A stretch of 64,000 nucleotides of DNA from an uncultured Anaerolineae bacterium (lineage in GTDB: Bacteria; Chloroflexota; Anaerolineae; J036; Brachytrichaceae): positions 1 to 64,000 of the forward strand of contig CALGMA010000001.1 in assembly GCA_937959265.1 (NCBI GenBank), given 5' to 3'. The position numbers and the translations under genes were made by a program. The first letter of the stretch is position 1. Every line of letters begins with the position of its first letter. The notes under the pieces were generated by a model. It saw only the letters and a program-made list of their open reading frames with translations. It did no database searches and was not told the DNA's origin. This document shows, one piece after another, positions 1 through 64,000 of the stretch.

Positions 1-627
1 AGCTTCTGCGCGCACGCTAATTTGCTCGATCCGACGGCGCCTTGGCGCTACGGCACTGCGCAGATCATCAAAGCGGTGCGCGCTGCCGCTGCCATCGGCG
101 TGAAGCACGTGATCACCACCGAGGGCGATCCCAAGACCGACTTCGGTCATCACCTGAGTGAGAAGGAGGCGCTCTTCACCATTCGCGAGAAGCTCTACGA
201 GCCGTTGCGCGTCGCAGCCGATCACGGTGTGAAGATTCTGCTCGAGCCGCACGGCAAATATACCGACTCGGTGGATCACATGGAGAAGATCCTCGAATTG
301 TGCAATTCCGACGCGCTGGGGATCAACCTGGACACCGGCAATCTGTGGCTGGGCGGCGGCGACCCGGTCGAGATGGTGAAGCGACTCGGCTCGAAGATCG
401 AGCACGTGCACTGGAAAGACTGGCCGGCCGACATGCAAGCCAAACGCGGCCAAATATACGGCGCAGGCATGGCCGTCATTCCGCTGGGCAGCGGCGTCGT
501 AGATATCAAGGGCACATTCCAGGCGCTGACCCAGGCTGGGTTCGATGGCTACACCACGCTGGAAGTCGCGGGCGACGAGAATGTGAAGCAGAGCTACGCG
601 TTCCTGAAGTCGCTTGGCGCAGAGTGA
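1..627 (+). CDS. sugar phosphate isomerase/epimerase, 5'-truncated by window edge
   Basis: This is the C-terminal 208 residues of a xylose-isomerase-like TIM-barrel enzyme (AP endonuclease 2 superfamily). The frame is open from base 1, so the start lies outside the window. Four metal-ligand positions of the fold are visible: Glu in LLEPHG, Asp in NLDTGN, His in HVHWKD and the final Glu in LEVAG. Members isomerise or epimerise keto-sugars, inosose or hydroxypyruvate with a divalent metal in the cytosol. The exact substrate cannot be read from the fragment. It ends 65 bases before trpD, which appears to have its own promoter. Confidence 0.75.
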   Translation, partial: SFCAHANLLDPTAPWRYGTAQIIKAVRAAAAIGVKHVITTEGDPKTDFGHHLSEKEALFTIREKLYEPLRVAADHGVKILLEPHGKYTDSVDHMEKILELCNSDALGINLDTGNLWLGGGDPVEMVKRLGSKIEHVHWKDWPADMQAKRGQIYGAGMAVIPLGSGVVDIKGTFQALTQAGFDGYTTLEVAGDENVKQSYAFLKSLGAE

Positions 628-677
628 ACAGCTTCTGAAACGCGCGGCGCAGCCTCCGTGCGTGATGACAGCTCGGC

Positions 678-683
678 GATAAT
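678..683 (+). promoter_or_regulatory. -10 element of trpD
   Basis: GATAAT lies 8 bases before the trpD ATG, which places the transcription start almost on the start codon. No good -35 hexamer and no Shine-Dalgarno are visible. The same short spacing occurs at several other genes in this window. Confidence 0.4.
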
Positions 684-691
684 CCATCACC

Positions 692-1732
692 ATGATCCAA
701 CAAGCCATCGCCAAGCTGTTCACCCACACTTCGCTCACGGCCGAAGAGGCCGAGGAAGCGATGAACGAAATCATGCGCGGCGCGGCCACGCCAGCGCAGA
801 TCGGCGCTTACCTGGCTGCGCTGCACATGAAGGGCGAATCCGCCGATGAGATCGTGGGCAGCATGCGCGCGCTGCGGGCGCACATGGCGCGCATCCCCAC
901 CCATCAGCCCAAGCTGATTGACGTGGTCGGCACCGGCGGCGACCGCTCCAACACCTTCAACATCAGCACGACGACCGCGTTTGTGGTAGCCGGCGCCGGC
1001 GTGCCGGTGGCCAAACACGGCAATCGCGCCGCGTCGTCGCAAAGCGGCAGCGCCGACGTGCTCAACGCGCTGGGCGTGAAAGTGGATCTGACGCCGGAGC
1101 AGGTCGGCCAATGCATAGACGAGATCGGCATCGGCTTCGCCTTCGCGCCGGTGCACCATCCGGCCATGAAGAACGTTGCCGACGCGCGCCGCGAGATCGG
1201 CCAGCGCACCATCTTCAACATCATCGGCCCGGCCACCAACCCCGCCCTCGCCCGCCATCACTTGCTCGGCGTGTGGGATTGGCGCTACGCGCGCCTGATG
1301 GCCGATGTGCTGGTGCAACTGGAAGACGCGCACGCCCTGGTCGTCAGCGGCTCGTCGCCGCAGGTGGCCGGCATTGACGAGCTGACCACCGTCGGCCCCA
1401 ACATGGTCGCCGAAGTGCGCGACGGCCAGGTTACCGAGTATCAACTCGACGCGCTAGATTACGGCTTCAAACCGGCGACGCTCGACGACCTGGGCGGCGG
1501 CTCGCCGGACTTCAACGCAGCCATCACCCGCGCCATCCTCGCCGGCGAGGACGTGCAGGCGCGCTGCGATGTGGTGCTGTTGAACGCCGGCGCAGCGCTC
1601 TACGCCGCCGATGCTGCGCCGGACATCGCGACCGGCATCGAAATGGCGCGCGAGAGCATCCGCAGCGGCGCTGCCCTGGAGAAGCTGGAGGCGCTCGCTG
1701 CGTTGAGCCAAAAACTGGGCAACAGCGGATGA
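692..1732 (+). CDS. trpD: anthranilate phosphoribosyltransferase
   Basis: TrpD transfers the phosphoribosyl group of PRPP to anthranilate, the second committed step of tryptophan synthesis, in the cytosol. The 346-residue length is typical of the family. The N-terminal helical domain (about residues 1-70) is followed by the PRPP-binding loop GTGGD (80-84) and the KHGNRAASS segment (108-116). The start is the ATG that begins MIQQAIAKLF. The gene is separate from other trp genes here; the next genes are convergent arginine genes whose last stop lies 18 bases away. No tryptophan-rich leader is visible upstream, so control by attenuation is not supported. Confidence 0.95.
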   Translation: MIQQAIAKLFTHTSLTAEEAEEAMNEIMRGAATPAQIGAYLAALHMKGESADEIVGSMRALRAHMARIPTHQPKLIDVVGTGGDRSNTFNISTTTAFVVAGAGVPVAKHGNRAASSQSGSADVLNALGVKVDLTPEQVGQCIDEIGIGFAFAPVHHPAMKNVADARREIGQRTIFNIIGPATNPALARHHLLGVWDWRYARLMADVLVQLEDAHALVVSGSSPQVAGIDELTTVGPNMVAEVRDGQVTEYQLDALDYGFKPATLDDLGGGSPDFNAAITRAILAGEDVQARCDVVLLNAGAALYAADAAPDIATGIEMARESIRSGAALEKLEALAALSQKLGNSG

Positions 1733-1750
1733 ACCGCCGACGGGTCAGGA

Positions 1751-3670
1751 TTAATCCTGCGATGGCGCGCGCGTCACACGTCTTCGGTCGAGCTGCGCCT
1801 TGACGCGCATCGGCAAGCCGTAGAGCTTCACGAAGCCGTCAGCGTCGTCGTGGTCGTAGGCCGCGTCGGTGTTGAAGGTGGCCAGGTCTTCGCGGTAGAG
1901 CGAATAGGCGGCTCGGCGCTGCACGACCATCGCGTTGCCCTTGAACAACTTGACGCGCACGCTGCCGGTGACGTCGCGCTGAGTGACGGTGACGAAGGCC
2001 TGCAGCGCGTCGCGCAGCGGCGTGAACCACTGGCCGTTATAGACCACCTCGGCGTATTTGAGCGCCACGATCTGCTTGAAGTGCATGGTCTCGCGGTCGA
2101 GCGTGATCTCCTCCAGCCCCTGATGGGCGACGCGCAGGATGGTGCCGCCGGGGGCCTCGTCCAGCCGGCGCGTCTTCATGCCGATCAAGCGATTCTCCAC
2201 CAGATCGGCGCGGCCAATGCCATGCAGCGAGCCGATCTCGTTCAGCCGCTCAATGAGCGCGGCGCCACCCAGCGCGACGCCGTTCAGCCGCTTCGGTATG
2301 CCGTTGACGAATTCGACTTCAACGTATTCTGGCTGATCAGGCGTCTCCTCGATGGCGTTCGTCCATTCCCACAAGCACTCCTCCGGCTCGTACTCCAAGT
2401 CCTCCAGCCGGCCGCCTTCATGGTTGAAGTGCCAGAGGTTCTCGTCCATCGTGTATACGCCTTTCTCATACTCGCCCAGCGGCACGCCGCGCGAGCGGGC
2501 GTATTCATAGACCTCCTGCCGGCCGTCGAACTCCCACTCGCGCCAGGGCGCGATCACGCGCAGCTTGGGGTTCATCGCCATGTAGGTCAGCTCGAAGCGC
2601 ACTTGGTCGTTGCCTTTGCCGGTCGCGCCGTGCGCCACAGCGTCCGCGCCTTCGGCTTCGGCCACGTCCACCTGATGCTTGGCGATGAGCGGGCGCGAGA
2701 TGGAAGAACCGAGCAGATACTTGTTCTCGTAGATCGCGCCGCTTTGGATCAGCGGGAAGAGATATTCATTGGCGAACTCATCGCGCAAGTCTTTGATGAT
2801 GACCTTGCTCGCGCCGGTGTGCAACGCTTTCTGCCGGATGGCCTCGAAGTCCTCGCGCTGGCCAATGTCGGCGACGAAGCAGATCACTTCGCAGCCGTAG
2901 CTTTCAATCAGCCATGGCACAATGGCCGACGAATCAAGCCCGCCGTTGTAGGCCAGCACCACCTTTCGCACATCGCGCTTGGGAACGACGAAGCCCTGCA
3001 CGCGGTGCGTCTTGACCTCTTCGGCCAGCCGGGTGACCGTCTCCAGCGGGATGAGGTTCTCACGGCTGACGCCGCGCCGCGCGATGCGCCCGGCCTGGAT
3101 GGCTTGTAGCACGCGCTCGCGATCTTCGGGTGTGACGCGAATGGCGCCGGATTCGCCTTGCTGCAACGGCATCATCACGGCGACCTCGTCACAGTTCTCC
3201 AGCATCGGGCAGGCGACGCAGTCGTTCCACACCTTCTCGGGGAAGAACTCTTTGGGCGCTACGGCGAAGCCACACTTCTCGAAGAACCCGACAACGCGGG
3301 TGAGCGCGAAGATGGTGCCGAACTGGCGCCGACGCGCTTCTTCAACCAGGGCCGCAACGAGCCGTTGACCGACGCCGGCGCCGCGCACGGCCTCGTCCAC
3401 CGCCAGCGAACGCAGCTCAACCAGCGTGGCGTTCATCGGCAGGAGCGAACCACAGCCGACGATGCTGGATGAAGCGCCGGGCGCGTCCGGTCTTTCTTTC
3501 GACGATCCTTCGTTCGGGGCAACTTGCTCGGCAACCAGGAAATTGCCGATGTGCGCGCGCACGCTCGCCTCACCGCGCGGCAATAGCCCCCCCTTGCGCG
3601 CATTCTGCGCAATCAGCATGACGATGGCCGGCACATCGTCGAGCGTCGCGGGTCGAATAGTGACTGTCAC
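1751..3670 (-). CDS. fusion protein: ArgA-type GNAT acetyltransferase + argininosuccinate synthase
   Basis: Residues 1-165 form an N-acetylglutamate synthase-like GNAT domain with the acetyl-CoA motif GAGVGQRL (about 98-105) and the Cys-rich tail of this subfamily (Cys151, 154, 160, then CDEVAV). A linker of about 65 residues leads to a complete argininosuccinate synthase (about 235-639), recognised by ATGKGNDQVRFE and RPLIAKHQV. The protein would join the first acetylation step of arginine synthesis to the citrulline-aspartate ligation step. Its PP-loop reads YNGGLDSS (241-248) instead of the usual YSGGLDTS. The GNAT half contains an 18-residue low-complexity insert (about 50-69). The GTG at 3670, 13 bases after the argG stop, is chosen because the open frame upstream of it overlaps argG. 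It is last in the argC operon. The fusion is clear; which activities survive is not. Confidence 0.85.
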   Translation of the reverse strand: MTVTIRPATLDDVPAIVMLIAQNARKGGLLPRGEASVRAHIGNFLVAEQVAPNEGSSKERPDAPGASSSIVGCGSLLPMNATLVELRSLAVDEAVRGAGVGQRLVAALVEEARRRQFGTIFALTRVVGFFEKCGFAVAPKEFFPEKVWNDCVACPMLENCDEVAVMMPLQQGESGAIRVTPEDRERVLQAIQAGRIARRGVSRENLIPLETVTRLAEEVKTHRVQGFVVPKRDVRKVVLAYNGGLDSSAIVPWLIESYGCEVICFVADIGQREDFEAIRQKALHTGASKVIIKDLRDEFANEYLFPLIQSGAIYENKYLLGSSISRPLIAKHQVDVAEAEGADAVAHGATGKGNDQVRFELTYMAMNPKLRVIAPWREWEFDGRQEVYEYARSRGVPLGEYEKGVYTMDENLWHFNHEGGRLEDLEYEPEECLWEWTNAIEETPDQPEYVEVEFVNGIPKRLNGVALGGAALIERLNEIGSLHGIGRADLVENRLIGMKTRRLDEAPGGTILRVAHQGLEEITLDRETMHFKQIVALKYAEVVYNGQWFTPLRDALQAFVTVTQRDVTGSVRVKLFKGNAMVVQRRAAYSLYREDLATFNTDAAYDHDDADGFVKLYGLPMRVKAQLDRRRVTRAPSQD

Positions 3671-3683
3671 GGCAACCGGCCCT

Positions 3684-5099
<1,416 letters not shown>

Positions 5100-5122
5100 T
5101 CAGATCAGTAAATCAGATCAGT
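5100..5122 (-). repeat. tandem 10-bp direct repeat in the argG leader
   Basis: TCAGATCAGT occurs twice (5100-5109 and 5113-5122, plus-strand reading), separated by AAA, a 13-bp period. It lies 13 to 35 bases before the argG start. It could be an operator or an RNA element; nothing in the sequence decides between these. Confidence 0.45.
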
Positions 5123-5150
5123 CAAGTAGAGAGTCGTTCATCTGCGCGCG

Positions 5151-6389
5151 TCAACGCTGACTCGGGCGGGCAAATACCGTGCCGCCATCGCCGGCTAATC
5201 CCCCCAGGTCGGTGATGCGCACGCGACGCACGCCCGCGCCGAGCGCTTCTAGCGCCGCGCGCACCTTGGGGATCATGCCGCCGAAGATCGCGCCGTCGGC
5301 GATCATCGCTTCGACTTGGGCCGCGGAGAGATGCGGAATGAGCGAGCGGTCTGGACCGAGTACCCCCGGCACGTTGGTCACGAACGTGAGCATGTCGGCG
5401 TCCACCGCGACGGCAATCGCGCCGGCGACGTGATCGGCGTTGACGTTGTAGATCTCGCCATCGGCGCCCAGCGACATCGGCGCAATCACCGGCGTGAGGC
5501 CCTGCGCGAGCCATGCGGCGATCAGCGACGCGCGCGCGCTGACAGGCCGACCGACGAAGCCGAGTGCGTCGTTGAGGCGCTCCACGCGGATCAAGCCGGC
5601 GTCCAGGCCGCTGAGGCCGACGGCGTCCACGCCCTGCCCGATCAAGGCGGCAACCAATTTTTTGTTCGCCAGCCCACTCAACACCATCAGCGCCGCGTCG
5701 CGCGTCCGGGCATCGGTCACCCGCAGGCCGTCCACAAACTGCGTCGGCGCGTCCATCATCGCCAGCAGTTGGGTCAGCGCCTTGCCGCCGCCGTGCACGA
5801 TGATCGGCTGCGCTCCGGCGCGCTTCATCCGCGCGATGGACTCGGCGAACTGCGCCACAAAGGCCGGATCGTCCAGCTCGCCGCCGCCGACTTTGATCAC
5901 TTGCGCGCCGGCCGGCCGAGCCGGCGACAGGTCGAGGCCCAGGTAAATGAGGCCGGGGACGGTCGAAGTCTTGAAGGGCGGGATCTCGGTGAAGCCGAGT
6001 TGGCGATACAGCGCGACGGCGTCCTCCGCATCGGCCCAGGTGCTGATGGCCACCTGCGCAAATCCGCGCGCGCGTACGATCTCGATGACATGCTGCGAGA
6101 GAGCGCGCGCGATCCCCTTGCGGCGATATTCCGGCCGCACATAGACGCGCTTCATCTCGACCAGCGCCGGCGTGTGCTGCGTCCAGGCGGCTGTAGCGAT
6201 CGGTTGACCCTCATACAGCGCCAGGAACATGCCGCCATGCGGCGACGCGTAGCGCCCAGGCAAGTCTTGCAAGTCCTGCGCCATGCGCTCGCTGAAGCCG
6301 TTCGGACGCTCCCGAAAGTAGTCCTGTAGGAGCGCGCGAAACTGTGCGATCTGCTCCGGCGAGATGACCTCGACGATCTCGACGTTCAT
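5151..6389 (-). CDS. argB: GNAT acetyltransferase fused to acetylglutamate kinase
   Basis: The 412-residue protein has an N-terminal general GNAT domain (1-150; acetyl-CoA loop YRRKGIARAL, about 88-97) followed by an amino-acid kinase domain (164-412) of the acetylglutamate kinase type. The kinase shows VIKVGGGELD, IVHGGGKAL and NVNADHVAGAIA and would phosphorylate N-acetylglutamate. Known bifunctional NAGS/NAGK enzymes carry the kinase first and the GNAT domain last; here the order is reversed and the GNAT domain is not of the ArgA type. The ATG at 6389 overlaps the argC stop in an ATGA arrangement, so translation is probably coupled. Acetylglutamate could be made by this GNAT domain, by the one fused to ArgG, or by ArgJ elsewhere. 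Confidence 0.88.
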   Translation of the reverse strand: MNVEIVEVISPEQIAQFRALLQDYFRERPNGFSERMAQDLQDLPGRYASPHGGMFLALYEGQPIATAAWTQHTPALVEMKRVYVRPEYRRKGIARALSQHVIEIVRARGFAQVAISTWADAEDAVALYRQLGFTEIPPFKTSTVPGLIYLGLDLSPARPAGAQVIKVGGGELDDPAFVAQFAESIARMKRAGAQPIIVHGGGKALTQLLAMMDAPTQFVDGLRVTDARTRDAALMVLSGLANKKLVAALIGQGVDAVGLSGLDAGLIRVERLNDALGFVGRPVSARASLIAAWLAQGLTPVIAPMSLGADGEIYNVNADHVAGAIAVAVDADMLTFVTNVPGVLGPDRSLIPHLSAAQVEAMIADGAIFGGMIPKVRAALEALGAGVRRVRITDLGGLAGDGGTVFARPSQR

Positions 6390-7441
6390 CGCAACCCTTC
6401 GCATTCGTCCAGGCCGAACATGACATTCATGTTTTGCACGGCCTGGCCGCTTGCGCCCTTCACCAGGTTATCTATGCAAGAGACGATTTGCAGGCGATCG
6501 GGCATGTCGGCGACCGGATGCACCGAAAGCACGGCGTAGTTCGTGTGCGCGGCGTGGGCGATCGTCGCGACCTGGCCCTTCGGCAACACGCGCACGAACG
6601 GCTCGCCCTCGTAGCGCCGAACAAAGATGGCGTGCCAATCTTGACGAGCAGCCTGCGGGGTGAGCCGGACGTAGATCATGCTCAGCATGCCGCGCGAGAT
6701 CGGCAGCAGGTGCGGGCTGAAGATGACGCGGAGCGCCGCTCGCGCATCGCGGTCGGATTCGCTGCGATCCGCGTCGTTGCGCCAAGCCGCGTTTAGCTCC
6801 TGCTCGATCTCCGGCACATGGCGGTGCGCGTGGCCGATGTTGTAAGGCGCGAGCGATTCGTTCACTTCGACGAAGTGGGTAGCTTGCGATGGCTTGCGCC
6901 CCGCGCCGCTCACGCCGCTCTTGCTGTCGGCGATGATCACCGGATCGGCCAATGCGCCCAGCTCCAACAACGGCAACAGGGCAAGGATGATGCTGGTGGG
7001 ATAGCAGCCAGGGTTGGCCACCAGTTGCGCGTCGGCGATGTCGCGCCGATAGACCTCCGGCAGGCCATAGACGGCCTCGGCCAGCAATTCAGGATATGGG
7101 TGCGCGTGTTTGTACCACTCGGCGTAGGTCGCGGCGTCGCGCAATCGGAAGTCCGCCGAGAAGTCCACGACGCGCTTGCCGGCCTCCAACGCCCGTTTGC
7201 ACAGCTCGGCGCTGGCGCCGTGCGGCAGGCACGAGAACACGATGTCCACTTCGTCAAGCAGCGCATCGTCTGCCTGAACAAGGGGCAAGTCGAATAAGCA
7301 AGGCATCACGTCGCTCAGCTTCACGCCGGCGTGGCTTTCGCTGTGCGCGAAGACGATGCGCACGCGGCGGTGCCGCGCCAGCCATCTGATCAGTTCTGCG
7401 CCGGTATAGCCGGTCGCCCCGAAGATTCCCACCTTGATCAT
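6386..7441 (-). CDS. argC: N-acetyl-gamma-glutamyl-phosphate reductase
   Basis: ArgC reduces N-acetylglutamyl phosphate to the semialdehyde with NADPH, the third step of arginine synthesis. The 351-residue protein has the nucleotide-binding motif GATGYTGAEL (8-17) and the catalytic cysteine in NPGCYPT (Cys146). The start is the ATG that begins MIKVGIFG; an open frame reaches further upstream but runs through the attenuator hairpin and has no family similarity. It is the first gene of argC - GNAT-argB - argG - GNAT-argG. A paralogue, LysY, uses LysW-bound substrates, but the argG genes in the operon favour arginine. Confidence 0.93.
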   Translation of the reverse strand: MIKVGIFGATGYTGAELIRWLARHRRVRIVFAHSESHAGVKLSDVMPCLFDLPLVQADDALLDEVDIVFSCLPHGASAELCKRALEAGKRVVDFSADFRLRDAATYAEWYKHAHPYPELLAEAVYGLPEVYRRDIADAQLVANPGCYPTSIILALLPLLELGALADPVIIADSKSGVSGAGRKPSQATHFVEVNESLAPYNIGHAHRHVPEIEQELNAAWRNDADRSESDRDARAALRVIFSPHLLPISRGMLSMIYVRLTPQAARQDWHAIFVRRYEGEPFVRVLPKGQVATIAHAAHTNYAVLSVHPVADMPDRLQIVSCIDNLVKGASGQAVQNMNVMFGLDECEGLR

Positions 7442-7500
7442 CTTTCGTTTGTTATTGAGCAGCCGAGCCGATTGAACAAAAGACGTGAGCGCAAAATGGA

Positions 7501-7534
7501 AAGCCCCTAACACCGTGCCGTGTGTCAGGGGCTT
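7501..7534 (-). terminator. attenuator terminator hairpin before argC
   Basis: On the minus strand a 13-bp stem (7522-7534 with 7501-7513, one G-U pair) closes an 8-nt loop. AAGCCCCT pairs with AGGGGCTT at its base. The 3' side continues CTTTCCATTTT, a moderately U-rich tail. It lies between the leader peptide stop and argC. Confidence 0.75.
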
Positions 7535-7561
7535 CGCTGCGAAAACCGAGCGCAATCGAGA

Positions 7562-7645
7562 CTAGCCTCGTCGCGCGCGCGCGCATGCGCCGGACACACG
7601 GCCCATGGAACGCAGACGACGGAAGCAGATCTCGAAAGCCACCAT
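7562..7645 (-). CDS. arginine-rich leader peptide of the arg operon
   Basis: A 27-codon reading frame, too short for ordinary gene calling, starts at ATG 7645 and stops with TAG at 7562-7564, 28 bases before the terminator stem. It encodes seven Arg residues (positions 9, 10, 12, 16, 23, 25, 26), including adjacent pairs 9-10 and 25-26. The start follows the -10 box by 10 bases, so it would be translated from a leaderless or nearly leaderless mRNA. Its likely role is sensing charged tRNA-Arg, not a function of the peptide itself. Confidence 0.65.
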   Translation of the reverse strand: MVAFEICFRRLRSMGRVSGACARARRG

Positions 7646-7655
7646 TTCGCTGCGC

Positions 7656-7683
7656 ATTATATGAGGGTGAGCGCACATGTCAA
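7656..7683 (-). promoter_or_regulatory. consensus sigma-70 promoter of the arginine operon
   Basis: Perfect -35 TTGACA (7678-7683) and -10 TATAAT (7656-7661) hexamers are separated by 16 bp on the minus strand. They lie just after the stop of the upstream permease gene. This is the best promoter match in the window, which fits control by termination rather than by initiation. Confidence 0.85.
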
Positions 7684-7694
7684 CGCGGGTTTGC

Positions 7695-8480
7695 TCAATG
7701 CACGTCGGTCGTCCGGCTCGTCCAGCGATACGCCAGGTAAATGGGGATGGTGGTGATGGCGATGACGATGAAGGCAGCGACGTTGGTCACCGGCCGTTGG
7801 CGCGGGCGAGTGAGTTGAGCGAACATCCAGATTGGCAAAGTCTGTTGCTGGCCGGCGGTGAACGTGGTGACGATCACCTCATCGAACGACAATGCGAAGG
7901 CCAGCATCGCGCCGGCCAGCAGCGCTGTCGCCAACTCCGGCAGCACTACGTAGCGGAAGGTCTGGAGGCTATTCGCGCCCAGGTCCATCGAGGCTTCGAC
8001 CAACGACTTGCTCATGCGCCGGAAGCGCGCCAACGCGTTGTTGTACACCGTCACCACGCAAAACGTGGCATGGCCGATTACGATCGTCCCGAAGCTGAAG
8101 GGAATCTCGAACAAGCCGATGGACGAGCGCAGGGCAATGCCAGTGACGATGCCGGGCAGCGCAATCGGCAACAACAGCAGCAACGAGATCGTCTCGCGAC
8201 CAAAGAATCGCGTGCGATACACCGCCGCAGCGGCCAGTGTGCCTAGCACCAGCGCGACTGCCGTGGCCGCTGCTGCAACTTGCAACGACAGACCTAGTGC
8301 CCGCCAGAAGTCCGGGCGTTGCAGCGTGACCGCGAACCAGTTCAACGTGAGACCCGGCGGCGGGAAGGTGAAGGCCGCCTCTTCGATGTTGAAGGCGTAG
8401 GACAACACGATGAACAGCGGCACGTGCAGAAATGCAAGCGCGGCGAACGCAGCGACTTTCAACCCGAGTGATGCTCTCAT
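7695..8480 (-). CDS. potC: polyamine ABC transporter permease, PotC/YdcV-like
   Basis: A 261-residue inner-membrane permease with about six hydrophobic segments and the EAA loop region ([20 protein letters not shown]) that docks on the ATPase. It belongs to the spermidine/putrescine PotC family. It is the last gene of potA-potB-potC on the minus strand; the binding protein is encoded separately on the plus strand at 17.3 kb. An aminobutyraldehyde dehydrogenase gene beside that binding protein argues for putrescine as substrate, as in the E. coli ydcSTUVW set. No terminator is visible between it and the arginine promoter. Confidence 0.85.
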
Positions 8481-8483
8481 CGT

Positions 8484-8576
8484 TAGGGTGTCATTCGTGT
8501 CATCAGTGTCGCTGGTGTCGGCAGCGTCAACTGATCTGACACCAACGACACTGTTGACAACACCGACGCTACCTCT
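8484..8576 (-). repeat. GTGTC/GACAC-rich inverted-repeat element between potB and potC
   Basis: The 96-base gap is filled with GTGTC units followed by their complements. The best pair is AGTGTCGCTGGTGTC (8505-8519) against GACACCAACGACACT (8538-8552), 14 of 15 complementary over an 18-base loop. The same 15-mer recurs at 18545 after the polyamine-binding protein gene. Confidence 0.7.
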
Positions 8577-9482
8577 TCACAGTGCCTCCAGCGCGCCGGC
8601 GCGCTTGGCGATCAGCAAATAGACGATCATCACGACGACCGGCACGATGGTGAATGCAGCCGCCAGCGGGATGTTGCCGCTGCTGCCCTGAAACGACAAT
8701 ACCGCCTGACCGATGAAGAAGCTGGAGTTACCCAGCACGGTCGGCACGATGAAGTCACCGAGGGTGAGCGAAAAGGTGAAAATCGAGCCAGCGATCACTC
8801 CCGGCATGGCCAGCGGCAACGTGACATACCGGAAGGTCGCGTTCGGCCGGGCGCCCAGATCGCCTGACGCTTCCAGCAGCGAGCGCGGCACGCGCTCCAA
8901 GGCAGCCTGCACTGGCAAGATCATATAGGGCAACCACACATAGACAAACACGAAGAACATCCCAAGCGGCGAGAACGAAAGCGACGGACCACCGATGCCC
9001 GGAATGCTTAACACGGCCTCCAACAAGCCGCTCAGCCCCAGCCGCTCGAAGAACCAGGTGATGATGCCCTCCTTCGCCAAGATGAGTTTCCAGGCATATA
9101 CGCGGATCAGGTAGCTCGACCAGAGCGGTAACAGCACGGCCAGATAGAAGATTCCTTTCCAACGCGGCGGGGCATAGCGCACCATGTAATAGGCGAGTGG
9201 GAAAGCGATGATCGCGCAGGCAATCGTCACCGTCGCCGCCATCAGCGCCGTGCGCAGGAAGATTTCCAAATTGGCCGGCTGCAGCAGCGCTAGGTAGTTC
9301 TGTAGCGTGAACTCGCGCACTACCTGGCCGGTAAAGTCGTCCAAACGCCACAGGCTGTTCAGCAACAACACCCCTAGCGGGACGATGTAGAAGACCAGCA
9401 TGTAAGCCAGCGGCGGCGCGAGCAGCAACAGCAGCGCCAACCACGGCCGCTTATAAATCGTCGTCGAGAGCGAAGTCAACAT
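8577..9482 (-). CDS. potB: polyamine ABC transporter permease, PotB/YdcU-like
   Basis: A 301-residue permease of the PotB family with six predicted membrane segments (first about residues 14-42) and the EAA loop LLEASGDLGARPNATFRYVTLP. It pairs with PotC to form the membrane channel for spermidine or putrescine uptake. It lies 61 bases after potA and is separated from potC by a repeat-filled gap. Specificity cannot be read from the permease. Confidence 0.85.
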   Translation of the reverse strand: MLTSLSTTIYKRPWLALLLLLAPPLAYMLVFYIVPLGVLLLNSLWRLDDFTGQVVREFTLQNYLALLQPANLEIFLRTALMAATVTIACAIIAFPLAYYMVRYAPPRWKGIFYLAVLLPLWSSYLIRVYAWKLILAKEGIITWFFERLGLSGLLEAVLSIPGIGGPSLSFSPLGMFFVFVYVWLPYMILPVQAALERVPRSLLEASGDLGARPNATFRYVTLPLAMPGVIAGSIFTFSLTLGDFIVPTVLGNSSFFIGQAVLSFQGSSGNIPLAAAFTIVPVVVMIVYLLIAKRAGALEAL

Positions 9483-9543
9483 CTCTCCTGCACGATTGTC
9501 ACATCACCCGCGACGCTCATGACATCATTGACGGCCTGATCAA

Positions 9544-10560
9544 CTATGCCAGCCACCGCAGGTGTTCCGGATGCCATGCCAGCGTGACGCGCTGGCCGCG
9601 CGGCAAGGTACGAGAATCCAGGTTTTGCTCGATCACCACCAGGTCGCCGCCGCTGTCCAGTTCGACCAGATAGCGCATGTGCGTACCCAAATACACGACA
9701 TCGCGCACGACGCCGCGCGCCGATTGCATGTCTTCGGCGACGCGCTGATCCACGCCAACGATGCGAATCTTCTCTGGCCGGATCGAAACTGTGCCCGTCA
9801 GCCCGGTCAGTGCGCGCGCGTGCTCTCCGCTCAGCAGGTTCGACGTGCCCAAAAAGCTGGCGACGAACGCCGTGGCCGGCTTCTCGTACATCTCCTCCGG
9901 CGTGCCAATCTGCTCTACCTTGCCGTGGTTGAACACGGCGATGCGATCGCTCATCGTCAGCGCCTCTTCCTGATCATGGGTAACGAAGATGAACGTAATG
10001 CCGACCTTCTTCTGGATCGCTTTCAATTCGATCTGCATCTGCTGGCGAAGCTTGAGGTCAAGCGCACCAAGCGGCTCATCAAGCAGCAGCACGCGCGGGT
10101 GATTGATGAGCGCGCGCGCCAGCGCAACGCGCTGGCGCTGGCCGCCGGAGAGTTGCGACGGCTTGCGTCCCTCGAAGCCGCTCAACTGTACGAGATCGAG
10201 TATCTCGCGCACACGTCGCATCCGTTCCGGCTTGGGCACTTTACGGATCATCAAGCCGTAGGCAATGTTGTCGGCCACGTTCATGTGCGGGAAGAGCGCG
10301 TAGTCCTGAAAGACGGTGTTCACGTCGCGCTCATAGGGCGGCATGCCAGTCACGTCTTGCCCACGCAGGAAGATGCGGCCGGCAGTGGGTTGGTCGAAGC
10401 CAGCGATCAAGCGCAGGCAAGTGGTCTTGCCACTGCCGCTCGGCCCGAGCATGGTAAAGAATTCCCCATCGGCGATGTCGAAAGTCACATCATCCACAGC
10501 TCGCACATCGCCAAAGTGGCGCGAAACGTGATCGAGGCGCACGGCGTAATCGGACTGCAT
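9544..10560 (-). CDS. potA: polyamine ABC transporter ATPase, PotA-like
   Basis: A 338-residue ATPase with Walker [10 protein letters not shown] (39-47), signature LSGGQRQR (137-144), Walker [10 protein letters not shown] (157-165) and a C-terminal TOBE domain. The C-terminal domain and the neighbouring PotB/PotC genes identify it as the energising subunit of a spermidine/putrescine importer. The start is the ATG that begins MQSDYAVRL; the upstream frame extension passes through the promoter. It is first in the minus-strand operon. Confidence 0.88.
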
Positions 10561-10575
10561 TGTTCGCTCGCCGGA

Positions 10576-10603
10576 AGTGTACCGACCTGACCGAATTTGT
10601 CCA
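10576..10603 (-). promoter_or_regulatory. probable promoter of potABC
   Basis: On the minus strand TGGACA (10598-10603) and TACACT (10576-10581) are spaced by 16 bp, 15 bases before the potA ATG. Five of six -35 bases and four of six -10 bases match consensus. Confidence 0.5.
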
Positions 10604-11071
10604 TCACGCAAGCGACGGCGCGTTGCCCCAGGCCTATGGCGACCCGAGGCGATATACAACAACCCAACCCCACAATACATAGCTTAACCGGATGTTTACC
10701 TTTTATTTCATTACACACAATTCAAATTTAATCAATTTAAGTACTTTAATGCAATAAACAAATATGGGTTTACACACAGTGCACCTATGCCTGATTGACC
10801 CTGTTTGCAGGGTATCGCTACAAGTTATCCATTTGCGTGCAGGCGCAAGCGGTAGCGTCGCACAACTCGTGCAGTATTCCCCCATGGTCGCGACAATCTG
10901 AGTGGCGAGGGACAGTCGCGAAGAAGAGGGCGTTCGCTCGCGGGCAGAACGCGCAGTCACTTCGGTAGTTCATCACGGTTACAACGAAGCCGCCGGTTGA
11001 CGATGCGCTGAGGCCGAATTCGCTATCGCAAATACCAGTTCCGCCTATCGAAAGTTATTGAGGTAGTTCAG
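10604..11071. other. intergenic region with AT-rich island between potABC and the exopolysaccharide operon
   Basis: About 470 bases without a supported gene separate two divergent operons. Bases 10680-10775 are strikingly AT-rich for this genome and contain the palindrome AAGTACTT (10739-10746). A small hairpin ACCCTG-TTTG-CAGGGT lies at 10798-10813. The region probably holds promoters and operators for both operons, but no clear promoter for the 11072 gene was found; the nearest TTGACG...TATCGC pair has a 21-bp spacer. Confidence 0.5.
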
Positions 11072-11770
11072 ATGGTCGAGCTTTCTAACCAAACAGAGTT
11101 AGCGAACTTCGACGCAAAGGATCAGGGGGAGATGACTGTGAAGCCCGCTCAGGCACGCCGGCAGTCACGCCTGGATCAAGCACTCAAGGCGTTGATGGAC
11201 TACGGCTTCACAGCAATCGGCCTTGTATTGCTCTCTCCATTGCTGATTGCGCTTGCGATGATCGTCAAGCTCGATAGTCCCGGGCCGGTGTTCTACCGGC
11301 GCCGCGTGATGGGCAAAGGCGGCACGCAATTCGACGCCTTCAAGTTCCGGACGATGTATGTCAACGGTGACGAGATCCTCGCCAATTACCCGGCTTTGAA
11401 GGCCCAGCTCGAACGCGATCACAAGTTGCAGGATGACCCGCGCGTGACGCGCTGCGGCCAGTGGATGCGCAAGTTCAGCCTGGATGAGCTTCCGCAGTTG
11501 TTCAACGTCATGCTCGGACAGATGAGCCTGGTCGGCCCGCGCATGATCTCGCCGAAGGAGTTGAGCCGCTACGGCGAGCATGCAGACGAGCTGCTCACGG
11601 TCAAACCAGGCATCACCGGCTTGTGGCAGATATCCGGTCGTTCCAACCTTGCCCCCGGCGAACGCGTGCGCCTCGACATGGAATTCATCCGAACGCGCAG
11701 CGCATGGGGCGATTTCAAGCTACTGCTTCTGACCATCCCGGCGGTGCTGCGAGGACAAGGAGCTTACTAA
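11072..11770 (+). CDS. undecaprenyl-phosphate sugar phosphotransferase
   Basis: A 232-residue bacterial sugar transferase (polyprenol phosphoglycosyltransferase, WcaJ/PglC-like core). It transfers a sugar phosphate from a nucleotide sugar to undecaprenyl phosphate, starting a lipid-linked glycan at the inner membrane. One membrane segment (about 44-66) is followed by KFRTM (91-95), the catalytic Asp-Glu pair in [12 protein letters not shown] (138-139), LVGPR and [14 protein letters not shown], all intact. It begins the operon and abuts the kinase gene by 2 bases. The sugar is unknown. Confidence 0.88.
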
Positions 11771-11772
11771 GC

Positions 11773-12873
11773 ATGTTGATTGCACGAGCGCCGGTGCGCG
11801 TCAGCTTTTTTGGCGGCGGCACAGACCTGGCAGCCTATTACGAGCGCTACGGGGGAGCCGTTCTGAGCACCACGATAGACAAATACGTCTACATGCATCT
11901 GAACACCAACACCCGTGACGCTTTGCAGATCACGTCGTCGGACTACCGGACGTTCTACCGCCACACGCCAGGTGAGCCATTGCTATGGGACGGCGACTTG
12001 AGTCTGCCGCGCGCGGTGCTGCAACAATTCGGCGTCGAGCATGGCGTCTCCATATTCCTCGCCTCCGAAGCGCCACCTGGCACCGGCCTGGGCTCGTCCA
12101 GCGCAGTCACAGTTGCCTTGATCAAGGGCATCAGCGCAGCCTGCGGCTTGAACCTATCCAAAGCGCAGGTGGCTGAACTTGCGTGCTATATCGAGATCGA
12201 AAAGCTGGGTAAGCCCATCGGCGTGCAAGACCAGTATGCAGCGGCTTTCGGCGGCCTGAACTGGATCACGTTCAGCGCCGGCGGCATCACCGTTCAGCCG
12301 ATGGAAGTTCCGTGGCACGTGTTGTCGCGATTGGAATCGAACTTGCTCTTGATGTTCACCGGCGCGACGCACGACTCGGCACACATCCTGGCCCAGCAAA
12401 CCAAGGCGACCAAGAGCAGCAAGAGCATCGTCGTCGAAGCTCTGCAGGCCGTGCACGAGCTGGCGCTGCAAGCTCGCATCTGTTTGCAACGCGGCGAGGT
12501 GGACCGCTTCGGCGCGCTATTGGATGTGGCCTGGCAACACAAGAAGAAGTTCGCACCCGGCGTCAGCAACGAATACATTGACCATTGCTACGCCATCGCG
12601 CGCAACAACGGCGCGCTGGGCGGCAAGATCGCCGGCGCCGGCGGTGGCGGATTCCTGCTGCTGTATTGCGAGGAAGGCACACTCGACCGCGTAGATCAAG
12701 CGCTGACGCGCGAAGGACTGCGCCGGATGGACTTCCGGTTCGAGAGCGACGGCGGCCGGGTGCTGTTCAACGCTGGCTTGCGACTAAAGCACAACCCGCG
12801 GTGGCAGGCACGCACCTTCCAGAAGACGCGATCACTCAATGGACATCAGGAGCCGGTGGCAACCTCCGCTTAA
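11773..12873 (+). CDS. hddA: GHMP kinase, D-glycero-D-manno-heptose 7-phosphate kinase-like
   Basis: A 366-residue GHMP-family kinase. The N-terminal PVRVSFFGGGTDLAAYY motif and the ATP loop PPGTGLGSSSAV match the HddA / LmbP branch, which phosphorylates heptose 7-phosphate at C1. The C-terminal GAGGGGFLLLY is the third GHMP motif. The ATG at 11773 is chosen because it immediately precedes the conserved N-terminus. Together with the nucleotidyltransferase at 14475 it could make a GDP-activated sugar for the glycan. A related fucose kinase role is possible. Confidence 0.7.
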   Translation: MLIARAPVRVSFFGGGTDLAAYYERYGGAVLSTTIDKYVYMHLNTNTRDALQITSSDYRTFYRHTPGEPLLWDGDLSLPRAVLQQFGVEHGVSIFLASEAPPGTGLGSSSAVTVALIKGISAACGLNLSKAQVAELACYIEIEKLGKPIGVQDQYAAAFGGLNWITFSAGGITVQPMEVPWHVLSRLESNLLLMFTGATHDSAHILAQQTKATKSSKSIVVEALQAVHELALQARICLQRGEVDRFGALLDVAWQHKKKFAPGVSNEYIDHCYAIARNNGALGGKIAGAGGGGFLLLYCEEGTLDRVDQALTREGLRRMDFRFESDGGRVLFNAGLRLKHNPRWQARTFQKTRSLNGHQEPVATSA

Positions 12874-12912
12874 GCGCTGCCGAATCCCGCATGTCTGGCA
12901 GGGGGAGAAATT

Positions 12913-14403
12913 ATGCGCAAAATCGAATCATTCACCACACAGCCAATCGAGTCCTCAACAAACCGGCGTCAATGGCATGCTCTTATCGTCGTGCTGCTCA
13001 TCCTAGATGCGCTGTGCGTGCTGGGCAGCCTAACGCTGGCCTACGTCATCCGAATTGAGGGTCTGATTCCCTATTACGCCACAGTAAACGACGCGGCTTA
13101 TCGAAACCTGGTCATCCTCGCGGTGCCTTTGTTTTTGGCTTGCTTTGCCATCCTCGGGCTATACCAGCGCGACAATTTGCTGGGCGGCATCGTCGAATAC
13201 AAACAAGTCGTCAAGGGATGCACTGCCAGCTTGATGCTACTGGTCGTCTACGTCGTGTTCGCACGCGTGGGCGATTTCGACCCATCGCGCGGCTGGCTGG
13301 TCTTATCGTGGGCACTCTCGATCGCCATGGTCGGCACGATGCGTTTCTTCGTGCGCCGCATCGTATACCGACTGCGTGAGATGCGCTGGCTGACCTCGCG
13401 TGTGTTGATCGTCGGTGCCAATGATCAGGGCGTCGCCATTGCCGAACAGTGGATGAGCAATCCCTACTCCGGCATGCAGGTCGTAGGCTTCCTCGATGAT
13501 TTCAAGGCAGTGGGGAGCATCGTGTTGGACAACATCAGGGTGATCGGCCGGCCGAGCGCCCTAAACGAGTTGAGCCGCCTATACCACGCGGACGAGGTTA
13601 TCGTGATATCCACCGCTGTAGCCTGGGAATCCTTCGGCGAATTGGTGACGCGCGATGCTAAAGCTCAGGATTACACGCTGCGCCTATCGCCCGGCTTCTA
13701 CGAGATGCTTACCACCGGCGTGGCGGTCACAACCAAGACGTTCGTTCCACTGCTGACGATCCATGACAGTCGCATCGTCGGAATAGACGCCTTGCTGAAG
13801 AGTGTGCTCGACTATGGGCTGGGCATCCTGCTGGCACTGGTGAGCCTGCCGTTCGGCCTAGCGATCGCCCTCGCGCTAAAGCTGCGCAACCCGCATGCCC
13901 CGGTGCTCACCCATACACGCGTCTTCGGCCGCGGCGGCAGACCGTTCAGCATGTTGCGGTTCAACACGCGGCCATCCCCGGCACAGCAACCCAATTGCAG
14001 AGGCAAGCTCGAGCGCTGGCTACGCATCACCGGGCTAGACAAGATGCCCCAACTCTGGAACGTACTGCGTGGGCAGATGAGCCTGGTTGGGCCGCGACCG
14101 CGGGCATCGCTCAACCGCGTGACCGATATGCACACCATGCACAACCTGCAGGCCGTGAAACCTGGGATTCTCGGGCCGTGGATGCGAAACGATCACCTTG
14201 CATCCTCAGATCCGTTGCACGATGAGTTGAGCTACGTGCGCAACTGGCAAATTTGGAACGATCTCCCCATCCTGTTCGAAACGGCAGTCGTGCTCTTTAC
14301 GCGCATGATTCCAGGATACAAGCGGCCGTCACGTCCAGCCGAGCAAGAGCAGGCATGGCTGCCGAGCGGAGACAAGAGCCTCAAGGAAGACGTTCTCTAC
14401 TAG
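12913..14403 (+). CDS. long-form polyprenyl glycosylphosphotransferase with altered catalytic motif
   Basis: A 496-residue protein with four N-terminal membrane segments (about 23-46, 66-84, 103-118, 128-146), a CoA-binding-like Rossmann domain (about 160-275, VLIVGANDQG), a fifth segment (300-323) and a C-terminal sugar-transferase domain. The domain order is that of WbaP/CpsE enzymes that initiate exopolysaccharide. However, the catalytic Asp-Glu pair reads Asp376-Lys377 (LDKMPQ), the FRTM motif reads FNTRP, and the KPGITG-x-Q segment reads KPGILGPWM. It may be inactive or altered. A strong Shine-Dalgarno AGGGGGAG precedes the ATG. Confidence 0.8.
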   Translation: MRKIESFTTQPIESSTNRRQWHALIVVLLILDALCVLGSLTLAYVIRIEGLIPYYATVNDAAYRNLVILAVPLFLACFAILGLYQRDNLLGGIVEYKQVVKGCTASLMLLVVYVVFARVGDFDPSRGWLVLSWALSIAMVGTMRFFVRRIVYRLREMRWLTSRVLIVGANDQGVAIAEQWMSNPYSGMQVVGFLDDFKAVGSIVLDNIRVIGRPSALNELSRLYHADEVIVISTAVAWESFGELVTRDAKAQDYTLRLSPGFYEMLTTGVAVTTKTFVPLLTIHDSRIVGIDALLKSVLDYGLGILLALVSLPFGLAIALALKLRNPHAPVLTHTRVFGRGGRPFSMLRFNTRPSPAQQPNCRGKLERWLRITGLDKMPQLWNVLRGQMSLVGPRPRASLNRVTDMHTMHNLQAVKPGILGPWMRNDHLASSDPLHDELSYVRNWQIWNDLPILFETAVVLFTRMIPGYKRPSRPAEQEQAWLPSGDKSLKEDVLY

Positions 14404-14474
14404 TGCCGAGTTCATCTCGCTCGGTCAGCGCTTGGCACTGGCGGCGCACCTCTTCTGCGTAACCTAAATCATCT

Positions 14475-15290
14475 ATGAGCCTACTCTCGCCACCTTACAA
14501 CGCCGGCTTGCAACCAAACACCTGCGCATTGATCCTGGCTGCCGGTGAGGGCACACGTCTTCGCCCCCTGACCCTGGAGCGACCCAAGCCGATGGTCCCG
14601 ATCGCCGGCCGGCCGCTGCTGGATTACACGGTCCGCTGGCTGCGCGATCACGGCATCACCGACATCGCTATTAACTTGCATTACAAGCCCGAAGTCATCG
14701 TGCAGCATTTTGGCGATGGGAGCACATTCGGCGTCCGGATTCACTACTCACACGAGCCCAAGATCCTGGGCACAGCCGGCGCTGCCCGGAAGATCAAAAC
14801 TTGGGTGGACGGGCGCCCGCTCATCGTGGTTTACGGCGATGTATTGACGGACCTTGATCTGCGCGCGTTGCTGAACCATCATGCGCAAATGAGCGCGCGC
14901 GATGCTGCAACCGCAGTGACGATGAGCCTGTATCACGTGCCGAACCCCACTGAGGTCGGTCTGGTCGGCATGGACGACGTGGGCAGAGTCAACCGCTTCT
15001 TGGAGAAGCCGAAGCCATCCGAGGTGTTCACCGATCTGGCGAATGCCGGCATACTCGTGTTGCAACCTGAAGCGCTCGAGTTGATTCCGGAGGACACATT
15101 CTGCGACTTCGGCATGCACATCTTCCCCATGCTGTTGCATGCCGGACTATCCATTTACGGTTGGGTCATTCCGGAGGATACCTATCTGCTGGACATTGGC
15201 TCGCCAGAGAAGTATGCGCAAGCGAATCGCGATTGGCCGGAGCATCTGCGCCGAAAGACGAATTTGCAACCTACTGCAGCGCAGTTCTGA
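14475..15290 (+). CDS. hddC: sugar-1-phosphate nucleotidyltransferase, HddC-like
   Basis: A 271-residue nucleotidyltransferase with the activation motif ILAAGEGTRLRPLT (20-33) and RPKPMVPIAGRP, which binds the nucleotide triphosphate and sugar phosphate. YGDVLTDLD carries the metal-binding Asp. Short enzymes of this kind include D-glycero-D-manno-heptose 1-phosphate guanylyltransferase; mannose-1-phosphate guanylyltransferase and glucose-1-phosphate thymidylyltransferase are alternatives. The HddA-like kinase two genes upstream favours heptose. It lies 71 bases after the preceding gene. Confidence 0.65.
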   Translation: MSLLSPPYNAGLQPNTCALILAAGEGTRLRPLTLERPKPMVPIAGRPLLDYTVRWLRDHGITDIAINLHYKPEVIVQHFGDGSTFGVRIHYSHEPKILGTAGAARKIKTWVDGRPLIVVYGDVLTDLDLRALLNHHAQMSARDAATAVTMSLYHVPNPTEVGLVGMDDVGRVNRFLEKPKPSEVFTDLANAGILVLQPEALELIPEDTFCDFGMHIFPMLLHAGLSIYGWVIPEDTYLLDIGSPEKYAQANRDWPEHLRRKTNLQPTAAQF

Positions 15291-15410
15291 GTCCAACGGG
15301 GAGTGCAATAATCGGTCAAAATGTGTTATTCTCGCACTGCAATTGGGGCTATGAGCATTCCCAGTTCAAGTCAGGTGATCCATTCGCGGTGCGCTTGTGG
15401 AGAGTGTTAA

Positions 15411-17132
15411 ATGGAACTGAGCCAATTCACATCTGCCCTACGTCGCTGGTGGTGGATCATCGTCGCCAGCGTCCTCGTCGCTGCCACGACCAGCTATTTC
15501 GTCACGCAATCGTTGCCAAAAACATACCACTCCCAGACGACGTTACTGGTGGGATCGGTCACGAACCCTAATCCCGATCAAGGCGACTTCATGCTGGGCC
15601 AAACGCTGGCACAGGTATACGCCAGCCTTGCTCTGCGCGAACCCGTATTGCGCGGCACGCTGGAAGCGCTCAACCTGGATTGGGACTGGCAAGCACTGCG
15701 CGAGCAAGTTTCCACGCGCACCGATCTGAAATCACCCTTGATCGAGATCTCGGTCGTGGACACCGATCCGCAGCGTGCGAAGGTCTTCGCAGATGAGATC
15801 GCGCGGCAGCTCATTTTGCAAGGCCCCGGCGGCACCGACGCAGCACGCGCAATGGACCGCGAGTTTGCCATGCAACAGCTCGCATCGCTGAAGGCCAGAA
15901 TCGAACAGGGTGAAGCAGAACTGCGCCAGTTGGACGAGGAAATCGCCAAAGCGACTAGCCGGCGCGAGATCGAGGACGCACGTCAGAGACAGATCGCCAT
16001 CAACACGCAAATCGCCACCTGGCAGGGCAACTACGCCCAGATCCAAGCTAACTTGCTCAAGGACGTGCCAAACTCGCTTACGGTGATCGAACCGGCTGCC
16101 GTGCCCACGGTACCGATCGGCCCGAAATTGGTGCAGAACGTATTGCTGGCAGCCATTGCCGGCCTGTTGCTAGCCGTCGCAGCCATCGTGCTGCTCGAAC
16201 TGATTGACGACACCATCAAGACGTCGGACGATGCGCGGCGCGCGCTCGGTCTTCCGCTGCTCGGCAGCATTACCCGCATCGGCGGAAGCGGATATGCCGA
16301 CCGGCTCGTCACCGCTTCGCCACAATACTCGCGCGTTGCTGAGGCATACCGCGTGCTACGAACGAACTTGCAGTTCAGCAGGGTCGGTCACTCGTTTCAC
16401 ACGCTGATGGTCACCAGCAGCAAACCCAAAGAAGGTAAAAGCACGACGGCGGCGAACCTGGCTGCGGTTATTGCTCAATCCGGCAAGCGTGTCATCCTCG
16501 TAGACACCGATCTTCGCCGGCCGGTCCAACACCAAATCTTCGAGCTTGATAACCAGGAGGGACTGACGACAGCATTCCTCGATGAGCATACAAACATCGA
16601 GAAGCTACTGAAGCCAGTGATGGCCGATTCGCTCAGCGTGCTGCCATCGGGCCCCATCCCCTACAACCCGTCGGAGCTGCTGGACTCGGAACGCATGATG
16701 CGCATCCTGGAAGAGCTAAAGCGCAGGGCTGATCTGGTGATTCTCGACTCACCGCCGATCCTGAGCGTGGCCGACGCGACCATCTTGACTGCGCGTGTAG
16801 ACGGCGTGTTGCTGGTCGTCGATTCAGGCTATACACGGCGCGGCACAGCCAAACATGCCAAGGAGACGCTGCAACGCGTCGGCGCGACCATTGTCGGCAT
16901 AGTGCTCAATCGCGCACCCATCGAGAGGCAAAGCGACTACGATTACGAATACTCCCCTGAAACGGGCGAAAAGAAACGCAAGAAGCGCGCTAAAAATAAA
17001 GCCACGCCGGAACCAGCCACGGCTGGCGCAACCAGCGGCATGCTGAAGCCCGTCAAGCTGACCAAGCCCGCCTTACAGGCAGACAATGCGGCCAATAACG
17101 GCGCTGGCGCCGCCACTGAGCACGCCAGTTGA
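15411..17132 (+). CDS. Wzz chain-length regulator fused to BY-kinase
   Basis: A 573-residue inner-membrane protein controlling exopolysaccharide polymerisation. Membrane segments at about 14-32 and 243-265 flank an external Wzz domain with a coiled coil (about 150-200) and the Pro-rich VPTVPIGP before the second segment. The cytosolic BY-kinase has Walker A SSKPKEGKST (336-345), Walker A' VILVDTDLRRP (361-371) and Walker B LVILDSPP (442-449). A tyrosine cluster, DYDYEY (509-514), then a Lys-rich tail, is the likely autophosphorylation site. Shine-Dalgarno GGAGAG precedes the ATG. It is last in the operon, before a terminator. Confidence 0.9.
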   Translation: MELSQFTSALRRWWWIIVASVLVAATTSYFVTQSLPKTYHSQTTLLVGSVTNPNPDQGDFMLGQTLAQVYASLALREPVLRGTLEALNLDWDWQALREQVSTRTDLKSPLIEISVVDTDPQRAKVFADEIARQLILQGPGGTDAARAMDREFAMQQLASLKARIEQGEAELRQLDEEIAKATSRREIEDARQRQIAINTQIATWQGNYAQIQANLLKDVPNSLTVIEPAAVPTVPIGPKLVQNVLLAAIAGLLLAVAAIVLLELIDDTIKTSDDARRALGLPLLGSITRIGGSGYADRLVTASPQYSRVAEAYRVLRTNLQFSRVGHSFHTLMVTSSKPKEGKSTTAANLAAVIAQSGKRVILVDTDLRRPVQHQIFELDNQEGLTTAFLDEHTNIEKLLKPVMADSLSVLPSGPIPYNPSELLDSERMMRILEELKRRADLVILDSPPILSVADATILTARVDGVLLVVDSGYTRRGTAKHAKETLQRVGATIVGIVLNRAPIERQSDYDYEYSPETGEKKRKKRAKNKATPEPATAGATSGMLKPVKLTKPALQADNAANNGAGAATEHAS

Positions 17133-17178
17133 ACGTTGGCAGGACGCGACTGCTACGGCCATCTCCCCGCCACTCGAG

Positions 17179-17204
17179 CCCTCTGAGCCTTCTGGTTCAG
17201 GGGG
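17179..17204 (+). terminator. terminator of the exopolysaccharide operon
   Basis: CCCTCTGA (17179-17186) pairs with TCAGGGGG (17197-17204), one wobble, 10-nt loop. The downstream TGCTGTTT is weakly T-rich. Confidence 0.5.
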
Positions 17205-17210
17205 TGCTGT

Positions 17211-17239
17211 TTGCCGAGTCGCCATCGGCTGGCTATACT
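17211..17239 (+). promoter_or_regulatory. promoter of the polyamine-binding protein gene
   Basis: TTGCCG (17211-17216) and TATACT (17234-17239) are spaced by 17 bp. The following leader of about 65 bases ends with the Shine-Dalgarno AAGGAGG, 6 bases before the ATG at 17310. Confidence 0.65.
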
Positions 17240-17309
17240 GATTGCCTCTTAGTGCGGCGTTCAACTGGCCGCGATCGCAATCGGACGAGAGGATTTAAGG
17301 AGGCTAACG

Positions 17310-18539
17310 ATGCAGAAAGCAACCTATCCAGCCAGGACGATTTTCGCCATTGTGACAGGGGCAATACTCGTCTTGACCGCGTGCGCCGTTCCACAACAAT
17401 CAGCCTCGCCGGCTGCCGCACCCGCTGCGCCGACCGCACCGCCTAAAGGTGCACCGCTCCAGGCCATCGGCGAAGGCGAGGGCCAAGTGGATATCGTAGC
17501 CTGGGCAGGGTACATTGAGCGTGGCGAGACCGATAAACGATTCGACTGGGTGACGAAGTTCGAGGCCGACACCGGCTGCAAGGTCAACGTCAAGACGGCT
17601 GCCACTTCTGACGAGATGGTCGCTCTGATGAACGAAGGCGGCTTCGACCTGGTCACAGCGTCGGGCGACGCCAGCAACCGTTTGATCAGCGGCGGCAAGG
17701 TGCAGGAGATCAACATCAGCCTCATCCCCAGTTGGAACAAGATCGACCCGCGCTTGCAGAACGCGCCCTGGCATACCGTGAACGGCAAGCACTACGGCGT
17801 ACCGTATCAGTGGGGTAGCAACGTGCTGATGTACAACACCGAGGTCTTCAAAGAGCCGCCGACCAGTTGGGAGGTGGTACTCAAGGAGACGACGCTGCCG
17901 GACGGCAAGAGCAACAAGGGCCGTGTCCAGGCCTACGATGGCCCGATCTACGTCGCCGACGCCGCGCTCTACCTGAAGTTCCATAATCCCGAACTCGGTA
18001 TCAAGGACCCCTACGCACTCACCCGCGAGCAGTTCAATGCTGCGCTCGACCTCCTGCGTGAGCAGCGCAGGATCGTCGGTCGCTATTGGCACGATGCGTT
18101 CATCCAGATCGATGACTTTAAGAACGAAGGCGTCGTCGCCAGCAGCTCATGGCCATTCCAGGTGAACTTGTTGCAGTCGGAGGGTAAGCCGATTGCCAGC
18201 ACCATTCCGCAAGAAGGCGCCACCGGTTGGGCCGACACCACGATGATGCACATAGACGCCGCCCATCCAAACTGTGCCTACAAATGGCTGGAGTGGTCGC
18301 TCAATCCCAAGTTGCAGGGCGACTTGGCGGCCTGGTTCGGCAGCGTGCCGGTCGTGCTCGAAGCATGCCAGGGCAACGAGTTACTCGGTCCGGATGGCTG
18401 CAAGATCAACGGCCTGGAGAACTTCGATAAGATTTGGTTCTGGCGCACGCCGACTACCGATTGCGGCGACGGTCGGAAGGAATGCGTGCCGTATCACGAA
18501 TGGGTCACCAATTACGTGGCCGTGATCGGCGGACGCTAG
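17310..18539 (+). CDS. potD: polyamine ABC transporter substrate-binding lipoprotein, PotD/YdcS-like
   Basis: A 409-residue extracytoplasmic solute-binding protein. A signal peptide ends in the lipobox LTAC with Cys25, followed by an Ala/Pro-rich linker. The body shows the PotD-like features VDIVAWAGYIE, DLVTASGDASNRL and YGVPYQWGSNVLMYNTEVF. It would deliver putrescine or spermidine to PotABC encoded on the other strand 7 kb away. It carries its own promoter and a consensus Shine-Dalgarno, as expected for a highly made binding protein. The next gene is an aminobutyraldehyde dehydrogenase. Confidence 0.85.
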   Translation: MQKATYPARTIFAIVTGAILVLTACAVPQQSASPAAAPAAPTAPPKGAPLQAIGEGEGQVDIVAWAGYIERGETDKRFDWVTKFEADTGCKVNVKTAATSDEMVALMNEGGFDLVTASGDASNRLISGGKVQEINISLIPSWNKIDPRLQNAPWHTVNGKHYGVPYQWGSNVLMYNTEVFKEPPTSWEVVLKETTLPDGKSNKGRVQAYDGPIYVADAALYLKFHNPELGIKDPYALTREQFNAALDLLREQRRIVGRYWHDAFIQIDDFKNEGVVASSSWPFQVNLLQSEGKPIASTIPQEGATGWADTTMMHIDAAHPNCAYKWLEWSLNPKLQGDLAAWFGSVPVVLEACQGNELLGPDGCKINGLENFDKIWFWRTPTTDCGDGRKECVPYHEWVTNYVAVIGGR

Positions 18540-18719
18540 TCGTGAGTGTCGCTGGTGTCAAATAGTGTCAACAGAGTCGTTGGTGTCAGTAGGTCGAATC
18601 TGCCATTCGTGTCCAAGCATGGCTAACGCCATTCGGCACTGCTGCCACTATCCGACACTACTCGACACCGGTGACACCATTTGACACTACCGACACTATC
18701 TAACACAAAACATGACTTT
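18540..18719 (+). repeat. GTGTC/GACAC repeat region between binding protein and dehydrogenase genes
   Basis: GTGTC units dominate 18545-18590 and GACAC units dominate 18653-18710, giving the potential for a long imperfect stem. AGTGTCGCTGGTGTC at 18545-18559 is identical to 8505-8519 in the potB-potC gap. No gene or promoter is evident within it. Confidence 0.65.
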
Positions 18720-20159
18720 ATGAACCACAAGCTCTGGATCAACGGCGCCTGGGTGGAAAGCGACGGCGGCCAGGTGCCGATCGAGAATCCGGCTACCGGC
18801 GAGGTTATCGCCCATGTTGCGGATGCCAGCCGCGCCGATGTGGATGCTGCCGTACAAGCAGCCAAAGCAGCTTTCTACGACGGCCGGTGGAGCAAGCTCA
18901 CCCCCGGCCAGCGCAGCCTGGCCATCTGGAAACTGGCCGACCTGATCGAGAAGCGCGCCGAGGAGATCGCTCGCGTCGAGAGCGAGAATACCGGCAAGCC
19001 CTACGCCTTTGTGTCGCTGGGTGGGGACATTCCCTTTGCGGTGGATAACCTGCGTTTCTTCGCCGGCGCTGCACGCGACACTCACGGACATCACGCCGGC
19101 GAGTTCATGGCCGGCTACAGCTCGATCTACCGACGCGAGCCGGTTGGGGTAGTCGCGCAGATCTGTCCGTGGAACTATCCCTTCATGATGGCCGCATGGA
19201 AGATCGGCCCTGCGCTGGCCGCCGGCTGCACCGTGGTGCTGAAGCCCGCGCCCAGCACACCGCTCACCACGCTCATGCTGGCGGAACTCATCAAGGAAGC
19301 CGGCATCCCCGACGGCGTCGTCAACATTATCACCGGCAGCAACGAGACCGGCCAGGCAATGGTGGAACATCCCGATGTGCGCATGGTCAGCCTCACCGGC
19401 TCGACGAATACCGGCAAGAAGGTCATGCGCACTGCAGCCGACACGTTGAAGCGTGTGCACCTGGAACTGGGCGGCAAAGCACCCTTCATCGTGTTCGACG
19501 ACGCCGACCCCGAACTCGTCGCTGCCAAGGCAACGCTGGCCGCCACGCTTAATACCGGCCAGGACTGCACGGCAGCGACGCGCGTATATGTGGCGCGGGA
19601 CAGGTCGAGGATCGTGACCGAAGCGATCGTCGAGGCGATGCGCGGCGTGAAGATCGGCTTGCCCTTCGACGAAGGCGTGCAGATGGGGCCATTCGTCAGC
19701 CGCGCACAGCGCGAGCGCGTGATGGGCTTCATCGAACGTGCCAAAGCCGGCGGCGCGAAAGTACTCACCGGCGGCGACGTGCCCAAGGCGTTCAGCGAGC
19801 GAGGCTACTTCTACGAGCCGACGGTCATCACCAACGTAGATCAGAAAAGTGAGATTGTGCAAAGCGAGGTTTTTGGCCCAGTGCTCACCGTAACCGAATT
19901 CAAGGACGAGGCTGAAGCGCTGCACTTAGCCAATGACGTGCTCTACGGACTGGCAGCAAGCGTATGGACGCGCGACATCGGCCGGGCGATGAAGCTGGCC
20001 GCGGACCTGGAGTTTGGCACGGTGTGGATCAACGATCACCTGCCGTTGACGAGCGAGACGCCTCATGGTGGATTCAAGCAATCCGGCTTCGGCAAAGACC
20101 TAAGTGCCGAGGCAATGGCCGATTATCAGATCACCAAGCACGTGATGATCGCCACCTGA
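18720..20159 (+). CDS. patD: gamma-aminobutyraldehyde dehydrogenase (putrescine catabolism)
   Basis: A 479-residue aldehyde dehydrogenase. Catalytic residues are visible: Asn152 in PWNYP, Lys175 in LKPAPS, Glu249 in LELGGK and Cys283 in NTGQDCTA. The C-terminal segment [19 protein letters not shown] resembles the aminobutyraldehyde/betaine aldehyde branch. PatD oxidises 4-aminobutanal from putrescine to GABA. Position next to the polyamine-binding protein supports this, mirroring E. coli ydcS-ydcW. The ATG at 18720 begins the conserved [11 protein letters not shown]; an out-of-frame ATG 8 bases earlier stops at once. Confidence 0.85.
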
Positions 20160-20171
20160 ACCAACGGCCTA

Positions 20172-20205
20172 AGCCCAGACGCATGAAGCATCCCGCGTCC
20201 GGGCT
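20172..20205 (+). terminator. hairpin after the dehydrogenase gene
   Basis: AGCCC-A-GACGC (20172-20182) pairs with GCGTC-C-GGGCT (20195-20205) with one mismatch and a 12-nt loop. No T-run follows, so it may be a weak terminator or an mRNA-stabilising hairpin. Confidence 0.4.
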
Positions 20206-20241
20206 CACCCATTGCATCCCTCAGCGCAGGCCAACGAAGCC

Positions 20242-21195
20242 ATGAATGGCGCACACCCCTATCCTATCGTCGGTGTCTTGCCCGTCTTCCAAACGCCCTA
20301 CCACGAGGACGAAACGATTGACTTCGAGACGTTAGAGAAAGAAATCCATTGGCTCTTCGATCAGGGCGCGGATGGCATTGTCATGGCGATGGTGTCGGAG
20401 ACATTGCGGCTGAGCAGCGACGAGCGCCGCGCCTTGGCCGAAGCGGCCTGCGCAATCGGCGGCCCGCATGGCACGACGATCATCAGCGTTGGCGCAGAAT
20501 CCAGCCGGGTCGCCGAAGATCTCGCCCGGCACGCCGAGGCCGCCGGCGCGGATGCGGTGATGGCCATCCCGCCGTTCGCGACCAACGCCGACGAATCCGA
20601 GCTCAAGCGCTACTACGAGCGCATTCTCGGCGCCGTCTCCATTCCAGTCGTCGTGCAAGACGCCAGTGGTTACGTAGGTCGGACGATGTCCATTGCACTG
20701 CAAGCCAACCTGTTCAACACGTACGGCCCACGCGTCATGTTCAAGCCGGAGGCGCACCCGATCGGGCCGCGCCTGAGCGAATTACACCGCGCCACTGGGC
20801 ATCGCGCTAGTATCTTCGAGGGTTCCGGCGGCGCAGCACTGGCCGAAAGCTACGCGCGCGGCATCGCCGGCGCCATGCCCGGCGCCGACTTAGTTGATGT
20901 GATCGTCGTGTTGTGGCGCGCGCTCGAGGCCGGCGACACGAGTATGGCCAATCGGCTCTCTGCCCCGCTCAGCGCGCTAGTCGGCCGGCTGACGAGCCTG
21001 GATGCCTTCCTGGCCGTGGAAAAGTATCTGCTCGTCAAACGCGGCGTGTTCAAGAACACAATCGTGCGCGGGCCGGTCGGCTATCACCTGGATGCCACCA
21101 TGCGCAGTGAAGTGGATCGCTTGTTCGACGAGTTGCAAGCGATCTTGCTGGATGCTGCTCCCACCAACCAGCAGAGCGCGTCGCGCAAGACGTGA
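20242..21195 (+). CDS. DapA/NanA-family aldolase
   Basis: A 317-residue class I aldolase of the dihydrodipicolinate synthase superfamily. The N-terminus GVLPVFQTPYHEDETID is characteristic, and the Schiff-base lysine is probably the Lys in VMFKPEAHP. Members act on pyruvate-type or other 2-oxo substrates in a TIM barrel. The GTE/GTT motif of true DapA is replaced (MAMVSETL), so lysine synthesis is unlikely; a sugar-acid or keto-acid lyase is more plausible. It follows patD after 82 bases on the same strand and may be co-transcribed. The ATG at 20242 begins MNGAHPYPIVG. Confidence 0.7.
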   Translation: MNGAHPYPIVGVLPVFQTPYHEDETIDFETLEKEIHWLFDQGADGIVMAMVSETLRLSSDERRALAEAACAIGGPHGTTIISVGAESSRVAEDLARHAEAAGADAVMAIPPFATNADESELKRYYERILGAVSIPVVVQDASGYVGRTMSIALQANLFNTYGPRVMFKPEAHPIGPRLSELHRATGHRASIFEGSGGAALAESYARGIAGAMPGADLVDVIVVLWRALEAGDTSMANRLSAPLSALVGRLTSLDAFLAVEKYLLVKRGVFKNTIVRGPVGYHLDATMRSEVDRLFDELQAILLDAAPTNQQSASRKT

Positions 21196-21228
21196 GGACA
21201 CATAGAGCGCACCGGGCTGGACAGATGC

Positions 21229-21257
21229 TTGACACACGGGGACATACTCGTTACATT
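21229..21257 (+). promoter_or_regulatory. sigma-70 promoter of the zinc-ribbon miniprotein gene
   Basis: TTGACA (21229-21234) and TACATT (21252-21257) are spaced by 17 bp. The ATG at 21268 falls 10 bases after the -10 box, so the transcript would be leaderless. This argues against an upstream TTG start within the -35 box. Confidence 0.65.
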
Positions 21258-21267
21258 TCCGCCCGAG

Positions 21268-21468
21268 ATGCGCGTATCGCTCTATGCTGGTCGGCACGTC
21301 GCCTGGTTGCGCTTTAATACGGAGTCCGGCGAGTTCATCCTTCAGAAAGACTGGGATCAGTATGAGAACTGTGCGCAGTGCCACGGGCGCGCTGAGATAG
21401 ACGAAACGCCGGAAGGCGATTTGATTTGCCATATCTGTCGCGCCATGCTCCCCCGCCCGGCGACTTGA
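21268..21468 (+). CDS. small zinc-ribbon protein
   Basis: A 66-residue protein not assigned to a family. The C-terminal half has two Cys pairs, CAQC and CHIC, separated by 15 residues, a typical zinc-ribbon knuckle arrangement. The N-terminal half is a short beta-rich segment containing VAWLRFNTESGEF. It could be a small nucleic-acid- or protein-binding factor. It stands alone between the aldolase and molybdopterin genes and has its own promoter. Confidence 0.55.
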   Translation: MRVSLYAGRHVAWLRFNTESGEFILQKDWDQYENCAQCHGRAEIDETPEGDLICHICRAMLPRPAT

Positions 21469-21586
21469 TAAGCCTGACCTCCAGGTGAGCGTGTCTCGCC
21501 TTCCCTCATCAAAGCCCGCACGCGGTGTACTCGCAGCATTTGCCGTGCTGCTATGATGTAGCCACGGCCTGTTGCCGTCCCATTCT

Positions 21587-22636
21587 ATGTTGAGCCTACA
21601 AGAACTAGCTACCTCAGCGCAAATCAATGGCCAGCTGGCCGAGCCAACGACTGCTAGAACATTCGACGCCTTCGGTAGGCACATCCATTATCTGCGCGTG
21701 TCGTTAACGGATCGTTGCAATCTGCGCTGCGTGTACTGCATGCCAGAGCAAATGGTGTTCCGGCCCAGCGAAGAACTGCTCACCGACCAGGAGCTGTTTC
21801 GGGTGCTCGAAGTGATGAACACGCTGGGCTTCGATAAGTACCGCCTGACCGGCGGCGAACCCACTGTGCGACCCGGCCTGGTCGAAATCGTGCGGCGAAT
21901 CGCCAGTCTGTCGAATGCGCGCGAAGTGGCGATGACGACGAACGGCTTGAAGCTGGCTCAACTCGCTTGGCCGCTGAAGGACGCCGGGCTGAATCGCGTG
22001 AACATCAGCATAGATTCGCTGGACCCGGTCAAGTTCAAGCGCATCACGCGCTGGGGAGATGTGCGTGACGTGCTGGCCGGCATCGGCGCAGCCGAGCAGG
22101 CGGGCCTGACGCCGATCAAACTCAACGCTGTGGTGATTCGGGGCTTCAACGAAGATGACGTGGTGCCCCTCGCTCGGCTGACGCTCGAACACGAATGGCA
22201 GTTCCGATTCATCGAGGTGATGCCGTTCGCCGACGTCGCCGAATTTCAACAGGCGTCCATCGTGCCTACCCGCGAGATGATCGCGCGGATCGAAGCCGAA
22301 CTCGGTCCGCTGAGCGAGGAGAACGATGGCCAGCTCGACGGCGAAGCCAAGGTCTATCGCCTGCCCGGCGCACGCGGTACCGTCGGCTTCATCAGCCCGG
22401 TGACCGCACCGTTCTGTGCAAGCTGCAACCGCGTTCGCCTCACTGCTGACGGCACGCTGCGCCTTTGTCTGCTCAAGGATGGCGAACTCGATCTGCGCAC
22501 ACCGCTGCGCCGCGGCGCGAACAAGGACGACTTGCTCGAACTCATCCACGCAGCGATCTGGCGCAAGCCCTGGGGACACGACCTGGCGCATGGCGTGATC
22601 CCGATGAATCGGATCATGAGCGAAATCGGCGGGTGA
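21587..22636 (+). CDS. moaA: GTP 3',8-cyclase, molybdenum cofactor step 1
   Basis: A radical SAM enzyme of 349 residues that converts GTP to 3',8-cyclo-dihydro-GTP with MoaC. The SAM cluster motif is Cys44-x3-Cys48-x2-Cys51 (DRCNLRCVYC), GGEP follows, and the second cluster is built by FCASC and the later Cys in LRLCL. The C-terminal Gly-Gly needed for activity is present (SEIGG). The ATG at 21587 begins MLSLQELATS; a TTG lies five codons upstream. It begins moaA-moaC-moaD-moaE, with 6 bases to moaC. Confidence 0.95.
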   Translation: MLSLQELATSAQINGQLAEPTTARTFDAFGRHIHYLRVSLTDRCNLRCVYCMPEQMVFRPSEELLTDQELFRVLEVMNTLGFDKYRLTGGEPTVRPGLVEIVRRIASLSNAREVAMTTNGLKLAQLAWPLKDAGLNRVNISIDSLDPVKFKRITRWGDVRDVLAGIGAAEQAGLTPIKLNAVVIRGFNEDDVVPLARLTLEHEWQFRFIEVMPFADVAEFQQASIVPTREMIARIEAELGPLSEENDGQLDGEAKVYRLPGARGTVGFISPVTAPFCASCNRVRLTADGTLRLCLLKDGELDLRTPLRRGANKDDLLELIHAAIWRKPWGHDLAHGVIPMNRIMSEIGG

Positions 22637-22642
22637 AAGACT

Positions 22643-23122
22643 ATGGAACTGACGCATCTCGATCCATCCGGCCAGGCGCGCATGGTTGATGTGGGCACCA
22701 AGGCCGATACGCACCGCACAGCGGTAGCGCGCGGGACCGTGACCATGAGCCACACGGCGTACGACGCCATCGTGCAAGGCAACGTGAAGAAAGGCGACGC
22801 CCTGGGCGCAGCGCGCATCGCCGGCATCATGGCTGCCAAGCGCACCAGCGACCTGATCCCCCTTTGCCACCCCATCCCGCTGACGCGGGTCGAGGTTCGC
22901 TGTGAACCCGTGGACGGGCGTATCGAAGTCGAGGCGCGCGTCGAAAGCGTGGGCAAAACCGGCGTGGAGATGGAGGCGCTCACAGCCGTGAGCGTCGCCG
23001 CGCTCACCATCTACGACATGGTAAAGAGCATTGACCGCGGCATGACGATCAGCGAGGTGAAGCTGGTCTCGCGCAGCGGCGGCAAATCCGGCGAGTGGCA
23101 TGCGGATGACCAACCGGCCTGA
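22643..23122 (+). CDS. moaC: cyclic pyranopterin monophosphate synthase
   Basis: A 159-residue protein that rearranges the MoaA product to cyclic pyranopterin monophosphate. The family motifs [29 protein letters not shown] and [18 protein letters not shown] are present (each fully conserved in character). Catalytic Lys and Asp of the KSIDRGM segment are retained. It overlaps nothing and sits 6 bases after moaA and 16 before moaD. Confidence 0.95.
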
Positions 23123-23138
23123 TCGCGAGGGATGACGG

Positions 23139-23384
23139 ATGTTGATCAAACTGTTCGCCACGTTGAAAGATCGCGCCGGCGCAGGTGAGATCACTGTGGC
23201 AGCAGAGGACAACTGCACGGTCGCCGAGCTGCGCGCCCGTATCGCTGCGCAACACCCTGAGCTTGCCGAGCTGGTTGCGCGTTCGATCGTCGCGGTCAAC
23301 CGCGAATTTGCCTTCAACGAGGACGTCGTGCGCGCGACGGATGAAGTTGCCCTCTTCCCACCCGTAAGCGGCGGATGCCTATGA
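23139..23384 (+). CDS. moaD: molybdopterin synthase small subunit with two extra C-terminal residues
   Basis: An 81-residue ubiquitin-fold protein that carries the sulfur used by MoaE to make molybdopterin. VALFPPVSGG is the usual C-terminal segment. MoaD must end in Gly-Gly to be adenylated and thiocarboxylated, but here Cys-Leu follows the Gly-Gly before the stop. The last codons overlap the moaE start. Either the tail is trimmed, or the copy is unusual; a sequencing error of 6 bases is less likely because the moaE frame is intact. Confidence 0.9.
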   Translation: MLIKLFATLKDRAGAGEITVAAEDNCTVAELRARIAAQHPELAELVARSIVAVNREFAFNEDVVRATDEVALFPPVSGGCL

Positions 23385-23830
23385 CCGAGCCAACGATCGT
23401 TCGAATTACGACCGACCCGATTGATTTGAACGCGCTGCAGCAGGCCGTGACCACGCCACGCGACGGCGCTGTGGTGTTGTTCACCGGCACGGTGCGCGGC
23501 ATCACCGGCGCAGAGCAAACCGCGATGCTTGAGTACGAGGCTTATACCGAGATGGCGCTGGCCAAACTTCGGCAAGTCGCCGACGAGATGCGGGCCCGTT
23601 TTGCGCTGATCCACGGCATCGCCTTGGTGCAGCGCGTAGGCGAGATGGCCGTTGGCGAAGCGACCGTCGCCGTTGTCGTGAGCGCCGGACATCGCGGGGA
23701 TGGCGCATTCGAAGCCGCGCGCTATGGCATAGATCGGCTGAAGCAGATCGTGCCGGTATGGAAGAAGGAAACACGCCCCGATGGCTCCGCCTGGGTCGCA
23801 GGCGATTACACGCCAAGTCGAGGGGATTGA
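23375..23830 (+). CDS. moaE: molybdopterin synthase catalytic subunit
   Basis: A 151-residue protein that uses MoaD thiocarboxylate to insert two sulfurs into cyclic pyranopterin monophosphate. The family signature VPVWKKE, with its catalytic lysines, is at about 127-133, and ERVGxxxxGE appears as QRVGEMAVGE. The start is the ATG at 23375 or the in-frame ATG at 23381; both overlap moaD, so translation is probably coupled. It is last in the moa operon; no molybdenum transporter or moeA is present in the window. Confidence 0.93.
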   Translation: MPMTEPTIVRITTDPIDLNALQQAVTTPRDGAVVLFTGTVRGITGAEQTAMLEYEAYTEMALAKLRQVADEMRARFALIHGIALVQRVGEMAVGEATVAVVVSAGHRGDGAFEAARYGIDRLKQIVPVWKKETRPDGSAWVAGDYTPSRGD

Positions 23831-23914
23831 GCACAACGCGTCTTCACCCATCGGCCGACTCGACGTGGCCAGACAACATCGTTCGCTATTTTTGACGGCA
23901 CTCGACCATCGCCC

Positions 23915-25918
23915 ATGCTGCTCCCAGATCACATACTCGGCCTGGCGGCGTTCGTCCTGATCAATCTGATCCCCGGCTATGCGTTGATCGAGATCTTCTG
24001 GCCGCGGGCATCGCTGCTTTCGCCTGCCGAACGCTTCGGTCTAGCCATCGGCACCGGAGTCGCGATTCCACCGCTGCTGATCTACCTCGCTGATCTCACC
24101 GGGCTCAGATGGGGACGCGAGGCAACTTGGCTTTATGCAATAGTCGCCGCGCTGAGCGTGATCGCTACGGCAATCATGCGACGTCACATCGTGCGCGCGT
24201 CAGCTTTTGACTGGCAGCGCACTGACTGGGCCTTTCTCGGGCTGCTCACCATGACGCTGATGGCAGCTTGGGCACGTTTGTATTCTGTGCGCGAGTTGCG
24301 CGCCGGCATGTTTGGCGACTCAGTTCACCACACAATGATCGTGCAACTCATGCTCGAGAATGGCGGGCTTTTCTCGTCCTGGCAACCTTATGCGCCGCTC
24401 ACCACGCTGACGTATCACTTCGGCTTTCACGCGAATGTCGCGTTCTACGCCTGGCTGCTTGGTGCCCCGGCAACCAGCAGTGTGCTCATCTATGGTCAGT
24501 TGCTGAATGCGGGTGCCGCGCCGCTGGCGTTTCTGCTGGCGTCGCGCGTCATCGGCGCGTATGTGCCCGACCGCGCATCGGTCGCCGCTGCCGCCGGATT
24601 GTGGGCAGCTGTCTTCACCGGCTTTGTGAACACCATGCCGGCCTACTTCGTCAACTGGGGTCGCTACACACAACTGGCCGGCCAGATCATCTTGCCCGCG
24701 CTGATCGTCGTGTGGATCGAGTTGATTGAACGAAGTGCGGGCGGTGGTATCAAGGCCAACTGGCGACCGATGGCATTGGCGACCCTGCTCACGACAGCGT
24801 TGATGCTGACGCACTACATCGTCACCATCTTCGCCGCACTCATGGTGGGTAGCTACTTGATCGCGCGCATCTTGCAGCTCAGCGCAGCCCGGCCGGCACT
24901 CCGCACAGCGCTGCCGGTGTTGGGTGCCGCTTTGGCAGCGCTCATAGCGGCGTGGCCATGGATTCAAACGACGCTTACCGGCGGCCTGCTGCGCAACACG
25001 TCGTTGATGGTTGGCGGCGGTGTTAGCGCTGACCGCGTGGCCACTTATGCGACGCTGACGCCGATCACGCCGTTCTATCTGAAGGGTTGGCTACTCGCGT
25101 CGGCGATCGTTGGCCTGGGCATAGCCATCGCACAACGACAGGGGCGTCCGACGATCTTCGCAGTTTGGGCAGGCTTGCTTCTGTTCACGATTACCCCAAA
25201 CACCTTCGGCCTGCCCGGCAACGGCGTCATAGATCAGCTCACAGCCTACATCGCTCTCTATGTGCCGGTCGCGCCGTTGGCCGGTTACGGCTTGGCCGAA
25301 TTGCACGCTTGGGTGACCAATCAGCTCGGGACGTGGCTGCGATGGGCAATGCGCATCTATTTGCCCATAACCGCAGCCGCGACGCTAACGATCAGCTTGT
25401 GGGACGCAGTCACCTGGCTACCGCGCGTCGTCGAGCCCACTCGGCAAATGCTCACGGCAGCCGACGAACAGGCAATGGCGTGGATCACTGACCATCTGCC
25501 TGAGCACGCCCGTTTTGTGGTCAACACATTTCCAGCCTACGGCGGGTCGCTGATCGCCGGCACCGACGGCGGCTGGTGGATCCCCCTTATGACTCAACGC
25601 GAAACTAACCTTCCGCCGATCACCTACGGTAGCGAAGCGTTCGAGGATCCGATGTTTTATCGTCAGACCAACGCCTTCGCAGCCGCGCTGCGCGGCGCAC
25701 CGCTCACCGACCCAACGCCGCGCGCCATCAACCTGACGACGCCGGAGAACGTTCAACGCCTGCGCACCGCGGGATTCACACACGTGTACAAGGGCGCCAA
25801 CCAAACGCCTGGGCCGGCGCAGGCCGACTGGATAGATACGGGTGCCCTACGCAAGAGCGATCATTTTCAACTGATCTACGAGGCGGACGGCGTCGAAATC
25901 TTCGCGCTTGTAAAATGA
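23915..25918 (+). CDS. large polytopic membrane protein, glycan-cluster associated
   Basis: A 667-residue protein with roughly 12-14 hydrophobic segments from residue 8 to about 505, followed by a soluble tail of about 160 residues that likely faces outward. The external-loop acidic motif GDSVHHTMIVQ near residue 138 and the tail AWITDHLPEHARF recall lipid-linked-sugar glycosyltransferases of the GT-C type (as in DUF6541-like proteins). The family is not identified with certainty. It opens the second glycan cluster, 8 bases ahead of a glycosyltransferase gene, so a role in surface-glycan assembly is inferred. Confidence 0.6.
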   Translation: MLLPDHILGLAAFVLINLIPGYALIEIFWPRASLLSPAERFGLAIGTGVAIPPLLIYLADLTGLRWGREATWLYAIVAALSVIATAIMRRHIVRASAFDWQRTDWAFLGLLTMTLMAAWARLYSVRELRAGMFGDSVHHTMIVQLMLENGGLFSSWQPYAPLTTLTYHFGFHANVAFYAWLLGAPATSSVLIYGQLLNAGAAPLAFLLASRVIGAYVPDRASVAAAAGLWAAVFTGFVNTMPAYFVNWGRYTQLAGQIILPALIVVWIELIERSAGGGIKANWRPMALATLLTTALMLTHYIVTIFAALMVGSYLIARILQLSAARPALRTALPVLGAALAALIAAWPWIQTTLTGGLLRNTSLMVGGGVSADRVATYATLTPITPFYLKGWLLASAIVGLGIAIAQRQGRPTIFAVWAGLLLFTITPNTFGLPGNGVIDQLTAYIALYVPVAPLAGYGLAELHAWVTNQLGTWLRWAMRIYLPITAAATLTISLWDAVTWLPRVVEPTRQMLTAADEQAMAWITDHLPEHARFVVNTFPAYGGSLIAGTDGGWWIPLMTQRETNLPPITYGSEAFEDPMFYRQTNAFAAALRGAPLTDPTPRAINLTTPENVQRLRTAGFTHVYKGANQTPGPAQADWIDTGALRKSDHFQLIYEADGVEIFALVK

Positions 25919-25925
25919 AGCGACT

Positions 25926-27119
25926 GTGAAGATGTGCGTCATCGGCCCGACGTGGCCCTTTCGCGGAGGCATCGCTCACTACACCACGCTCCTGGTGAAG
26001 CACCTACGTGAGCGCCACACTGTGCGCTTCATCACCTACCTCAAGCAATACCCAAAGTGGCTCTACCCAGGCAATACCGCCATGGACCCCAGCCCGGATT
26101 CGAGTGTGCTGCGCATCGAATGCGATCGCCTGCTCACGCCTTGGAACCCGCTGACTTGGTGGAAGACCTATCGGCTCATCAAGAGCGATCAGCCCGACGT
26201 ACTGCTCTTGCAGTGGTGGACACCGTTCTTTTCGCCGATGCTGTTCTTCCTCACGCGCATGCTCAAGCACGAGTCGCACATCCGTGTCATCTTCTTGTGC
26301 CATCACCTCATCGCGCCGGATGGCGGCATCTTCGATTGGTTTCTGGCACGGCGCATTCTTTGGCGCGGCAACGGCTTCATCGTGATGAGCGAAGAGGATT
26401 TTGCACTGCTGCGCCGAGCGCTGCCGCGCGCGCGCATCAAGGGCACGACGCATCCTCCCTACGATATCTTTAGCCGCGCACCGATCCCGCGCGAACAAGC
26501 GCGCGCCAAGCTGGGGCTTTCGCCCAGCGCGCCGGTCGTGCTGTTCTTCGGCTTCGTCCGGCGTTACAAGGGGCTGCGCCATCTTCTGGAGGCCATGCGC
26601 AGCGTGCGCAACCGACTTCCGGATGCCAAGTTGCTCGTCGTGGGCGAATTCTGGGAAGACGAGCGGCTATACCGTGACCTCATTCGCCAGCTCGGCCTGC
26701 AAGACGCCGTTCAAATTTACAACCAATACATCCCAAACGACCAGATCACCGTATACTTCTCTGCGGCGGACGTGGTCGCGCTGCCTTACCTGGAAGCGAC
26801 GCAGAGTGGCGTGGCACAACTGGCCATCGGCTTCGAACGACCGATCATCGCAACCAACGTCGGCGGCATGGCCGAGGTCGTCCACCATGGTGAAACCGGC
26901 TTCGTGGTTCCTCCCGGCGATTCGCAAGCCCTGGCTATAGCTTTGATCGAGTTCTTCACTCGAAACATGGCAGAACCCTTCTCGCAGCGCATTCGCAAGG
27001 ATAAAGAGTCGGCTTCCTGGCTGCCGATGATCCAGTTGATCGAGGAGCTGGCACAACCTCTGCCGGCGGCACAAGCCGAAGCAGTCGCTGTTCGGCAGCC
27101 TTCGCCGCGCGTATTTTGA
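25926..27119 (+). CDS. glycosyltransferase family 4
   Basis: A 397-residue GT-B enzyme. The N-terminal MKMCVIGPTWPFRGGIAHYT is the donor-domain glycine loop, and the C-terminal domain has VLFFGFVRRYKGL and the Glu-containing motif LPYLEATQSGVAQLA. It probably adds one sugar to a lipid-linked glycan on the cytosolic face. GTG at 25926 is followed by an in-frame ATG two codons later; either may start it. It lies 7 bases after the membrane protein gene, so the genes are probably co-transcribed. Confidence 0.8.
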   Translation: MKMCVIGPTWPFRGGIAHYTTLLVKHLRERHTVRFITYLKQYPKWLYPGNTAMDPSPDSSVLRIECDRLLTPWNPLTWWKTYRLIKSDQPDVLLLQWWTPFFSPMLFFLTRMLKHESHIRVIFLCHHLIAPDGGIFDWFLARRILWRGNGFIVMSEEDFALLRRALPRARIKGTTHPPYDIFSRAPIPREQARAKLGLSPSAPVVLFFGFVRRYKGLRHLLEAMRSVRNRLPDAKLLVVGEFWEDERLYRDLIRQLGLQDAVQIYNQYIPNDQITVYFSAADVVALPYLEATQSGVAQLAIGFERPIIATNVGGMAEVVHHGETGFVVPPGDSQALAIALIEFFTRNMAEPFSQRIRKDKESASWLPMIQLIEELAQPLPAAQAEAVAVRQPSPRVF

Positions 27120-27134
27120 GCGACGCTCGCCGCC

Positions 27135-28328
27135 ATGCGCATCGCCCTGCTATGTACATCTGGGTTGGACAACGCCTCTCCCCGCGGGCGATTTTTACCA
27201 CTGGCGCGAGAGCTGGTTAGGCAGGGCCACCAACCGCATCTGCTCTTGCTGCATCCAACCTTCGACCGGCTGGAGCCAGACGAGCGCGAATGCACTCACG
27301 ATGGGGTGCATGTCGCATATGTTGCCCAAATGCATGTTTATGGCCTGCCGGGCGAGCGGCGTTACTTCACTCTGCCGGAGTTGGCCCTGGTGTCACTTCG
27401 CGCTGCACATGCGTTATGGCGCACATGCATGCGTCTACACCCCGACATCATCCATGTGTGCAAGCCGCAGCCTATCAACGGGCTGGCCGGCTGGTTGGCG
27501 GCCCAGCAACTCCGGCGGCCTTTGTTTGTGGATTGTGACGACTACGAAGCCGAAGCCAACCGCACCCACAGCGCATTTCAACGCAAGATGCTCGTGTGGT
27601 GGGAAGATCGTTTGCCGTTGCACGCGCAAGGCGTGACCGTAAACACGCGCTTTCTGTTCGAGCGATATCGCGCGCTGGGCATTCCGCAGGTTCGGCTGCG
27701 CTACGTACCCAATGGCGCAGACGCACTGCCTGCAGACTTGCCGCCGCCACCCGCACTGGCTCATCTGGTTGGACAACCGATTGTGCTGTATGTGGGTACG
27801 CTCAACATCGCCTCACACGCAGTGGACTTGCTACTGGATGCCTTCGCCCGAGTCGAGCAAGAGATGCCGGCAGCGCAGCTTGTGATCGTCGGCGATGGTG
27901 ATGACCGCGACGCGCTCAAGGCCCACGCGAAACGACTGGCGCTGTGTAACGTTCACTGGCTCGGTCGCCTTTCGACAGATGAAGCGCGCCGGTGCTACGG
28001 CGCGGCGTGCTGCTCAGTAGATCCGGTGCGCGATACGCCGACGATGCGCGCACGATCGCCGCTCAAGATCGTCGAGAGCCTAGCCGCCGGCACACCGGTC
28101 GTGACCGGCGATGTGGGCGACCGACGCGAGGTGCTGGCCGATGGCAAGGCCGGCATGTTAGCACCCCCCGACGATGCGCAGGCATTGGCAAGCAACATCC
28201 TGGGTGTGTTGCGCAGCACCACACTGCGCGCCGAGCTACAAGCTGGCGCGCTGCGCCAACGCGAACACTATCGCTGGGATACGCTGGCTGCGGAGTGGTC
28301 TGGGATATACTCGGTCGCGACCGAGTGA
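27135..28328 (+). CDS. glycosyltransferase family 4
   Basis: A 397-residue GT-B enzyme with an N-terminal CTSGLDNASPRGRFLPLARE loop and C-terminal VLYVGTLNIASHAVDLLLD, VGDGDDRDAL and SPLKIVESLAAGTPVV, which holds the nucleotide-binding Glu. It lies 15 bases after the previous transferase in the same glycan operon. The donor and acceptor sugars cannot be told from the sequence. Confidence 0.8.
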   Translation: MRIALLCTSGLDNASPRGRFLPLARELVRQGHQPHLLLLHPTFDRLEPDERECTHDGVHVAYVAQMHVYGLPGERRYFTLPELALVSLRAAHALWRTCMRLHPDIIHVCKPQPINGLAGWLAAQQLRRPLFVDCDDYEAEANRTHSAFQRKMLVWWEDRLPLHAQGVTVNTRFLFERYRALGIPQVRLRYVPNGADALPADLPPPPALAHLVGQPIVLYVGTLNIASHAVDLLLDAFARVEQEMPAAQLVIVGDGDDRDALKAHAKRLALCNVHWLGRLSTDEARRCYGAACCSVDPVRDTPTMRARSPLKIVESLAAGTPVVTGDVGDRREVLADGKAGMLAPPDDAQALASNILGVLRSTTLRAELQAGALRQREHYRWDTLAAEWSGIYSVATE

Positions 28329-28350
28329 ATCGTCATTCCCTCCGTCCATC

Positions 28351-29649
28351 ATGACCGTTACAGAGCGCCTCAAGTCCTACCGAGACGCCTTCATCGTGTG
28401 GCGAACCGGTCAGCTCGGCAAGCATAACTCTCTCGTCGCCACTTTCGTGCGCGGCATCTTCGCCGCTATTTCCGGCACCACCCTGGCTTATCTGCTGGGC
28501 GCGATAACGACTGTGCTGGTCGCGCGCGAGCTAGGCGTGAACGGCTACGGTGAATATGCCACGATCATGGCCAGCCTGGGGTTGCTCTCCAACCTTCTCG
28601 GCCTCGGCCTGGATACCTGGTTGTTGGGCGAAGGTGCACGGCTGCCTCGCCAACTCAACACGCTGGCATGGCAAGTGCTGTTTCTGAAGGCAGCCGGCTC
28701 GTTAGCGATGTTGGGCATCTTGATGTGGAGCTGGCTAAGCGGCGGTGCCAACGCAGCCGTATTCATCATCGGCAGCCTCGGTGTCATTGCAGATGGCTTC
28801 TCACGCACAGGTTTCGCAATGCTGCGTGCACGTGCACAGAACGGGCGTGTGGCCATTTTGGAAGTCGCTGCTCCAGCACTACTACTGGCCGGCTTGTTTG
28901 CCCTCAAAGCCATCGGTTTCACCGTCGTCGCTTTGGTGACCGTGCAGCTTGTTTGCAACGCGATCGTCACCGCAGCCACTTTTGCCAACACCTTTGACGA
29001 GATCAAGCTACCCACACCTGCGCCATGGGGCGTGCTGCGCGAGGGATGGATCTTCATTGCATCCGACGTTGTGGCCAATATCTACTCACTCGTCGGTATC
29101 ACAGCAGTGGGATGGTTCGCTGGCACAATGGCAGCAGGGTTATACAAACCTGCTCACACAGCCATCTCACTCACCTACGTCGTCCCGAACCTCATCTTCT
29201 GGGTAGGGCTGCCGTTGCTCAACCGCGCAACGACCCACTCGGTCTATCGTCGCGTTGCCGGGACGATGCTGGCTAGCGCTACGTTGTACGGCTTGTGCAT
29301 ACTGATGGGCATCTGGTGGATCGGCGAGCCGGCGCTGCGCTTGATCTATGGCGAAACTTTCCTCCCCTCCCTACCCTACGTCCAGGGGATGAGCCTGATT
29401 CCACTGATGAAATCCATCAGCTTCGTCTGCGCAGCAGTCATGCTCTCGCAAAAACGCCAGCGATTGCGATTGGGATTGCAAAGCATCGTCGCGCTCTTCA
29501 GCGTTGCTGGCGCGTTTGTAGTGATACCAAATGCCGGCGCCATGGGTGCAACATGGCTACAAGTCTTTATCGAAGCAGTGCTGCTAGCGCTCTATGCTGC
29601 AGGCGCAATCTGGTCGCTCCACAAAAGGTATGCACAAGAGAGGCCATGA
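28351..29649 (+). CDS. polysaccharide flippase, Wzx/MATE-like
   Basis: A 432-residue membrane protein with about 12 hydrophobic segments, the first at residues 28-50. The N-terminal GTTLAYLLGAITTVLVAREL and YGEYATIMASLGLL patterns are typical of the oligosaccharide flippase (RfbX/Wzx) family, which moves undecaprenyl-linked repeat units across the membrane. The ATG at 28351 is used; the open frame upstream overlaps the preceding gene. Its stop overlaps the next start (ATGA), so the two are coupled. No polymerase (Wzy) is obvious unless it is the 23915 protein. Confidence 0.82.
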   Translation: MTVTERLKSYRDAFIVWRTGQLGKHNSLVATFVRGIFAAISGTTLAYLLGAITTVLVARELGVNGYGEYATIMASLGLLSNLLGLGLDTWLLGEGARLPRQLNTLAWQVLFLKAAGSLAMLGILMWSWLSGGANAAVFIIGSLGVIADGFSRTGFAMLRARAQNGRVAILEVAAPALLLAGLFALKAIGFTVVALVTVQLVCNAIVTAATFANTFDEIKLPTPAPWGVLREGWIFIASDVVANIYSLVGITAVGWFAGTMAAGLYKPAHTAISLTYVVPNLIFWVGLPLLNRATTHSVYRRVAGTMLASATLYGLCILMGIWWIGEPALRLIYGETFLPSLPYVQGMSLIPLMKSISFVCAAVMLSQKRQRLRLGLQSIVALFSVAGAFVVIPNAGAMGATWLQVFIEAVLLALYAAGAIWSLHKRYAQERP

Positions 29650-30926
29650 ATATCCTCGTCATCAATGTGCACTCGCTCACCAACACCGGTGATGCCGCAC
29701 TCACTTTAGAGATGCTGCGCCAGTTGAGACAACAATTTCCCGATAGCCGGATCACAATGGCAATGGACGATCCTGCATCGCTCGATGGCGATACGTACAT
29801 CATCGGTTCGATTTTGCGCTGGTGCAAAACGAGAGCCGCCGACGGCCGATCCGTTTGGCATGTGGGGAACCTTATCCGCTTCTTGCCGGCCAGCTTGCTC
29901 AGCCTGCTTGCCTTTCGCCTGTTCGGCAAGCGCTTCTTTCCTGGCATGACGCAAGCACAACGCGAGACGATCGAAGCTTATTTCAATGCGCGAATCGTCG
30001 TCAGCAAGCCTGGCGGATTTCTCTACACCAGCGGCGGCTTGGGGATGCCCTTCCTGCTGACCATTTACACCATCGCATTCGCCATCTTGTGCAACAAGCC
30101 ACACTACATGCTGCCCCAATCCATCGGCCCGATCACACGGCCGTGGCAGCGTTGGCTGACGCGTTGGGCGCTAAACCACTCGCGACTGACGATGATTCGC
30201 GAACCAGCCTCAGTGCGCGAGATGGTTGCAATTGGGGCCGATCACAACCGATGGGTTGCGGTGCCAGATTTGGCGTTTGGCTTCCCGCCGGCGCCGGCCG
30301 AGATCGCACGCGCATGGTTGGCCCAGCATGGAGTGAGCTGTGATACCGACCGGCCGTGCATCGGTGTGACGGCAATGAACTGGCGAGCACAAAACAGCGC
30401 CTTCAACCTGCAAAAGCAATACGAAGATGCGCTGTGTGGGGCGCTCTCGCGTTTTGCCGCAGCCTCCCATGCGCGATTGATCTTCTTTCCTCACGCAATC
30501 GGGCCAACCATTGAGCAAGACGACCGCGTCGTCGCCCGGCAAATTGCAGCGCGCCTGTCGGGTTGCGATGTGACACTGATCGAGGAACAAGCCTCGCCCG
30601 ATGTGATGAAAGCTGCCTTCGGGCAGATGGAGCTTTTCGTCGGCACGCGGATGCACTCAAACATCTTCGCCCTAAGCGGTGGCACGCCCGTCGTCGCCAT
30701 CGGCTATCTGCACAAAACCGAGGGCATCATGCGCATGCTCAACTTGGCGTCGTTCGTGATCGACATCCGGCATCTGACGGCAGACGCGCTGCTGGAGAAG
30801 ATCGAGCGCGCATGGCACACTCGCGCCACATTGCGTCAGAGCATTCGCACTGCCGTCGCCGAACTAGTCGAATCGGCCTCGTGCGCTACAGCTCTGATCG
30901 CAGACGATCTATCACGCCATGGATGA
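29646..30926 (+). CDS. polysaccharide pyruvyl transferase family protein
   Basis: A 426-residue protein of the CsaB/WcaK family, which puts ketal pyruvate on a glycan sugar using phosphoenolpyruvate. Family features are INVHSLTNTGDAALTLEML at the N-terminus, the MLPQSIGP segment and the late GTRMHSNIFALSGGTPVVA motif. Pyruvylated wall glycans are often the anchor for S-layer proteins, which fits a cell without LPS. It overlaps the flippase gene by 4 bases and the next transferase gene by 8. Confidence 0.85.
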   Translation: MNILVINVHSLTNTGDAALTLEMLRQLRQQFPDSRITMAMDDPASLDGDTYIIGSILRWCKTRAADGRSVWHVGNLIRFLPASLLSLLAFRLFGKRFFPGMTQAQRETIEAYFNARIVVSKPGGFLYTSGGLGMPFLLTIYTIAFAILCNKPHYMLPQSIGPITRPWQRWLTRWALNHSRLTMIREPASVREMVAIGADHNRWVAVPDLAFGFPPAPAEIARAWLAQHGVSCDTDRPCIGVTAMNWRAQNSAFNLQKQYEDALCGALSRFAAASHARLIFFPHAIGPTIEQDDRVVARQIAARLSGCDVTLIEEQASPDVMKAAFGQMELFVGTRMHSNIFALSGGTPVVAIGYLHKTEGIMRMLNLASFVIDIRHLTADALLEKIERAWHTRATLRQSIRTAVAELVESASCATALIADDLSRHG

Positions 30927-32106
30927 GGCGCTGAGCGTGCTGCACATCGTCGCCGGCTTCAGCTTGGAGACGTTGGGCGGCGTGGAACGCTATGCGTTCG
31001 ACCTGAGCAGTGCATTGGTGCGTCGAGGCTTACACGTAGGCATCGCCGGCATTTGGCAATTCGGCACGCCATACGAGGTTGACTGGGTGCAGCGACTGAA
31101 CGCTGCAGGAGTCGAAACGTTCGTCGGCTGCCCAAAGGATGAGCGAGTCCCGCTGCGCAACCTGATCGCGAGCATCGCACAACTGAAGCACCAGTTAACA
31201 GGACGGCGGTTCAAGATCATCCATAGCCAGCAAGAATTCGGCGATGTCGTAGCGTTAGCGCTGCGCCGCACAACGCAAGCTCGCTTGTTGGTGCGCTCGG
31301 TGCACAACGACATCGAATGGCGCGTGCGCCCGCTGCGACGATGGCTTCTATCGAACGCGCTATTCCCGCTGACGTTCGATGTAGAGTGCGGCATCACACC
31401 CGCGATCTCGACGCGCCTGGATCGGCGGCCCGTCGCTGCGTTGCTGGGGCATCGGGCAGTGCTCATTCCGAATGCCATAGACTTTTCGCGGTTCGTCAAT
31501 ATCCAGACCGACTGTGCAAGCGCGCGCCGTGCTTTGGGATGGCCAACAGACGCGTATATCGCGGGCAACGTCGGTCGCCTGACTGAACAAAAGGGGCAAA
31601 TCTATCTGATCGACGCAGTAGCGCGCTTGCGCGGACGGCTGCCGCACCTGCGCACATACATCATCGGCGAAGGCGAGTTGCGCACAGCGCTGCAATCGCG
31701 CATCGCGCAACTGAACTTACAAGACGTCGTCACGCTCACCGGTTCCCTCCCCAACATTGCCGACGCTTATAGGGCGATGGATGTATTCGTCTCCTCATCG
31801 CTGTGGGAAGGGTTACCGACGGTCATTCTGGAGGCGATGGCAATGCACACACCCGTCGTCGCCACGGATATCGAGGGAACACGCTACCTGATTCGTCACG
31901 AACACACAGGGCTGCTGGCGCCGCCGGCCGATCCAGATGCACTGGCCGATGCAATCCTGCGTGCAGCGTACGAAAGCGAACGCATCGGCGCAATGGCGCG
32001 AGTCGCATTCTCGTCTGCACAGGCATTCTCACTTGACCGCGTCGCCGAGCGACTCGAACAGCTCTACCGGCAGCGGCTCCGCTCAATGCAAGCGAACGAC
32101 ATGTAG
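30919..32106 (+). CDS. glycosyltransferase family 4
   Basis: A 395-residue GT-B enzyme with the donor-side loop LETLGGVERYAFDLSSAL and the C-terminal GNVGRLTEQKGQIYLIDAV, GEGELRTALQ and SLWEGLPTVILEAMAMHTPV motifs. It ends the plus-strand glycan operon. Its last 24 bases overlap the 3' end of a methyltransferase gene on the other strand. No terminator was found after it, so the convergent pair may interfere. Confidence 0.82.
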   Translation: MDEALSVLHIVAGFSLETLGGVERYAFDLSSALVRRGLHVGIAGIWQFGTPYEVDWVQRLNAAGVETFVGCPKDERVPLRNLIASIAQLKHQLTGRRFKIIHSQQEFGDVVALALRRTTQARLLVRSVHNDIEWRVRPLRRWLLSNALFPLTFDVECGITPAISTRLDRRPVAALLGHRAVLIPNAIDFSRFVNIQTDCASARRALGWPTDAYIAGNVGRLTEQKGQIYLIDAVARLRGRLPHLRTYIIGEGELRTALQSRIAQLNLQDVVTLTGSLPNIADAYRAMDVFVSSSLWEGLPTVILEAMAMHTPVVATDIEGTRYLIRHEHTGLLAPPADPDALADAILRAAYESERIGAMARVAFSSAQAFSLDRVAERLEQLYRQRLRSMQANDM

Positions 32107-32808
32107 CCGCGATCGCATCTCGAAGGCGAAGCGATCGCGCTTGTCGGCAAAGTAGCGATCCACCGCTTTTTTGCATCCTGAGTAGTCCGCATAGTCATCA
32201 ATGATCAGCGTGCCCCCGACAACCAGATGAGGTGCAATGCGCGTCAGACAAGTCCACACCGAGTCATGCCAGTCGCAATCTATGTGAGCCAGCGCAACCG
32301 GCTCGGCGACATACAGGGTGTCTTCATACAGCCCTTGCACGAGATGAATATTGGCACGCTCGAGCGGGAACCCGTGCCGTTCGAAGTTGCGCGTCACCCT
32401 CTCTCGCAGCTCGGTTTGATAACCATAGTAGGGATCGCCGCCGATGCCCGCCGAGCGCCCCATTCGGATCTCCTCATAGCGCGACCAGGCATCCCGTTCG
32501 TCATTAGGCGAGGGCGGAGGGATCATCCCAAACACGTCGTAAACGTAGAAGGGCCGGTCGGCACGCTTCGACGCGGCCAGCACGATGGCCGACCCGCCAA
32601 GCGCACATCCAGCCTCGATCAGTATGCCCGGCAGATTGTTGGCCTCGACGCGAGCGGCAGCTTCGTGCAAATCAAGCAACGCCGGCACGGTCAGATAGGT
32701 AAGGCGCTTACGCCGCACACGGAGTATGGCAGTAGCGATGTTGGGATCAGTAAGTGCTAATGCGCCCAGTTGGAGCGCCGCACGGAGTTGGAATCGGGGG
32801 CCTCGCAT
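32083..32808 (-). CDS. TylF/macrocin-type O-methyltransferase
   Basis: A SAM-dependent class I methyltransferase of about 241 residues. The SAM loop reads IEAGCALGGSAIVLA, followed by FYVYDVFGMIPPPS and the metal-site segment HIDCDWHDSVWTCL with IIDDYADYSGCKKAVD. It probably methylates a sugar hydroxyl of the nearby glycan. The frame stays open to a GTG at 32898, but that start lies inside the terminator of the upstream gene, so the ATG at 32808 is preferred; no Shine-Dalgarno is visible at either. It converges on the 30919 transferase gene. Confidence 0.75.
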   Translation of the reverse strand: MRGPRFQLRAALQLGALALTDPNIATAILRVRRKRLTYLTVPALLDLHEAAARVEANNLPGILIEAGCALGGSAIVLAASKRADRPFYVYDVFGMIPPPSPNDERDAWSRYEEIRMGRSAGIGGDPYYGYQTELRERVTRNFERHGFPLERANIHLVQGLYEDTLYVAEPVALAHIDCDWHDSVWTCLTRIAPHLVVGGTLIIDDYADYSGCKKAVDRYFADKRDRFAFEMRSRLHVVRLH

Positions 32809-32874
32809 CAGCACCAAGGATAAATCACGTGGAAATAGCGACGCCTCGAATTCACAACCGCCGAACAACAAATT

Positions 32875-32903
32875 GAGGAGTGCCTGCAAGCAGGACACTC
32901 CTC
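32875..32903 (-). terminator. strong terminator of the exported repeat protein gene
   Basis: GAGGAGTG-CCTGC (32875-32887) pairs with GCAGG-A-CACTCCTC (32890-32903): 13 bp with a single-base bulge and a 2-nt nominal loop. On the minus strand AATTTGTTGTTC follows, so it works in that direction. Confidence 0.8.
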
Positions 32904-32934
32904 ATCAAAACACTTCGTGCGACGTGCGGAAGGC

Positions 32935-34353
32935 TTAGGGGATGGGGATTCCCGTGTAGTCTTCACCTACGCCCGAGGCTCCGCCCGGATCGGACGACTG
33001 GATGCGCACCACAGCAACGAGCTGGCTGCCTGGCGGACCCTCGACGATGGCGCCGCCACCAAAGCTCCCATCGGCAGGGTAGAAGCCGAAGTCAGTGTCG
33101 CCACCCACCTGAGACCAGTTGACGCTCTGCTTTGCTCCGGTACCCAGCGGGCCAAGACTCTGAGTCTGCAGCGTAGTGCCGTTCTTGTCCACGTAGCGCA
33201 CAGTTACCGCACTTGCAGCCAAGGGGTCACCGATATTTTGGATCGCGATGAATGCACGCTGTCGTTGGGCGGCGTTATATATAGCCGTCGGCGTCCACCG
33301 GACATAGGGCAACGCCAGCTTCGCAGCACCGGTGCTGGCACCGATGAATGCAGATGAGACGCCCAAGCCGGATACTTTGCCGATCGCTACAATCGGCGCA
33401 CCGGAGCTGGTGATGATCGCCGAGCCATTGAAGTTAGCGCCCACAGCGCCGCACGTGGTGAAACTCTGCTTGGCACCCGGGTTGATTGTGGCTGTCTGCG
33501 TGCCGGCAGTGTTGTTGTTCAAGTCTTTGTAGGTCACCGTCACGTTCGCGGTTTGGCTATTGCTGGTGTTCTGCACCGCGTAGAACGAGTTATATCCGCC
33601 GAAAGCGTTGCATAGGGCCGACGGCATGTATACCGCGTTCGAACCACCAGTCACGCCTTCGAACGCCGACGCGGCCACACCACTAACCGACAACTCCATC
33701 ACCGAAGCGACGACTTTGCCGGTGGCCTCTATCGTAGCCGAACCGTTGAAGTTGTCGGGGATGCCGGTAAGCGTGCCCATGTCGTAGTAAATCGCGGAAT
33801 TGGGGGGAACGTTGTTCTTGGTGTCGGTCGTTACCAGCGCGCCACCTGCATCGGCGTTGAAGATTCTCAACGTGAAGTTGATCGGCGTGGATTCTGTATT
33901 CTGGATCGCAAAGCGCGACGTAGTGTCGAAACGGTTGCGCAGCACCGTCGCGAGCAGCACGTTGGTCGAGCCCTCTGCCAGACCGTTCGAGAGCGGGCGG
34001 TTGCGTACGAGCGTGCCGTCGCCAGTCGAGATCTGCACCATCGTTGCAGCAATCGGCTCATTGCTGGACAGAACGGCAGATCCTTTGAAGCCTGCCGGAA
34101 GCCCAGTCACATTCCCGGCAAAGAGGGAAGAGCTGGCGCCAGGTGCCAGGGTGTACGAGCCACCGTTGATCGCGGTGCCGCTGTTCTCGGCATAAAAGGT
34201 CACCACGACTGTGGCGGTCCCTGAACCAATATTCTGATAAGTTATGGACGTCGTAAATGAAGCCGTGTAGGCCGTGTCCGCTCGCGCAATGCCTAAGCTA
34301 CCGACTGCAACGGCAGAGGCGGCGAGAAGAGGAATTAATCTGTTTTTCTTCAT
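32935..34353 (-). CDS. exported protein made of four beta-sandwich-like repeats
   Basis: A 472-residue secreted protein, family unknown. A signal peptide (about 1-25, ending IARADTAY) is followed by four units of about 100-110 residues. Each has an aromatic-x-QN motif or its variant (ITYQNIGSG, FAIQNTEST, YAVQNTSNS, IAIQNIGDP), a Val/Thr-rich strand pair, a PGA/GTGAK turn and a closing GSA-type strand with PIVA- or PIAA-like residues. Asn, Thr and Ser are abundant. It is probably a cell-surface or S-layer-like component. The ATG at 34353 follows the Shine-Dalgarno AAGGAG by 9 bases. Its promoter diverges from that of a lipoprotein gene. Confidence 0.7.
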   Translation of the reverse strand: MKKNRLIPLLAASAVAVGSLGIARADTAYTASFTTSITYQNIGSGTATVVVTFYAENSGTAINGGSYTLAPGASSSLFAGNVTGLPAGFKGSAVLSSNEPIAATMVQISTGDGTLVRNRPLSNGLAEGSTNVLLATVLRNRFDTTSRFAIQNTESTPINFTLRIFNADAGGALVTTDTKNNVPPNSAIYYDMGTLTGIPDNFNGSATIEATGKVVASVMELSVSGVAASAFEGVTGGSNAVYMPSALCNAFGGYNSFYAVQNTSNSQTANVTVTYKDLNNNTAGTQTATINPGAKQSFTTCGAVGANFNGSAIITSSGAPIVAIGKVSGLGVSSAFIGASTGAAKLALPYVRWTPTAIYNAAQRQRAFIAIQNIGDPLAASAVTVRYVDKNGTTLQTQSLGPLGTGAKQSVNWSQVGGDTDFGFYPADGSFGGGAIVEGPPGSQLVAVVRIQSSDPGGASGVGEDYTGIPIP

Positions 34354-34397
34354 GGTCTCACACTCCTTAGCTCGGCGCATGTGCCAAACGTGCTCTG

Positions 34398-34426
34398 TGT
34401 ATAAGCGTCGGTTGCACAGTTCTCAA
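34398..34426 (-). promoter_or_regulatory. promoter of the exported repeat protein gene
   Basis: On the minus strand TTGAGA (34421-34426) and TATACA (34398-34403) are spaced by 17 bp, about 45 bases before the ATG. Confidence 0.65.
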
Positions 34427-34439
34427 TAGTCCAAATGTG

Positions 34440-34454
34440 TTAGACCAGGTCTAA
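34440..34454. promoter_or_regulatory. palindromic operator between divergent genes
   Basis: TTAGACC-A-GGTCTAA is a perfect 7-bp inverted repeat with one central base. It covers the expected -35 position of the rightward lipoprotein promoter and lies 14 bp upstream of the leftward -35. Its position suits a dimeric regulator acting on one or both genes. Confidence 0.6.
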
Positions 34455-34465
34455 ACGGACTGAAG

Positions 34466-34471
34466 TAAGAT
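34466..34471 (+). promoter_or_regulatory. -10 element of the lipoprotein gene
   Basis: TAAGAT ends 7 bases before the ATG at 34479, which predicts a leaderless transcript. The -35 position (about 34443-34448) is inside the palindrome and is not consensus, which would suit activation or repression by the protein that binds there. Confidence 0.45.
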
Positions 34472-34478
34472 TTAGCGC

Positions 34479-34964
34479 ATGTTTCGCGTGAAATTTTTGT
34501 CGCTATGTTTATCTCTCACTCTAATTATGACTCTTGCTTCGGCCTGCAGCAGCGCTCAGGTGACGCCTGTGCCGGATAGCACATCGCTCCAATCACCCCT
34601 ATCTTCGCCACTCGCTAGGCCAATGATCACTCCTGCGCAAGGTGTCGCTGCGGTCACTGGCGTGATCCTCTCGAAGGAAAGCGGCCAAGCGTTGAGCGGC
34701 ATATCCGTACATCTCGCGGAGGTGTTTCGGCAAGGCAACGAAGCCGCCTACATCTTAAACACTGCAACCAGCCCCAGCACGGTCACCGACCGGGCAGGTC
34801 AGTTCGCTATCTCAAATATCCCTCCTCGCGAGTACGTTATTGTCATTGGCGACCCAAGCGCTCGTTATGCCATTATCACCGAACCCGATGGAAGAGCGAA
34901 AGTGTGGAGCACGCAGCCGGGCAAGATACTCGACATAGGCATCCACAGTGTCACGCTCCAATAG
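34479..34964 (+). CDS. lipoprotein with carboxypeptidase-regulatory-like domain
   Basis: A 161-residue lipoprotein with a lipobox ASAC (Cys23) after a hydrophobic stretch. A Ser/Pro-rich linker (about 24-55) leads to a beta-sandwich of the carboxypeptidase-regulatory or CNA-B type, seen as VTGVILSKESGQALSGISVHL followed by VTDRAGQFAISNIPPREYVI. Such domains bind or present surface structures; the ligand is unknown. It diverges from the exported repeat protein gene across a shared palindrome, so the two may be regulated together. Confidence 0.65.
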   Translation: MFRVKFLSLCLSLTLIMTLASACSSAQVTPVPDSTSLQSPLSSPLARPMITPAQGVAAVTGVILSKESGQALSGISVHLAEVFRQGNEAAYILNTATSPSTVTDRAGQFAISNIPPREYVIVIGDPSARYAIITEPDGRAKVWSTQPGKILDIGIHSVTLQ

Positions 34965-34983
34965 AGAACGCCGGGTGTTATCG

Positions 34984-35010
34984 TAGGCACTCTGCTTGCC
35001 TAGCGATTTT
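34984..35010 (+). terminator. terminator of the lipoprotein gene
   Basis: TAGGCA (34984-34989) pairs with TGCCTA (34997-35002), followed by GCGATTTT. It overlaps the stop codon of the convergent epimerase gene. Confidence 0.5.
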
Positions 35011-35581
35011 CACCCTCTGGCGCATAGAAAAACCTTGGCCTGGCCAGATAATCTTTGAGCGACATGCCGGCCTGGTCGCGTCTGGAGAGGATCGGGTCGT
35101 CGAACGGCCATCGGATGCCGATGTCCGGGTCGTTCCACATCACCACGCCCTCCGACGCCGGCGCATAGTAGGCGTCGCACTTATATTGCACCTCGGCGAC
35201 CTCGGAGAGCACGACGAAGCCATGCGCAAATCCTACTGGCACCAACAACTGTTTGACATTCTCCGCCGACAGCTCTACGGCGACCCACTGCGCGAAAGTT
35301 GGCGAGCCTACACGCAGGTCCACCGCCACATCGAGGATGCGCCCCACCGTGCAGCGCACCAGCTTGGTCTGCGGCGCGGACATGTCCTGGAAGTGCAGCC
35401 CGCGCAGCACCTTGTGCGCCGAGCGCGAATGGTTGTCTTGAACGAACTCATGGGTGATGCCCTGGGCGGCGAACTCACGCCTGTTGTAGCTCTCGAGGAA
35501 GAACCCGCGCGCATCGCAAAACACCTCCGGCTCGATCACCCACACGCCGTCCAGACTCGTCTTCGTAACGTGAATACTCAT
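35000..35581 (-). CDS. rfbC: dTDP-4-dehydrorhamnose 3,5-epimerase family protein
   Basis: A 193-residue cupin of the RmlC family, which epimerises C3 and C5 of dTDP-4-keto-6-deoxyglucose for rhamnose synthesis. Characteristic segments are DARGFFLESYNRREF, FVQDNHSRSAHKVLRGLHFQ (with the catalytic His) and LLVPVGFAHGFVVLSE. Related 3- or 5-epimerases have the same fold, and no rmlA, B or D gene is present here, so the exact product is not certain. The ATG at 35581 begins MSIHVTKTSLDG. Confidence 0.85.
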   Translation of the reverse strand: MSIHVTKTSLDGVWVIEPEVFCDARGFFLESYNRREFAAQGITHEFVQDNHSRSAHKVLRGLHFQDMSAPQTKLVRCTVGRILDVAVDLRVGSPTFAQWVAVELSAENVKQLLVPVGFAHGFVVLSEVAEVQYKCDAYYAPASEGVVMWNDPDIGIRWPFDDPILSRRDQAGMSLKDYLARPRFFYAPEGENR

Positions 35582-35677
35582 GTGATGACTGTCACGCCGG
35601 CGATGCGCCTCCGCCGGCGAACTCGATTGCACCTTTCCTTACCGGTATCATATCCGCTTCGCAGGCCGCGCCGCCGC

Positions 35678-35683
35678 TATAAT
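35678..35683 (+). promoter_or_regulatory. -10 element of the Rieske protein gene
   Basis: A perfect TATAAT lies 16 bases before the ATG at 35700. No matching -35 hexamer is seen. Confidence 0.45.
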
Positions 35684-35699
35684 CAAGTTCAGTTGTCCT

Positions 35700-36014
35700 A
35701 TGGCTAAAACGTTCGTATTTGCAGCAAAGCTGGACGAAGTCAGGGAAGGTGAGATCACGGCCGTCGTCATTGACGAGACGCCCATTGCGCTCACCAGGCT
35801 GAACGGTGAAGTGCGCGCCTTCGGCGACATTTGCACGCACGATGACGGCCCACTGGCCGAAGGCCACATCGAAGGTCAATGCGTCGTGTGCCCGAGGCAC
35901 GGCGCACACTTCGACCTGTTCACCGGCCAGCCCACCTTTCCGGCTGTGGTTAAAATTCCGATCTACGAGACGAAAATCGAAGGAGACGAAATTAAGGTCA
36001 AGATTGAAGATTGA
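35700..36014 (+). CDS. Rieske-type [2Fe-2S] ferredoxin
   Basis: A 104-residue soluble electron carrier of the biphenyl-dioxygenase ferredoxin or NirD type. The cluster ligands are Cys-x-His in DICTHDDG (Cys47, His49) and Cys-x2-His in CPRHGAHFD. There is no signal peptide or membrane anchor. Such proteins feed electrons to oxygenases, or replace NirD; no oxygenase gene is nearby, so the partner is unknown. Its last codons form one arm of an inverted repeat. Confidence 0.85.
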   Translation: MAKTFVFAAKLDEVREGEITAVVIDETPIALTRLNGEVRAFGDICTHDDGPLAEGHIEGQCVVCPRHGAHFDLFTGQPTFPAVVKIPIYETKIEGDEIKVKIED

Positions 36015-36060
36015 GCAACCACACACCGGCCTTTCAATCCAACGCTCAATCTTCGATCTT
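36000..36060 (+). terminator. 17-bp inverted repeat at the end of the Rieske gene
   Basis: AAGATTGAAGATTGAGC (36000-36016) pairs with GCTCAATCTTCGATCTT (36044-36060), with one G-U in RNA. The left arm includes the stop codon and the loop is 27 nt. It may terminate the Rieske transcript before the riboswitch, although the stem is AT-rich and no T-run follows. Confidence 0.4.
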
Positions 36061-36080
36061 CGATTCTCAATTGAATAGCG

Positions 36081-36197
36081 GCCTTCGGGGCAGGGTGAAA
36101 TTCCCGATCGGTGGTATAGCCCACGAGCGCGTTGAGAGGCGCGCAGGATCCGGTGCAACTCCGGAGCCGACAGTGATAGTCTGGATGTAAAGAAGGC
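36081..36197 (+). ncRNA. FMN riboswitch (RFN element)
   Basis: The conserved RFN core is clear: P1 stem GCCTTC (36081-36086) with GAAGGC (36192-36197), GGGGCAGGGTGAAATTCCC, GTGGTATAGCCCACGAGC and GCCGACAGTGATAGTCTGG. It binds flavin mononucleotide. It precedes ribX, ribY and an ATPase gene, so it would turn down flavin import when FMN is plentiful. Confidence 0.95.
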
Positions 36198-36341
36198 TCG
36201 TTGCGCACAAGGCGAAAGCGACCGCGCATCCCGTATGGCGTCAGTACGTCCTGCGCTTTGCATGCCGTACCTCACGTGCTACGCATGACTACGGGAACGC
36301 ACCTGATGCTTTGCTTCGTTGCACAACCTGGCAACATATGT

Positions 36342-36374
36342 ACAGCCCCGAGGCCGCATGGTTCGAGGGGCTGT
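36342..36374 (+). promoter_or_regulatory. SD-sequestering hairpin of the FMN riboswitch
   Basis: ACAGCCCC (36342-36349) pairs with GGGGCTGT (36367-36374). The right arm contains GAGGGG, 8 bases before the ribX ATG at 36379. Closing the hairpin hides the Shine-Dalgarno, and there is no T-run, so control of translation is more likely than termination. The 144 bases between aptamer and hairpin would hold the alternative pairing, which was not worked out. Confidence 0.65.
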
Positions 36375-36378
36375 TCTC

Positions 36379-37200
36379 ATGACTGCAACGAGGAAAAGCA
36401 AAGCGATTGTGACTCGATCGCGCACGACGTTCGGCGCGGTGACGGCGCGCCATCCGGCGGCGTCCCGATTTGCACCGCTGATCGGCTTGACCCTGTTCGT
36501 CGTGGCCTGGCAGTTGCTTTCGCTGCGTTATCCGCCTTTCATCCTACCCGGACCGGCGAGCGTGATGGCGCGTTGGGTTGAGAAACTGACCGACGGCTCG
36601 TTGATTGTGCACATGACTGCTACGCTGTCCGCAGCGATCCCCGGCCTGGTCCTCGGCACGCTCGCTGCGTTCGCGCTGGGCGCGCCGATTGCCAAGTCAC
36701 CGCTGGCCGACCGCCTGCTCTCGCCGTTCATCGTCGCCTCGCAGGGCGTGCCGTTCGTCGCCGTCGCGCCGCTCTTGTTCATTTGGTTCGGCAGCGGCCT
36801 GGGGGCGAAGATCCTGATATGCGCGTTGGTGGTGTTCTTTCCGATCGCCATCAACGTCATCGCCGGCCTGCGCAGCGCGCCGCCCATCCTGCACGATCTG
36901 TTTCGCTCGCTTGGTGCGACGCCGGCCGAGACGTTCTTCAAGTTGGAGTTGCCGGCGGCAATGCCGTTTATCTTCGCCGGTCTGCGAGTGGGCGGCACGC
37001 TCTCGATGATCGGCGCGATCACCGGCGAGTTCCTCAGCGCCGACCGCGGTCTGGGCTTCATGATCAACCTGGGCAACGGCCTGTACGACACCGCGCTGGT
37101 CATCGCCGGCGTGCTCACCATCGTGCTGATCGCACTGGGCATCTATGGCGCAGTCCGCCTAGCCGAGTGCGCGTTGCGCATGACGCACTGGGCTGCGTGA
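36379..37200 (+). CDS. ribX: riboflavin ABC transporter permease
   Basis: A 273-residue inner-membrane permease of the SsuC/TauC/ThiX type with about six hydrophobic segments and an EAA loop (LFRSLGATPAETFFKLELPAAMP). Its place directly behind an FMN riboswitch and before a NMT1-type binding protein gene matches RibXY, a riboflavin importer predicted in Chloroflexi. The ATG at 36379, after GAGGGG, is chosen over one 60 bases upstream that lies before the regulatory hairpin. It ends 20 bases before ribY. Confidence 0.82.
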   Translation: MTATRKSKAIVTRSRTTFGAVTARHPAASRFAPLIGLTLFVVAWQLLSLRYPPFILPGPASVMARWVEKLTDGSLIVHMTATLSAAIPGLVLGTLAAFALGAPIAKSPLADRLLSPFIVASQGVPFVAVAPLLFIWFGSGLGAKILICALVVFFPIAINVIAGLRSAPPILHDLFRSLGATPAETFFKLELPAAMPFIFAGLRVGGTLSMIGAITGEFLSADRGLGFMINLGNGLYDTALVIAGVLTIVLIALGIYGAVRLAECALRMTHWAA

Positions 37201-37220
37201 TCTACATGAGGGAGTGTTGT

Positions 37221-38213
37221 ATGAACAAGTTGAAGGTTTCTCTGACTACCAGTGTGCTGCTTATCGTGTTGAGCGCCTGCGCCGTGCAGGCGCCTCCGCC
37301 GCGCGCCGGCGGGTCCGGCGCATCGCTGCAGAAGATCAGACTGCCGATGGGCTACATCCCCAATGTGCAGTTCGCCCCCTACTACGTGGCGGCCGATCGC
37401 GGCTACTTTGCCGAAGCAGGGATCGAGCTGGAATTCGACTACAAGTTCGAGACTGACGGCATGAAGCTGGTCGCCGCTGGCGAGTTGCCGTTTGCCGTGG
37501 TCAGCGGCGAGCAGGTAGTGCTGGCGCGGGCACAGGGCCTGCCGGTCAAGTACTTCGTGCAGTGGTATCGCCAGTTCCCGATCGCCATCTTCAGCCTGAA
37601 GACGAAAGGTATCGAGAAGCCAGAGGACCTAAAAGGCAAAACCGTGGGCATCCCCGGCTTCTTCGGCGCGACCTACGTGGGCTGGCGCGCCTTTCTGGAC
37701 GCCAATGGACTCAGCGAGCGAGATATGCAGGTGCAGGAGATTGGCTTCACCCAGGCGGCTGCTGTGCAACAAGGCAAGGTAGATGCTGCGGTAGGCTACA
37801 TCGTCAACGAACCCCTCGTGCTGGAGGCCAACGGGTTCCCCGTCAACGTCTTTCGCGTGAGCGACCAGGTCGAGATGGTCGCCAACGGCCTGGTCACCAA
37901 CGAGAAGACCCTCCGCGAGAATCCGGCGCTGTTGCGCAGCATGGCGCGCGCGTTGCTCCGCGGCATTGCCGACACCATCGCCGACCCCGACGCCGCAATG
38001 CAGATTTCGGCCAAATACGTCGAGGGACTCAAGGCCGACGACCCGATCCAAAAGCAGGTGTTGCTCGCCACCATCGAGTTGATGCGCGGCGAACGCCTGG
38101 GCGTCTCGTCGCCGCAAGCCTGGGAGAACACACAGAACACCTTGCTGGCGATGGGACAGATCAAGCAGAAGCTGGACGTGAATGAATTCTTCACCAATGA
38201 ATTCGTGCCGTGA
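37221..38213 (+). CDS. ribY: riboflavin-binding lipoprotein, NMT1/ThiY-like
   Basis: A 330-residue solute-binding lipoprotein with the lipobox LSAC (Cys20). The body resembles NMT1/THI5-like proteins that bind pyrimidines: MGYIPNVQFAPYYVAADRGY, FAVVSGEQVVLARAQGLPV and KTVGIPGFFGATYVGW. Under the FMN riboswitch it is predicted to bind riboflavin or a related flavin outside the membrane. Shine-Dalgarno GGGAG lies 7 bases before the ATG. A thiamine-precursor or taurine-like ligand would be the alternative on sequence alone. Confidence 0.82.
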   Translation: MNKLKVSLTTSVLLIVLSACAVQAPPPRAGGSGASLQKIRLPMGYIPNVQFAPYYVAADRGYFAEAGIELEFDYKFETDGMKLVAAGELPFAVVSGEQVVLARAQGLPVKYFVQWYRQFPIAIFSLKTKGIEKPEDLKGKTVGIPGFFGATYVGWRAFLDANGLSERDMQVQEIGFTQAAAVQQGKVDAAVGYIVNEPLVLEANGFPVNVFRVSDQVEMVANGLVTNEKTLRENPALLRSMARALLRGIADTIADPDAAMQISAKYVEGLKADDPIQKQVLLATIELMRGERLGVSSPQAWENTQNTLLAMGQIKQKLDVNEFFTNEFVP

Positions 38214-38264
38214 CACTGCGAACTCACGGGGCCAGAGGCTCTTGTCAAAGTGGATTGAACCGCT

Positions 38265-39056
38265 GTGCTGATCGCTGAAAGCATCTCGCACACCTACCCC
38301 AACGGCGTCGAAGCGCTGCGTGAATTTTCGCTGTGCGTCACGCGCGGTCAGTTTGTCGCTATCGTCGGCCCAAGCGGATGCGGCAAGAGCACGCTGCTGC
38401 GCATCATCGCCGGCCTGATCCAACCGAGCGCCGGCGAAGTGTGGCTGGACGGCGAGCACATCACGCAGCCCTCGTCGCGTATCGGCATGATGTTTCAGGA
38501 TGCCGCCTTGCTCCCCTGGCGCACCGTCGAGCAGAACATCCGGCTGCCGCTGGAGTTGGGCGGCAGGGCAGCACGGTCTGTCTCGTCCACAATGGGTCAT
38601 TTGCCGATTCCCGACCTGATCCACCTCGTCGGCCTCGCCGGCTTCGAGCACGCCTACCCGCGTGAGCTGAGCGGTGGTATGGCCCAGCGCGTGGCGCTGG
38701 CGCGCGCGCTGATCACCCATCCGCCGGTGCTCCTGCTCGATGAACCGTTCGGCGCGCTCGACGCCATGACGCGCGAAAATCTCACCGCTTCGGTTGAGGG
38801 CATCCTGCGCGAAACGGGAACAACGGCCGTGATGGTCACCCACAGCATCGCCGAGGCCGTCTTCCTGGCAGATCAAGTCGTGGTGTGCTCGCCGCGCCCG
38901 GGAAGCGTGGTAGGAAGCGTACAGGTTGGGCTGCCGCGGCCGCGCGCGTGGGCGATGGAGAGCTGGCCAGAATTCGGCTCGCTGGTCGGGCGCGTGCGCG
39001 AACTCCTCGCCCAACCTGCCCCGACGACCTCACGGGCCGAACTACCAACCCGATGA
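38265..39056 (+). CDS. ABC transporter ATPase of the riboflavin importer
   Basis: A 263-residue ATPase with Walker A GPSGCGKST (35-43), Q-loop MMFQDAALLPWR, signature LSGGMAQR and Walker B VLLLDEPFGALD. It belongs to the SsuB/TauB/ThiZ group, the natural partner of RibX-type permeases. It starts at GTG 38265, 51 bases after ribY, and completes the transporter under the riboswitch. Its 3' end lies 38 bases from convergent cdaA. Confidence 0.85.
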   Translation: MLIAESISHTYPNGVEALREFSLCVTRGQFVAIVGPSGCGKSTLLRIIAGLIQPSAGEVWLDGEHITQPSSRIGMMFQDAALLPWRTVEQNIRLPLELGGRAARSVSSTMGHLPIPDLIHLVGLAGFEHAYPRELSGGMAQRVALARALITHPPVLLLDEPFGALDAMTRENLTASVEGILRETGTTAVMVTHSIAEAVFLADQVVVCSPRPGSVVGSVQVGLPRPRAWAMESWPEFGSLVGRVRELLAQPAPTTSRAELPTR

Positions 39057-39093
39057 CTCAGCGCCTGATGGGTAGGCAAAGGTACTGCCTTCG

Positions 39094-39927
39094 TCAGTGC
39101 GTCTCCTGCTTCTCACGCGCGCGCAGGAAGCCAGGCAACATAGAGGCTGCTTTCTGGATGCCTGGTTGCGCCAGGGCGATCAGCGCGCTTTCGAGGTGAT
39201 CGGGCTCGATGCGACGGATGAGCCGGCCGTTGTGCGCGATGCTGATCGAGCCACGCTCCTCGGACACGATGACGGCAATGGCGTCCGTGCCCTCGGTCAC
39301 TCCGATCCCGGCGCGATGTCGGAGGCCGATGCGCGCGTCTTCGGGCGTCGAAGCGGTCAGCGGCAACACGCACCCGGCAGCCGCAATGCGACTGTGACGA
39401 ATGATGACGCCGCCATCGTGCAGGGGCGTATGCGGGTCGAAGATGGTGAGCAGAATGTCCGGCGTCAGTTCAGCGTCGAGCAGCACGCCGGTGTCAATCA
39501 GATCCTGCAGGCCGGTGTCGCGTTCGATCACGATGAGCGCCCCATGGCGTCGGGCAGCCAGGCGCCGGGCCGCATCACTGATCTTGCGCACCATCACTTC
39601 CAACTCAGTCTTGCGGGGCGCGACTAGCATCTCATTGACGCGCCCCAGCCGCTCCAGAGCGCGCCGCAGTTCCGGTTGAAAGATCACCGGGATGGCAACG
39701 AGCAGCGCCGGTAGCGCCGTGCGCATGATCAGGCTGAAAGTCGGCAGTTGCGCCGTCCCGCCCAGTAGCAGCGTGATGGCACCCAGCACCAATAAGCCAC
39801 GAATCAACGGCACGGCCTGCGTAGCGCGCACAAGCAGCAACACGCCGAAGAACACCAACGACACCAGCGCGATGTCAATGACGGCCAGCCAATTCAACCG
39901 CTGGATGACCCAGATCAAGTCAGTCAT
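39094..39927 (-). CDS. cdaA: diadenylate cyclase
   Basis: CdaA condenses two ATP to c-di-AMP, which controls potassium, osmolyte and wall homeostasis. The 277-residue protein has three N-terminal membrane segments (about 13-34, 41-56, 66-83) and a DAC domain with the substrate motifs LHDGGVIIR (DGG at 171-173, usually DGA) and GLRHRAGIG (RHR at 203-205). No cdaR or glmM gene follows, unlike in many Firmicutes. A convergent ATPase gene ends close by. Confidence 0.92.
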   Translation of the reverse strand: MTDLIWVIQRLNWLAVIDIALVSLVFFGVLLLVRATQAVPLIRGLLVLGAITLLLGGTAQLPTFSLIMRTALPALLVAIPVIFQPELRRALERLGRVNEMLVAPRKTELEVMVRKISDAARRLAARRHGALIVIERDTGLQDLIDTGVLLDAELTPDILLTIFDPHTPLHDGGVIIRHSRIAAAGCVLPLTASTPEDARIGLRHRAGIGVTEGTDAIAVIVSEERGSISIAHNGRLIRRIEPDHLESALIALAQPGIQKAASMLPGFLRAREKQETH

Positions 39928-40095
39928 AGCATGAGGGAATCGGCGATTTGGGCGATGGATTCGACGGTTCGGCGCAGCCGCGAATGGCCGATAATGGCAG
40001 ACGGATGACGATTACGCACGGCTCACGATTCGAATGCGCAGCGGATTGTATCGCAGCGCTCCCCACATTCACCGAACGTTCCCCACTCGCCTGGC

Positions 40096-41793
40096 ATGCG
40101 TCGCATCGTTGAAAGCGCCTTCGCTATCACAGTCACGTTGCTGATTGCGCTCACGCTCACGGCGACTTTTGCCGAGCAGGCGCGCGCGCAACTCTGGCAG
40201 CGCTATGCAAACTACACCAGCCCGTTCCTGGAGCCGCTGCCATCCGGCCCTTCCAGACCGCCGCTTGCACAGCGCGTCGTTGTGGTGCTGGTGCACGGCT
40301 TACGGCTGGACGAATCGCGCCAGATGCCGGCGCTGAACGCATGGCGCGCACGCGGCGCCGACGTCCTCATCGAATCGAGGCCACCCACCTATCGCCTTAC
40401 CGCGACGCTCACCTGGCTTTCCGGCGCATGGCCGGAGACGCACGGCGCGACCACGAATAGCCCGGCCCTGCTCCCCCAACCAGACACGATCCTGCGCGCT
40501 GTGCAGGCGAGCGGCAAGGCGGCTGCGTTCGTCGGATCCGACCAGTTGAGCGATTGGCTCGGCGCTGCGCTGCAGCGCGTCGAGGTAGTGGACGACCTGG
40601 CGCCGGCGCAGCGCGACCAGCAGGCGGTTGAGCTGGCGCTCGCCGTGCTGAACGACTCAGCTCGACCGGCCCAGTTCGTGCTGGTGGAGCTGAGCCTGCC
40701 GGAGGCGACTGCGCAGAGCGACCCAGGGTCGTATCGCGCCGCGGTCGCCGCGACCGACTTCCGCATCGAAGCCATCGGCCAGGCGTTGGACCCCAGCGTG
40801 GATGCGTTCGTCGTGTTGTCCGACCGTGGGCTTACCTATGATGGACGAAGCGGGGGAGGCGAAGCGGAGGTCACCCGCGCGCCGCTTGTGTTAGCGGGCG
40901 CGGGGGTCACTCCCGGCGCGCAGGCGATTGCGCCCGCTACGGCGGTCGCGCCGACGTTGGCTGCGCTGATGGGCGCGCCGATCCCGGCCCACGCCCAAGG
41001 CAGGCCGATCCTTGAGGCGCTCGCGCCTGAGCCGGCGCTGCCGATGGCGTCCGCCCGGCAGTTGACCGCGTTCTACGAGCTATGGAGCGCAACCATGCGC
41101 CGGCCGCGTTTCGCTTCGGAGTTACTGCGCCGCTACGAAGACCGCCTATCTGCGGGCGATGCAGTGAGCTACGCCAAGTGGTTCGCCGAATTAAACCAAT
41201 CGGTCAGGCAGGCGACGACGGATCGGCTGAATGCCGAGCGCATCGCGCGCCTGCCCTTTGCCGCCGGCGTCAGCCTGCTCCTGCTGCTCATCGCCGGGCT
41301 GACCTTGAACCGGCAACTGGTTCGGCCGCTGGCCGGCGCGCTCGCTTATCTAGTCGTGTGGGCGGCGCTCTTCTTCATCGCACGCGGCGGCAGTCTATCG
41401 CTTTCGCTCTTTCCAGACGGCGATCCCGTGGCGACACTCGGCGAGTGGGAGCGCATCTCCAGCGCGCTGATGGGGCTGATCGGCCTGGCGATCGCGCTCA
41501 CCACCGGGGCATGCGAAGACATCTTCGACGCAATCGCTACTGCCCTGAGCCCACTGGGGATAATCGCGCTCTTCCAGCTTCTGATGTTCGTTGGGTTCTA
41601 CTGGCAGTGGGGTGATACGTTCACCTGGACGCTGCCGGAGTCGTCGGCGTTCACAGCCGCGCTGCTGGCTTTGACGCAACTGGCCGGCCTGAGCGTCCAA
41701 GCAACGCCGGACTTGCCCACGCTGCCGTTGGCGCTGCTGGTCGCCATTGCTGCGGCTGCGATCTATGCGTTCGTTCGCCGACCTTCGGCCTAG
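40096..41793 (+). CDS. alkaline-phosphatase-superfamily pseudoenzyme with membrane domain
   Basis: A 565-residue protein with an N-terminal membrane anchor (about 8-26), an external phosphodiesterase/sulfatase-like domain (about 58-310) and about six C-terminal hydrophobic segments (390-560). The fold is recognised from TLTWLSGAWPETHGATTN and RAPLVLAGAGV. Metal-site motifs are degraded: the first Asp is His67 (LVHGLRLD), the usual DHG is SDRGLT, and GGHGG is RSGGG. Three metal ligands are therefore missing and catalysis is doubtful. It may act in binding or as a scaffold for surface polymers. Its last 4 bases overlap xseA head-to-head in 3' ends. Confidence 0.6.
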   Translation: MRRIVESAFAITVTLLIALTLTATFAEQARAQLWQRYANYTSPFLEPLPSGPSRPPLAQRVVVVLVHGLRLDESRQMPALNAWRARGADVLIESRPPTYRLTATLTWLSGAWPETHGATTNSPALLPQPDTILRAVQASGKAAAFVGSDQLSDWLGAALQRVEVVDDLAPAQRDQQAVELALAVLNDSARPAQFVLVELSLPEATAQSDPGSYRAAVAATDFRIEAIGQALDPSVDAFVVLSDRGLTYDGRSGGGEAEVTRAPLVLAGAGVTPGAQAIAPATAVAPTLAALMGAPIPAHAQGRPILEALAPEPALPMASARQLTAFYELWSATMRRPRFASELLRRYEDRLSAGDAVSYAKWFAELNQSVRQATTDRLNAERIARLPFAAGVSLLLLLIAGLTLNRQLVRPLAGALAYLVVWAALFFIARGGSLSLSLFPDGDPVATLGEWERISSALMGLIGLAIALTTGACEDIFDAIATALSPLGIIALFQLLMFVGFYWQWGDTFTWTLPESSAFTAALLALTQLAGLSVQATPDLPTLPLALLVAIAAAAIYAFVRRPSA

Positions 41794-43022
41794 GCGGCAG
41801 GGTCGTCGGCGACGCGCGCGCGAAATTCGCCGTCGGACACCGTCACGCGCAGCGCGTCGCCGGCGCGCGCGTCGCTCACCGAGCGCAGCAATTTGCCATC
41901 GGCGCGCCGGACGATCGCATAGCCGCGCGCCAGCGTCGCCGCCGGCCCTATGCCCTCCAAGCGGGCGCGCAGCCCCTCCAAGCGCAGGCGCGTCAATGCC
42001 AGCAAATTCATCTGCGCTGTGGTCAACCGCCGGCTCAGGTCGAGCATCTTCTCTCGCTGACGAGCCAACTGGTTGGCCGGGCTGAGCAGGCGCAGCGCAC
42101 GCTGTAACGCAGCCAGGTGTGCACGCGCATCGGCAATCCACGCCGAGATGCGCTCGACCATTTCGACGCTCAGCTCATCCACCCGCATGCGCAGTTCGTT
42201 GATGTCGGGCGTGATAATCTCGGCAGCAGCCGAGGGCGTGGGCGCGCGCACGTCGGCGGCGAAGTCGGCCAGCGTGAAATCAATCTCGTGCCCCACGCCG
42301 CTCACCACCGGCACACGCGAAGCCGCGATCGCGCGCACCACACGCTCATCGTTGAATGCCCATAGCTCCTCCAGGCTGCCGCCGCCGCGCGCAACCAGAA
42401 TCGCATCACACTCGCCAAGCGCGTTGAGCCGCTGGATCGCCCGGACGATCTGTTCCGGCGCTTCTTCGCCCTGCACCGCCGTCGGCGCCAGCACGACCTC
42501 GATGAGCGGATAGCGCCGTCGGAGCACGTTCAAAATGTCCTGGAACGCCGCGCCGGTGGGTGACGTGACGACGCCCAGCACGCGCGGGAAGGCCGGCAGC
42601 GGCCGCTTGCGCGCCGCATCGAACAAGCCCTCGGCTTCCAGCTTGCGCTTGAGCCGCTCGAACTCCACATTCAGGTCGCCGGCGCCCTGCGCGACCAGCG
42701 CCTCGACGTAGAGCTGATATATCCCATCCCGCTCATAGACGCTCACCCGGCCGCGCGCGATGACAGCGTCGCCGTTCTGCAGCGTGCGCGCCACCCGCGC
42801 CGCCTGGCTGCGCCACATCACGCATCGGATTTGCGACGTCGCATCTTTAAGCGTGAAATACAGATGACCGGATGTCGGGCGAGACAGATTGCTGACTTCG
42901 CCGGCGACGCGCACATCCGAGAGCACCGGATCACCTTCCATCAGGTCTTTGATGTGCGCTGTCAACTCCGAGACGCTCAGCGGCTCGTTAGACCACAAGG
43001 TAGATTGAAAGCCATACTGCAT
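41790..43022 (-). CDS. xseA: exodeoxyribonuclease VII large subunit
   Basis: XseA is the catalytic subunit of exonuclease VII, which degrades single-stranded DNA to oligonucleotides. The 410-residue protein has an N-terminal OB fold (VRVAGEVSNLSRPTSGHLYFTL), the catalytic core (VVTSPTGAAFQDI, VARGGGSLEELWAFN, GVGHEIDFTLADFAAD) and a coiled-coil C-terminus. All conserved motifs are intact. The small subunit gene xseB is not next to it. The start is the ATG that begins MQYGFQSTLW. Confidence 0.93.
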   Translation of the reverse strand: MQYGFQSTLWSNEPLSVSELTAHIKDLMEGDPVLSDVRVAGEVSNLSRPTSGHLYFTLKDATSQIRCVMWRSQAARVARTLQNGDAVIARGRVSVYERDGIYQLYVEALVAQGAGDLNVEFERLKRKLEAEGLFDAARKRPLPAFPRVLGVVTSPTGAAFQDILNVLRRRYPLIEVVLAPTAVQGEEAPEQIVRAIQRLNALGECDAILVARGGGSLEELWAFNDERVVRAIAASRVPVVSGVGHEIDFTLADFAADVRAPTPSAAAEIITPDINELRMRVDELSVEMVERISAWIADARAHLAALQRALRLLSPANQLARQREKMLDLSRRLTTAQMNLLALTRLRLEGLRARLEGIGPAATLARGYAIVRRADGKLLRSVSDARAGDALRVTVSDGEFRARVADDPAA

Positions 43023-43086
43023 AGATTGTTCGTCACTTTACGCTTCATCCGTCGGCGCCGTCGCGCAGCGGTCGGCGCAAGCAGGG

Positions 43087-45756
43087 CTACGGGCCAATGA
43101 CGCTGACCCCATTCTTGTATCGCTCGTCCAACGGCGGCAAGGGCAAGCGGGTTGCGCTGTCATACACGACGACGCCGACGCGCAACGCGCCGTGGTAATC
43201 CCCCAACTCGAACGGATGGCGATCCATCACGCGCGAACCGCGGATCCATTTCAGGGTTGGGAGCGCGCCAAGCGCCGGCACACTGTCATGCGCGCGATAC
43301 AAGCCGTGGCCCTCGACGCGCGCCGAGATGACGTAGTCGTTGACCAGCGGACGCATCGCCAGCCAATGCAGATCCACCTTGAGCGCTGCGCCACCGTGCG
43401 CGCGCGCCCCGACCAGCGCCATCTGATCGGCAAACGGCACATAGCGCTGGCCGTCGCGGTAGTCGGGCAGGCGCAGGCCAAATGGCATGACGCGAATCCC
43501 GCGCGTTGGCGGAATGTCGAAAGCCAACGACAGATACTGCGCGCGCTCCGGCGCCGTGGCCGCGCTCAACGTCTGCGATGGCGCAAGCTGCCGCCCCGCC
43601 GCATCCACGAGCGCTGCCTCGACCGCCGACTGGCCCAGCCGCCAATGCGTCCACACGCGCAACCGGCTTGCGATGCCGGTATCGTAATCCACGCCGACCA
43701 ACCGGGGCTGCTGGGCGGTCGGCCCGTCGGCGGATGCGAGCGGGTGCTGCGTCGCCGGCGGCAGCGACGCCGGCGCGACGATCAACGTTGCCACGGAGAC
43801 GAACTCCGCGCCGTGGCGATCGCGATACTGGACGAAGCCGCCCTCCGCCAAACGGTACGCCCCGATCAGGATGTCGTACGAGCCGGGGGACAGGTCGAGC
43901 GGGAGGCCCAGCGCGACGCGCTGCACGGCGTGATCGCCGGCCCGCGCGTCGGACGGCAGGCGCAGGTCGGCGTTGGCGGCCAGCCGGCCATCGCGCCGCA
44001 GGATGCGCGCCGTGATCGAGTCGCCAGGTTGGGGCGCGGCGCGCAGATGCCAGCCCACGTCCAGCATCACCGACTGCCCGACCTCGACGATCCGGCCATC
44101 GAGATAGGCAGGGCCAATGATCGCGATGCGCGTATCGAACAGCCCGCCGTCGGATTCTGCCGGCGGGTCGAAGCGCTGCGCGACGCGCCAGGCCGGGCGA
44201 TCGCGAAGCGGCATCGCCTGCAACCCCTCGCCGGCCAGCTCATCAGCGAAGAGCGAGGTCACGTAGACGGTCTGCGAAAGCGCGCGCCGCGCTGCTTGCT
44301 CGGCAAACGTCTCGGCGTAGGGCTGCGCGCCGCGCGGGAAGACGTATTCCACCCGCACATCGCGTCGCAAACCCTCGATGTCCTGCAACGCCCACATCGG
44401 CGTGGCCTGATGCCACTGCGACAGGATGACGCTGGCCGGCTGCGCGCCCTGCAACACCGCCTCGGCGGCAGCGCGCGCGCTGCGGTCACGGCCCAGATAC
44501 ACAAAGCTCGGCCAGCGTTGGACAGCATCCCGACCGGCGAACGCGATTACGGCCAGCAGCAGCGCGTAGGCGAACGCGCGCAGGAGCGCCGCTCGGCTGC
44601 GAAGGCGCGAGAGTACGAGGGAAGTCTCGATAGCGTCGCGTCTTTGCGATGTTGCGGTGAAGGAAGCGCGCCCCTCCAAAAGCCTGCCCAGGCCGGCGCC
44701 CAGCACAACGCTCAGAATTACCCAACACGGCATGGCGTATTCCACCGTCTGCGGCGCGCGATAGGTGATGGTGATGAACAAGTGCGCGGCGCAGGCCGAT
44801 AACCAGACTGCCCCCAGGACGCGCAATCGCCAAAGCATCGCGAGCGCTGCGAGCGCCACGCCGATCAGCACGGGCGCGCTGAACTGAAAGGTCAGCAACG
44901 TGGGCAACAGCGCCAACCGGTCGAACAGGAACTCCGGCGCGGCAAAGGCCAGCATGTCGCCGGCGAAGCCGCGCGCGAAGATGTGGAACAGCAGGCCATC
45001 CGGCGTGGTCAGGTTGCCCGGCGCAAAGCGCGCGCCGGCCGCATCGCGAATCGGCAAATACAGCCAGACCAGTTGGGTCGCGGCAAAGATGCCCAGCGCG
45101 CCGGCTGCCGCGCGCCAGAAGCCGCGCCGGTCGGCGCGCCATGTCAAGTAGAGGACATGCGCGCCGAGCACGGCGCCGATAAAGACGAGTGAGATGTGAT
45201 GACCGACGCCCAGGCCGAACGCAGCAGCAAAGAGCGCCAACGACGAAGCCCGACCGGTCGCGTGACTGCGCGCCGAGGCATAGAGCATCAGCGCCGTGAA
45301 GAGCGCCGTCAGGCTGCGGATGTTCGTCGTGGTGGCCTGCGCCCAGAACGTCGTGCTGCCGCCCAACGCCAGGGCAGCCAGCCACCCGGCGGCTAAACGG
45401 GACACAGGGACGCAGCCGGCCGGAGACAGCGCGCGCTGAACCGTCAGGCTCACCATCACCAGCGTGATCGCCGAAGCGATGACCGAAAGAAAAGACACGC
45501 GCGCATAGGGTGAACCGATCGGCGCTTGCGCCAGGAGCCATCCCAGCATGGTAAACAAGGGATATCCCGGCGGATGGGGAATGCCGAGCGTGACGGCGGC
45601 GATCTGCAACTCGCCGCTGTCGGCCGGCTGAACATCGCCGTTCAGCGTCAGCGCGTAGAGCGCAACGGCGGCCAGGAACAACGCCGCGTGCGCGGCGGCA
45701 TTGAGCAATGCGGGTCGACGGCTGCCGTTTGCCGTCTCACTTTCGGCTTCGTTCAT
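43087..45756 (-). CDS. DUF2723-like membrane glycosyltransferase
   Basis: An 889-residue protein with an N-terminal membrane half (about 12 segments up to residue 440) and a large soluble C-terminal half of beta-rich character. The conserved loop VQPADSGELQIAAVTLGI and PHPPGYPLFTMLG are the DUF2723 signature, related to protein O-mannosyltransferase GT-C enzymes, with Asp/Glu in the first outer loop as the probable catalytic pair. It likely transfers sugar from a polyprenyl carrier outside the membrane. The ATG at 45756 overlaps the upstream glycosyltransferase gene by 20 bases, so they are co-translated. Confidence 0.75.
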   Translation of the reverse strand: MNEAESETANGSRRPALLNAAAHAALFLAAVALYALTLNGDVQPADSGELQIAAVTLGIPHPPGYPLFTMLGWLLAQAPIGSPYARVSFLSVIASAITLVMVSLTVQRALSPAGCVPVSRLAAGWLAALALGGSTTFWAQATTTNIRSLTALFTALMLYASARSHATGRASSLALFAAAFGLGVGHHISLVFIGAVLGAHVLYLTWRADRRGFWRAAAGALGIFAATQLVWLYLPIRDAAGARFAPGNLTTPDGLLFHIFARGFAGDMLAFAAPEFLFDRLALLPTLLTFQFSAPVLIGVALAALAMLWRLRVLGAVWLSACAAHLFITITYRAPQTVEYAMPCWVILSVVLGAGLGRLLEGRASFTATSQRRDAIETSLVLSRLRSRAALLRAFAYALLLAVIAFAGRDAVQRWPSFVYLGRDRSARAAAEAVLQGAQPASVILSQWHQATPMWALQDIEGLRRDVRVEYVFPRGAQPYAETFAEQAARRALSQTVYVTSLFADELAGEGLQAMPLRDRPAWRVAQRFDPPAESDGGLFDTRIAIIGPAYLDGRIVEVGQSVMLDVGWHLRAAPQPGDSITARILRRDGRLAANADLRLPSDARAGDHAVQRVALGLPLDLSPGSYDILIGAYRLAEGGFVQYRDRHGAEFVSVATLIVAPASLPPATQHPLASADGPTAQQPRLVGVDYDTGIASRLRVWTHWRLGQSAVEAALVDAAGRQLAPSQTLSAATAPERAQYLSLAFDIPPTRGIRVMPFGLRLPDYRDGQRYVPFADQMALVGARAHGGAALKVDLHWLAMRPLVNDYVISARVEGHGLYRAHDSVPALGALPTLKWIRGSRVMDRHPFELGDYHGALRVGVVVYDSATRLPLPPLDERYKNGVSVIGP

Positions 45757-46846
45757 CGCATACACGCCGGAACACGGCCAACGTTTCGATCGCCGTGCGC
45801 TCCCAGGTAAATTGGGCCGCGCGCAACAGCGCGCGCTGACGCAGCCGCTCATGCAGGTCGTCCTCGATGCAGGCCGCGATCAGCGCGCCGGCCATGCGCC
45901 GGGCGTCCTTCGGCTCGACCAACATGCCGGCGTTGCCGACCACTTCGCCGATGCTGGCCGCGCTGCTGCCGACGACCGGCACGCCACAGGCCATGGCCTC
46001 AAGCGGCGGCAGGCCGAAGCCCTCATAGGTCGAAGGGAACAAGAAGCAGCGCGCCCCGGCATACAGCGCCGGTTTGTCCTCTTCCGCGACCCGGCCGATG
46101 AAGCGCACCACATCGCTCACTTCGAGTTGCTCGGCCATGCGCGCCAGCGAGAGCCGCTCGCCGCCGTCGGTCACCGCCGACGTAGAAGGTTCGCCGCAGA
46201 TGACGAGCGGATATTCTTCGCCGATGGACTCGCCGCACCACACATACACCTGCATCAGCGTCTCGATGTTCTTGCGCGGGTCGAAGCCCCCTAGGTAGAG
46301 CACGTAACGCTCCGGCAAATCGTAGCGCGCGCGGACGCGGGCGAGGTCTTCTTCCGGCACGTTCGGCGTAAAGCGCGGCTCGACGGCCAGGGGCACGACG
46401 GTGACGCGCGCTGCATCTACAGCGAGATACTTGAGGATGTCGCCCTTGCTGAAATTGGAATCGGTGAGGATGGCGGCCGCGTTTGCCGATGCCGCGCGCA
46501 CCAGCCCGGAGTAGGCGCGCTGCAAGGGGCCGCCGCGGTAAACCGGCAGCGCAAGGGGAATCACGTCGTGGATCGTCACCACCACCGGTACATCACTGCG
46601 CAGCGGCGGCGCCCAATACGGCACGAAGGCGATGTCCGCGCGCATGCGCTTGGCAGCGTCCGGAAATTCGACCTGTTCGAAGTGCAACTTGGACCAATCG
46701 CCGCGCCGGCGCGGCGATACGCATTCGATCTGCGCCTCCGGCGCAAAGTCTTTGATCGCCGCGATCAAGTGGGCAGCATACTGTCCACTCCCCGTCGTTT
46801 GCGCGTCCGGGGAGTCGAGGAACCAAGCGTTGACGGCAATTTTCAT
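45737..46846 (-). CDS. glycosyltransferase family 4
   Basis: A 369-residue GT-B enzyme. VVTIHDVIPLALPVYR and SNFSKGDILKYL lie in the acceptor domain; VLYLGGFDPRKNIETLM, FPSTYEGFGLPPLEAMACGV (with the donor-binding Glu pair) are in the C-terminal domain, typical of mannosyltransferases of the WbaZ type. It precedes the DUF2723 gene in one operon and is divergent from a double-HTH regulator gene 28 bases away, which may control it. Confidence 0.83.
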   Translation of the reverse strand: MKIAVNAWFLDSPDAQTTGSGQYAAHLIAAIKDFAPEAQIECVSPRRRGDWSKLHFEQVEFPDAAKRMRADIAFVPYWAPPLRSDVPVVVTIHDVIPLALPVYRGGPLQRAYSGLVRAASANAAAILTDSNFSKGDILKYLAVDAARVTVVPLAVEPRFTPNVPEEDLARVRARYDLPERYVLYLGGFDPRKNIETLMQVYVWCGESIGEEYPLVICGEPSTSAVTDGGERLSLARMAEQLEVSDVVRFIGRVAEEDKPALYAGARCFLFPSTYEGFGLPPLEAMACGVPVVGSSAASIGEVVGNAGMLVEPKDARRMAGALIAACIEDDLHERLRQRALLRAAQFTWERTAIETLAVFRRVCDERSRK

Positions 46847-46874
46847 GAGTGCGGGCTACAATCCCCTGCAGATT

Positions 46875-47567
46875 ATGCCTGATCCATCACCGCTCGACAC
46901 CGCCCCATTGAGGCGCATGACAATCGGCCGGCTGATCCGCGCCGCCCGCGAAGCTGCCGACCGCTCACAGAGAGACTGCGCCCGCTTCATCGGCGTCTCT
47001 TCCAAAAGGTTCGCCGCTTACGAAGACGGGACGCGCGAACCGACGTTCATCGAACTCGAGGCGCTCGCCCATTATCTGAACGTGCCGGTGCACGCGTTGA
47101 TCTACGAGGAAGAGGCCAAGCACCTGCCGCAGGTTCAAGTCAATAACCTGCAGACGCTGATGCAGCTTCGCTCGCGGGTGGTCGGCGCGCGGCTGAAGCA
47201 GGCGCGCATGGAGCGAGGTGAATCGTTGAAAGCCGCTGCCCAAGCGGTAGGGCTGACCGGCGGACAGTTGAACGCCTATGAGCTGGGACGCCGGCCGATT
47301 ACGATCACGCTGCTGGAGCGCGCCATGACCCATTACGACCTGCACCTCGACCAGTTGCTCGATCTGGGCATCGGGCCGATCGGCGAGTCACAGTTGCGGC
47401 TGGAGCGGCACGCGCGCTTCGATGCGTTGCCCGATGAGGTGCGCGCTTTCATCGCTGCGCCGGGCGCGGCGCCTCATCTGGCGCTCGCTATGCACCTGAG
47501 CAAGTTGCCGGCGGATGACCTGCGCGGCCTGGCGAAGGCGTTGCGCGCCATCACCGAGGACGCGTGA
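46875..47567 (+). CDS. transcription regulator with two XRE-type HTH domains
   Basis: A 230-residue probable DNA-binding protein. Two Cro/C1-type helix-turn-helix domains lie at about 14-70 (IRAAREAADRSQRDCARFIG, then KRFAAYEDGTREP) and 97-150 (RLKQARMERGESLKAAAQAVG, YELGRRPI). The C-terminal 80 residues are helical with no known domain. A duplicated HTH would allow one chain to bind a two-part site. TACAAT lies 12 bases before the ATG. It diverges from the glycosyltransferase gene, its most likely target besides itself. Confidence 0.75.
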   Translation: MPDPSPLDTAPLRRMTIGRLIRAAREAADRSQRDCARFIGVSSKRFAAYEDGTREPTFIELEALAHYLNVPVHALIYEEEAKHLPQVQVNNLQTLMQLRSRVVGARLKQARMERGESLKAAAQAVGLTGGQLNAYELGRRPITITLLERAMTHYDLHLDQLLDLGIGPIGESQLRLERHARFDALPDEVRAFIAAPGAAPHLALAMHLSKLPADDLRGLAKALRAITEDA

Positions 47568-47576
47568 CGCTCAGGC

Positions 47577-48572
47577 TCACTTCAACATCTCGTCTCGCGC
47601 CATTCGCCCGTCGGCGACCGCCTGCTGGAAGAGGGTGATCGTCTCTGCCACCGCCTCGGCGAACGGCTTGCGTGGCACGCCGCCCACCGGCGCGAGCAAC
47701 TGCTCCAGCGGCGAGCCATCCATCTCCTCTGGGAAGGGCAGCGGCTTATCGTCGAAGGTGATCCGGCCACGCAATTCCGGCGCAGCATGCTCGATGGCGC
47801 TCACCACATCGCACATGCTCAGCACAGCGCCCGGCGTGTTGTAAACCGCCGCGCCCTCGAATGGGATCGTCGCGCAGGCGATGAAGGTCTTGGCTGTGTC
47901 GTCGGCGTATTCGTAATCAGCACGGCCGCCGTATGGGATGTGATATGGCTGACCGACCGCAGCGGCGAACATCGCTTTGGTCGGCGCGGAGGTCAGGCCC
48001 TGGTCACGCCCCGGCCCGAACACGACATACGGTCGCAGCCCGATCGAAGACAACTTGTTCTCCTTCCAATACACGCGCGCCGTGCCCTCGTTGGCCAGCT
48101 TGTAGACGCCGTAGAGGGTGGCCGGATGGCCGGTCGCGTCGTGTTGCACCGGTTCCCCTGGCTTGGCATCGTCCACGTCATACACCGCCGCGCTGCTGGC
48201 GTAGACCACGCGCTGCGTACGTCCCTCGCGCCGCCGCGCTGCCTCGAACACGTTGACCGTGCCGACCACGTTCACCTGCGCCCCAAGCACGGGATTAGCG
48301 CGGCAGAACGGCACCTGCAGGCCGGCCAGGTGAATCACGTGGGTGACGTCGTATTCGTTCATCACCCGCTCGACTTGCGAGAAGTCGGTGATGTCGCCGC
48401 GCACGAATGTCACGCGCGCCAGCTCGTCGTCGGTCATGATCAGCTTAAGGCGGCGGAGATCTGTGCCGAGGTCGAATACGACGGCGCGCAGATCGGTTCG
48501 GACAAGGTTGCGCACCGTCCACGCACCGACGCAGCCCAGCGCGCCCGTAATGAGAAAAGTGTGATCAGTCAT
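47577..48572 (-). CDS. NAD-dependent epimerase/dehydratase
   Basis: A 331-residue extended short-chain dehydrogenase. The dinucleotide loop is TGALGCVG (9-16) and the catalytic Tyr-x3-Lys is YGVYK; Ser in YASSAAVYD completes the triad. Such enzymes act on nucleotide sugars, for example UDP-glucose 4-epimerase or GDP/UDP-sugar dehydratases. The substrate is not evident. The ATG at 48572 begins MTDHTFLITG. It converges on the HTH regulator gene with 9 bases between stops. Confidence 0.78.
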   Translation of the reverse strand: MTDHTFLITGALGCVGAWTVRNLVRTDLRAVVFDLGTDLRRLKLIMTDDELARVTFVRGDITDFSQVERVMNEYDVTHVIHLAGLQVPFCRANPVLGAQVNVVGTVNVFEAARRREGRTQRVVYASSAAVYDVDDAKPGEPVQHDATGHPATLYGVYKLANEGTARVYWKENKLSSIGLRPYVVFGPGRDQGLTSAPTKAMFAAAVGQPYHIPYGGRADYEYADDTAKTFIACATIPFEGAAVYNTPGAVLSMCDVVSAIEHAAPELRGRITFDDKPLPFPEEMDGSPLEQLLAPVGGVPRKPFAEAVAETITLFQQAVADGRMARDEMLK

Positions 48573-48637
48573 ACGTTGATGACCAAGTATCGCAGAGGTT
48601 GCCAGACGCAAGACGCAAAACGCAAAGCGCGTTGCGA
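48573..48637. other. short spacer with ACGCAA-type low-complexity repeat
   Basis: Between two divergent genes, 48603-48630 reads as GACGCA-AGACGCAA-AACGCAA-AGCGC, imperfect copies of an ACGCAA unit. It may be a replication-slippage repeat. Confidence 0.45.
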
Positions 48638-48643
48638 TACACT
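48638..48643 (+). promoter_or_regulatory. -10 element of the methyltransferase gene
   Basis: TACACT lies 8 bases before the ATG at 48652, again predicting a leaderless mRNA. Confidence 0.4.
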
Positions 48644-48651
48644 CCGCGCCG

Positions 48652-49497
48652 ATGGCTTTCAGTCCGATCGTGCTGTCGCACTACCAGGCCAGGCCGCTGC
48701 TCGAAGCCAGGCGCGCGGGCCAGGCCACTGCGTGCACCTCGCTCGACCTCAACCGCTCGCGCTGCGACGTTGCATTCGATGCCGACGGCGTCACCTTGCC
48801 CGACGGGCAGCGCATTGCCTGGCGCATCATCGAAAGGGTCGCCGCATCGGAGAACAGTTGCTATCGCATCGGCGACGATGCAGAGAAGATCCAAACCTAC
48901 TCCGAGGCGACCGGCCGCGCCTACAGCCTGTATCCGACGTCCCTTGCGCCGACCCTGCTGGTCTCGGGCTTGCTCATGCACCGCATCAAGGATACCGACC
49001 CTTATCACGACACACTGGCGAAGATCAAAGCTGCGACGCCGCGCGGGCGCGTGTTGGACACGTGTACCGGCCTGGGTTACACCGCCATCGAAGCGGCCAA
49101 AGTCGCCGACGAAGTAATCACCATCGAACTCGATCCGGCCGCGCAGGAGATCGCGCGACTTAATCCGTGGTCACAGGCACTGTTCGACAATCCGAAGATC
49201 ACCCGCATCATCGGCAACAGCTACGATGAGGTGCAACGCTTCGACGATGCATATTTCGCGCATATCATCCACGATCCGCCCACCTTCGCACTGGCCGGCG
49301 ACCTGTATTCCGCCGACTTTTACGCCGGGCTGTATCGCGTGCTCAGGCCAAGCGGCCGATTGTTCCACTACATCGGTCACCTGAATAGCGCCTCTGGGAG
49401 CCGAGTGGCGCGTGGTGTCGTCGAGCGCCTGAAGCGCGTTGGCTTTCGGCAGGTTATCCGCAGGCCAGAGGCATTCGGGGTGGTGGCCCACAAATGA
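48652..49497 (+). CDS. COG2521-like SAM-dependent methyltransferase
   Basis: A 281-residue class I methyltransferase. The SAM loop is [16 protein letters not shown] followed by ITIELDP, and the substrate-side motif is [16 protein letters not shown]. The late segment [16 protein letters not shown] is also typical. This combination matches a family best known from archaea. The substrate is unknown; the DPPTF motif resembles the amino-N methylating (D/N)PPY loop. Its stop overlaps the start of the CopD-like gene (ATGA), so the pair is translationally coupled. Confidence 0.7.
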
Positions 49498-50354
49498 GCT
49501 TGCTGGCACGTTGGCTCGTCTTCGCCGCCCTGGTCCTGCTGGCCGGCGCCGTTGCATTTGCACCGCTGGTGATGCGCACAAAGGCAACGGCAGCGTTGCG
49601 CACAGCAGCGGCGCCTGCACGCGCGCGCCTGACGCAATGGGCAGCCCTCCTGACCGCGCTCGCGTTTGTCCTGGAATTCGTTCTGCGCCTCTTCGATGGC
49701 GTTGCGACGATGAGGGATGCCGTCCTGTTCGCCGTGCGATTGGCGTTCCTGATCGGGATGGCACTCATGCTGCGCAGCGGGCGCAATGACGCGCCCATCC
49801 CGATCGCTGCAAGCGCTGCGCTTGTCCTCACCCAAAGCCTGTCGGGCCGCAGCGCGTCGCGGCCGGAATGGGTGTTGCCGGTGTTGGCGGATTGGATCCA
49901 CTTCACGTTCGCGGCAACTTGGCTGGGTGGCGTCGCTTACTTCGCCATCGTGCTCGCGCCGATCGTGCTGCGTCAGCGCCAGCTACTGAGCGATCTCGGC
50001 GCAACCATCGAGAGGTTCTCGCCGCTGGCCATCATGTCGGTGCTGGTGATCGGTCTGACCGGCATCATGCAGAGCGCCAGCTTCGTCAGCAGCTTCGAGG
50101 CGCTGTTCGACACAGACTACGGGCGTGCGCTGCTGGTGAAGACCGGCCTCTTCGCCGTGCTGATCGGTTTCGGCGCCTTTCACCAGTTCGTCATCAGCCC
50201 ACAGCTTCGCGCATGGCGCGCACGAGCACAATCTTCATACGAAGCCGCTCGCCGCTTTCGCGTCAGCATCACGGCAGAAGCAGCGGTTAGCGCGCTCACA
50301 TTGGCGGCAGCTGCGACGATGACCGTGCTGCCGGCAGCAAATCTCGCGCCGTGA
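49494..50354 (+). CDS. CopD-like copper-resistance domain membrane protein
   Basis: A 286-residue membrane protein with about eight hydrophobic segments. The conserved CopD segment [20 protein letters not shown] (about 137-156), the later [17 protein letters not shown] and a His in the first of these are typical of the copper D domain, which is thought to move copper across the inner membrane. It lacks the N-terminal CopC domain. Coupling to a methyltransferase gene has no evident copper link, so function is tentative. Confidence 0.65.
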
Positions 50355-50402
50355 TTGATAATGGCCGCAATACGCATAGCCTTACCGACAGCGTGAACCC
50401 CT

Positions 50403-51506
50403 ATGATCACTCAAGTCAACGTTGGCATCATTGGCTGCGGCAATATCAGCCCGCTGTATTTTCGCGCGTGTAGATCGCTCGAAATCCTCAACCTGGTCGG
50501 CTGCGCCGACCTGGACATGTCGCGCGCCGAAGCCCGCGCACGCGAGTTCGACACGCGCGCCTTCAGCGTCGAGGCGTTGCTGGCGCATCCTGACGTGCAG
50601 ATCATCATCAACCTGACTATCCCGAAGGCGCATGGCGAAATCGGCATCGCCGCGCTGGAAGCCGGCAAGAGCGTGTATAACGAGAAGCCGCTGGCGCTCA
50701 GCCGGGAAGAGGCCCGGCGCATGCTCGCCCTGGCCCAAGCGAAGGGCTTGCGCGTTGGCGGCGCGCCGGACACCTTCATGGGCGCAGGCATCCAGACCTG
50801 TCGCAAACTCATTGACGAAGGCGCGATTGGCGAGCCGGTCGCTGCGACGGCGTTTATGATGGGCCACGGCCACGAGAGCTGGCACCCCGATCCGGAGTTT
50901 TATTACCAGCCCGGCGGCGGCCCGATGTTCGATATGGGGCCGTATTACCTGACCGCACTAGTGACGCTGATCGGCCCAGTCAAGCGCGTCACCGGCTCGG
51001 CCCGCATCACTTTCCCCGAGCGCACGATCACCAGCCAACCCAAGCACGGGCAGAAGATCACAGTGCACGTGCCGACGCATGTCGCTGGCGTGCTCGACTT
51101 CGCATCCGGCGCAATCGGCACGATCGTCACCAGCTTCGACGTGTGGAAGCATTCGATGCCCTGCATCGAGATCTACGGCAGCGAGGGGTCACTGCAAGTG
51201 CCCGACCCCAACTCGTTCGGCGGGCCGGTGCGCGTCGCGAGGGCCGGCGAGAAGGAGTGGACGGACGTGACGCTCACGCACCCCTACAGCCGGCAGTCGC
51301 GCGGCCTGGGCGTAGCCGACATGGCCTATGCGATGCAATCGGGCCGGCCGCACCGCGCCAGCAGCGAGCTGACCTATCACGTGCTCGACATCATGCACGC
51401 GATCCACGATGCGTCGAACGAAGGCCGGCATATCCAGATCGAAAGCGCCTGCGAGCGCCCCGCTCCACTTCCGGCTGACTTGCGTGAAGGCACACTCGAC
51501 CCCTGA
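50403..51506 (+). CDS. Gfo/Idh/MocA-family oxidoreductase
   Basis: A 367-residue NAD(P)-dependent sugar dehydrogenase-like protein. The Rossmann loop reads [16 protein letters not shown], and the catalytic lysine is in NEKPLAL (EKP motif). The C-terminal substrate domain contains [16 protein letters not shown] with the active-site region Asp/Tyr. Members oxidise inositols, glucosides or sugar acids. It is a single-gene unit ending in a bidirectional terminator. A sugar isomerase-type enzyme lies at the window's left end but is too far away to link. Confidence 0.82.
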
Positions 51507-51512
51507 AACGCC

Positions 51513-51538
51513 AAGCCCCCAGCGATCGCTAGGGGCTT
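51513..51538. terminator. bidirectional terminator
   Basis: AAGCCCC (51513-51519) pairs with GGGGCTT (51532-51538), and the inner AGCGATCGCT is itself palindromic. It lies between convergent genes and can serve both. Confidence 0.75.
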
Positions 51539-51565
51539 GACAACGTCAGCACAGATCAGATATGG

Positions 51566-52510
51566 CTAGCGCGCCGGTTCGGGAATGGGCGCAGCACCGC
51601 CGGTCGGGAACTTGAGGACCAGATCAATATCGGCGCGGTTCAGATAAGGGAGGAACTGCTTGATCACAGTGCCCAGCGCCGGCTCGATCAGTTCCAGGCT
51701 AGCCAACGTATCGGCAGTGTTGGTCAACGTCTCCTCGCTCCAACGCAGGGTTGGCAGCAACTTGTCGTTCGTCCAGACCTTGATGCCCTCGGGCGTGGTG
51801 CGGATGGTAACGTGTTGGATGTCGGCATCTTTCATTTGCTGAACCGTGTCGGGCGGCAGTTTGGCAGCGCTGAGGTCGGCGCCGGCCAGCTTTTCGATCT
51901 CGCTGAACGACACGCCGGCGACGGAGGGGATACCGGCATCGTCGAACGTCAGGCGCAGGCCGCCGATGAGCGAAGGATCAACCGCCGTACCAGGTTCGGG
52001 CAACGGCCCGCCCATCTCGCGTAACGGAATTTCGGCCTCGCCGTCCTTGCGCGGGAAGCGGATGATGATGTTTTGCTCCATACTGCGTGCTGACGGCAGA
52101 AGCACGTTATTCAAAACGCCACTCGTGGCTTCGTCCAATTTGACGAAGCGGGTGATCAGATCTTTCGTGTTGTCGAACGAAGCGTCGTCCCAGGTAAGCG
52201 GGACAAGTGCCTTGCCATTCGCCCACCAATACAGGCCGTCGTTTCGGAAGAGCAACTCGACGTGTTGCAAGTTGGAATCGGTCAGCTTGCCCACAGTTGC
52301 CGGATCAATCTTGAATTGATTGGGATCCACGCCAAAGAAACTCAACATCGCAGGGCTGATGCCGGCGATGGTGGGAAAGCCCTCCTTATCCACTTCCACG
52401 AAAATGCGGGGAAAGACCAGCCGGAAGGGGCCGCCCCCGCCACAGCCTGTCAGGATCAATGCGGCCAACACAAGGGCCGACAGTGCGCGCAAGTGCAGTT
52501 TGGTTTTCAT
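51566..52510 (-). CDS. lipoprotein with an internal domain duplication
   Basis: A 314-residue lipoprotein of unknown family with lipobox LTGC (Cys22 or 23). Two homologous halves follow. The first (about 30-150) and second (about 185-310) both show a run like GFPTIAGIS or GIPSVAGVS, then a helix, then SNLQHVELLF or ADIQHVTIRT, WANGKALVPLTWDD or WTNDKLLPTLRWSE, and a final strand before FPRKDG or FPTGGA. It probably sits on the outer face of the membrane. Shine-Dalgarno AGGAGA lies 9 bases before the ATG at 52510. Confidence 0.65.
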   Translation of the reverse strand: MKTKLHLRALSALVLAALILTGCGGGGPFRLVFPRIFVEVDKEGFPTIAGISPAMLSFFGVDPNQFKIDPATVGKLTDSNLQHVELLFRNDGLYWWANGKALVPLTWDDASFDNTKDLITRFVKLDEATSGVLNNVLLPSARSMEQNIIIRFPRKDGEAEIPLREMGGPLPEPGTAVDPSLIGGLRLTFDDAGIPSVAGVSFSEIEKLAGADLSAAKLPPDTVQQMKDADIQHVTIRTTPEGIKVWTNDKLLPTLRWSEETLTNTADTLASLELIEPALGTVIKQFLPYLNRADIDLVLKFPTGGAAPIPEPAR

Positions 52511-52567
52511 CACCCATGCTCTCCTGTTTTGAAGGATGTCGTATGAATTGCGAGCGTAACTTTGCGA

Positions 52568-52595
52568 ATTGTACCGTCGGCGCGCAGAGGAGCAA
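52568..52595 (-). promoter_or_regulatory. promoter of the duplicated-domain lipoprotein gene
   Basis: On the minus strand TTGCTC (52590-52595) and TACAAT (52568-52573) are spaced by 16 bp, about 57 bases before the ATG. Confidence 0.5.
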
Positions 52596-52625
52596 ACACA
52601 GTGAGCGAAGCACTCAGGCCAGCCA

Positions 52626-53420
52626 TCAACCGTCGGTATCGCCGCCTAGCGGGAAACCGACGTTGAAGCCGGCATCCACGTAGTGCACTTCGCCAGTGAC
52701 GCCGGCGGCGAGGTCGGAACACAAGTAGGCGGCTGCATTGCCGACGTCTTCAATGGTGATGTTGCGGCGCAGCAGGCTGACCTTGCTGAACTCGCTGATG
52801 AGCGCACGCGAGCCGGCGATGCCGGCGACGGCCAGCGTGCGAATCGGCCCGGCGGAGATGGCGTTGACGCGGATGCGCCGCTCATCCGCGCCGAGGTCAG
52901 CGGCCAGGTAGCGAACACTGGCCTCCAGCGCGGCTTTGGCTACCCCCATGACGTTGTAGTGCGGCACGGCGCGCTGCGAGCCGATGTAGGTCATCGTCAG
53001 CAACGCGCCATCGGGCCGCATGAGCGGCGCAGCAGCGCGGGCCAGCGCCGTGAACGAATACACGCTGATGTCCATCGCAGTCATGAAGCCCTGACGAGTG
53101 ACGTTCAAGTAGGGGCCGGTCAGGTCGTCGCGATTGGCAAAGGCGATCGAATGCACCAGGATGTCAATCGCGCCGAAGCGCGCCTGGGCTTTCTCCATCA
53201 CCGTCGCGATGTCCTCGTCTTTGCTCACATCGCAAGGCTCGATCCACTCGGAGCCGAGCGATTCGGCCAGCGGGCGCACGCGTCGTTCGAGTTTCTCCCC
53301 CGCATAGCTAAAACCGAGCGTTGCGCCTTCGCGGTGAAAGGCCTTCGCAATGCCCCAGGCGATGCTGTGATCGTTGGCGACGCCGAAGATCAGCGCGGTC
53401 TTACCGGTGAGTAGTCCCAT
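52626..53420 (-). CDS. fabI: enoyl-ACP reductase (NADH)
   Basis: FabI reduces the enoyl-ACP double bond in the last step of each fatty-acid elongation cycle. The 264-residue protein has the nucleotide-binding segment [13 protein letters not shown], the catalytic pair in HYNVMGVAK (Tyr and Lys with the Y-x6-K spacing of FabI) and the C-terminal [10 protein letters not shown]. All features are canonical. The ATG at 53420 follows GGAAAT; TATACT at 53467-53472 on the minus strand is a probable -10. It stands alone. Confidence 0.93.
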
Positions 53421-53466
53421 GAATGATATTTCCTTATCGTCAGATTCGCGTGTATCGCACCGGCGA

Positions 53467-53472
53467 AGTATA
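53467..53472 (-). promoter_or_regulatory. -10 element of fabI
   Basis: TATACT on the minus strand, 46 bases before the fabI ATG. The -35 position shows only a poor match. Confidence 0.35.
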
Positions 53473-53652
53473 CGCAATGCCGGATTCTCAGCGCAGACTT
53501 CACTACCTTTCGCACGAGTTTAAGTTTGCAGAGCAAAATTATGAGAAAAACCTCGATCATAGGCGTGATGATTTTCAACGGACGTGCGACTATCAGGTCG
53601 AAGCCGCAATCAAAAGGGGATTCGAAGGTCGTTCGAAGCGAAAGGAGGGGAC

Positions 53653-53841
53653 ATGCTCAATTCCACTACCGGTTCCGATGTGCAGCGCTATGCGCTGACC
53701 AGCTATCGCGCTGACGCCGAGGAGCGATTGCCAATTACGGAGGAGTGCCGAGCCGGGCTGAGCAATCTAGCCGTTGGGCTGATCGGCGCGCTGCTGGTGG
53801 CTGCCGTGCTGTTCGCGGCGTATCTGCTGTTTGCAATTTGA
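53653..53841 (+). CDS. small single-pass membrane protein
   Basis: A 62-residue protein of unknown family. The N-terminal 35 residues are hydrophilic (MLNSTTGSDVQRYALTSYR) and the C-terminal 25 form one membrane helix (LIGALLVAAVLFAAYLLFA). A near-perfect Shine-Dalgarno, AGGAGGGG, lies 3-8 bases before the ATG at 53653, rare in this window and a sign of strong translation. It ends before a hairpin terminator. It could be a small regulator or subunit of a membrane complex. Confidence 0.6.
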   Translation: MLNSTTGSDVQRYALTSYRADAEERLPITEECRAGLSNLAVGLIGALLVAAVLFAAYLLFAI

Positions 53842-53886
53842 GACTCAGTAGTCGTAAACATCGTCAGGCAATCGCCCTGCAAGGGT

Positions 53887-53921
53887 GGCCGTGGGTCTTG
53901 AGCTCACGGCCGCTTTCGTTT
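53887..53921 (+). terminator. terminator of the small membrane protein gene
   Basis: GGCCGTG (53887-53893) pairs with CACGGCC (53905-53911), followed by GCTTTCGTTT. Confidence 0.65.
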
Positions 53922-53990
53922 GAGACGGCGGCACCGTGCGCGTATGCGCTGCGCTTGCACATGCTCGCGGCTGCGTCCATGATTGCCGGC

Positions 53991-55565
53991 ATGGCGCATG
54001 AACTGGCAAGCTCCCTCACCCATCTCTCCGCTACCCGGCTGGCGGCATTGGTGGCGCGCGGCGAGATCTCCTCGACCGAGGTTGTCCAAGCGCACATCGC
54101 CCGCATCGAGGCGGTCAACCCCAAGATCAACGCCGTCGTCGTCAGGCGGTTCGACCAGGCGCTGGGCGAGGCGAAGGAGGCCGACGCCCGTCGTGCGCGC
54201 GGCGAGCCACTGCCACCCCTGCACGGTGTGCCGATCACCCTCAAAGAGTGCCTTGACCTCGTGGATACACCGAGCACCTTCGGGATGCCCTCACGACGCG
54301 GGGACATCCCGAAGACCAACGATCGCTACGTCCAACGCCTTATTTCGTGCGGCGTGATCGTGATCGGCAAAACCAATGTGCCGCAAGCATTGATCTACAA
54401 CGAGAGTAGCAACGCGCTCTACGGTCGGACGAACAACCCCTGGGACGTGACGCGCACGTCCGGCGGCAGCAGCGGCGGCGAAGGCGCGATCATCGCCGCC
54501 GGCGGCTCGCCCCTCGGCTTGGGCACCGATATCGGCGGCAGCTTGCGCCTGCCGGCTCACTTCTGCGGCGTCGCAAGCCTCAAACCCACATCACTGCGCA
54601 CACACGATTACAGCCGGTTCTCCGATCTGGCGTTCGAGTTCGGGCCGATCAATTGCGTTGTCGGGCCGATGGCACGTGACGTGGCCGATCTTGCACTGGC
54701 CCTGCGGCTAATTGGCACTGTGCCCCACCCGCGTTTGCCATCGCCGCAGCCGCTGGGTGACCCAGACGCCGTGGATGTATCGAAGCTGCGGCTGGGGTTC
54801 TTCACATATGACGGGCTAATGCGACCATCGCCCGCTGTTGCGCGCGCAGTATGCGAGGCCGCAGACATGCTGCGCACTGCAGGCGCGCAGGTGATCGAAT
54901 GGGAGCCGCCCGATCTCCGCCAGGCCGAAGCCCTCTACATACGCCTGCTCACCGCCAACGGCGCATCGGTCTTTCGCGCTGCTTTGGCGCACGATAAGCC
55001 TGAACCTCAGCTTGCCTTGCTGTATTGGCTGGCACAGCGCTCGCCAAAAACGGTGAGACGCATCCGGCATGTGCTGGCCACAATGCGCCAGACGAATTTC
55101 ACCCGGCAGCTCGACAGCATCGGCTTCACAGCCGAGGACATCCCACGCTTGACCGACGAAGTGGAAGCATATCGTCGCGCCTTCGCAGCGGCAATGGACC
55201 ACGCCGACGGCGGGCCGCTGGATGGGGTGCTGAGTCCGGCTTGCTTCTCCCCCGCCTGGCCACATGGCGCCAGCCGGGAGCTGATCACCGGCGGCGCATA
55301 TTGCATTGTCTACAACTTGCTGGGCTATCCGGCAGGCGTTGTCCCGGTGACACGCGTGCAACCCGATGAAGCGATCGTACGGCCGCTTTCGCCAGATGTG
55401 GTGGACATAGCCGCGCGCCGGGTGGACATCGGCAGCGCCGGCCTGCCGGTAGGCGTTCAGGTAGCCGCACGACCATGGCAAGAGCATGTCGCGCTGGCGG
55501 CGATGAAGGTCATCCAGGACGCAGCCCGCAAGCGCGCCGACTATCCCACAACGCCCATCGCCTAA
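53991..55565 (+). CDS. amidase signature family hydrolase
   Basis: A 524-residue amidase of the FAAH/GatA-like group that hydrolyses carboxamides. The Ser-cisSer-Lys triad is visible: Lys in PITLKECLD, cis-Ser in TSGGSSGGEGA and the nucleophile Ser in GTDIGGSLRLPA. In-frame ATG codons also occur at 53961 and 53979; 53991 begins MAHELASSLTHL, where homology should start, but there is no good Shine-Dalgarno at any. It lacks gatC/gatB neighbours, so it is not tRNA-dependent amidotransferase. Confidence 0.85.
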   Translation: MAHELASSLTHLSATRLAALVARGEISSTEVVQAHIARIEAVNPKINAVVVRRFDQALGEAKEADARRARGEPLPPLHGVPITLKECLDLVDTPSTFGMPSRRGDIPKTNDRYVQRLISCGVIVIGKTNVPQALIYNESSNALYGRTNNPWDVTRTSGGSSGGEGAIIAAGGSPLGLGTDIGGSLRLPAHFCGVASLKPTSLRTHDYSRFSDLAFEFGPINCVVGPMARDVADLALALRLIGTVPHPRLPSPQPLGDPDAVDVSKLRLGFFTYDGLMRPSPAVARAVCEAADMLRTAGAQVIEWEPPDLRQAEALYIRLLTANGASVFRAALAHDKPEPQLALLYWLAQRSPKTVRRIRHVLATMRQTNFTRQLDSIGFTAEDIPRLTDEVEAYRRAFAAAMDHADGGPLDGVLSPACFSPAWPHGASRELITGGAYCIVYNLLGYPAGVVPVTRVQPDEAIVRPLSPDVVDIAARRVDIGSAGLPVGVQVAARPWQEHVALAAMKVIQDAARKRADYPTTPIA

Positions 55566-55616
55566 GCATCGCTACCGCAGAGTGAGACACGGGACTCTCA
55601 GCGCAACCCGGCGTCT

Positions 55617-56540
55617 TCAACGTTCGGCCAATTGCGCAGTAACGGCTCGAATATGCTCCGGCATCGTGCCGCAACAGCCGCCGATGATCGTCGCACCCAC
55701 GGCGCGCCATTCGCGCGCAGCTTCGGCGTATGCTTCCGGCGAAACCGCGTTGGTCAACGTCCAGCCAATGACCTCATCCACATGGCCGACGTTGCCGTAT
55801 GCGCCAAGGGCGACGTGAGACAGCGCAACGCTTCGCAGCAGCTTCAACGCCGAGGCAACCTGTTTGACCGGAATGCAGTTGATGAGGATAGCCCGTGGCT
55901 CAAACGGCAGCACCGCACGAACGGCGTCGGGCAGCAACTCCCCGCTCAACAGGCGATTCTCGTCGTCTAGTGTGAAGCTCACCCACAGCGGTTTGCCGGT
56001 GGTATGTGCGGCACGCGCGGCAGCGACGGCTTCACGAACCGTGTTCTGCGTCTCGACCAGAATCAAATCCACGCCGGCGTCGGCCAGGTTGCGCGCGAGG
56101 ACGGCGTGCTCTTCGGCCAACTCGGCGTCGCTCGGTACGAGTTCGGGCGAGTAGCAATCCTCGACGGGAGCGATGCTGCCGGCGACCTGGACAGGGAGAC
56201 CGTGAGACGAGGATACGAAGGGAGTATCCCCTCTTATCCCTATCTCCGTGTCCTTTTGTCTCTGTCGCCATTCCGCCACCGCTCGCCGCGCCAGCGCGAC
56301 TGCCCGGAAGGTTAGTTCGCGCGCGCGATGGGCGATGCCGGCTTTGGCCAGTGCGCGCACGTTGGTGCGGAAGGTGTTCGTGGTGATGACACGCGCGCCG
56401 GCATCGAGGTAATCGCGGTGAATTTGAGCGACGACATCCGGTGCAGTGTCAAGCGCAATCGCCGACCACAGCGGCAGCGTCGTATCCACGCCGCGCCGTG
56501 TCAGCTCCGTGCCCATCGCACCATCGAGGATGATCGTCAC
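55617..56540 (-). CDS. homocysteine S-methyltransferase family protein
   Basis: A 307-residue zinc-dependent methyltransferase of the MmuM/BHMT type, which methylates homocysteine to methionine using S-methylmethionine or betaine. The zinc cysteines are in LINCIP and IIGGCCGT (the adjacent pair), and the N-terminal ILDGAMGTELTRRG is diagnostic. Residues 91-115 form an insert relative to the expected run from AVAEW to VQVAGSIAP; its DNA is an imperfect palindrome. The insert keeps the frame. No SAM riboswitch is evident upstream. Confidence 0.85.
   Translation of the reverse strand: MTIILDGAMGTELTRRGVDTTLPLWSAIALDTAPDVVAQIHRDYLDAGARVITTNTFRTNVRALAKAGIAHRARELTFRAVALARRAVAEWRQRQKDTEIGIRGDTPFVSSSHGLPVQVAGSIAPVEDCYSPELVPSDAELAEEHAVLARNLADAGVDLILVETQNTVREAVAAARAAHTTGKPLWVSFTLDDENRLLSGELLPDAVRAVLPFEPRAILINCIPVKQVASALKLLRSVALSHVALGAYGNVGHVDEVIGWTLTNAVSPEAYAEAAREWRAVGATIIGGCCGTMPEHIRAVTAQLAER
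56189..56253. repeat. palindromic element inserted in-frame in a coding region
   Basis: Outer arms GGACAGGGAGA (56189-56199) and TCTCCGTGTCC (56243-56253) pair with one mismatch; inner arms GAGGATAC (56209-56216) and GTATCCCC (56224-56231) pair with one mismatch. The 65-bp element lies wholly inside the homocysteine methyltransferase gene and coincides with its protein insert. Confidence 0.7.
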
Positions 56541-56587
56541 GTCATCATTCTAAAGCAGTGATCCTTTTCCCGTGGTTCAATTGTGGT

Positions 56588-57796
56588 ATGCACGACGTAG
56601 CGATCATCGGCGCCGGCCCAGGCGGCTCGGCAACGGCCCACTATCTAGCGCAGCGCGGCGTCGACGTGTTGTTGCTGGACAAGGCCGACTTCCCACGCGA
56701 CAAGACCTGCGGCGACGGGCTCACGCCGCGAGCGGTGAGTGTGCTGCAGGACATGGGGCTGGTCGAGGATCTCCGGCGCGTCGGTCACGTCATCCAGCGC
56801 TTCGAAGTGTTCGCGCCGAACCACCGCTCCACCGCCGACGCGATCACCATGTCCAATGGCCTGCCCGACTTTGCACTGGTCGTGCCGCGTCTCACGCTCG
56901 ATGATCTACTTCTCCAGCGAGCCGTTTGCAGCAATGCGCGCTTCGAGCCGCGCGTGCACGTGAGCGCCATGCACATCGAGGAGTCGAACGGCACACCACA
57001 CGTCGAGATCCGGGGCGAACGCGACGGACGGCGCGTCTCCTTCGGGGCGCGACTGGCAGTGATCGCTACGGGTGCGAACACCGGCCTGCTGCTGCGCACC
57101 AGCATCTTGCGTGCTCAACCCCGGGTCATGGTCGCCGCACGCACTTACTTCGAAAATATCCGCGGGTTGACAGATGCCTGGACGCTGCGCTTCGACGACG
57201 CACCTCTGCCGGGCTACGGCTGGATATTCCCCATCGCTTCGGATGCTGCCAATGTCGGCGTTGGATACTTCAAACACGATCGGACGGCATCGGCGTTGGG
57301 CTTCTTCGAGTCCTTCCGCCGGTCACCGGCAATGCAGCGATTGCTGGAAGGCGCAACGCAGGCCGGCCCTGTGCGCGGTTATCCGCTCCGCGAAGACTTC
57401 CTGACGTCGCCGACCTTCGGCGAGCGCACGCTGCTGGTGGGCGAAGCCGCCGGGCTAGTCAACCCGCTCACCGGCGAAGGCATTGACTACGCGCTGGAGT
57501 CGGGCCGCATCGCCGCCGACCACGCCTACGGCATGCTCGAGTGCGGCAATTTCACGCCTCAGCAACACGCCGCATACGACCGCGCCCTGCGCGAGCGCTT
57601 CCGGGCATTGTTCGAGTTCTGCGTGTGGGTGCGCACGTGGTGCCTGCACCCGATCGCGCTCAACGTGCTGGTGGCTATGGCGAACCGGCGCGACGACCTA
57701 CGCAAAAAACTGACGAACGCTGTGCTGGGCGGCGCGCCCATCCGCAGCAAGCCAACGGTAGGTCGCGTGATCCGGGCGCTGGTCGGGCAGGGCTAA
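56588..57796 (+). CDS. geranylgeranyl reductase family FAD oxidoreductase
   Basis: A 402-residue flavoprotein. The FAD loop IIGAGPGGSATAHYL (about 6-20), KTCGDGLTPRAV (the family-specific cysteine segment) and the second FAD motif LLVGEAAGLVNPLTGEGIDYAL are all present. Family members reduce double bonds in isoprenoids such as geranylgeranyl chains, menaquinone side chains or archaeal lipids. A substrate cannot be chosen here, since no isoprenoid genes are nearby. The ATG at 56588 begins MHDVAIIGAG. Confidence 0.82.
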   Translation: MHDVAIIGAGPGGSATAHYLAQRGVDVLLLDKADFPRDKTCGDGLTPRAVSVLQDMGLVEDLRRVGHVIQRFEVFAPNHRSTADAITMSNGLPDFALVVPRLTLDDLLLQRAVCSNARFEPRVHVSAMHIEESNGTPHVEIRGERDGRRVSFGARLAVIATGANTGLLLRTSILRAQPRVMVAARTYFENIRGLTDAWTLRFDDAPLPGYGWIFPIASDAANVGVGYFKHDRTASALGFFESFRRSPAMQRLLEGATQAGPVRGYPLREDFLTSPTFGERTLLVGEAAGLVNPLTGEGIDYALESGRIAADHAYGMLECGNFTPQQHAAYDRALRERFRALFEFCVWVRTWCLHPIALNVLVAMANRRDDLRKKLTNAVLGGAPIRSKPTVGRVIRALVGQG

Positions 57797-57970
57797 TCCT
57801 GCGTTCGGTGCACGCCTGCGCGAACAAATTCATGAGGCGCCGAGTGTTGCACAAAGGAGTGGGCCAACCAGAATGGGATGTTCGTTCGGAAATGCAACGT
57901 CGGTTCGACGACGTATAGATTCGTGTGAGTAGGTTTGGCAGCGAACGCAGCGGCCCGCCGACGGCGCGCG

Positions 57971-58573
57971 ATGATCACCATAATGTCTGACGAATCAGCC
58001 CAGCAAATGAGCTCTATCGGCGACGCTGAACTTGCAGCGCGCATCGCGCAGGGCGATCGTCACGCCTTCGAGCAGCTCTACGACCGCTATGCCGCAAAAG
58101 CTTTCGGCCTGGCCATTCGGTTGGTGGGCGACCGCGTCGCCGCCGAAGACGTCGTTCAGGAAGCATTCTGGCGGGTGTGGCAGGCGGCTAAGTCGTATGA
58201 CCCTCATCGCGCCGGCTTATCGGCGTGGGTGCTGGCCATCGTGCACCACTGCGCCGTGGATGAGTTGCGCCGGCAGCGCATCCGCAGCGCTGCTATTGAG
58301 CTGGACGCATCGGAAGATGAAGCACAATCGCTCCCCGATTCGAGCGCCGATACACAGGAGCAGGTCTGGGCCAACGTGCAGAGCGAGCGAGTCCAGGCAG
58401 CGCTAGCCGGATTACCGGAGGCGCAGCGTTCCGTCATCGAGATGGCATACTTCAGAGGCTACACACGCCAGGAGATCGCACAAAGACTGAACGAGCCACT
58501 GGGCACCATCCATACGCGTGCCCGATTAGGGTTGATGAAACTCAAGGTGCTGTTGGCCAGCTTGCAAGCGTGA
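57971..58573 (+). CDS. ECF RNA polymerase sigma factor
   Basis: A 200-residue sigma factor with regions 2 and 4 only. Region 2 runs from FEQLYDRYAAKAFGLAIRLV to AEDVVQEAFWRVWQAA, and region 4 from LAGLPEAQRSVIEMAYFRGY to GTIHTRARLGLMKLK. It redirects RNA polymerase to a stress or envelope regulon. The next gene, 6 bases downstream, encodes an RskA-like anti-sigma factor, so this is a SigK-like pair. The start may be ATG 57971 or ATG 57983. Confidence 0.9.
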   Translation: MITIMSDESAQQMSSIGDAELAARIAQGDRHAFEQLYDRYAAKAFGLAIRLVGDRVAAEDVVQEAFWRVWQAAKSYDPHRAGLSAWVLAIVHHCAVDELRRQRIRSAAIELDASEDEAQSLPDSSADTQEQVWANVQSERVQAALAGLPEAQRSVIEMAYFRGYTRQEIAQRLNEPLGTIHTRARLGLMKLKVLLASLQA

Positions 58574-58579
58574 GGCGAT

Positions 58580-59356
58580 ATGAGTGACATGAGCAAGCAT
58601 ACGACAGGGTCGAGCGCCGATCCGGTCGAGGATCTGATCGCCCTTTATGCGCTGAACGCGCTGGACGCTGACGATCGCGCCAGAGTAGAGCGCCAGCTGG
58701 CGACCAATGCCCGGGCACGCGCCTTGCTCAACGAGATGCGCGTGATAGTGGATCAGCTCAATGCAAGCGTCAGCGAGGTTGAACCGCCGGCGCGCATCAA
58801 GCGACGGCTGCTGGCCAGGGTAGATGCCGATCTGACCTCGCGGGGTGTGATGAACCGGCAGGCCAGCCTTTGGGAACGCTTGACACGGGCGCTCTTTCCG
58901 GCCACGGTGGCTCTGGCGACGATTTCAATTCTCATTGCTATTGGCCTTGGCATGTGGACAGCTTCGTTGCAGCGCCAATTGGCCCAGGCACAGCAGGAGC
59001 TGGCGCTGCTTCAGTCCCCCGGTCTGCGCGTCGTCTCGCTGCCCGTCGCCGACAAAGCGCCATCAGCCGCACAAATCACCTTTCTCGCTGCACCGAACGA
59101 AGCGACTGGCCTACTGACCGTCAGCGGGTTGACGCCGCTCGCGTCGAACCAAACCTATCAGTTCTGGTTATTGCGCGGTGGGCAACCGGTGCCGGCCGGC
59201 ACATTCAGCGTGGACGCCAGCGGCTCAGGCAAGCTGATCGTATACGCCGCCGACCGCCTCGGTGCGTTCGATCAAGCCGGCGTGACCATCGAACCGGCTG
59301 GCGGCAGCGAGACGCCCACCTTATCCGCTCTCATCGCGATCGGCAGCATCCAATGA
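58580..59356 (+). CDS. anti-sigma factor, RskA-like
   Basis: A 258-residue single-pass membrane protein. The N-terminal cytosolic domain (DLIALYALNALDADDRARVE, about 17-40) is the anti-sigma-K fold that binds the sigma factor. A membrane helix at about 110-132 is followed by a coiled coil (WTASLQRQLAQAQQELALLQ) and an RskA C-terminal beta domain with QTYQFWLLRGGQPVPAGTF. It would hold the sigma factor inactive until cleaved. Its last 36 bases overlap a PrsW-like protease gene on the other strand. Confidence 0.85.
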   Translation: MSDMSKHTTGSSADPVEDLIALYALNALDADDRARVERQLATNARARALLNEMRVIVDQLNASVSEVEPPARIKRRLLARVDADLTSRGVMNRQASLWERLTRALFPATVALATISILIAIGLGMWTASLQRQLAQAQQELALLQSPGLRVVSLPVADKAPSAAQITFLAAPNEATGLLTVSGLTPLASNQTYQFWLLRGGQPVPAGTFSVDASGSGKLIVYAADRLGAFDQAGVTIEPAGGSETPTLSALIAIGSIQ

Positions 59357-60325
59357 CTGCGACGCGGATGCCATATGAACATGCGGATAGCTCAGCTTGC
59401 GAAGCTGGGTACGCAAGCGATCTATCTCTTCTGCCACCTCTTCTCCATATTCGATGAGCTGTCGTTTGCGCTGCGCCAACTCACCCGCGAGGTGGTAGAA
59501 CGACTTGCTGAGCCGCGACGCGCTGCGCGATCTTGCATTCACCCGTACGCCTACCAGGGCGGCATAGGTTTCCGGAGTGATGACATCCGGTGACTCATCG
59601 GCGAGATAGGTTTTGAACATCTGACGGTCGTGACGCGAACTCAGCCAGCGCAAGCCCAACATCAGCACGATCAGCAACCCATAGTTGAGTGCGGTGACCA
59701 ACAGCGCCGAACCGCCGCTCGCCTCAATCAGTGTGACAGACGCGTTATGGATCGCATGCGTGACGATCGCTGCAACCCAGCCTAGCGCGATGCTCAAGAG
59801 TGCGTGCAACCGCGATGGGGCATGGCGCGCAACGCCGAAGCCAATGCCTGTGAGCGAGGTGTAGAAGCCGTGCATGAAGCCCAACACGATCACACGCACG
59901 ACGAACAACTGGATCCATTCCCCCAACGAACCGGTGTTTGCCAGGTAGAGAATGTTCTCGACGTAGGCGAAGCCGAAGCCCACCGTCGAGCCATACACGA
60001 TGCCATCTACCCAGCCGTCGAACTCGCGCCGACGCCAGAGGTAAACCGCAGCGACCGCCAATCCTTTGGCCAGTTCCTCCGTCAACGGCGCGAAGACGAT
60101 CGCAGTGGCCGCCATGGATGCCGCCTCACCCCACAAGTATGACACCGGCAACGAGAAGATCAATTGCAAGACGAGCGAGATGAACGCCGCTGGAAGCGCG
60201 CCCCACAAGAACGCGACGATTAGGTACTTGGCAGGTTCCTGTTCGAAGCGATCAATGCCGTGCACCAGGCGCGCGTACCAGTAGGTGGGAATCGCGATGA
60301 AAACAGCCGAAAGCCAGACCGGCAT
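59321..60325 (-). CDS. PrsW-family intramembrane metalloprotease
   Basis: A 334-residue protein with about eight membrane segments and the PrsW catalytic motifs: Glu83-Glu84 in PLTEELAKG, the Glu-Asn motif VENILY, HGFYTS and HAIHNAS. PrsW enzymes make the first cut in anti-sigma factors such as RsiW in Bacillus. The C-terminal 90 residues form a cytosolic coiled coil. It converges on, and overlaps, the anti-sigma gene, which makes that anti-sigma factor the obvious substrate. The ATG at 60325 follows TATAAT by 9 bases. Confidence 0.83.
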   Translation of the reverse strand: MPVWLSAVFIAIPTYWYARLVHGIDRFEQEPAKYLIVAFLWGALPAAFISLVLQLIFSLPVSYLWGEAASMAATAIVFAPLTEELAKGLAVAAVYLWRRREFDGWVDGIVYGSTVGFGFAYVENILYLANTGSLGEWIQLFVVRVIVLGFMHGFYTSLTGIGFGVARHAPSRLHALLSIALGWVAAIVTHAIHNASVTLIEASGGSALLVTALNYGLLIVLMLGLRWLSSRHDRQMFKTYLADESPDVITPETYAALVGVRVNARSRSASRLSKSFYHLAGELAQRKRQLIEYGEEVAEEIDRLRTQLRKLSYPHVHMASASQSLDAADRDESG

Positions 60326-60334
60326 GGCGGCGCG

Positions 60335-60340
60335 ATTATA
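60335..60340 (-). promoter_or_regulatory. -10 element of the PrsW-like gene
   Basis: A perfect TATAAT on the minus strand, 9 bases before the ATG, predicts a leaderless mRNA. The -35 region is weak. Confidence 0.5.
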
Positions 60341-60390
60341 CTGAGCATCATCTATACACCACATTACCATTGCAGCGACTCGATCGCCCT

Positions 60391-61722
60391 ATGATCCGTG
60401 AACAAGATGCCCGTTTCATCCTGGACGCCGTCCGGCAGGGCAACTGCACCTCGATCGTCGGCCTGAGCAATACGGGCAAATCAGCGCTGCTGCGCGAGGT
60501 ATGCGCACCGGCCGTTCAGGTTGAGTTGCTCGGCGACGAAGACGACGCATGGCTGTTTGCCTACGTGGATTGCAACCTGATGCCTGAACTCAGCGAACAG
60601 GCGCTACATGAGATTACGCTGCGCAGCATCATCACTGCCCTGCGGCGTTTGGGTGTGCGGGACGCGCTGGACGAACAGCTTAACGAGCTATATCACCAGG
60701 TTGTACAACCGGCTGCGCCAATTCGTAGCCCACTTGCCTTCGACAACGCTCTGCGGCTGGTATGCGAAGAATCCGGCCGTGCTCTGGTCATCCTCTTCGA
60801 CGAGTTCGACGATCCTTTCGAGAAACTGACCGGCCGCGTCTTCCTCAACCTGCGCGCCATGAAGGATCGTTTCAAGAATGCGTTGGTCTATGTGACGGCC
60901 ACCGAGCGGCCGATGGCGCAGATCAGCCAAAACACCGACGCGGGCGAATTCATCGAGTTGTTCGACACCCGCGAGCGCTGGATCGGCTTTCTGAACCACA
61001 ACGACGCAATCGCCCTGGCGCATGAGTTCACGACCGGCGCGCCGACTGCCGAAGCGGATATCGCTTTCATCGCGCAGCAGGCTGGCGGGCATGCCGGCTT
61101 GCTGGAGACGACGACCGAGGTGTGGCATCGTATCGCAGGTGGCGTGCCGGACAGCGCGCGAGAGAGTGCGCTCGCCCTAGTGCGCCAGGCGCTAGACGAC
61201 CAACCGCCGATCCGCGCCGAATGCGCCAAGCTGTGGTCGCAACTGAGCGAAGCGGAGCAAACCGCGCTGATCGGCTATGTGCATGGCATGCCCGTCGCGC
61301 CGGAAGCGCTCGAGGCGCTGCGCACGAAGCGGTTGCTCGGCGCTGACGGCCAGGACGATGAACCGCTCATAGGTGAGATCTGGCGCGCCTTCGTCCACCG
61401 GCAGGGCCTGGCGCGCGCGGACTTGCAACGTGGCGTGGTGGTGGATGTGGAAGCCGGCGAGGTGTATGTTGACGGCCGCAAGATCGAGACGCTGACCGAT
61501 CTGGAGTACAAGTTGCTGCTGCTGCTCTACGGCCGGCTCAACAAGATCGTGGACAAATACACTATCGTCACCAACGTATGGGGCGAAACCTATCTCGACG
61601 CGGTAGACGACGCACGAATCGAGAAGCTGGTCAGCCGGCTGCGCAGCAAGCTCGAACCGAACGCTGAAGAGCCGCGCTACTTGATCACGCTGCGTGGGCG
61701 TGGTTACAAGTTGGTTGGATAA
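60391..61722 (+). CDS. ATPase fused to OmpR-type winged-helix DNA-binding domain
   Basis: A 443-residue protein with an N-terminal P-loop ATPase (about 1-330) and a C-terminal winged helix (about 345-443). Walker A is GLSNTGKSA (24-32), Walker B is LVILFDEFDD. The winged helix shows TDLEYKLLLLLYGRLNKIV and the closing YLITLRGRGYKLVG of the Trans_reg_C family. No receiver domain or membrane segment is present. This looks like a single-chain regulator in which ATP binding gates DNA binding, as in STAND or ORC-like switches. Partner genes are unknown. The ATG at 60391 begins MIREQDARF. Confidence 0.7.
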   Translation: MIREQDARFILDAVRQGNCTSIVGLSNTGKSALLREVCAPAVQVELLGDEDDAWLFAYVDCNLMPELSEQALHEITLRSIITALRRLGVRDALDEQLNELYHQVVQPAAPIRSPLAFDNALRLVCEESGRALVILFDEFDDPFEKLTGRVFLNLRAMKDRFKNALVYVTATERPMAQISQNTDAGEFIELFDTRERWIGFLNHNDAIALAHEFTTGAPTAEADIAFIAQQAGGHAGLLETTTEVWHRIAGGVPDSARESALALVRQALDDQPPIRAECAKLWSQLSEAEQTALIGYVHGMPVAPEALEALRTKRLLGADGQDDEPLIGEIWRAFVHRQGLARADLQRGVVVDVEAGEVYVDGRKIETLTDLEYKLLLLLYGRLNKIVDKYTIVTNVWGETYLDAVDDARIEKLVSRLRSKLEPNAEEPRYLITLRGRGYKLVG

Positions 61723-61762
61723 GCCGTGAGTTCTGGATCTGAATTCTGATCTCTGATTCCTC
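61723..61762 (+). repeat. TCTGAATTCTGAT-type low-complexity spacer
   Basis: TCTGGATCTGAATTCTGATC followed by TCTGATTCC repeats a TCTGATT-like unit four times just before the next start codon. Other intergenic spacers in the window hold different simple repeats. Confidence 0.4.
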
Positions 61763-62014
61763 GTGTCTGACTTCCGTCACCAGCACGTGATCCGGGCCAG
61801 CGAAATCGGCCAGTACGCCTACTGCGCGCGCGCGTGGTGGCTTAGCAGCGTGGTCGGCGCACCCTCGGCTAATTCGGCCGAATTGCAGCGCGGCGCAGCG
61901 ATGCACTGCCGCCACGGACAGGCAGTGTGGCTATCCCGCGTGTTAGTCATCGTCGCGGCGGCGCTAGTTGGGCTGGCGCTCTTCATCCTCATCGCCAGCA
62001 TCATCGCCCGATGA
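61763..62014 (+). CDS. membrane miniprotein with Cas4/RecB-like N-terminal motif
   Basis: An 83-residue protein. Residues 9-27 (VIRASEIGQYAYCARAWWL) resemble the start of Cas4/RecB-like nucleases, where the cysteine binds an iron-sulfur cluster. An RGAAMHCRHGQ segment follows, like the GxxxH of the same fold. The nuclease core and the C-terminal three cysteines are absent; instead residues 57-82 form a membrane helix. It starts with GTG and overlaps the next gene's start by 4 bases. It is not a working Cas4. Confidence 0.55.
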   Translation: MSDFRHQHVIRASEIGQYAYCARAWWLSSVVGAPSANSAELQRGAAMHCRHGQAVWLSRVLVIVAAALVGLALFILIASIIAR

Positions 62015-62826
62015 GCCTTCGACCTATTCTCCTCCGTAGGACGGCGATGCTGGTGGTGCTCATCGCCACGGCGATTGCGCTTCTACCGGCGCACGCCCAA
62101 TCACCTGCACCGACTCGACCGGCGCGCCCCCGCATCATGGTCGCGCTGGTGTTCGGCCAATCGAACGCCGGCAACTGGGGCGAGAGCCGGCGCACTGCCG
62201 GGCCGCGTGTGCTCAACTTCTTCCGTGGGCGCTACAGCCGCGCCTATGATCCGCTGGCCGGCGCAGACGGCAACGGCGGCAGCGTGTGGACCCGACTGGG
62301 TGATCAGATCATCGCCGCCAGGCTCTACGATCGCGTGGTGTTCGTGCCGGCCTCGATTGGCGCGACAGAGATCGCGCAGTGGGCGCCGGGGGGCATCTTG
62401 CACAAAGACTTGCTGCGCAACGTTCGCGAAGCCCGGCAGGCCCGGCTGATCTTCACCCACCTGCTGTGGCATCAGGGCGAGAGCGACGCCGTGTTGGGCA
62501 CGCCTGCAGAGGACTACCAACAACGCTTTCGGGCTATGCTGAAGGCGATCCGCGCGCTGGGCGTAGATGCGCCGGCGTTCGTCGCAATCGCTACGCGCTG
62601 CGGCCAGTATCCACCCAACGAGACGATCCGCGCCGCACAGATTGGCCTGGCCGATCCCAGACTGGGCATCTTCCCCGGCCCGGATACCGACCGACTTGGA
62701 CCGGAATACCGCTACGATGGCTGTCACTTCTCCGATACCGGTTTGGAAGCGCATGCCGAGATGTGGCTGCAGGTGATTCAGGAGCACGAGGGCAAAATGG
62801 AAGCGGCACAACGCCGGCCCGGCTGA
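62011..62826 (+). CDS. SGNH-type esterase, sialate O-acetylesterase-like
   Basis: A 271-residue exported hydrolase with an N-terminal signal segment (about 8-30). The nucleophile is the Ser in FGQSNAGNWG, the oxyanion/His-Gln-Gly-Glu motif is LLWHQGESDA, and the Asp-x2-His pair lies in DGCHFSDTG. Relatives remove O-acetyl groups from sugars, including sialic acid and plant or bacterial glycans. Its start overlaps the miniprotein stop (ATGA). The target may be an acetylated surface glycan. Confidence 0.75.
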   Translation: MSLRPILLRRTAMLVVLIATAIALLPAHAQSPAPTRPARPRIMVALVFGQSNAGNWGESRRTAGPRVLNFFRGRYSRAYDPLAGADGNGGSVWTRLGDQIIAARLYDRVVFVPASIGATEIAQWAPGGILHKDLLRNVREARQARLIFTHLLWHQGESDAVLGTPAEDYQQRFRAMLKAIRALGVDAPAFVAIATRCGQYPPNETIRAAQIGLADPRLGIFPGPDTDRLGPEYRYDGCHFSDTGLEAHAEMWLQVIQEHEGKMEAAQRRPG

Positions 62827-62841
62827 TAGCGCGGGTGTGAT

Positions 62842-62847
62842 TAGAAT
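62842..62847 (+). promoter_or_regulatory. -10 element of smc
   Basis: TAGAAT lies 10 bases before the smc ATG, giving a leaderless mRNA. No convincing -35 is seen. Confidence 0.45.
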
Positions 62848-62857
62848 CAACCCCGCG

Positions 62858-64000
62858 ATGCGCCTGAAGACTCTCACGCTCAACGGCTATAAAACCTTTG
62901 CCAGCAAGACGCGCTTCGAGTTCGGCGAGGGTATCACCTGCATCATCGGGCCCAACGGAAGCGGCAAGAGCAACATCGCCGACGGCATCCGCTGGGCGCT
63001 TGGCGAACAACAGTTCTCCTTGTTGCGTGGCAAGAAGACCGATGACATGATCTTCTCCGGCAGCGCTCGGCGCCCCCGCGCCAGCATGGCTGAGGTCATT
63101 CTCACCTTCGACAATAGCGATGGCTTCTTCCCGATCGAGTTCAGCGAGATCGAGATCGGCCGGCGGGCCTATCGCGATGGTGCCAACGAATACGTGCTCA
63201 ACGGCAACCGCGTGCGCTTGCGCGACGTGACCGATCTGCTGGCCCACAGCGGTCTGGCCGAACGCACCTACACGGTGATCGGCCAGGGCTTGGTGGACGA
63301 GGCGCTGGCGCAAAAGCCGGAAGAGCGCCGCGCGCTGTTCGAAGAAGCCGCCGGCATCGCCGGCTATCGCGACCGGCGCGAGGACGCCCTGCGGAAGCTG
63401 GAAGAGACCAGCCACAACCTGGAGCGCGCCCGCGATATCCTCAACGAGATCACGCCGCGCCTGAAGCAGCTCGAACGGCAGGCTGAGCGCGCGCGCCAGT
63501 ATCGCGTGCTGGCTGACGAATTGAACCAGCTTGCCCGCGTGTGGCTGGGCTACCACTACCGGCGCATCCGATCCGCTATCGAAATGGCCGCTGCCGCTCA
63601 ACGCGACGCACAACGCGCCGTCACAGAGACGCTGGGTGCGATCAACGCACTGGACGAACACAGCACAACACTGCGCGAGACGCGCCGGGTGCTGCAGGTG
63701 CGCCTGGCCGAGGTGCACCCCCGGCGCGATGCGGCGCGCCAGGCCGCCGAGGTTGCATCCCGCGACCTGGCTGTGATGCGCGAGCGCGTCGCCGCCTTGG
63801 GACGCCAGGCCGCAGAGGCTCAGCGTGAGCTGGACGAATCCGCTGCGGCGATTGACGCGCTTGCCGCGCGCGCCAGCGAGGCTCAGGCCGTCCTGGCATC
63901 GGCGCAGGCCGCCTACCTGGAACGCCAACGCGAGATTGATTCGGCAGAGCTGGCCGCGTCCGAGCGGCGCAACGAGCGCACAACGCTGGAAAGGCAACGC
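62858..64000 (+). CDS. smc: chromosome segregation protein SMC, 3'-truncated by window edge
   Basis: The first 381 residues of SMC, which forms ATP-driven rings that compact and separate chromosomes. Walker A is GPNGSGKSN (31-39); IGRRAYRDGANEYVLNG and YTVIGQGLVDEALAQKPEER follow, and EEAAGIAGYRDRR begins the first coiled coil. From about residue 170 onward the sequence is a heptad-rich coiled coil. The frame is open to the last base, so the hinge and C-terminal head lie outside the window. A long open frame on the opposite strand is a codon shadow. Confidence 0.95.
   Translation, partial: MRLKTLTLNGYKTFASKTRFEFGEGITCIIGPNGSGKSNIADGIRWALGEQQFSLLRGKKTDDMIFSGSARRPRASMAEVILTFDNSDGFFPIEFSEIEIGRRAYRDGANEYVLNGNRVRLRDVTDLLAHSGLAERTYTVIGQGLVDEALAQKPEERRALFEEAAGIAGYRDRREDALRKLEETSHNLERARDILNEITPRLKQLERQAERARQYRVLADELNQLARVWLGYHYRRIRSAIEMAAAAQRDAQRAVTETLGAINALDEHSTTLRETRRVLQVRLAEVHPRRDAARQAAEVASRDLAVMRERVAALGRQAAEAQRELDESAAAIDALAARASEAQAVLASAQAAYLERQREIDSAELAASERRNERTTLERQR

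Follow-up and report, generated by a model that had tools for sequence, protein, structure and literature searches.

A candidate leader-peptide attenuator for arginine biosynthesis ahead of argC, recurrent across Anaerolineae

The window of this study, by which we mean the whole stretch of 64,000 nt that was analysed, comes from an uncultured Anaerolineae bacterium (GCA_937959265.1, contig CALGMA010000001.1, positions 1 to 64,000). On its minus strand, a sigma-70-type promoter is followed by an Arg-rich ORF, a hairpin, and argC, which is the first gene past the leader and starts with ATG at 7441. The genes argC, argB, argG, and argG2 all lie on this same strand, so that the leader precedes an arginine gene cluster with the following features:

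7656-7683, minus strand: promoter with a -35 box TTGACA (7683-7678), a 16-nt spacer, and a -10 box TATAAT (7661-7656)
7562-7645, minus strand: leader-peptide ORF with an ATG start, 27 codons including 7 Arg codons, and stop codon TAG (7564-7562)
7610-7621, minus strand: putative regulatory codons, i.e., tandem Arg codons 9-10 (7621-7616) and Arg codon 12 (7612-7610)
7591-7605, minus strand: pre-emptor hairpin 1:2 (TGGGC/GTCCG), which would sequester segment 2
7593-7602, minus strand: segment 2, the 5' strand of the predicted antiterminator (GCCGTGTGTC), within the leader ORF
7517-7526, minus strand: segment 3, the 3' strand of the predicted antiterminator (GACACACGGC), overlapping the 5' arm and loop of the terminator
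7501-7534, minus strand: intrinsic terminator hairpin 3:4 with 13 pairs, loop 7521-7514, and U-rich tail 7500-7493
6386-7441, minus strand: argC, N-acetyl-gamma-glutamyl-phosphate reductase (TIGR01850, 380 bits, cut-off 233.6)
5151-6404, minus strand: fusion of a GNAT-like domain and acetylglutamate kinase (argB; TIGR00761 at residues 169-397, over the cut-off)
3684-5087, minus strand: argG, argininosuccinate synthase of the PRK05370 type (NF003779, 824 bits, over the cut-off)
1751-3718, minus strand: fusion of an N-acetyltransferase-like domain and a second argininosuccinate synthase (argG2; NF001770 at residues 249-644, over the cut-off)

The start of the argB fusion gene overlaps the end of argC, and the N-terminal part of the argG2 fusion matches NF005840 at residues 19-185 with 135 bits, below the cut-off of 154. 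This arginine cluster contains two gene fusions and two different types of argG. Directly upstream of the argC leader and on the same strand lies a polyamine-type ABC transporter (7695-10680, minus strand; two permeases and an ATPase), of which the ATPase alone passes a curated cut-off (TIGR01187). No comparable leader was noticed by eye in the surroundings of argH and argF of the same genome, and a search of plasmid sequences found no DNA near-identical to the locus.

An initial annotation of this DNA had described a perfect TTGACA-16-TATAAT promoter driving a 27-codon frame with seven Arg codons, followed by a 13-bp terminator and argC, and all of these elements are found in place. The promoter matches the consensus at 12/12 positions, and ORF 7645-7562 encodes the 27-aa product MVAFEICFRRLRSMGRVSGACARARRG. 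Transcription is expected to begin near 7650-7649; the ORF starts 10 nt past the -10 box and would therefore be nearly leaderless. The terminator is built from the arms AAGCCCCTGACAC (7534-7522) and GTGTTAGGGGCTT (7513-7501) around an 8-nt loop, with one G-U among its 13 pairs and a folding energy of -23.3 kcal/mol (7534-7497). Its tail TCCATTTT is U-rich and interrupted, and this terminator was missed by a strict terminator scan and picked up by a looser one. The complementarity that had been noted between 7593-7602 and 7517-7526 is likewise real, with GCCGTGTGTC (7602-7593) being a perfect 10-nt complement of GACACACGGC (7526-7517) on the 5' side of the terminator, and the pre-emptor 1:2 is a third element that the initial annotation did not contain.

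On its own, the window's leader makes a suggestive case. A perfect complement of at least 10 nt arises in 42 of 20,000 dinucleotide shuffles of this leader, and finding 7 or more Arg among 26 codons is unremarkable for such a GC-rich composition (P = 0.17), so that the significance of the Arg codons comes from comparative data and not from the window. For this comparison, we looked for argC in two sets of genomes, 60 relatives, of which 55 gave a match, and 249 members of the class, of which 149 did so at E <= 1e-60. A total of 144 argC loci were taken (30 from the relatives, 14 from the class search, and 100 more). The argC start could be placed in 140 of them, and 136 from 33 families have at least 250 nt of upstream sequence; family labels (f1, f2, etc.) are those of our search tables. 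We take the comparison class to be Anaerolineae because the argC of L040, the best named match and from an uncultured Anaerolineae MAG (69% identity), has an upstream region identical to that of L017 from the window's family.

A terminator, i.e., a hairpin with a T-run, is found in 122 of the 136 upstream regions, and 116 of these 122 have an ORF with an Arg cluster ahead of it, defined as at least 3 Arg in 8 codons and an end no more than 110 nt before the terminator. An ungapped helix of at least 6 bp between the leader and the terminator arm can be drawn for 100 of the 116, whose ORFs were picked automatically and sometimes in the wrong frame (e.g., for L009 and L130). Homologues thus largely keep the combination of Arg codons and complementarity (116/136 for terminator and Arg-cluster ORF, 100 of them with the helix), and the his/trp-type layout proposed for arginine gains support from the comparison over all 136 regions. 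Among the 14 regions in which no terminator was detected, the element is present by eye in L123, L160, L181, and L204, and it seems to be absent in 10 of the 136 (three in f25, four in f14, and one each in f52, f38, and f19).

These frequencies exceed those of shuffled sequence. Across loci that are related and hence not independent trials, though spanning about 30 families, terminators were found in 121/134 real regions compared with 11/402 dinucleotide shuffles and 21/134 reverse strands. When everything but the terminator was shuffled, at least 3 Arg in 8 codons occurred in 147/363 sequences versus 115/121 real regions, and at least 4 Arg in 8 codons in 47/363 versus 77/121. No other amino acid clusters in this way, with the runner-up Ala reaching 4 in 8 codons in 11/121. 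By eye, the leader is intact in L002, L004, and L005 even though their sequences ahead of the promoter show no apparent relation to that of the window. An exact motif search of 28 genomes of the family had matches in 5, each upstream of argC, but used a gap range of 60-90 that excludes the window's own spacing of 58, so that it carries no information on copy number. Outside the phylum, 64 loci gave a terminator in 34 and an ORF passing a loose Arg criterion in 23; going by the motif of ribosomal protein S9, 20 of the 23 end like that protein, and we rejected these 20 as leaders.

The Arg codons themselves behave as expected of retained clusters, which are kept across 30 families despite codon changes. 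In the window's genus, ORF and Arg cluster are kept in all 7 loci (L001-L007), and codons 9-10 and 12 are conserved in the genus alignment. Leader codon 7 (7627-7625), two codons ahead of the tandem Arg pair, is Cys (TGC) in the window and Arg (CGC) in the six other aligned members of the genus, i.e., one Arg codon was lost in this genome. Over the 116 loci, the cluster codons are CGT (152), CGC (149), AGG (88), CGA (34), CGG (17), and AGA (8), with preferences that follow the family: f36, f23, and f20 mostly use AGG, whereas f1, f10, and f35 mostly use CGN. Arg identity is therefore retained over 30 families while the codons swap between CGN and AGG. Apart from Arg, the peptides vary freely between families, and within the window's family some other residues recur, such as VSG behind the Arg cluster. 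Seven leader peptides searched against Pfam (E <= 1) gave one unrelated match (PF17855, E 0.09), and neither Pfam nor NCBIfam gave a leader-peptide family for these seven.

A perfect TATAAT lies 4-10 nt ahead of an in-frame start codon in 20 of 21 loci of the window's family, and this spacing would put the ORF start at the expected 5' end of the transcript or no more than a few bases away. A leaderless leader peptide has a precedent in trpL of Sinorhizobium meliloti, as described in the cited part of PMC7298713. Outside the window's family, the start codon often lies farther from the -10-like site. Such a site followed by an in-frame start is found in 62 of all 116 loci, with the start 5-9 nt away in 21 of these 62, and a promoter-like site (at least 9/12) lies near the ORF start in 74 of the 116.

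Compensatory changes, which had been named as a check of both stems, are seen for some of the helices. The alignment of 21 sequences of the window's family shows both-side changes at 6 of 13 pairs of the terminator and at 3 of 7 counted pairs of the pre-emptor. The covariation score of each was matched by 0 of 500 shuffles and exceeds those of all slid versions (six for 1:2), though both helices were read off the very sequences tested, which favours them somewhat. For 2:3, compensation is seen between families, but not within the window's family, whose alignment has no 2:3 covariation beyond shuffles because segment 2 is nearly invariant there; the 2:3 pairing is nearly invariant too, with 84% of cells paired, and the proposed register (0.073) is outscored by one in which the partner is shifted by +2 columns (0.091). 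In other families, the expected layout of 1:2 can be recognized by eye as a partial copy of segment 3 (e.g., CCAGACC) ahead of segment 2 (GGTCTGG) in L024, L026, L028, L127, L159, L196, and L224, and segment 2 of these families often extends to the stop codon (GTCTGGATAG).

Segments 2 and 3 differ in sequence across families and still match each other, as in GCCGTGTGTC/GACACACGGC of the window, CTATGTCTGGA/TCCAGACATAG, ATGAGGTTCG/CGAACCTCAT, CGGTCTGGCG/CGCCAGACCG, and GTGGGTCTGG/CCAGACCCAC, and two f77 genomes are set apart by a compensating change (GAGGTTCGG/CCGAACCTC versus GTGGTTCAG/CTGAACCGT). We quantified this matching by a permutation test across families, chosen after single-genome tests of 2:3 had proved too weak to decide, in which cognate pairs are compared with permuted ones using one genome per family, 30 families, and 20 draws. 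A blind 95-nt leader gave a median z of 6.9 and a median p of 0.0002, which is the permutation floor, and leaders anchored past the Arg cluster gave a median z of 5.2 with the median p again at the floor; a control region upstream of the ORF had no excess complementarity (z -0.7). Pairing of 2:3 in homologues thus holds across families (z about 7), but it does not reach significance in many single genomes and went unseen in some families. Genome by genome, p <= 0.05 is reached in 42/122 with a median p of 0.13, and a median p <= 0.1 in 13 of 30 families. The reversed-arm control was beaten in 77 of 122 cases, tied in 22, and not beaten in 23, and in a cruder test the cognate leader beats 95% of foreign leaders in 38/122 and 95% of shuffled leaders in 47/122. 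There is little or no support for 2:3 in f14, f31, f41, f26, and f22, and little in f38.

Folding of the alternative RNAs, another check that had been suggested, gives the expected outcome in silico. Assuming a ribosome footprint of 14-15 nt downstream of the A site, the RNA of the window emerging up to the terminator loop folds into 2:3 when the ribosome is placed at codons 9 or 10, five 2:3 pairs are left at codon 12, and none at codon 16 or beyond. The terminator becomes the more stable fold once the hairpin is complete, and the decision must hence fall while the RNA is being transcribed, as in trp. The window's stop codon lies 28 nt beyond segment 2, and a ribosome at the stop would therefore leave segment 2 uncovered, such that pairing with segment 1 must do the work. 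This stall test was run on 113 of the 116 loci: the arm pairing of the Arg-stalled state exceeds that of the stop-stalled state in 93 of them and likewise surpasses the mean of shuffled leaders in 93, with p <= 0.1 in 52/113 when taken singly. Within the window's family, 7 of 21 reach the floor (0.03) and the clearest failures are L012, L015, and L020; family means lower than the shuffled one are seen for f4, f14, f30, and f32. A long-range stem (7635-7630 with 7561-7556) encloses the Arg codons and segment 2 when the window's leader is folded without a ribosome. A GC-rich motif, GC..GGGC, recurs by eye just past the leader stop in L024, L026, L028, L129, L131, and others, and may pair with sequence just ahead of the Arg cluster, possibly as an enclosing stem.

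The usual means of arginine control appear to be missing, in line with the initial view of this leader as a departure from ArgR-type repressors and T-boxes. The window's genome (94% complete) has no match to ArgR (PF01316), and a search of the window against the whole Rfam 15 library at gathering scores returned no T-box and, as its sole match, an FMN riboswitch (RF00050, 36077-36201, plus strand, 99.7 bits). Twelve representative loci searched against the whole of Rfam 15 gave nothing at E <= 0.1, T-box included. Across the class, ArgR matches at E <= 0.001 occur in 7 of 249 genomes, of which 3 pass the cut-off as partial matches (45/70 positions), leaving 246 without ArgR over the cut-off; the three are all in f46, a family that also has the attenuator (L226 and L228).

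Elsewhere in the phylum, a sample of 201 genomes has an ArgR match in 41 (39 over the cut-off), and among the matches listed none falls under f1, f77, or f103. In at least 26 of the 41, ArgR lies on the argC contig, on the same strand and within about 5 kb (e.g., G426, G433, G341, G404, and G369), which suggests that other Chloroflexota have an argR-containing arg operon and that regulators were swapped between lineages. A terminator is missing from 31 of 40 argC loci that represent 37 other Chloroflexota families, and a terminator with an Arg ORF by the loose criterion is present in 6. Four of these six (L235-L238, leaving out L248 and L251) were taken into the helix check, which found helices of 9-10 bp in L235 (f103) and in L237 and L238 (f77), and of 6 bp in L236 (f103). 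Named public Chloroflexota loci, which partly repeat genomes of the comparison set, have a terminator in 8 of 12 cases and an Arg ORF in all 8. Given the near absence of ArgR from the class and the few attenuators elsewhere, the switch looks characteristic of Anaerolineae and a few neighbours, where it would replace ArgR.

With its parts, their recurrence, their co-variation, and the near absence of ArgR as the basis from sequence and comparison, we think that the argC leader is very probably a ribosome-mediated transcription attenuator with charged tRNA-Arg as its signal. Transcription would begin just ahead of the short ORF with its Arg-codon cluster. When arginyl-tRNA is scarce, the ribosome would stall on the tandem Arg codons and keep segment 1 from pairing, so that segment 2 (GCCGUGUGUC) could pair with segment 3 (GACACACGGC), the terminator's 5' side, while the 3' arm has yet to be transcribed. 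With 2:3 formed, transcription would continue into argC-argB-argG-argG2. When arginine is plentiful, the ribosome would advance, segment 2 would lie under the ribosome or pair with segment 1, and the terminator 3:4 would form and stop transcription. Translation of the ORF, ribosome stalling, read-through, and their dependence on arginine are the predicted steps of this switch.

Other explanations could account for parts of these observations. A conserved ORF in which non-Arg residues such as VSG recur within the window's family could encode an arrest peptide through which arginine or a related metabolite is sensed inside the ribosome tunnel itself, and not by way of uncharged tRNA-Arg, and arrest peptides of such kind are known from the fungal arginine attenuator peptide and SpeFL. 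We consider this very improbable: the peptides vary freely from family to family apart from Arg, the VSG/SG stretch falls on segment 2 and its recurrence can be explained by RNA pairing, and a stall at high arginine would here turn the genes on, which is the wrong sign for a biosynthetic operon.

Slightly less probable still is that the hairpin simply ends transcription of the transport gene upstream (7695-8480, minus strand) or terminates constitutively, with the Arg ORF as a by-product of GC-rich sequence. The upstream gene does lie on the same strand, and the Arg count in the window alone is not significant, but the hairpin sits downstream of a perfect promoter and the leader appears intact in L002, L004, and L005 despite their unrelated-looking upstream sequence. 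Arg clustering and 2:3 matching moreover exceed shuffles and the control region, and the Arg codons change type; such comparative results make a plain terminator unlikely. Just as far-fetched, in our estimate, would be an RNA that binds a ligand or protein (a T-box, an arginine riboswitch, or a repressor-binding leader) and controls argC with the ORF being incidental. A terminator with alternative pairing is indeed typical of riboswitches and T-boxes as well, yet the argC leader and the 12 representative loci have no Rfam match, no large conserved aptamer is seen, and what recurs are Arg codons and short complementary segments whose sequence differs by family.

The best reading is therefore still a his/trp-type attenuator specific for arginine that is widespread in Anaerolineae and also found in at least two other Chloroflexota families. 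It seems probable that this arginine-biosynthesis attenuator spans about 30 Anaerolineae families plus f77 and f103, acts as a stand-in for ArgR, and is nearly leaderless in the window's family. If so, an RNA switch would replace a regulator across a large group of bacteria whose regulatory biology is little known, and the nearly leaderless mRNA of the window's family would let the ribosome load once the RNA emerges. A lineage-wide arginine attenuator would also supply a ready arginine sensor.

The trp and his operons are where attenuation was elucidated, whereas control of the arginine pathway has been assigned to repressors such as ArgR. The attenuators of the trp and his operons place a leader ORF with codons of the pathway and the helices 1:2, 2:3, and 3:4 before a biosynthetic operon. 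The argC leader is alike in having the pathway's codons in its leader ORF, a 1:2 pre-emptor, a 2:3 antiterminator, and a 3:4 terminator before the operon. It differs in that it concerns arginine and Chloroflexota, in the start codon 4-10 nt past the -10 box (20/21 loci of the window's family), and in that segment 2 can sit well upstream of the stop codon. The theory of ribosome-mediated attenuation at trp and his is treated in the cited part of PMC1183508. Beyond Proteobacteria, leader-peptide attenuators have been reported from Actinobacteria (PMC1262725) and, as a histidine leader, from Bacilli (PMC2965389); in the passages cited they are named for Trp, Leu, Cys, Ilv, and His, unlike the argC leader, and the main texts of both papers contain no word beginning with Chloroflex. 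In Rhodobacterales, the cysS leader motif uORFC-8-2 has a conserved uORF with tandem Cys codons and is described as showing characteristics of ribosome-mediated attenuation, but according to the cited part of PMC8632094 it belongs to cysteine, a tRNA-synthetase gene, and alpha-proteobacteria.

The nearest known systems link arginine to leader peptides or Arg codons in other ways. The carA gene of Pseudomonas aeruginosa, which serves both arginine and pyrimidine synthesis, has a leader peptide for which attenuation has been proposed, but in the cited part of PMC4997734 the attenuation is ascribed to pyrimidines while arginine is said to act on transcription. In E. coli, tandem CGG codons of argA have been proposed as an arginyl-tRNA sensor that feeds back on arginine synthesis; unlike the argC leader, these codons lie within a coding region and concern a model prediction of positive feedback with no attenuator, as far as the cited part of PMC10325894 goes. 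A further one is orf34 in the Salmonella speF leader, where, as in the argC leader, the leader ORF carries such codons and two consecutive ones sense arginine and alter the RNA fold (cited part of PMC6386406). In that same part, orf34 acts on ornithine decarboxylase via Rho-dependent termination, translation, and RNase G decay, and sequence analysis gave no rho-independent terminator. The orf34 peptide belongs to DUF2618, to which the seven argC leader peptides have no match. The initial suggestion that a leader-peptide system for arginine would be a new case agrees with the open-licence literature searched, in which we found no attenuator of arginine biosynthesis. As far as we found, the amino acid, the phylum, and the breadth of the argC leader are new, while the mechanism itself would be of the his/trp type.
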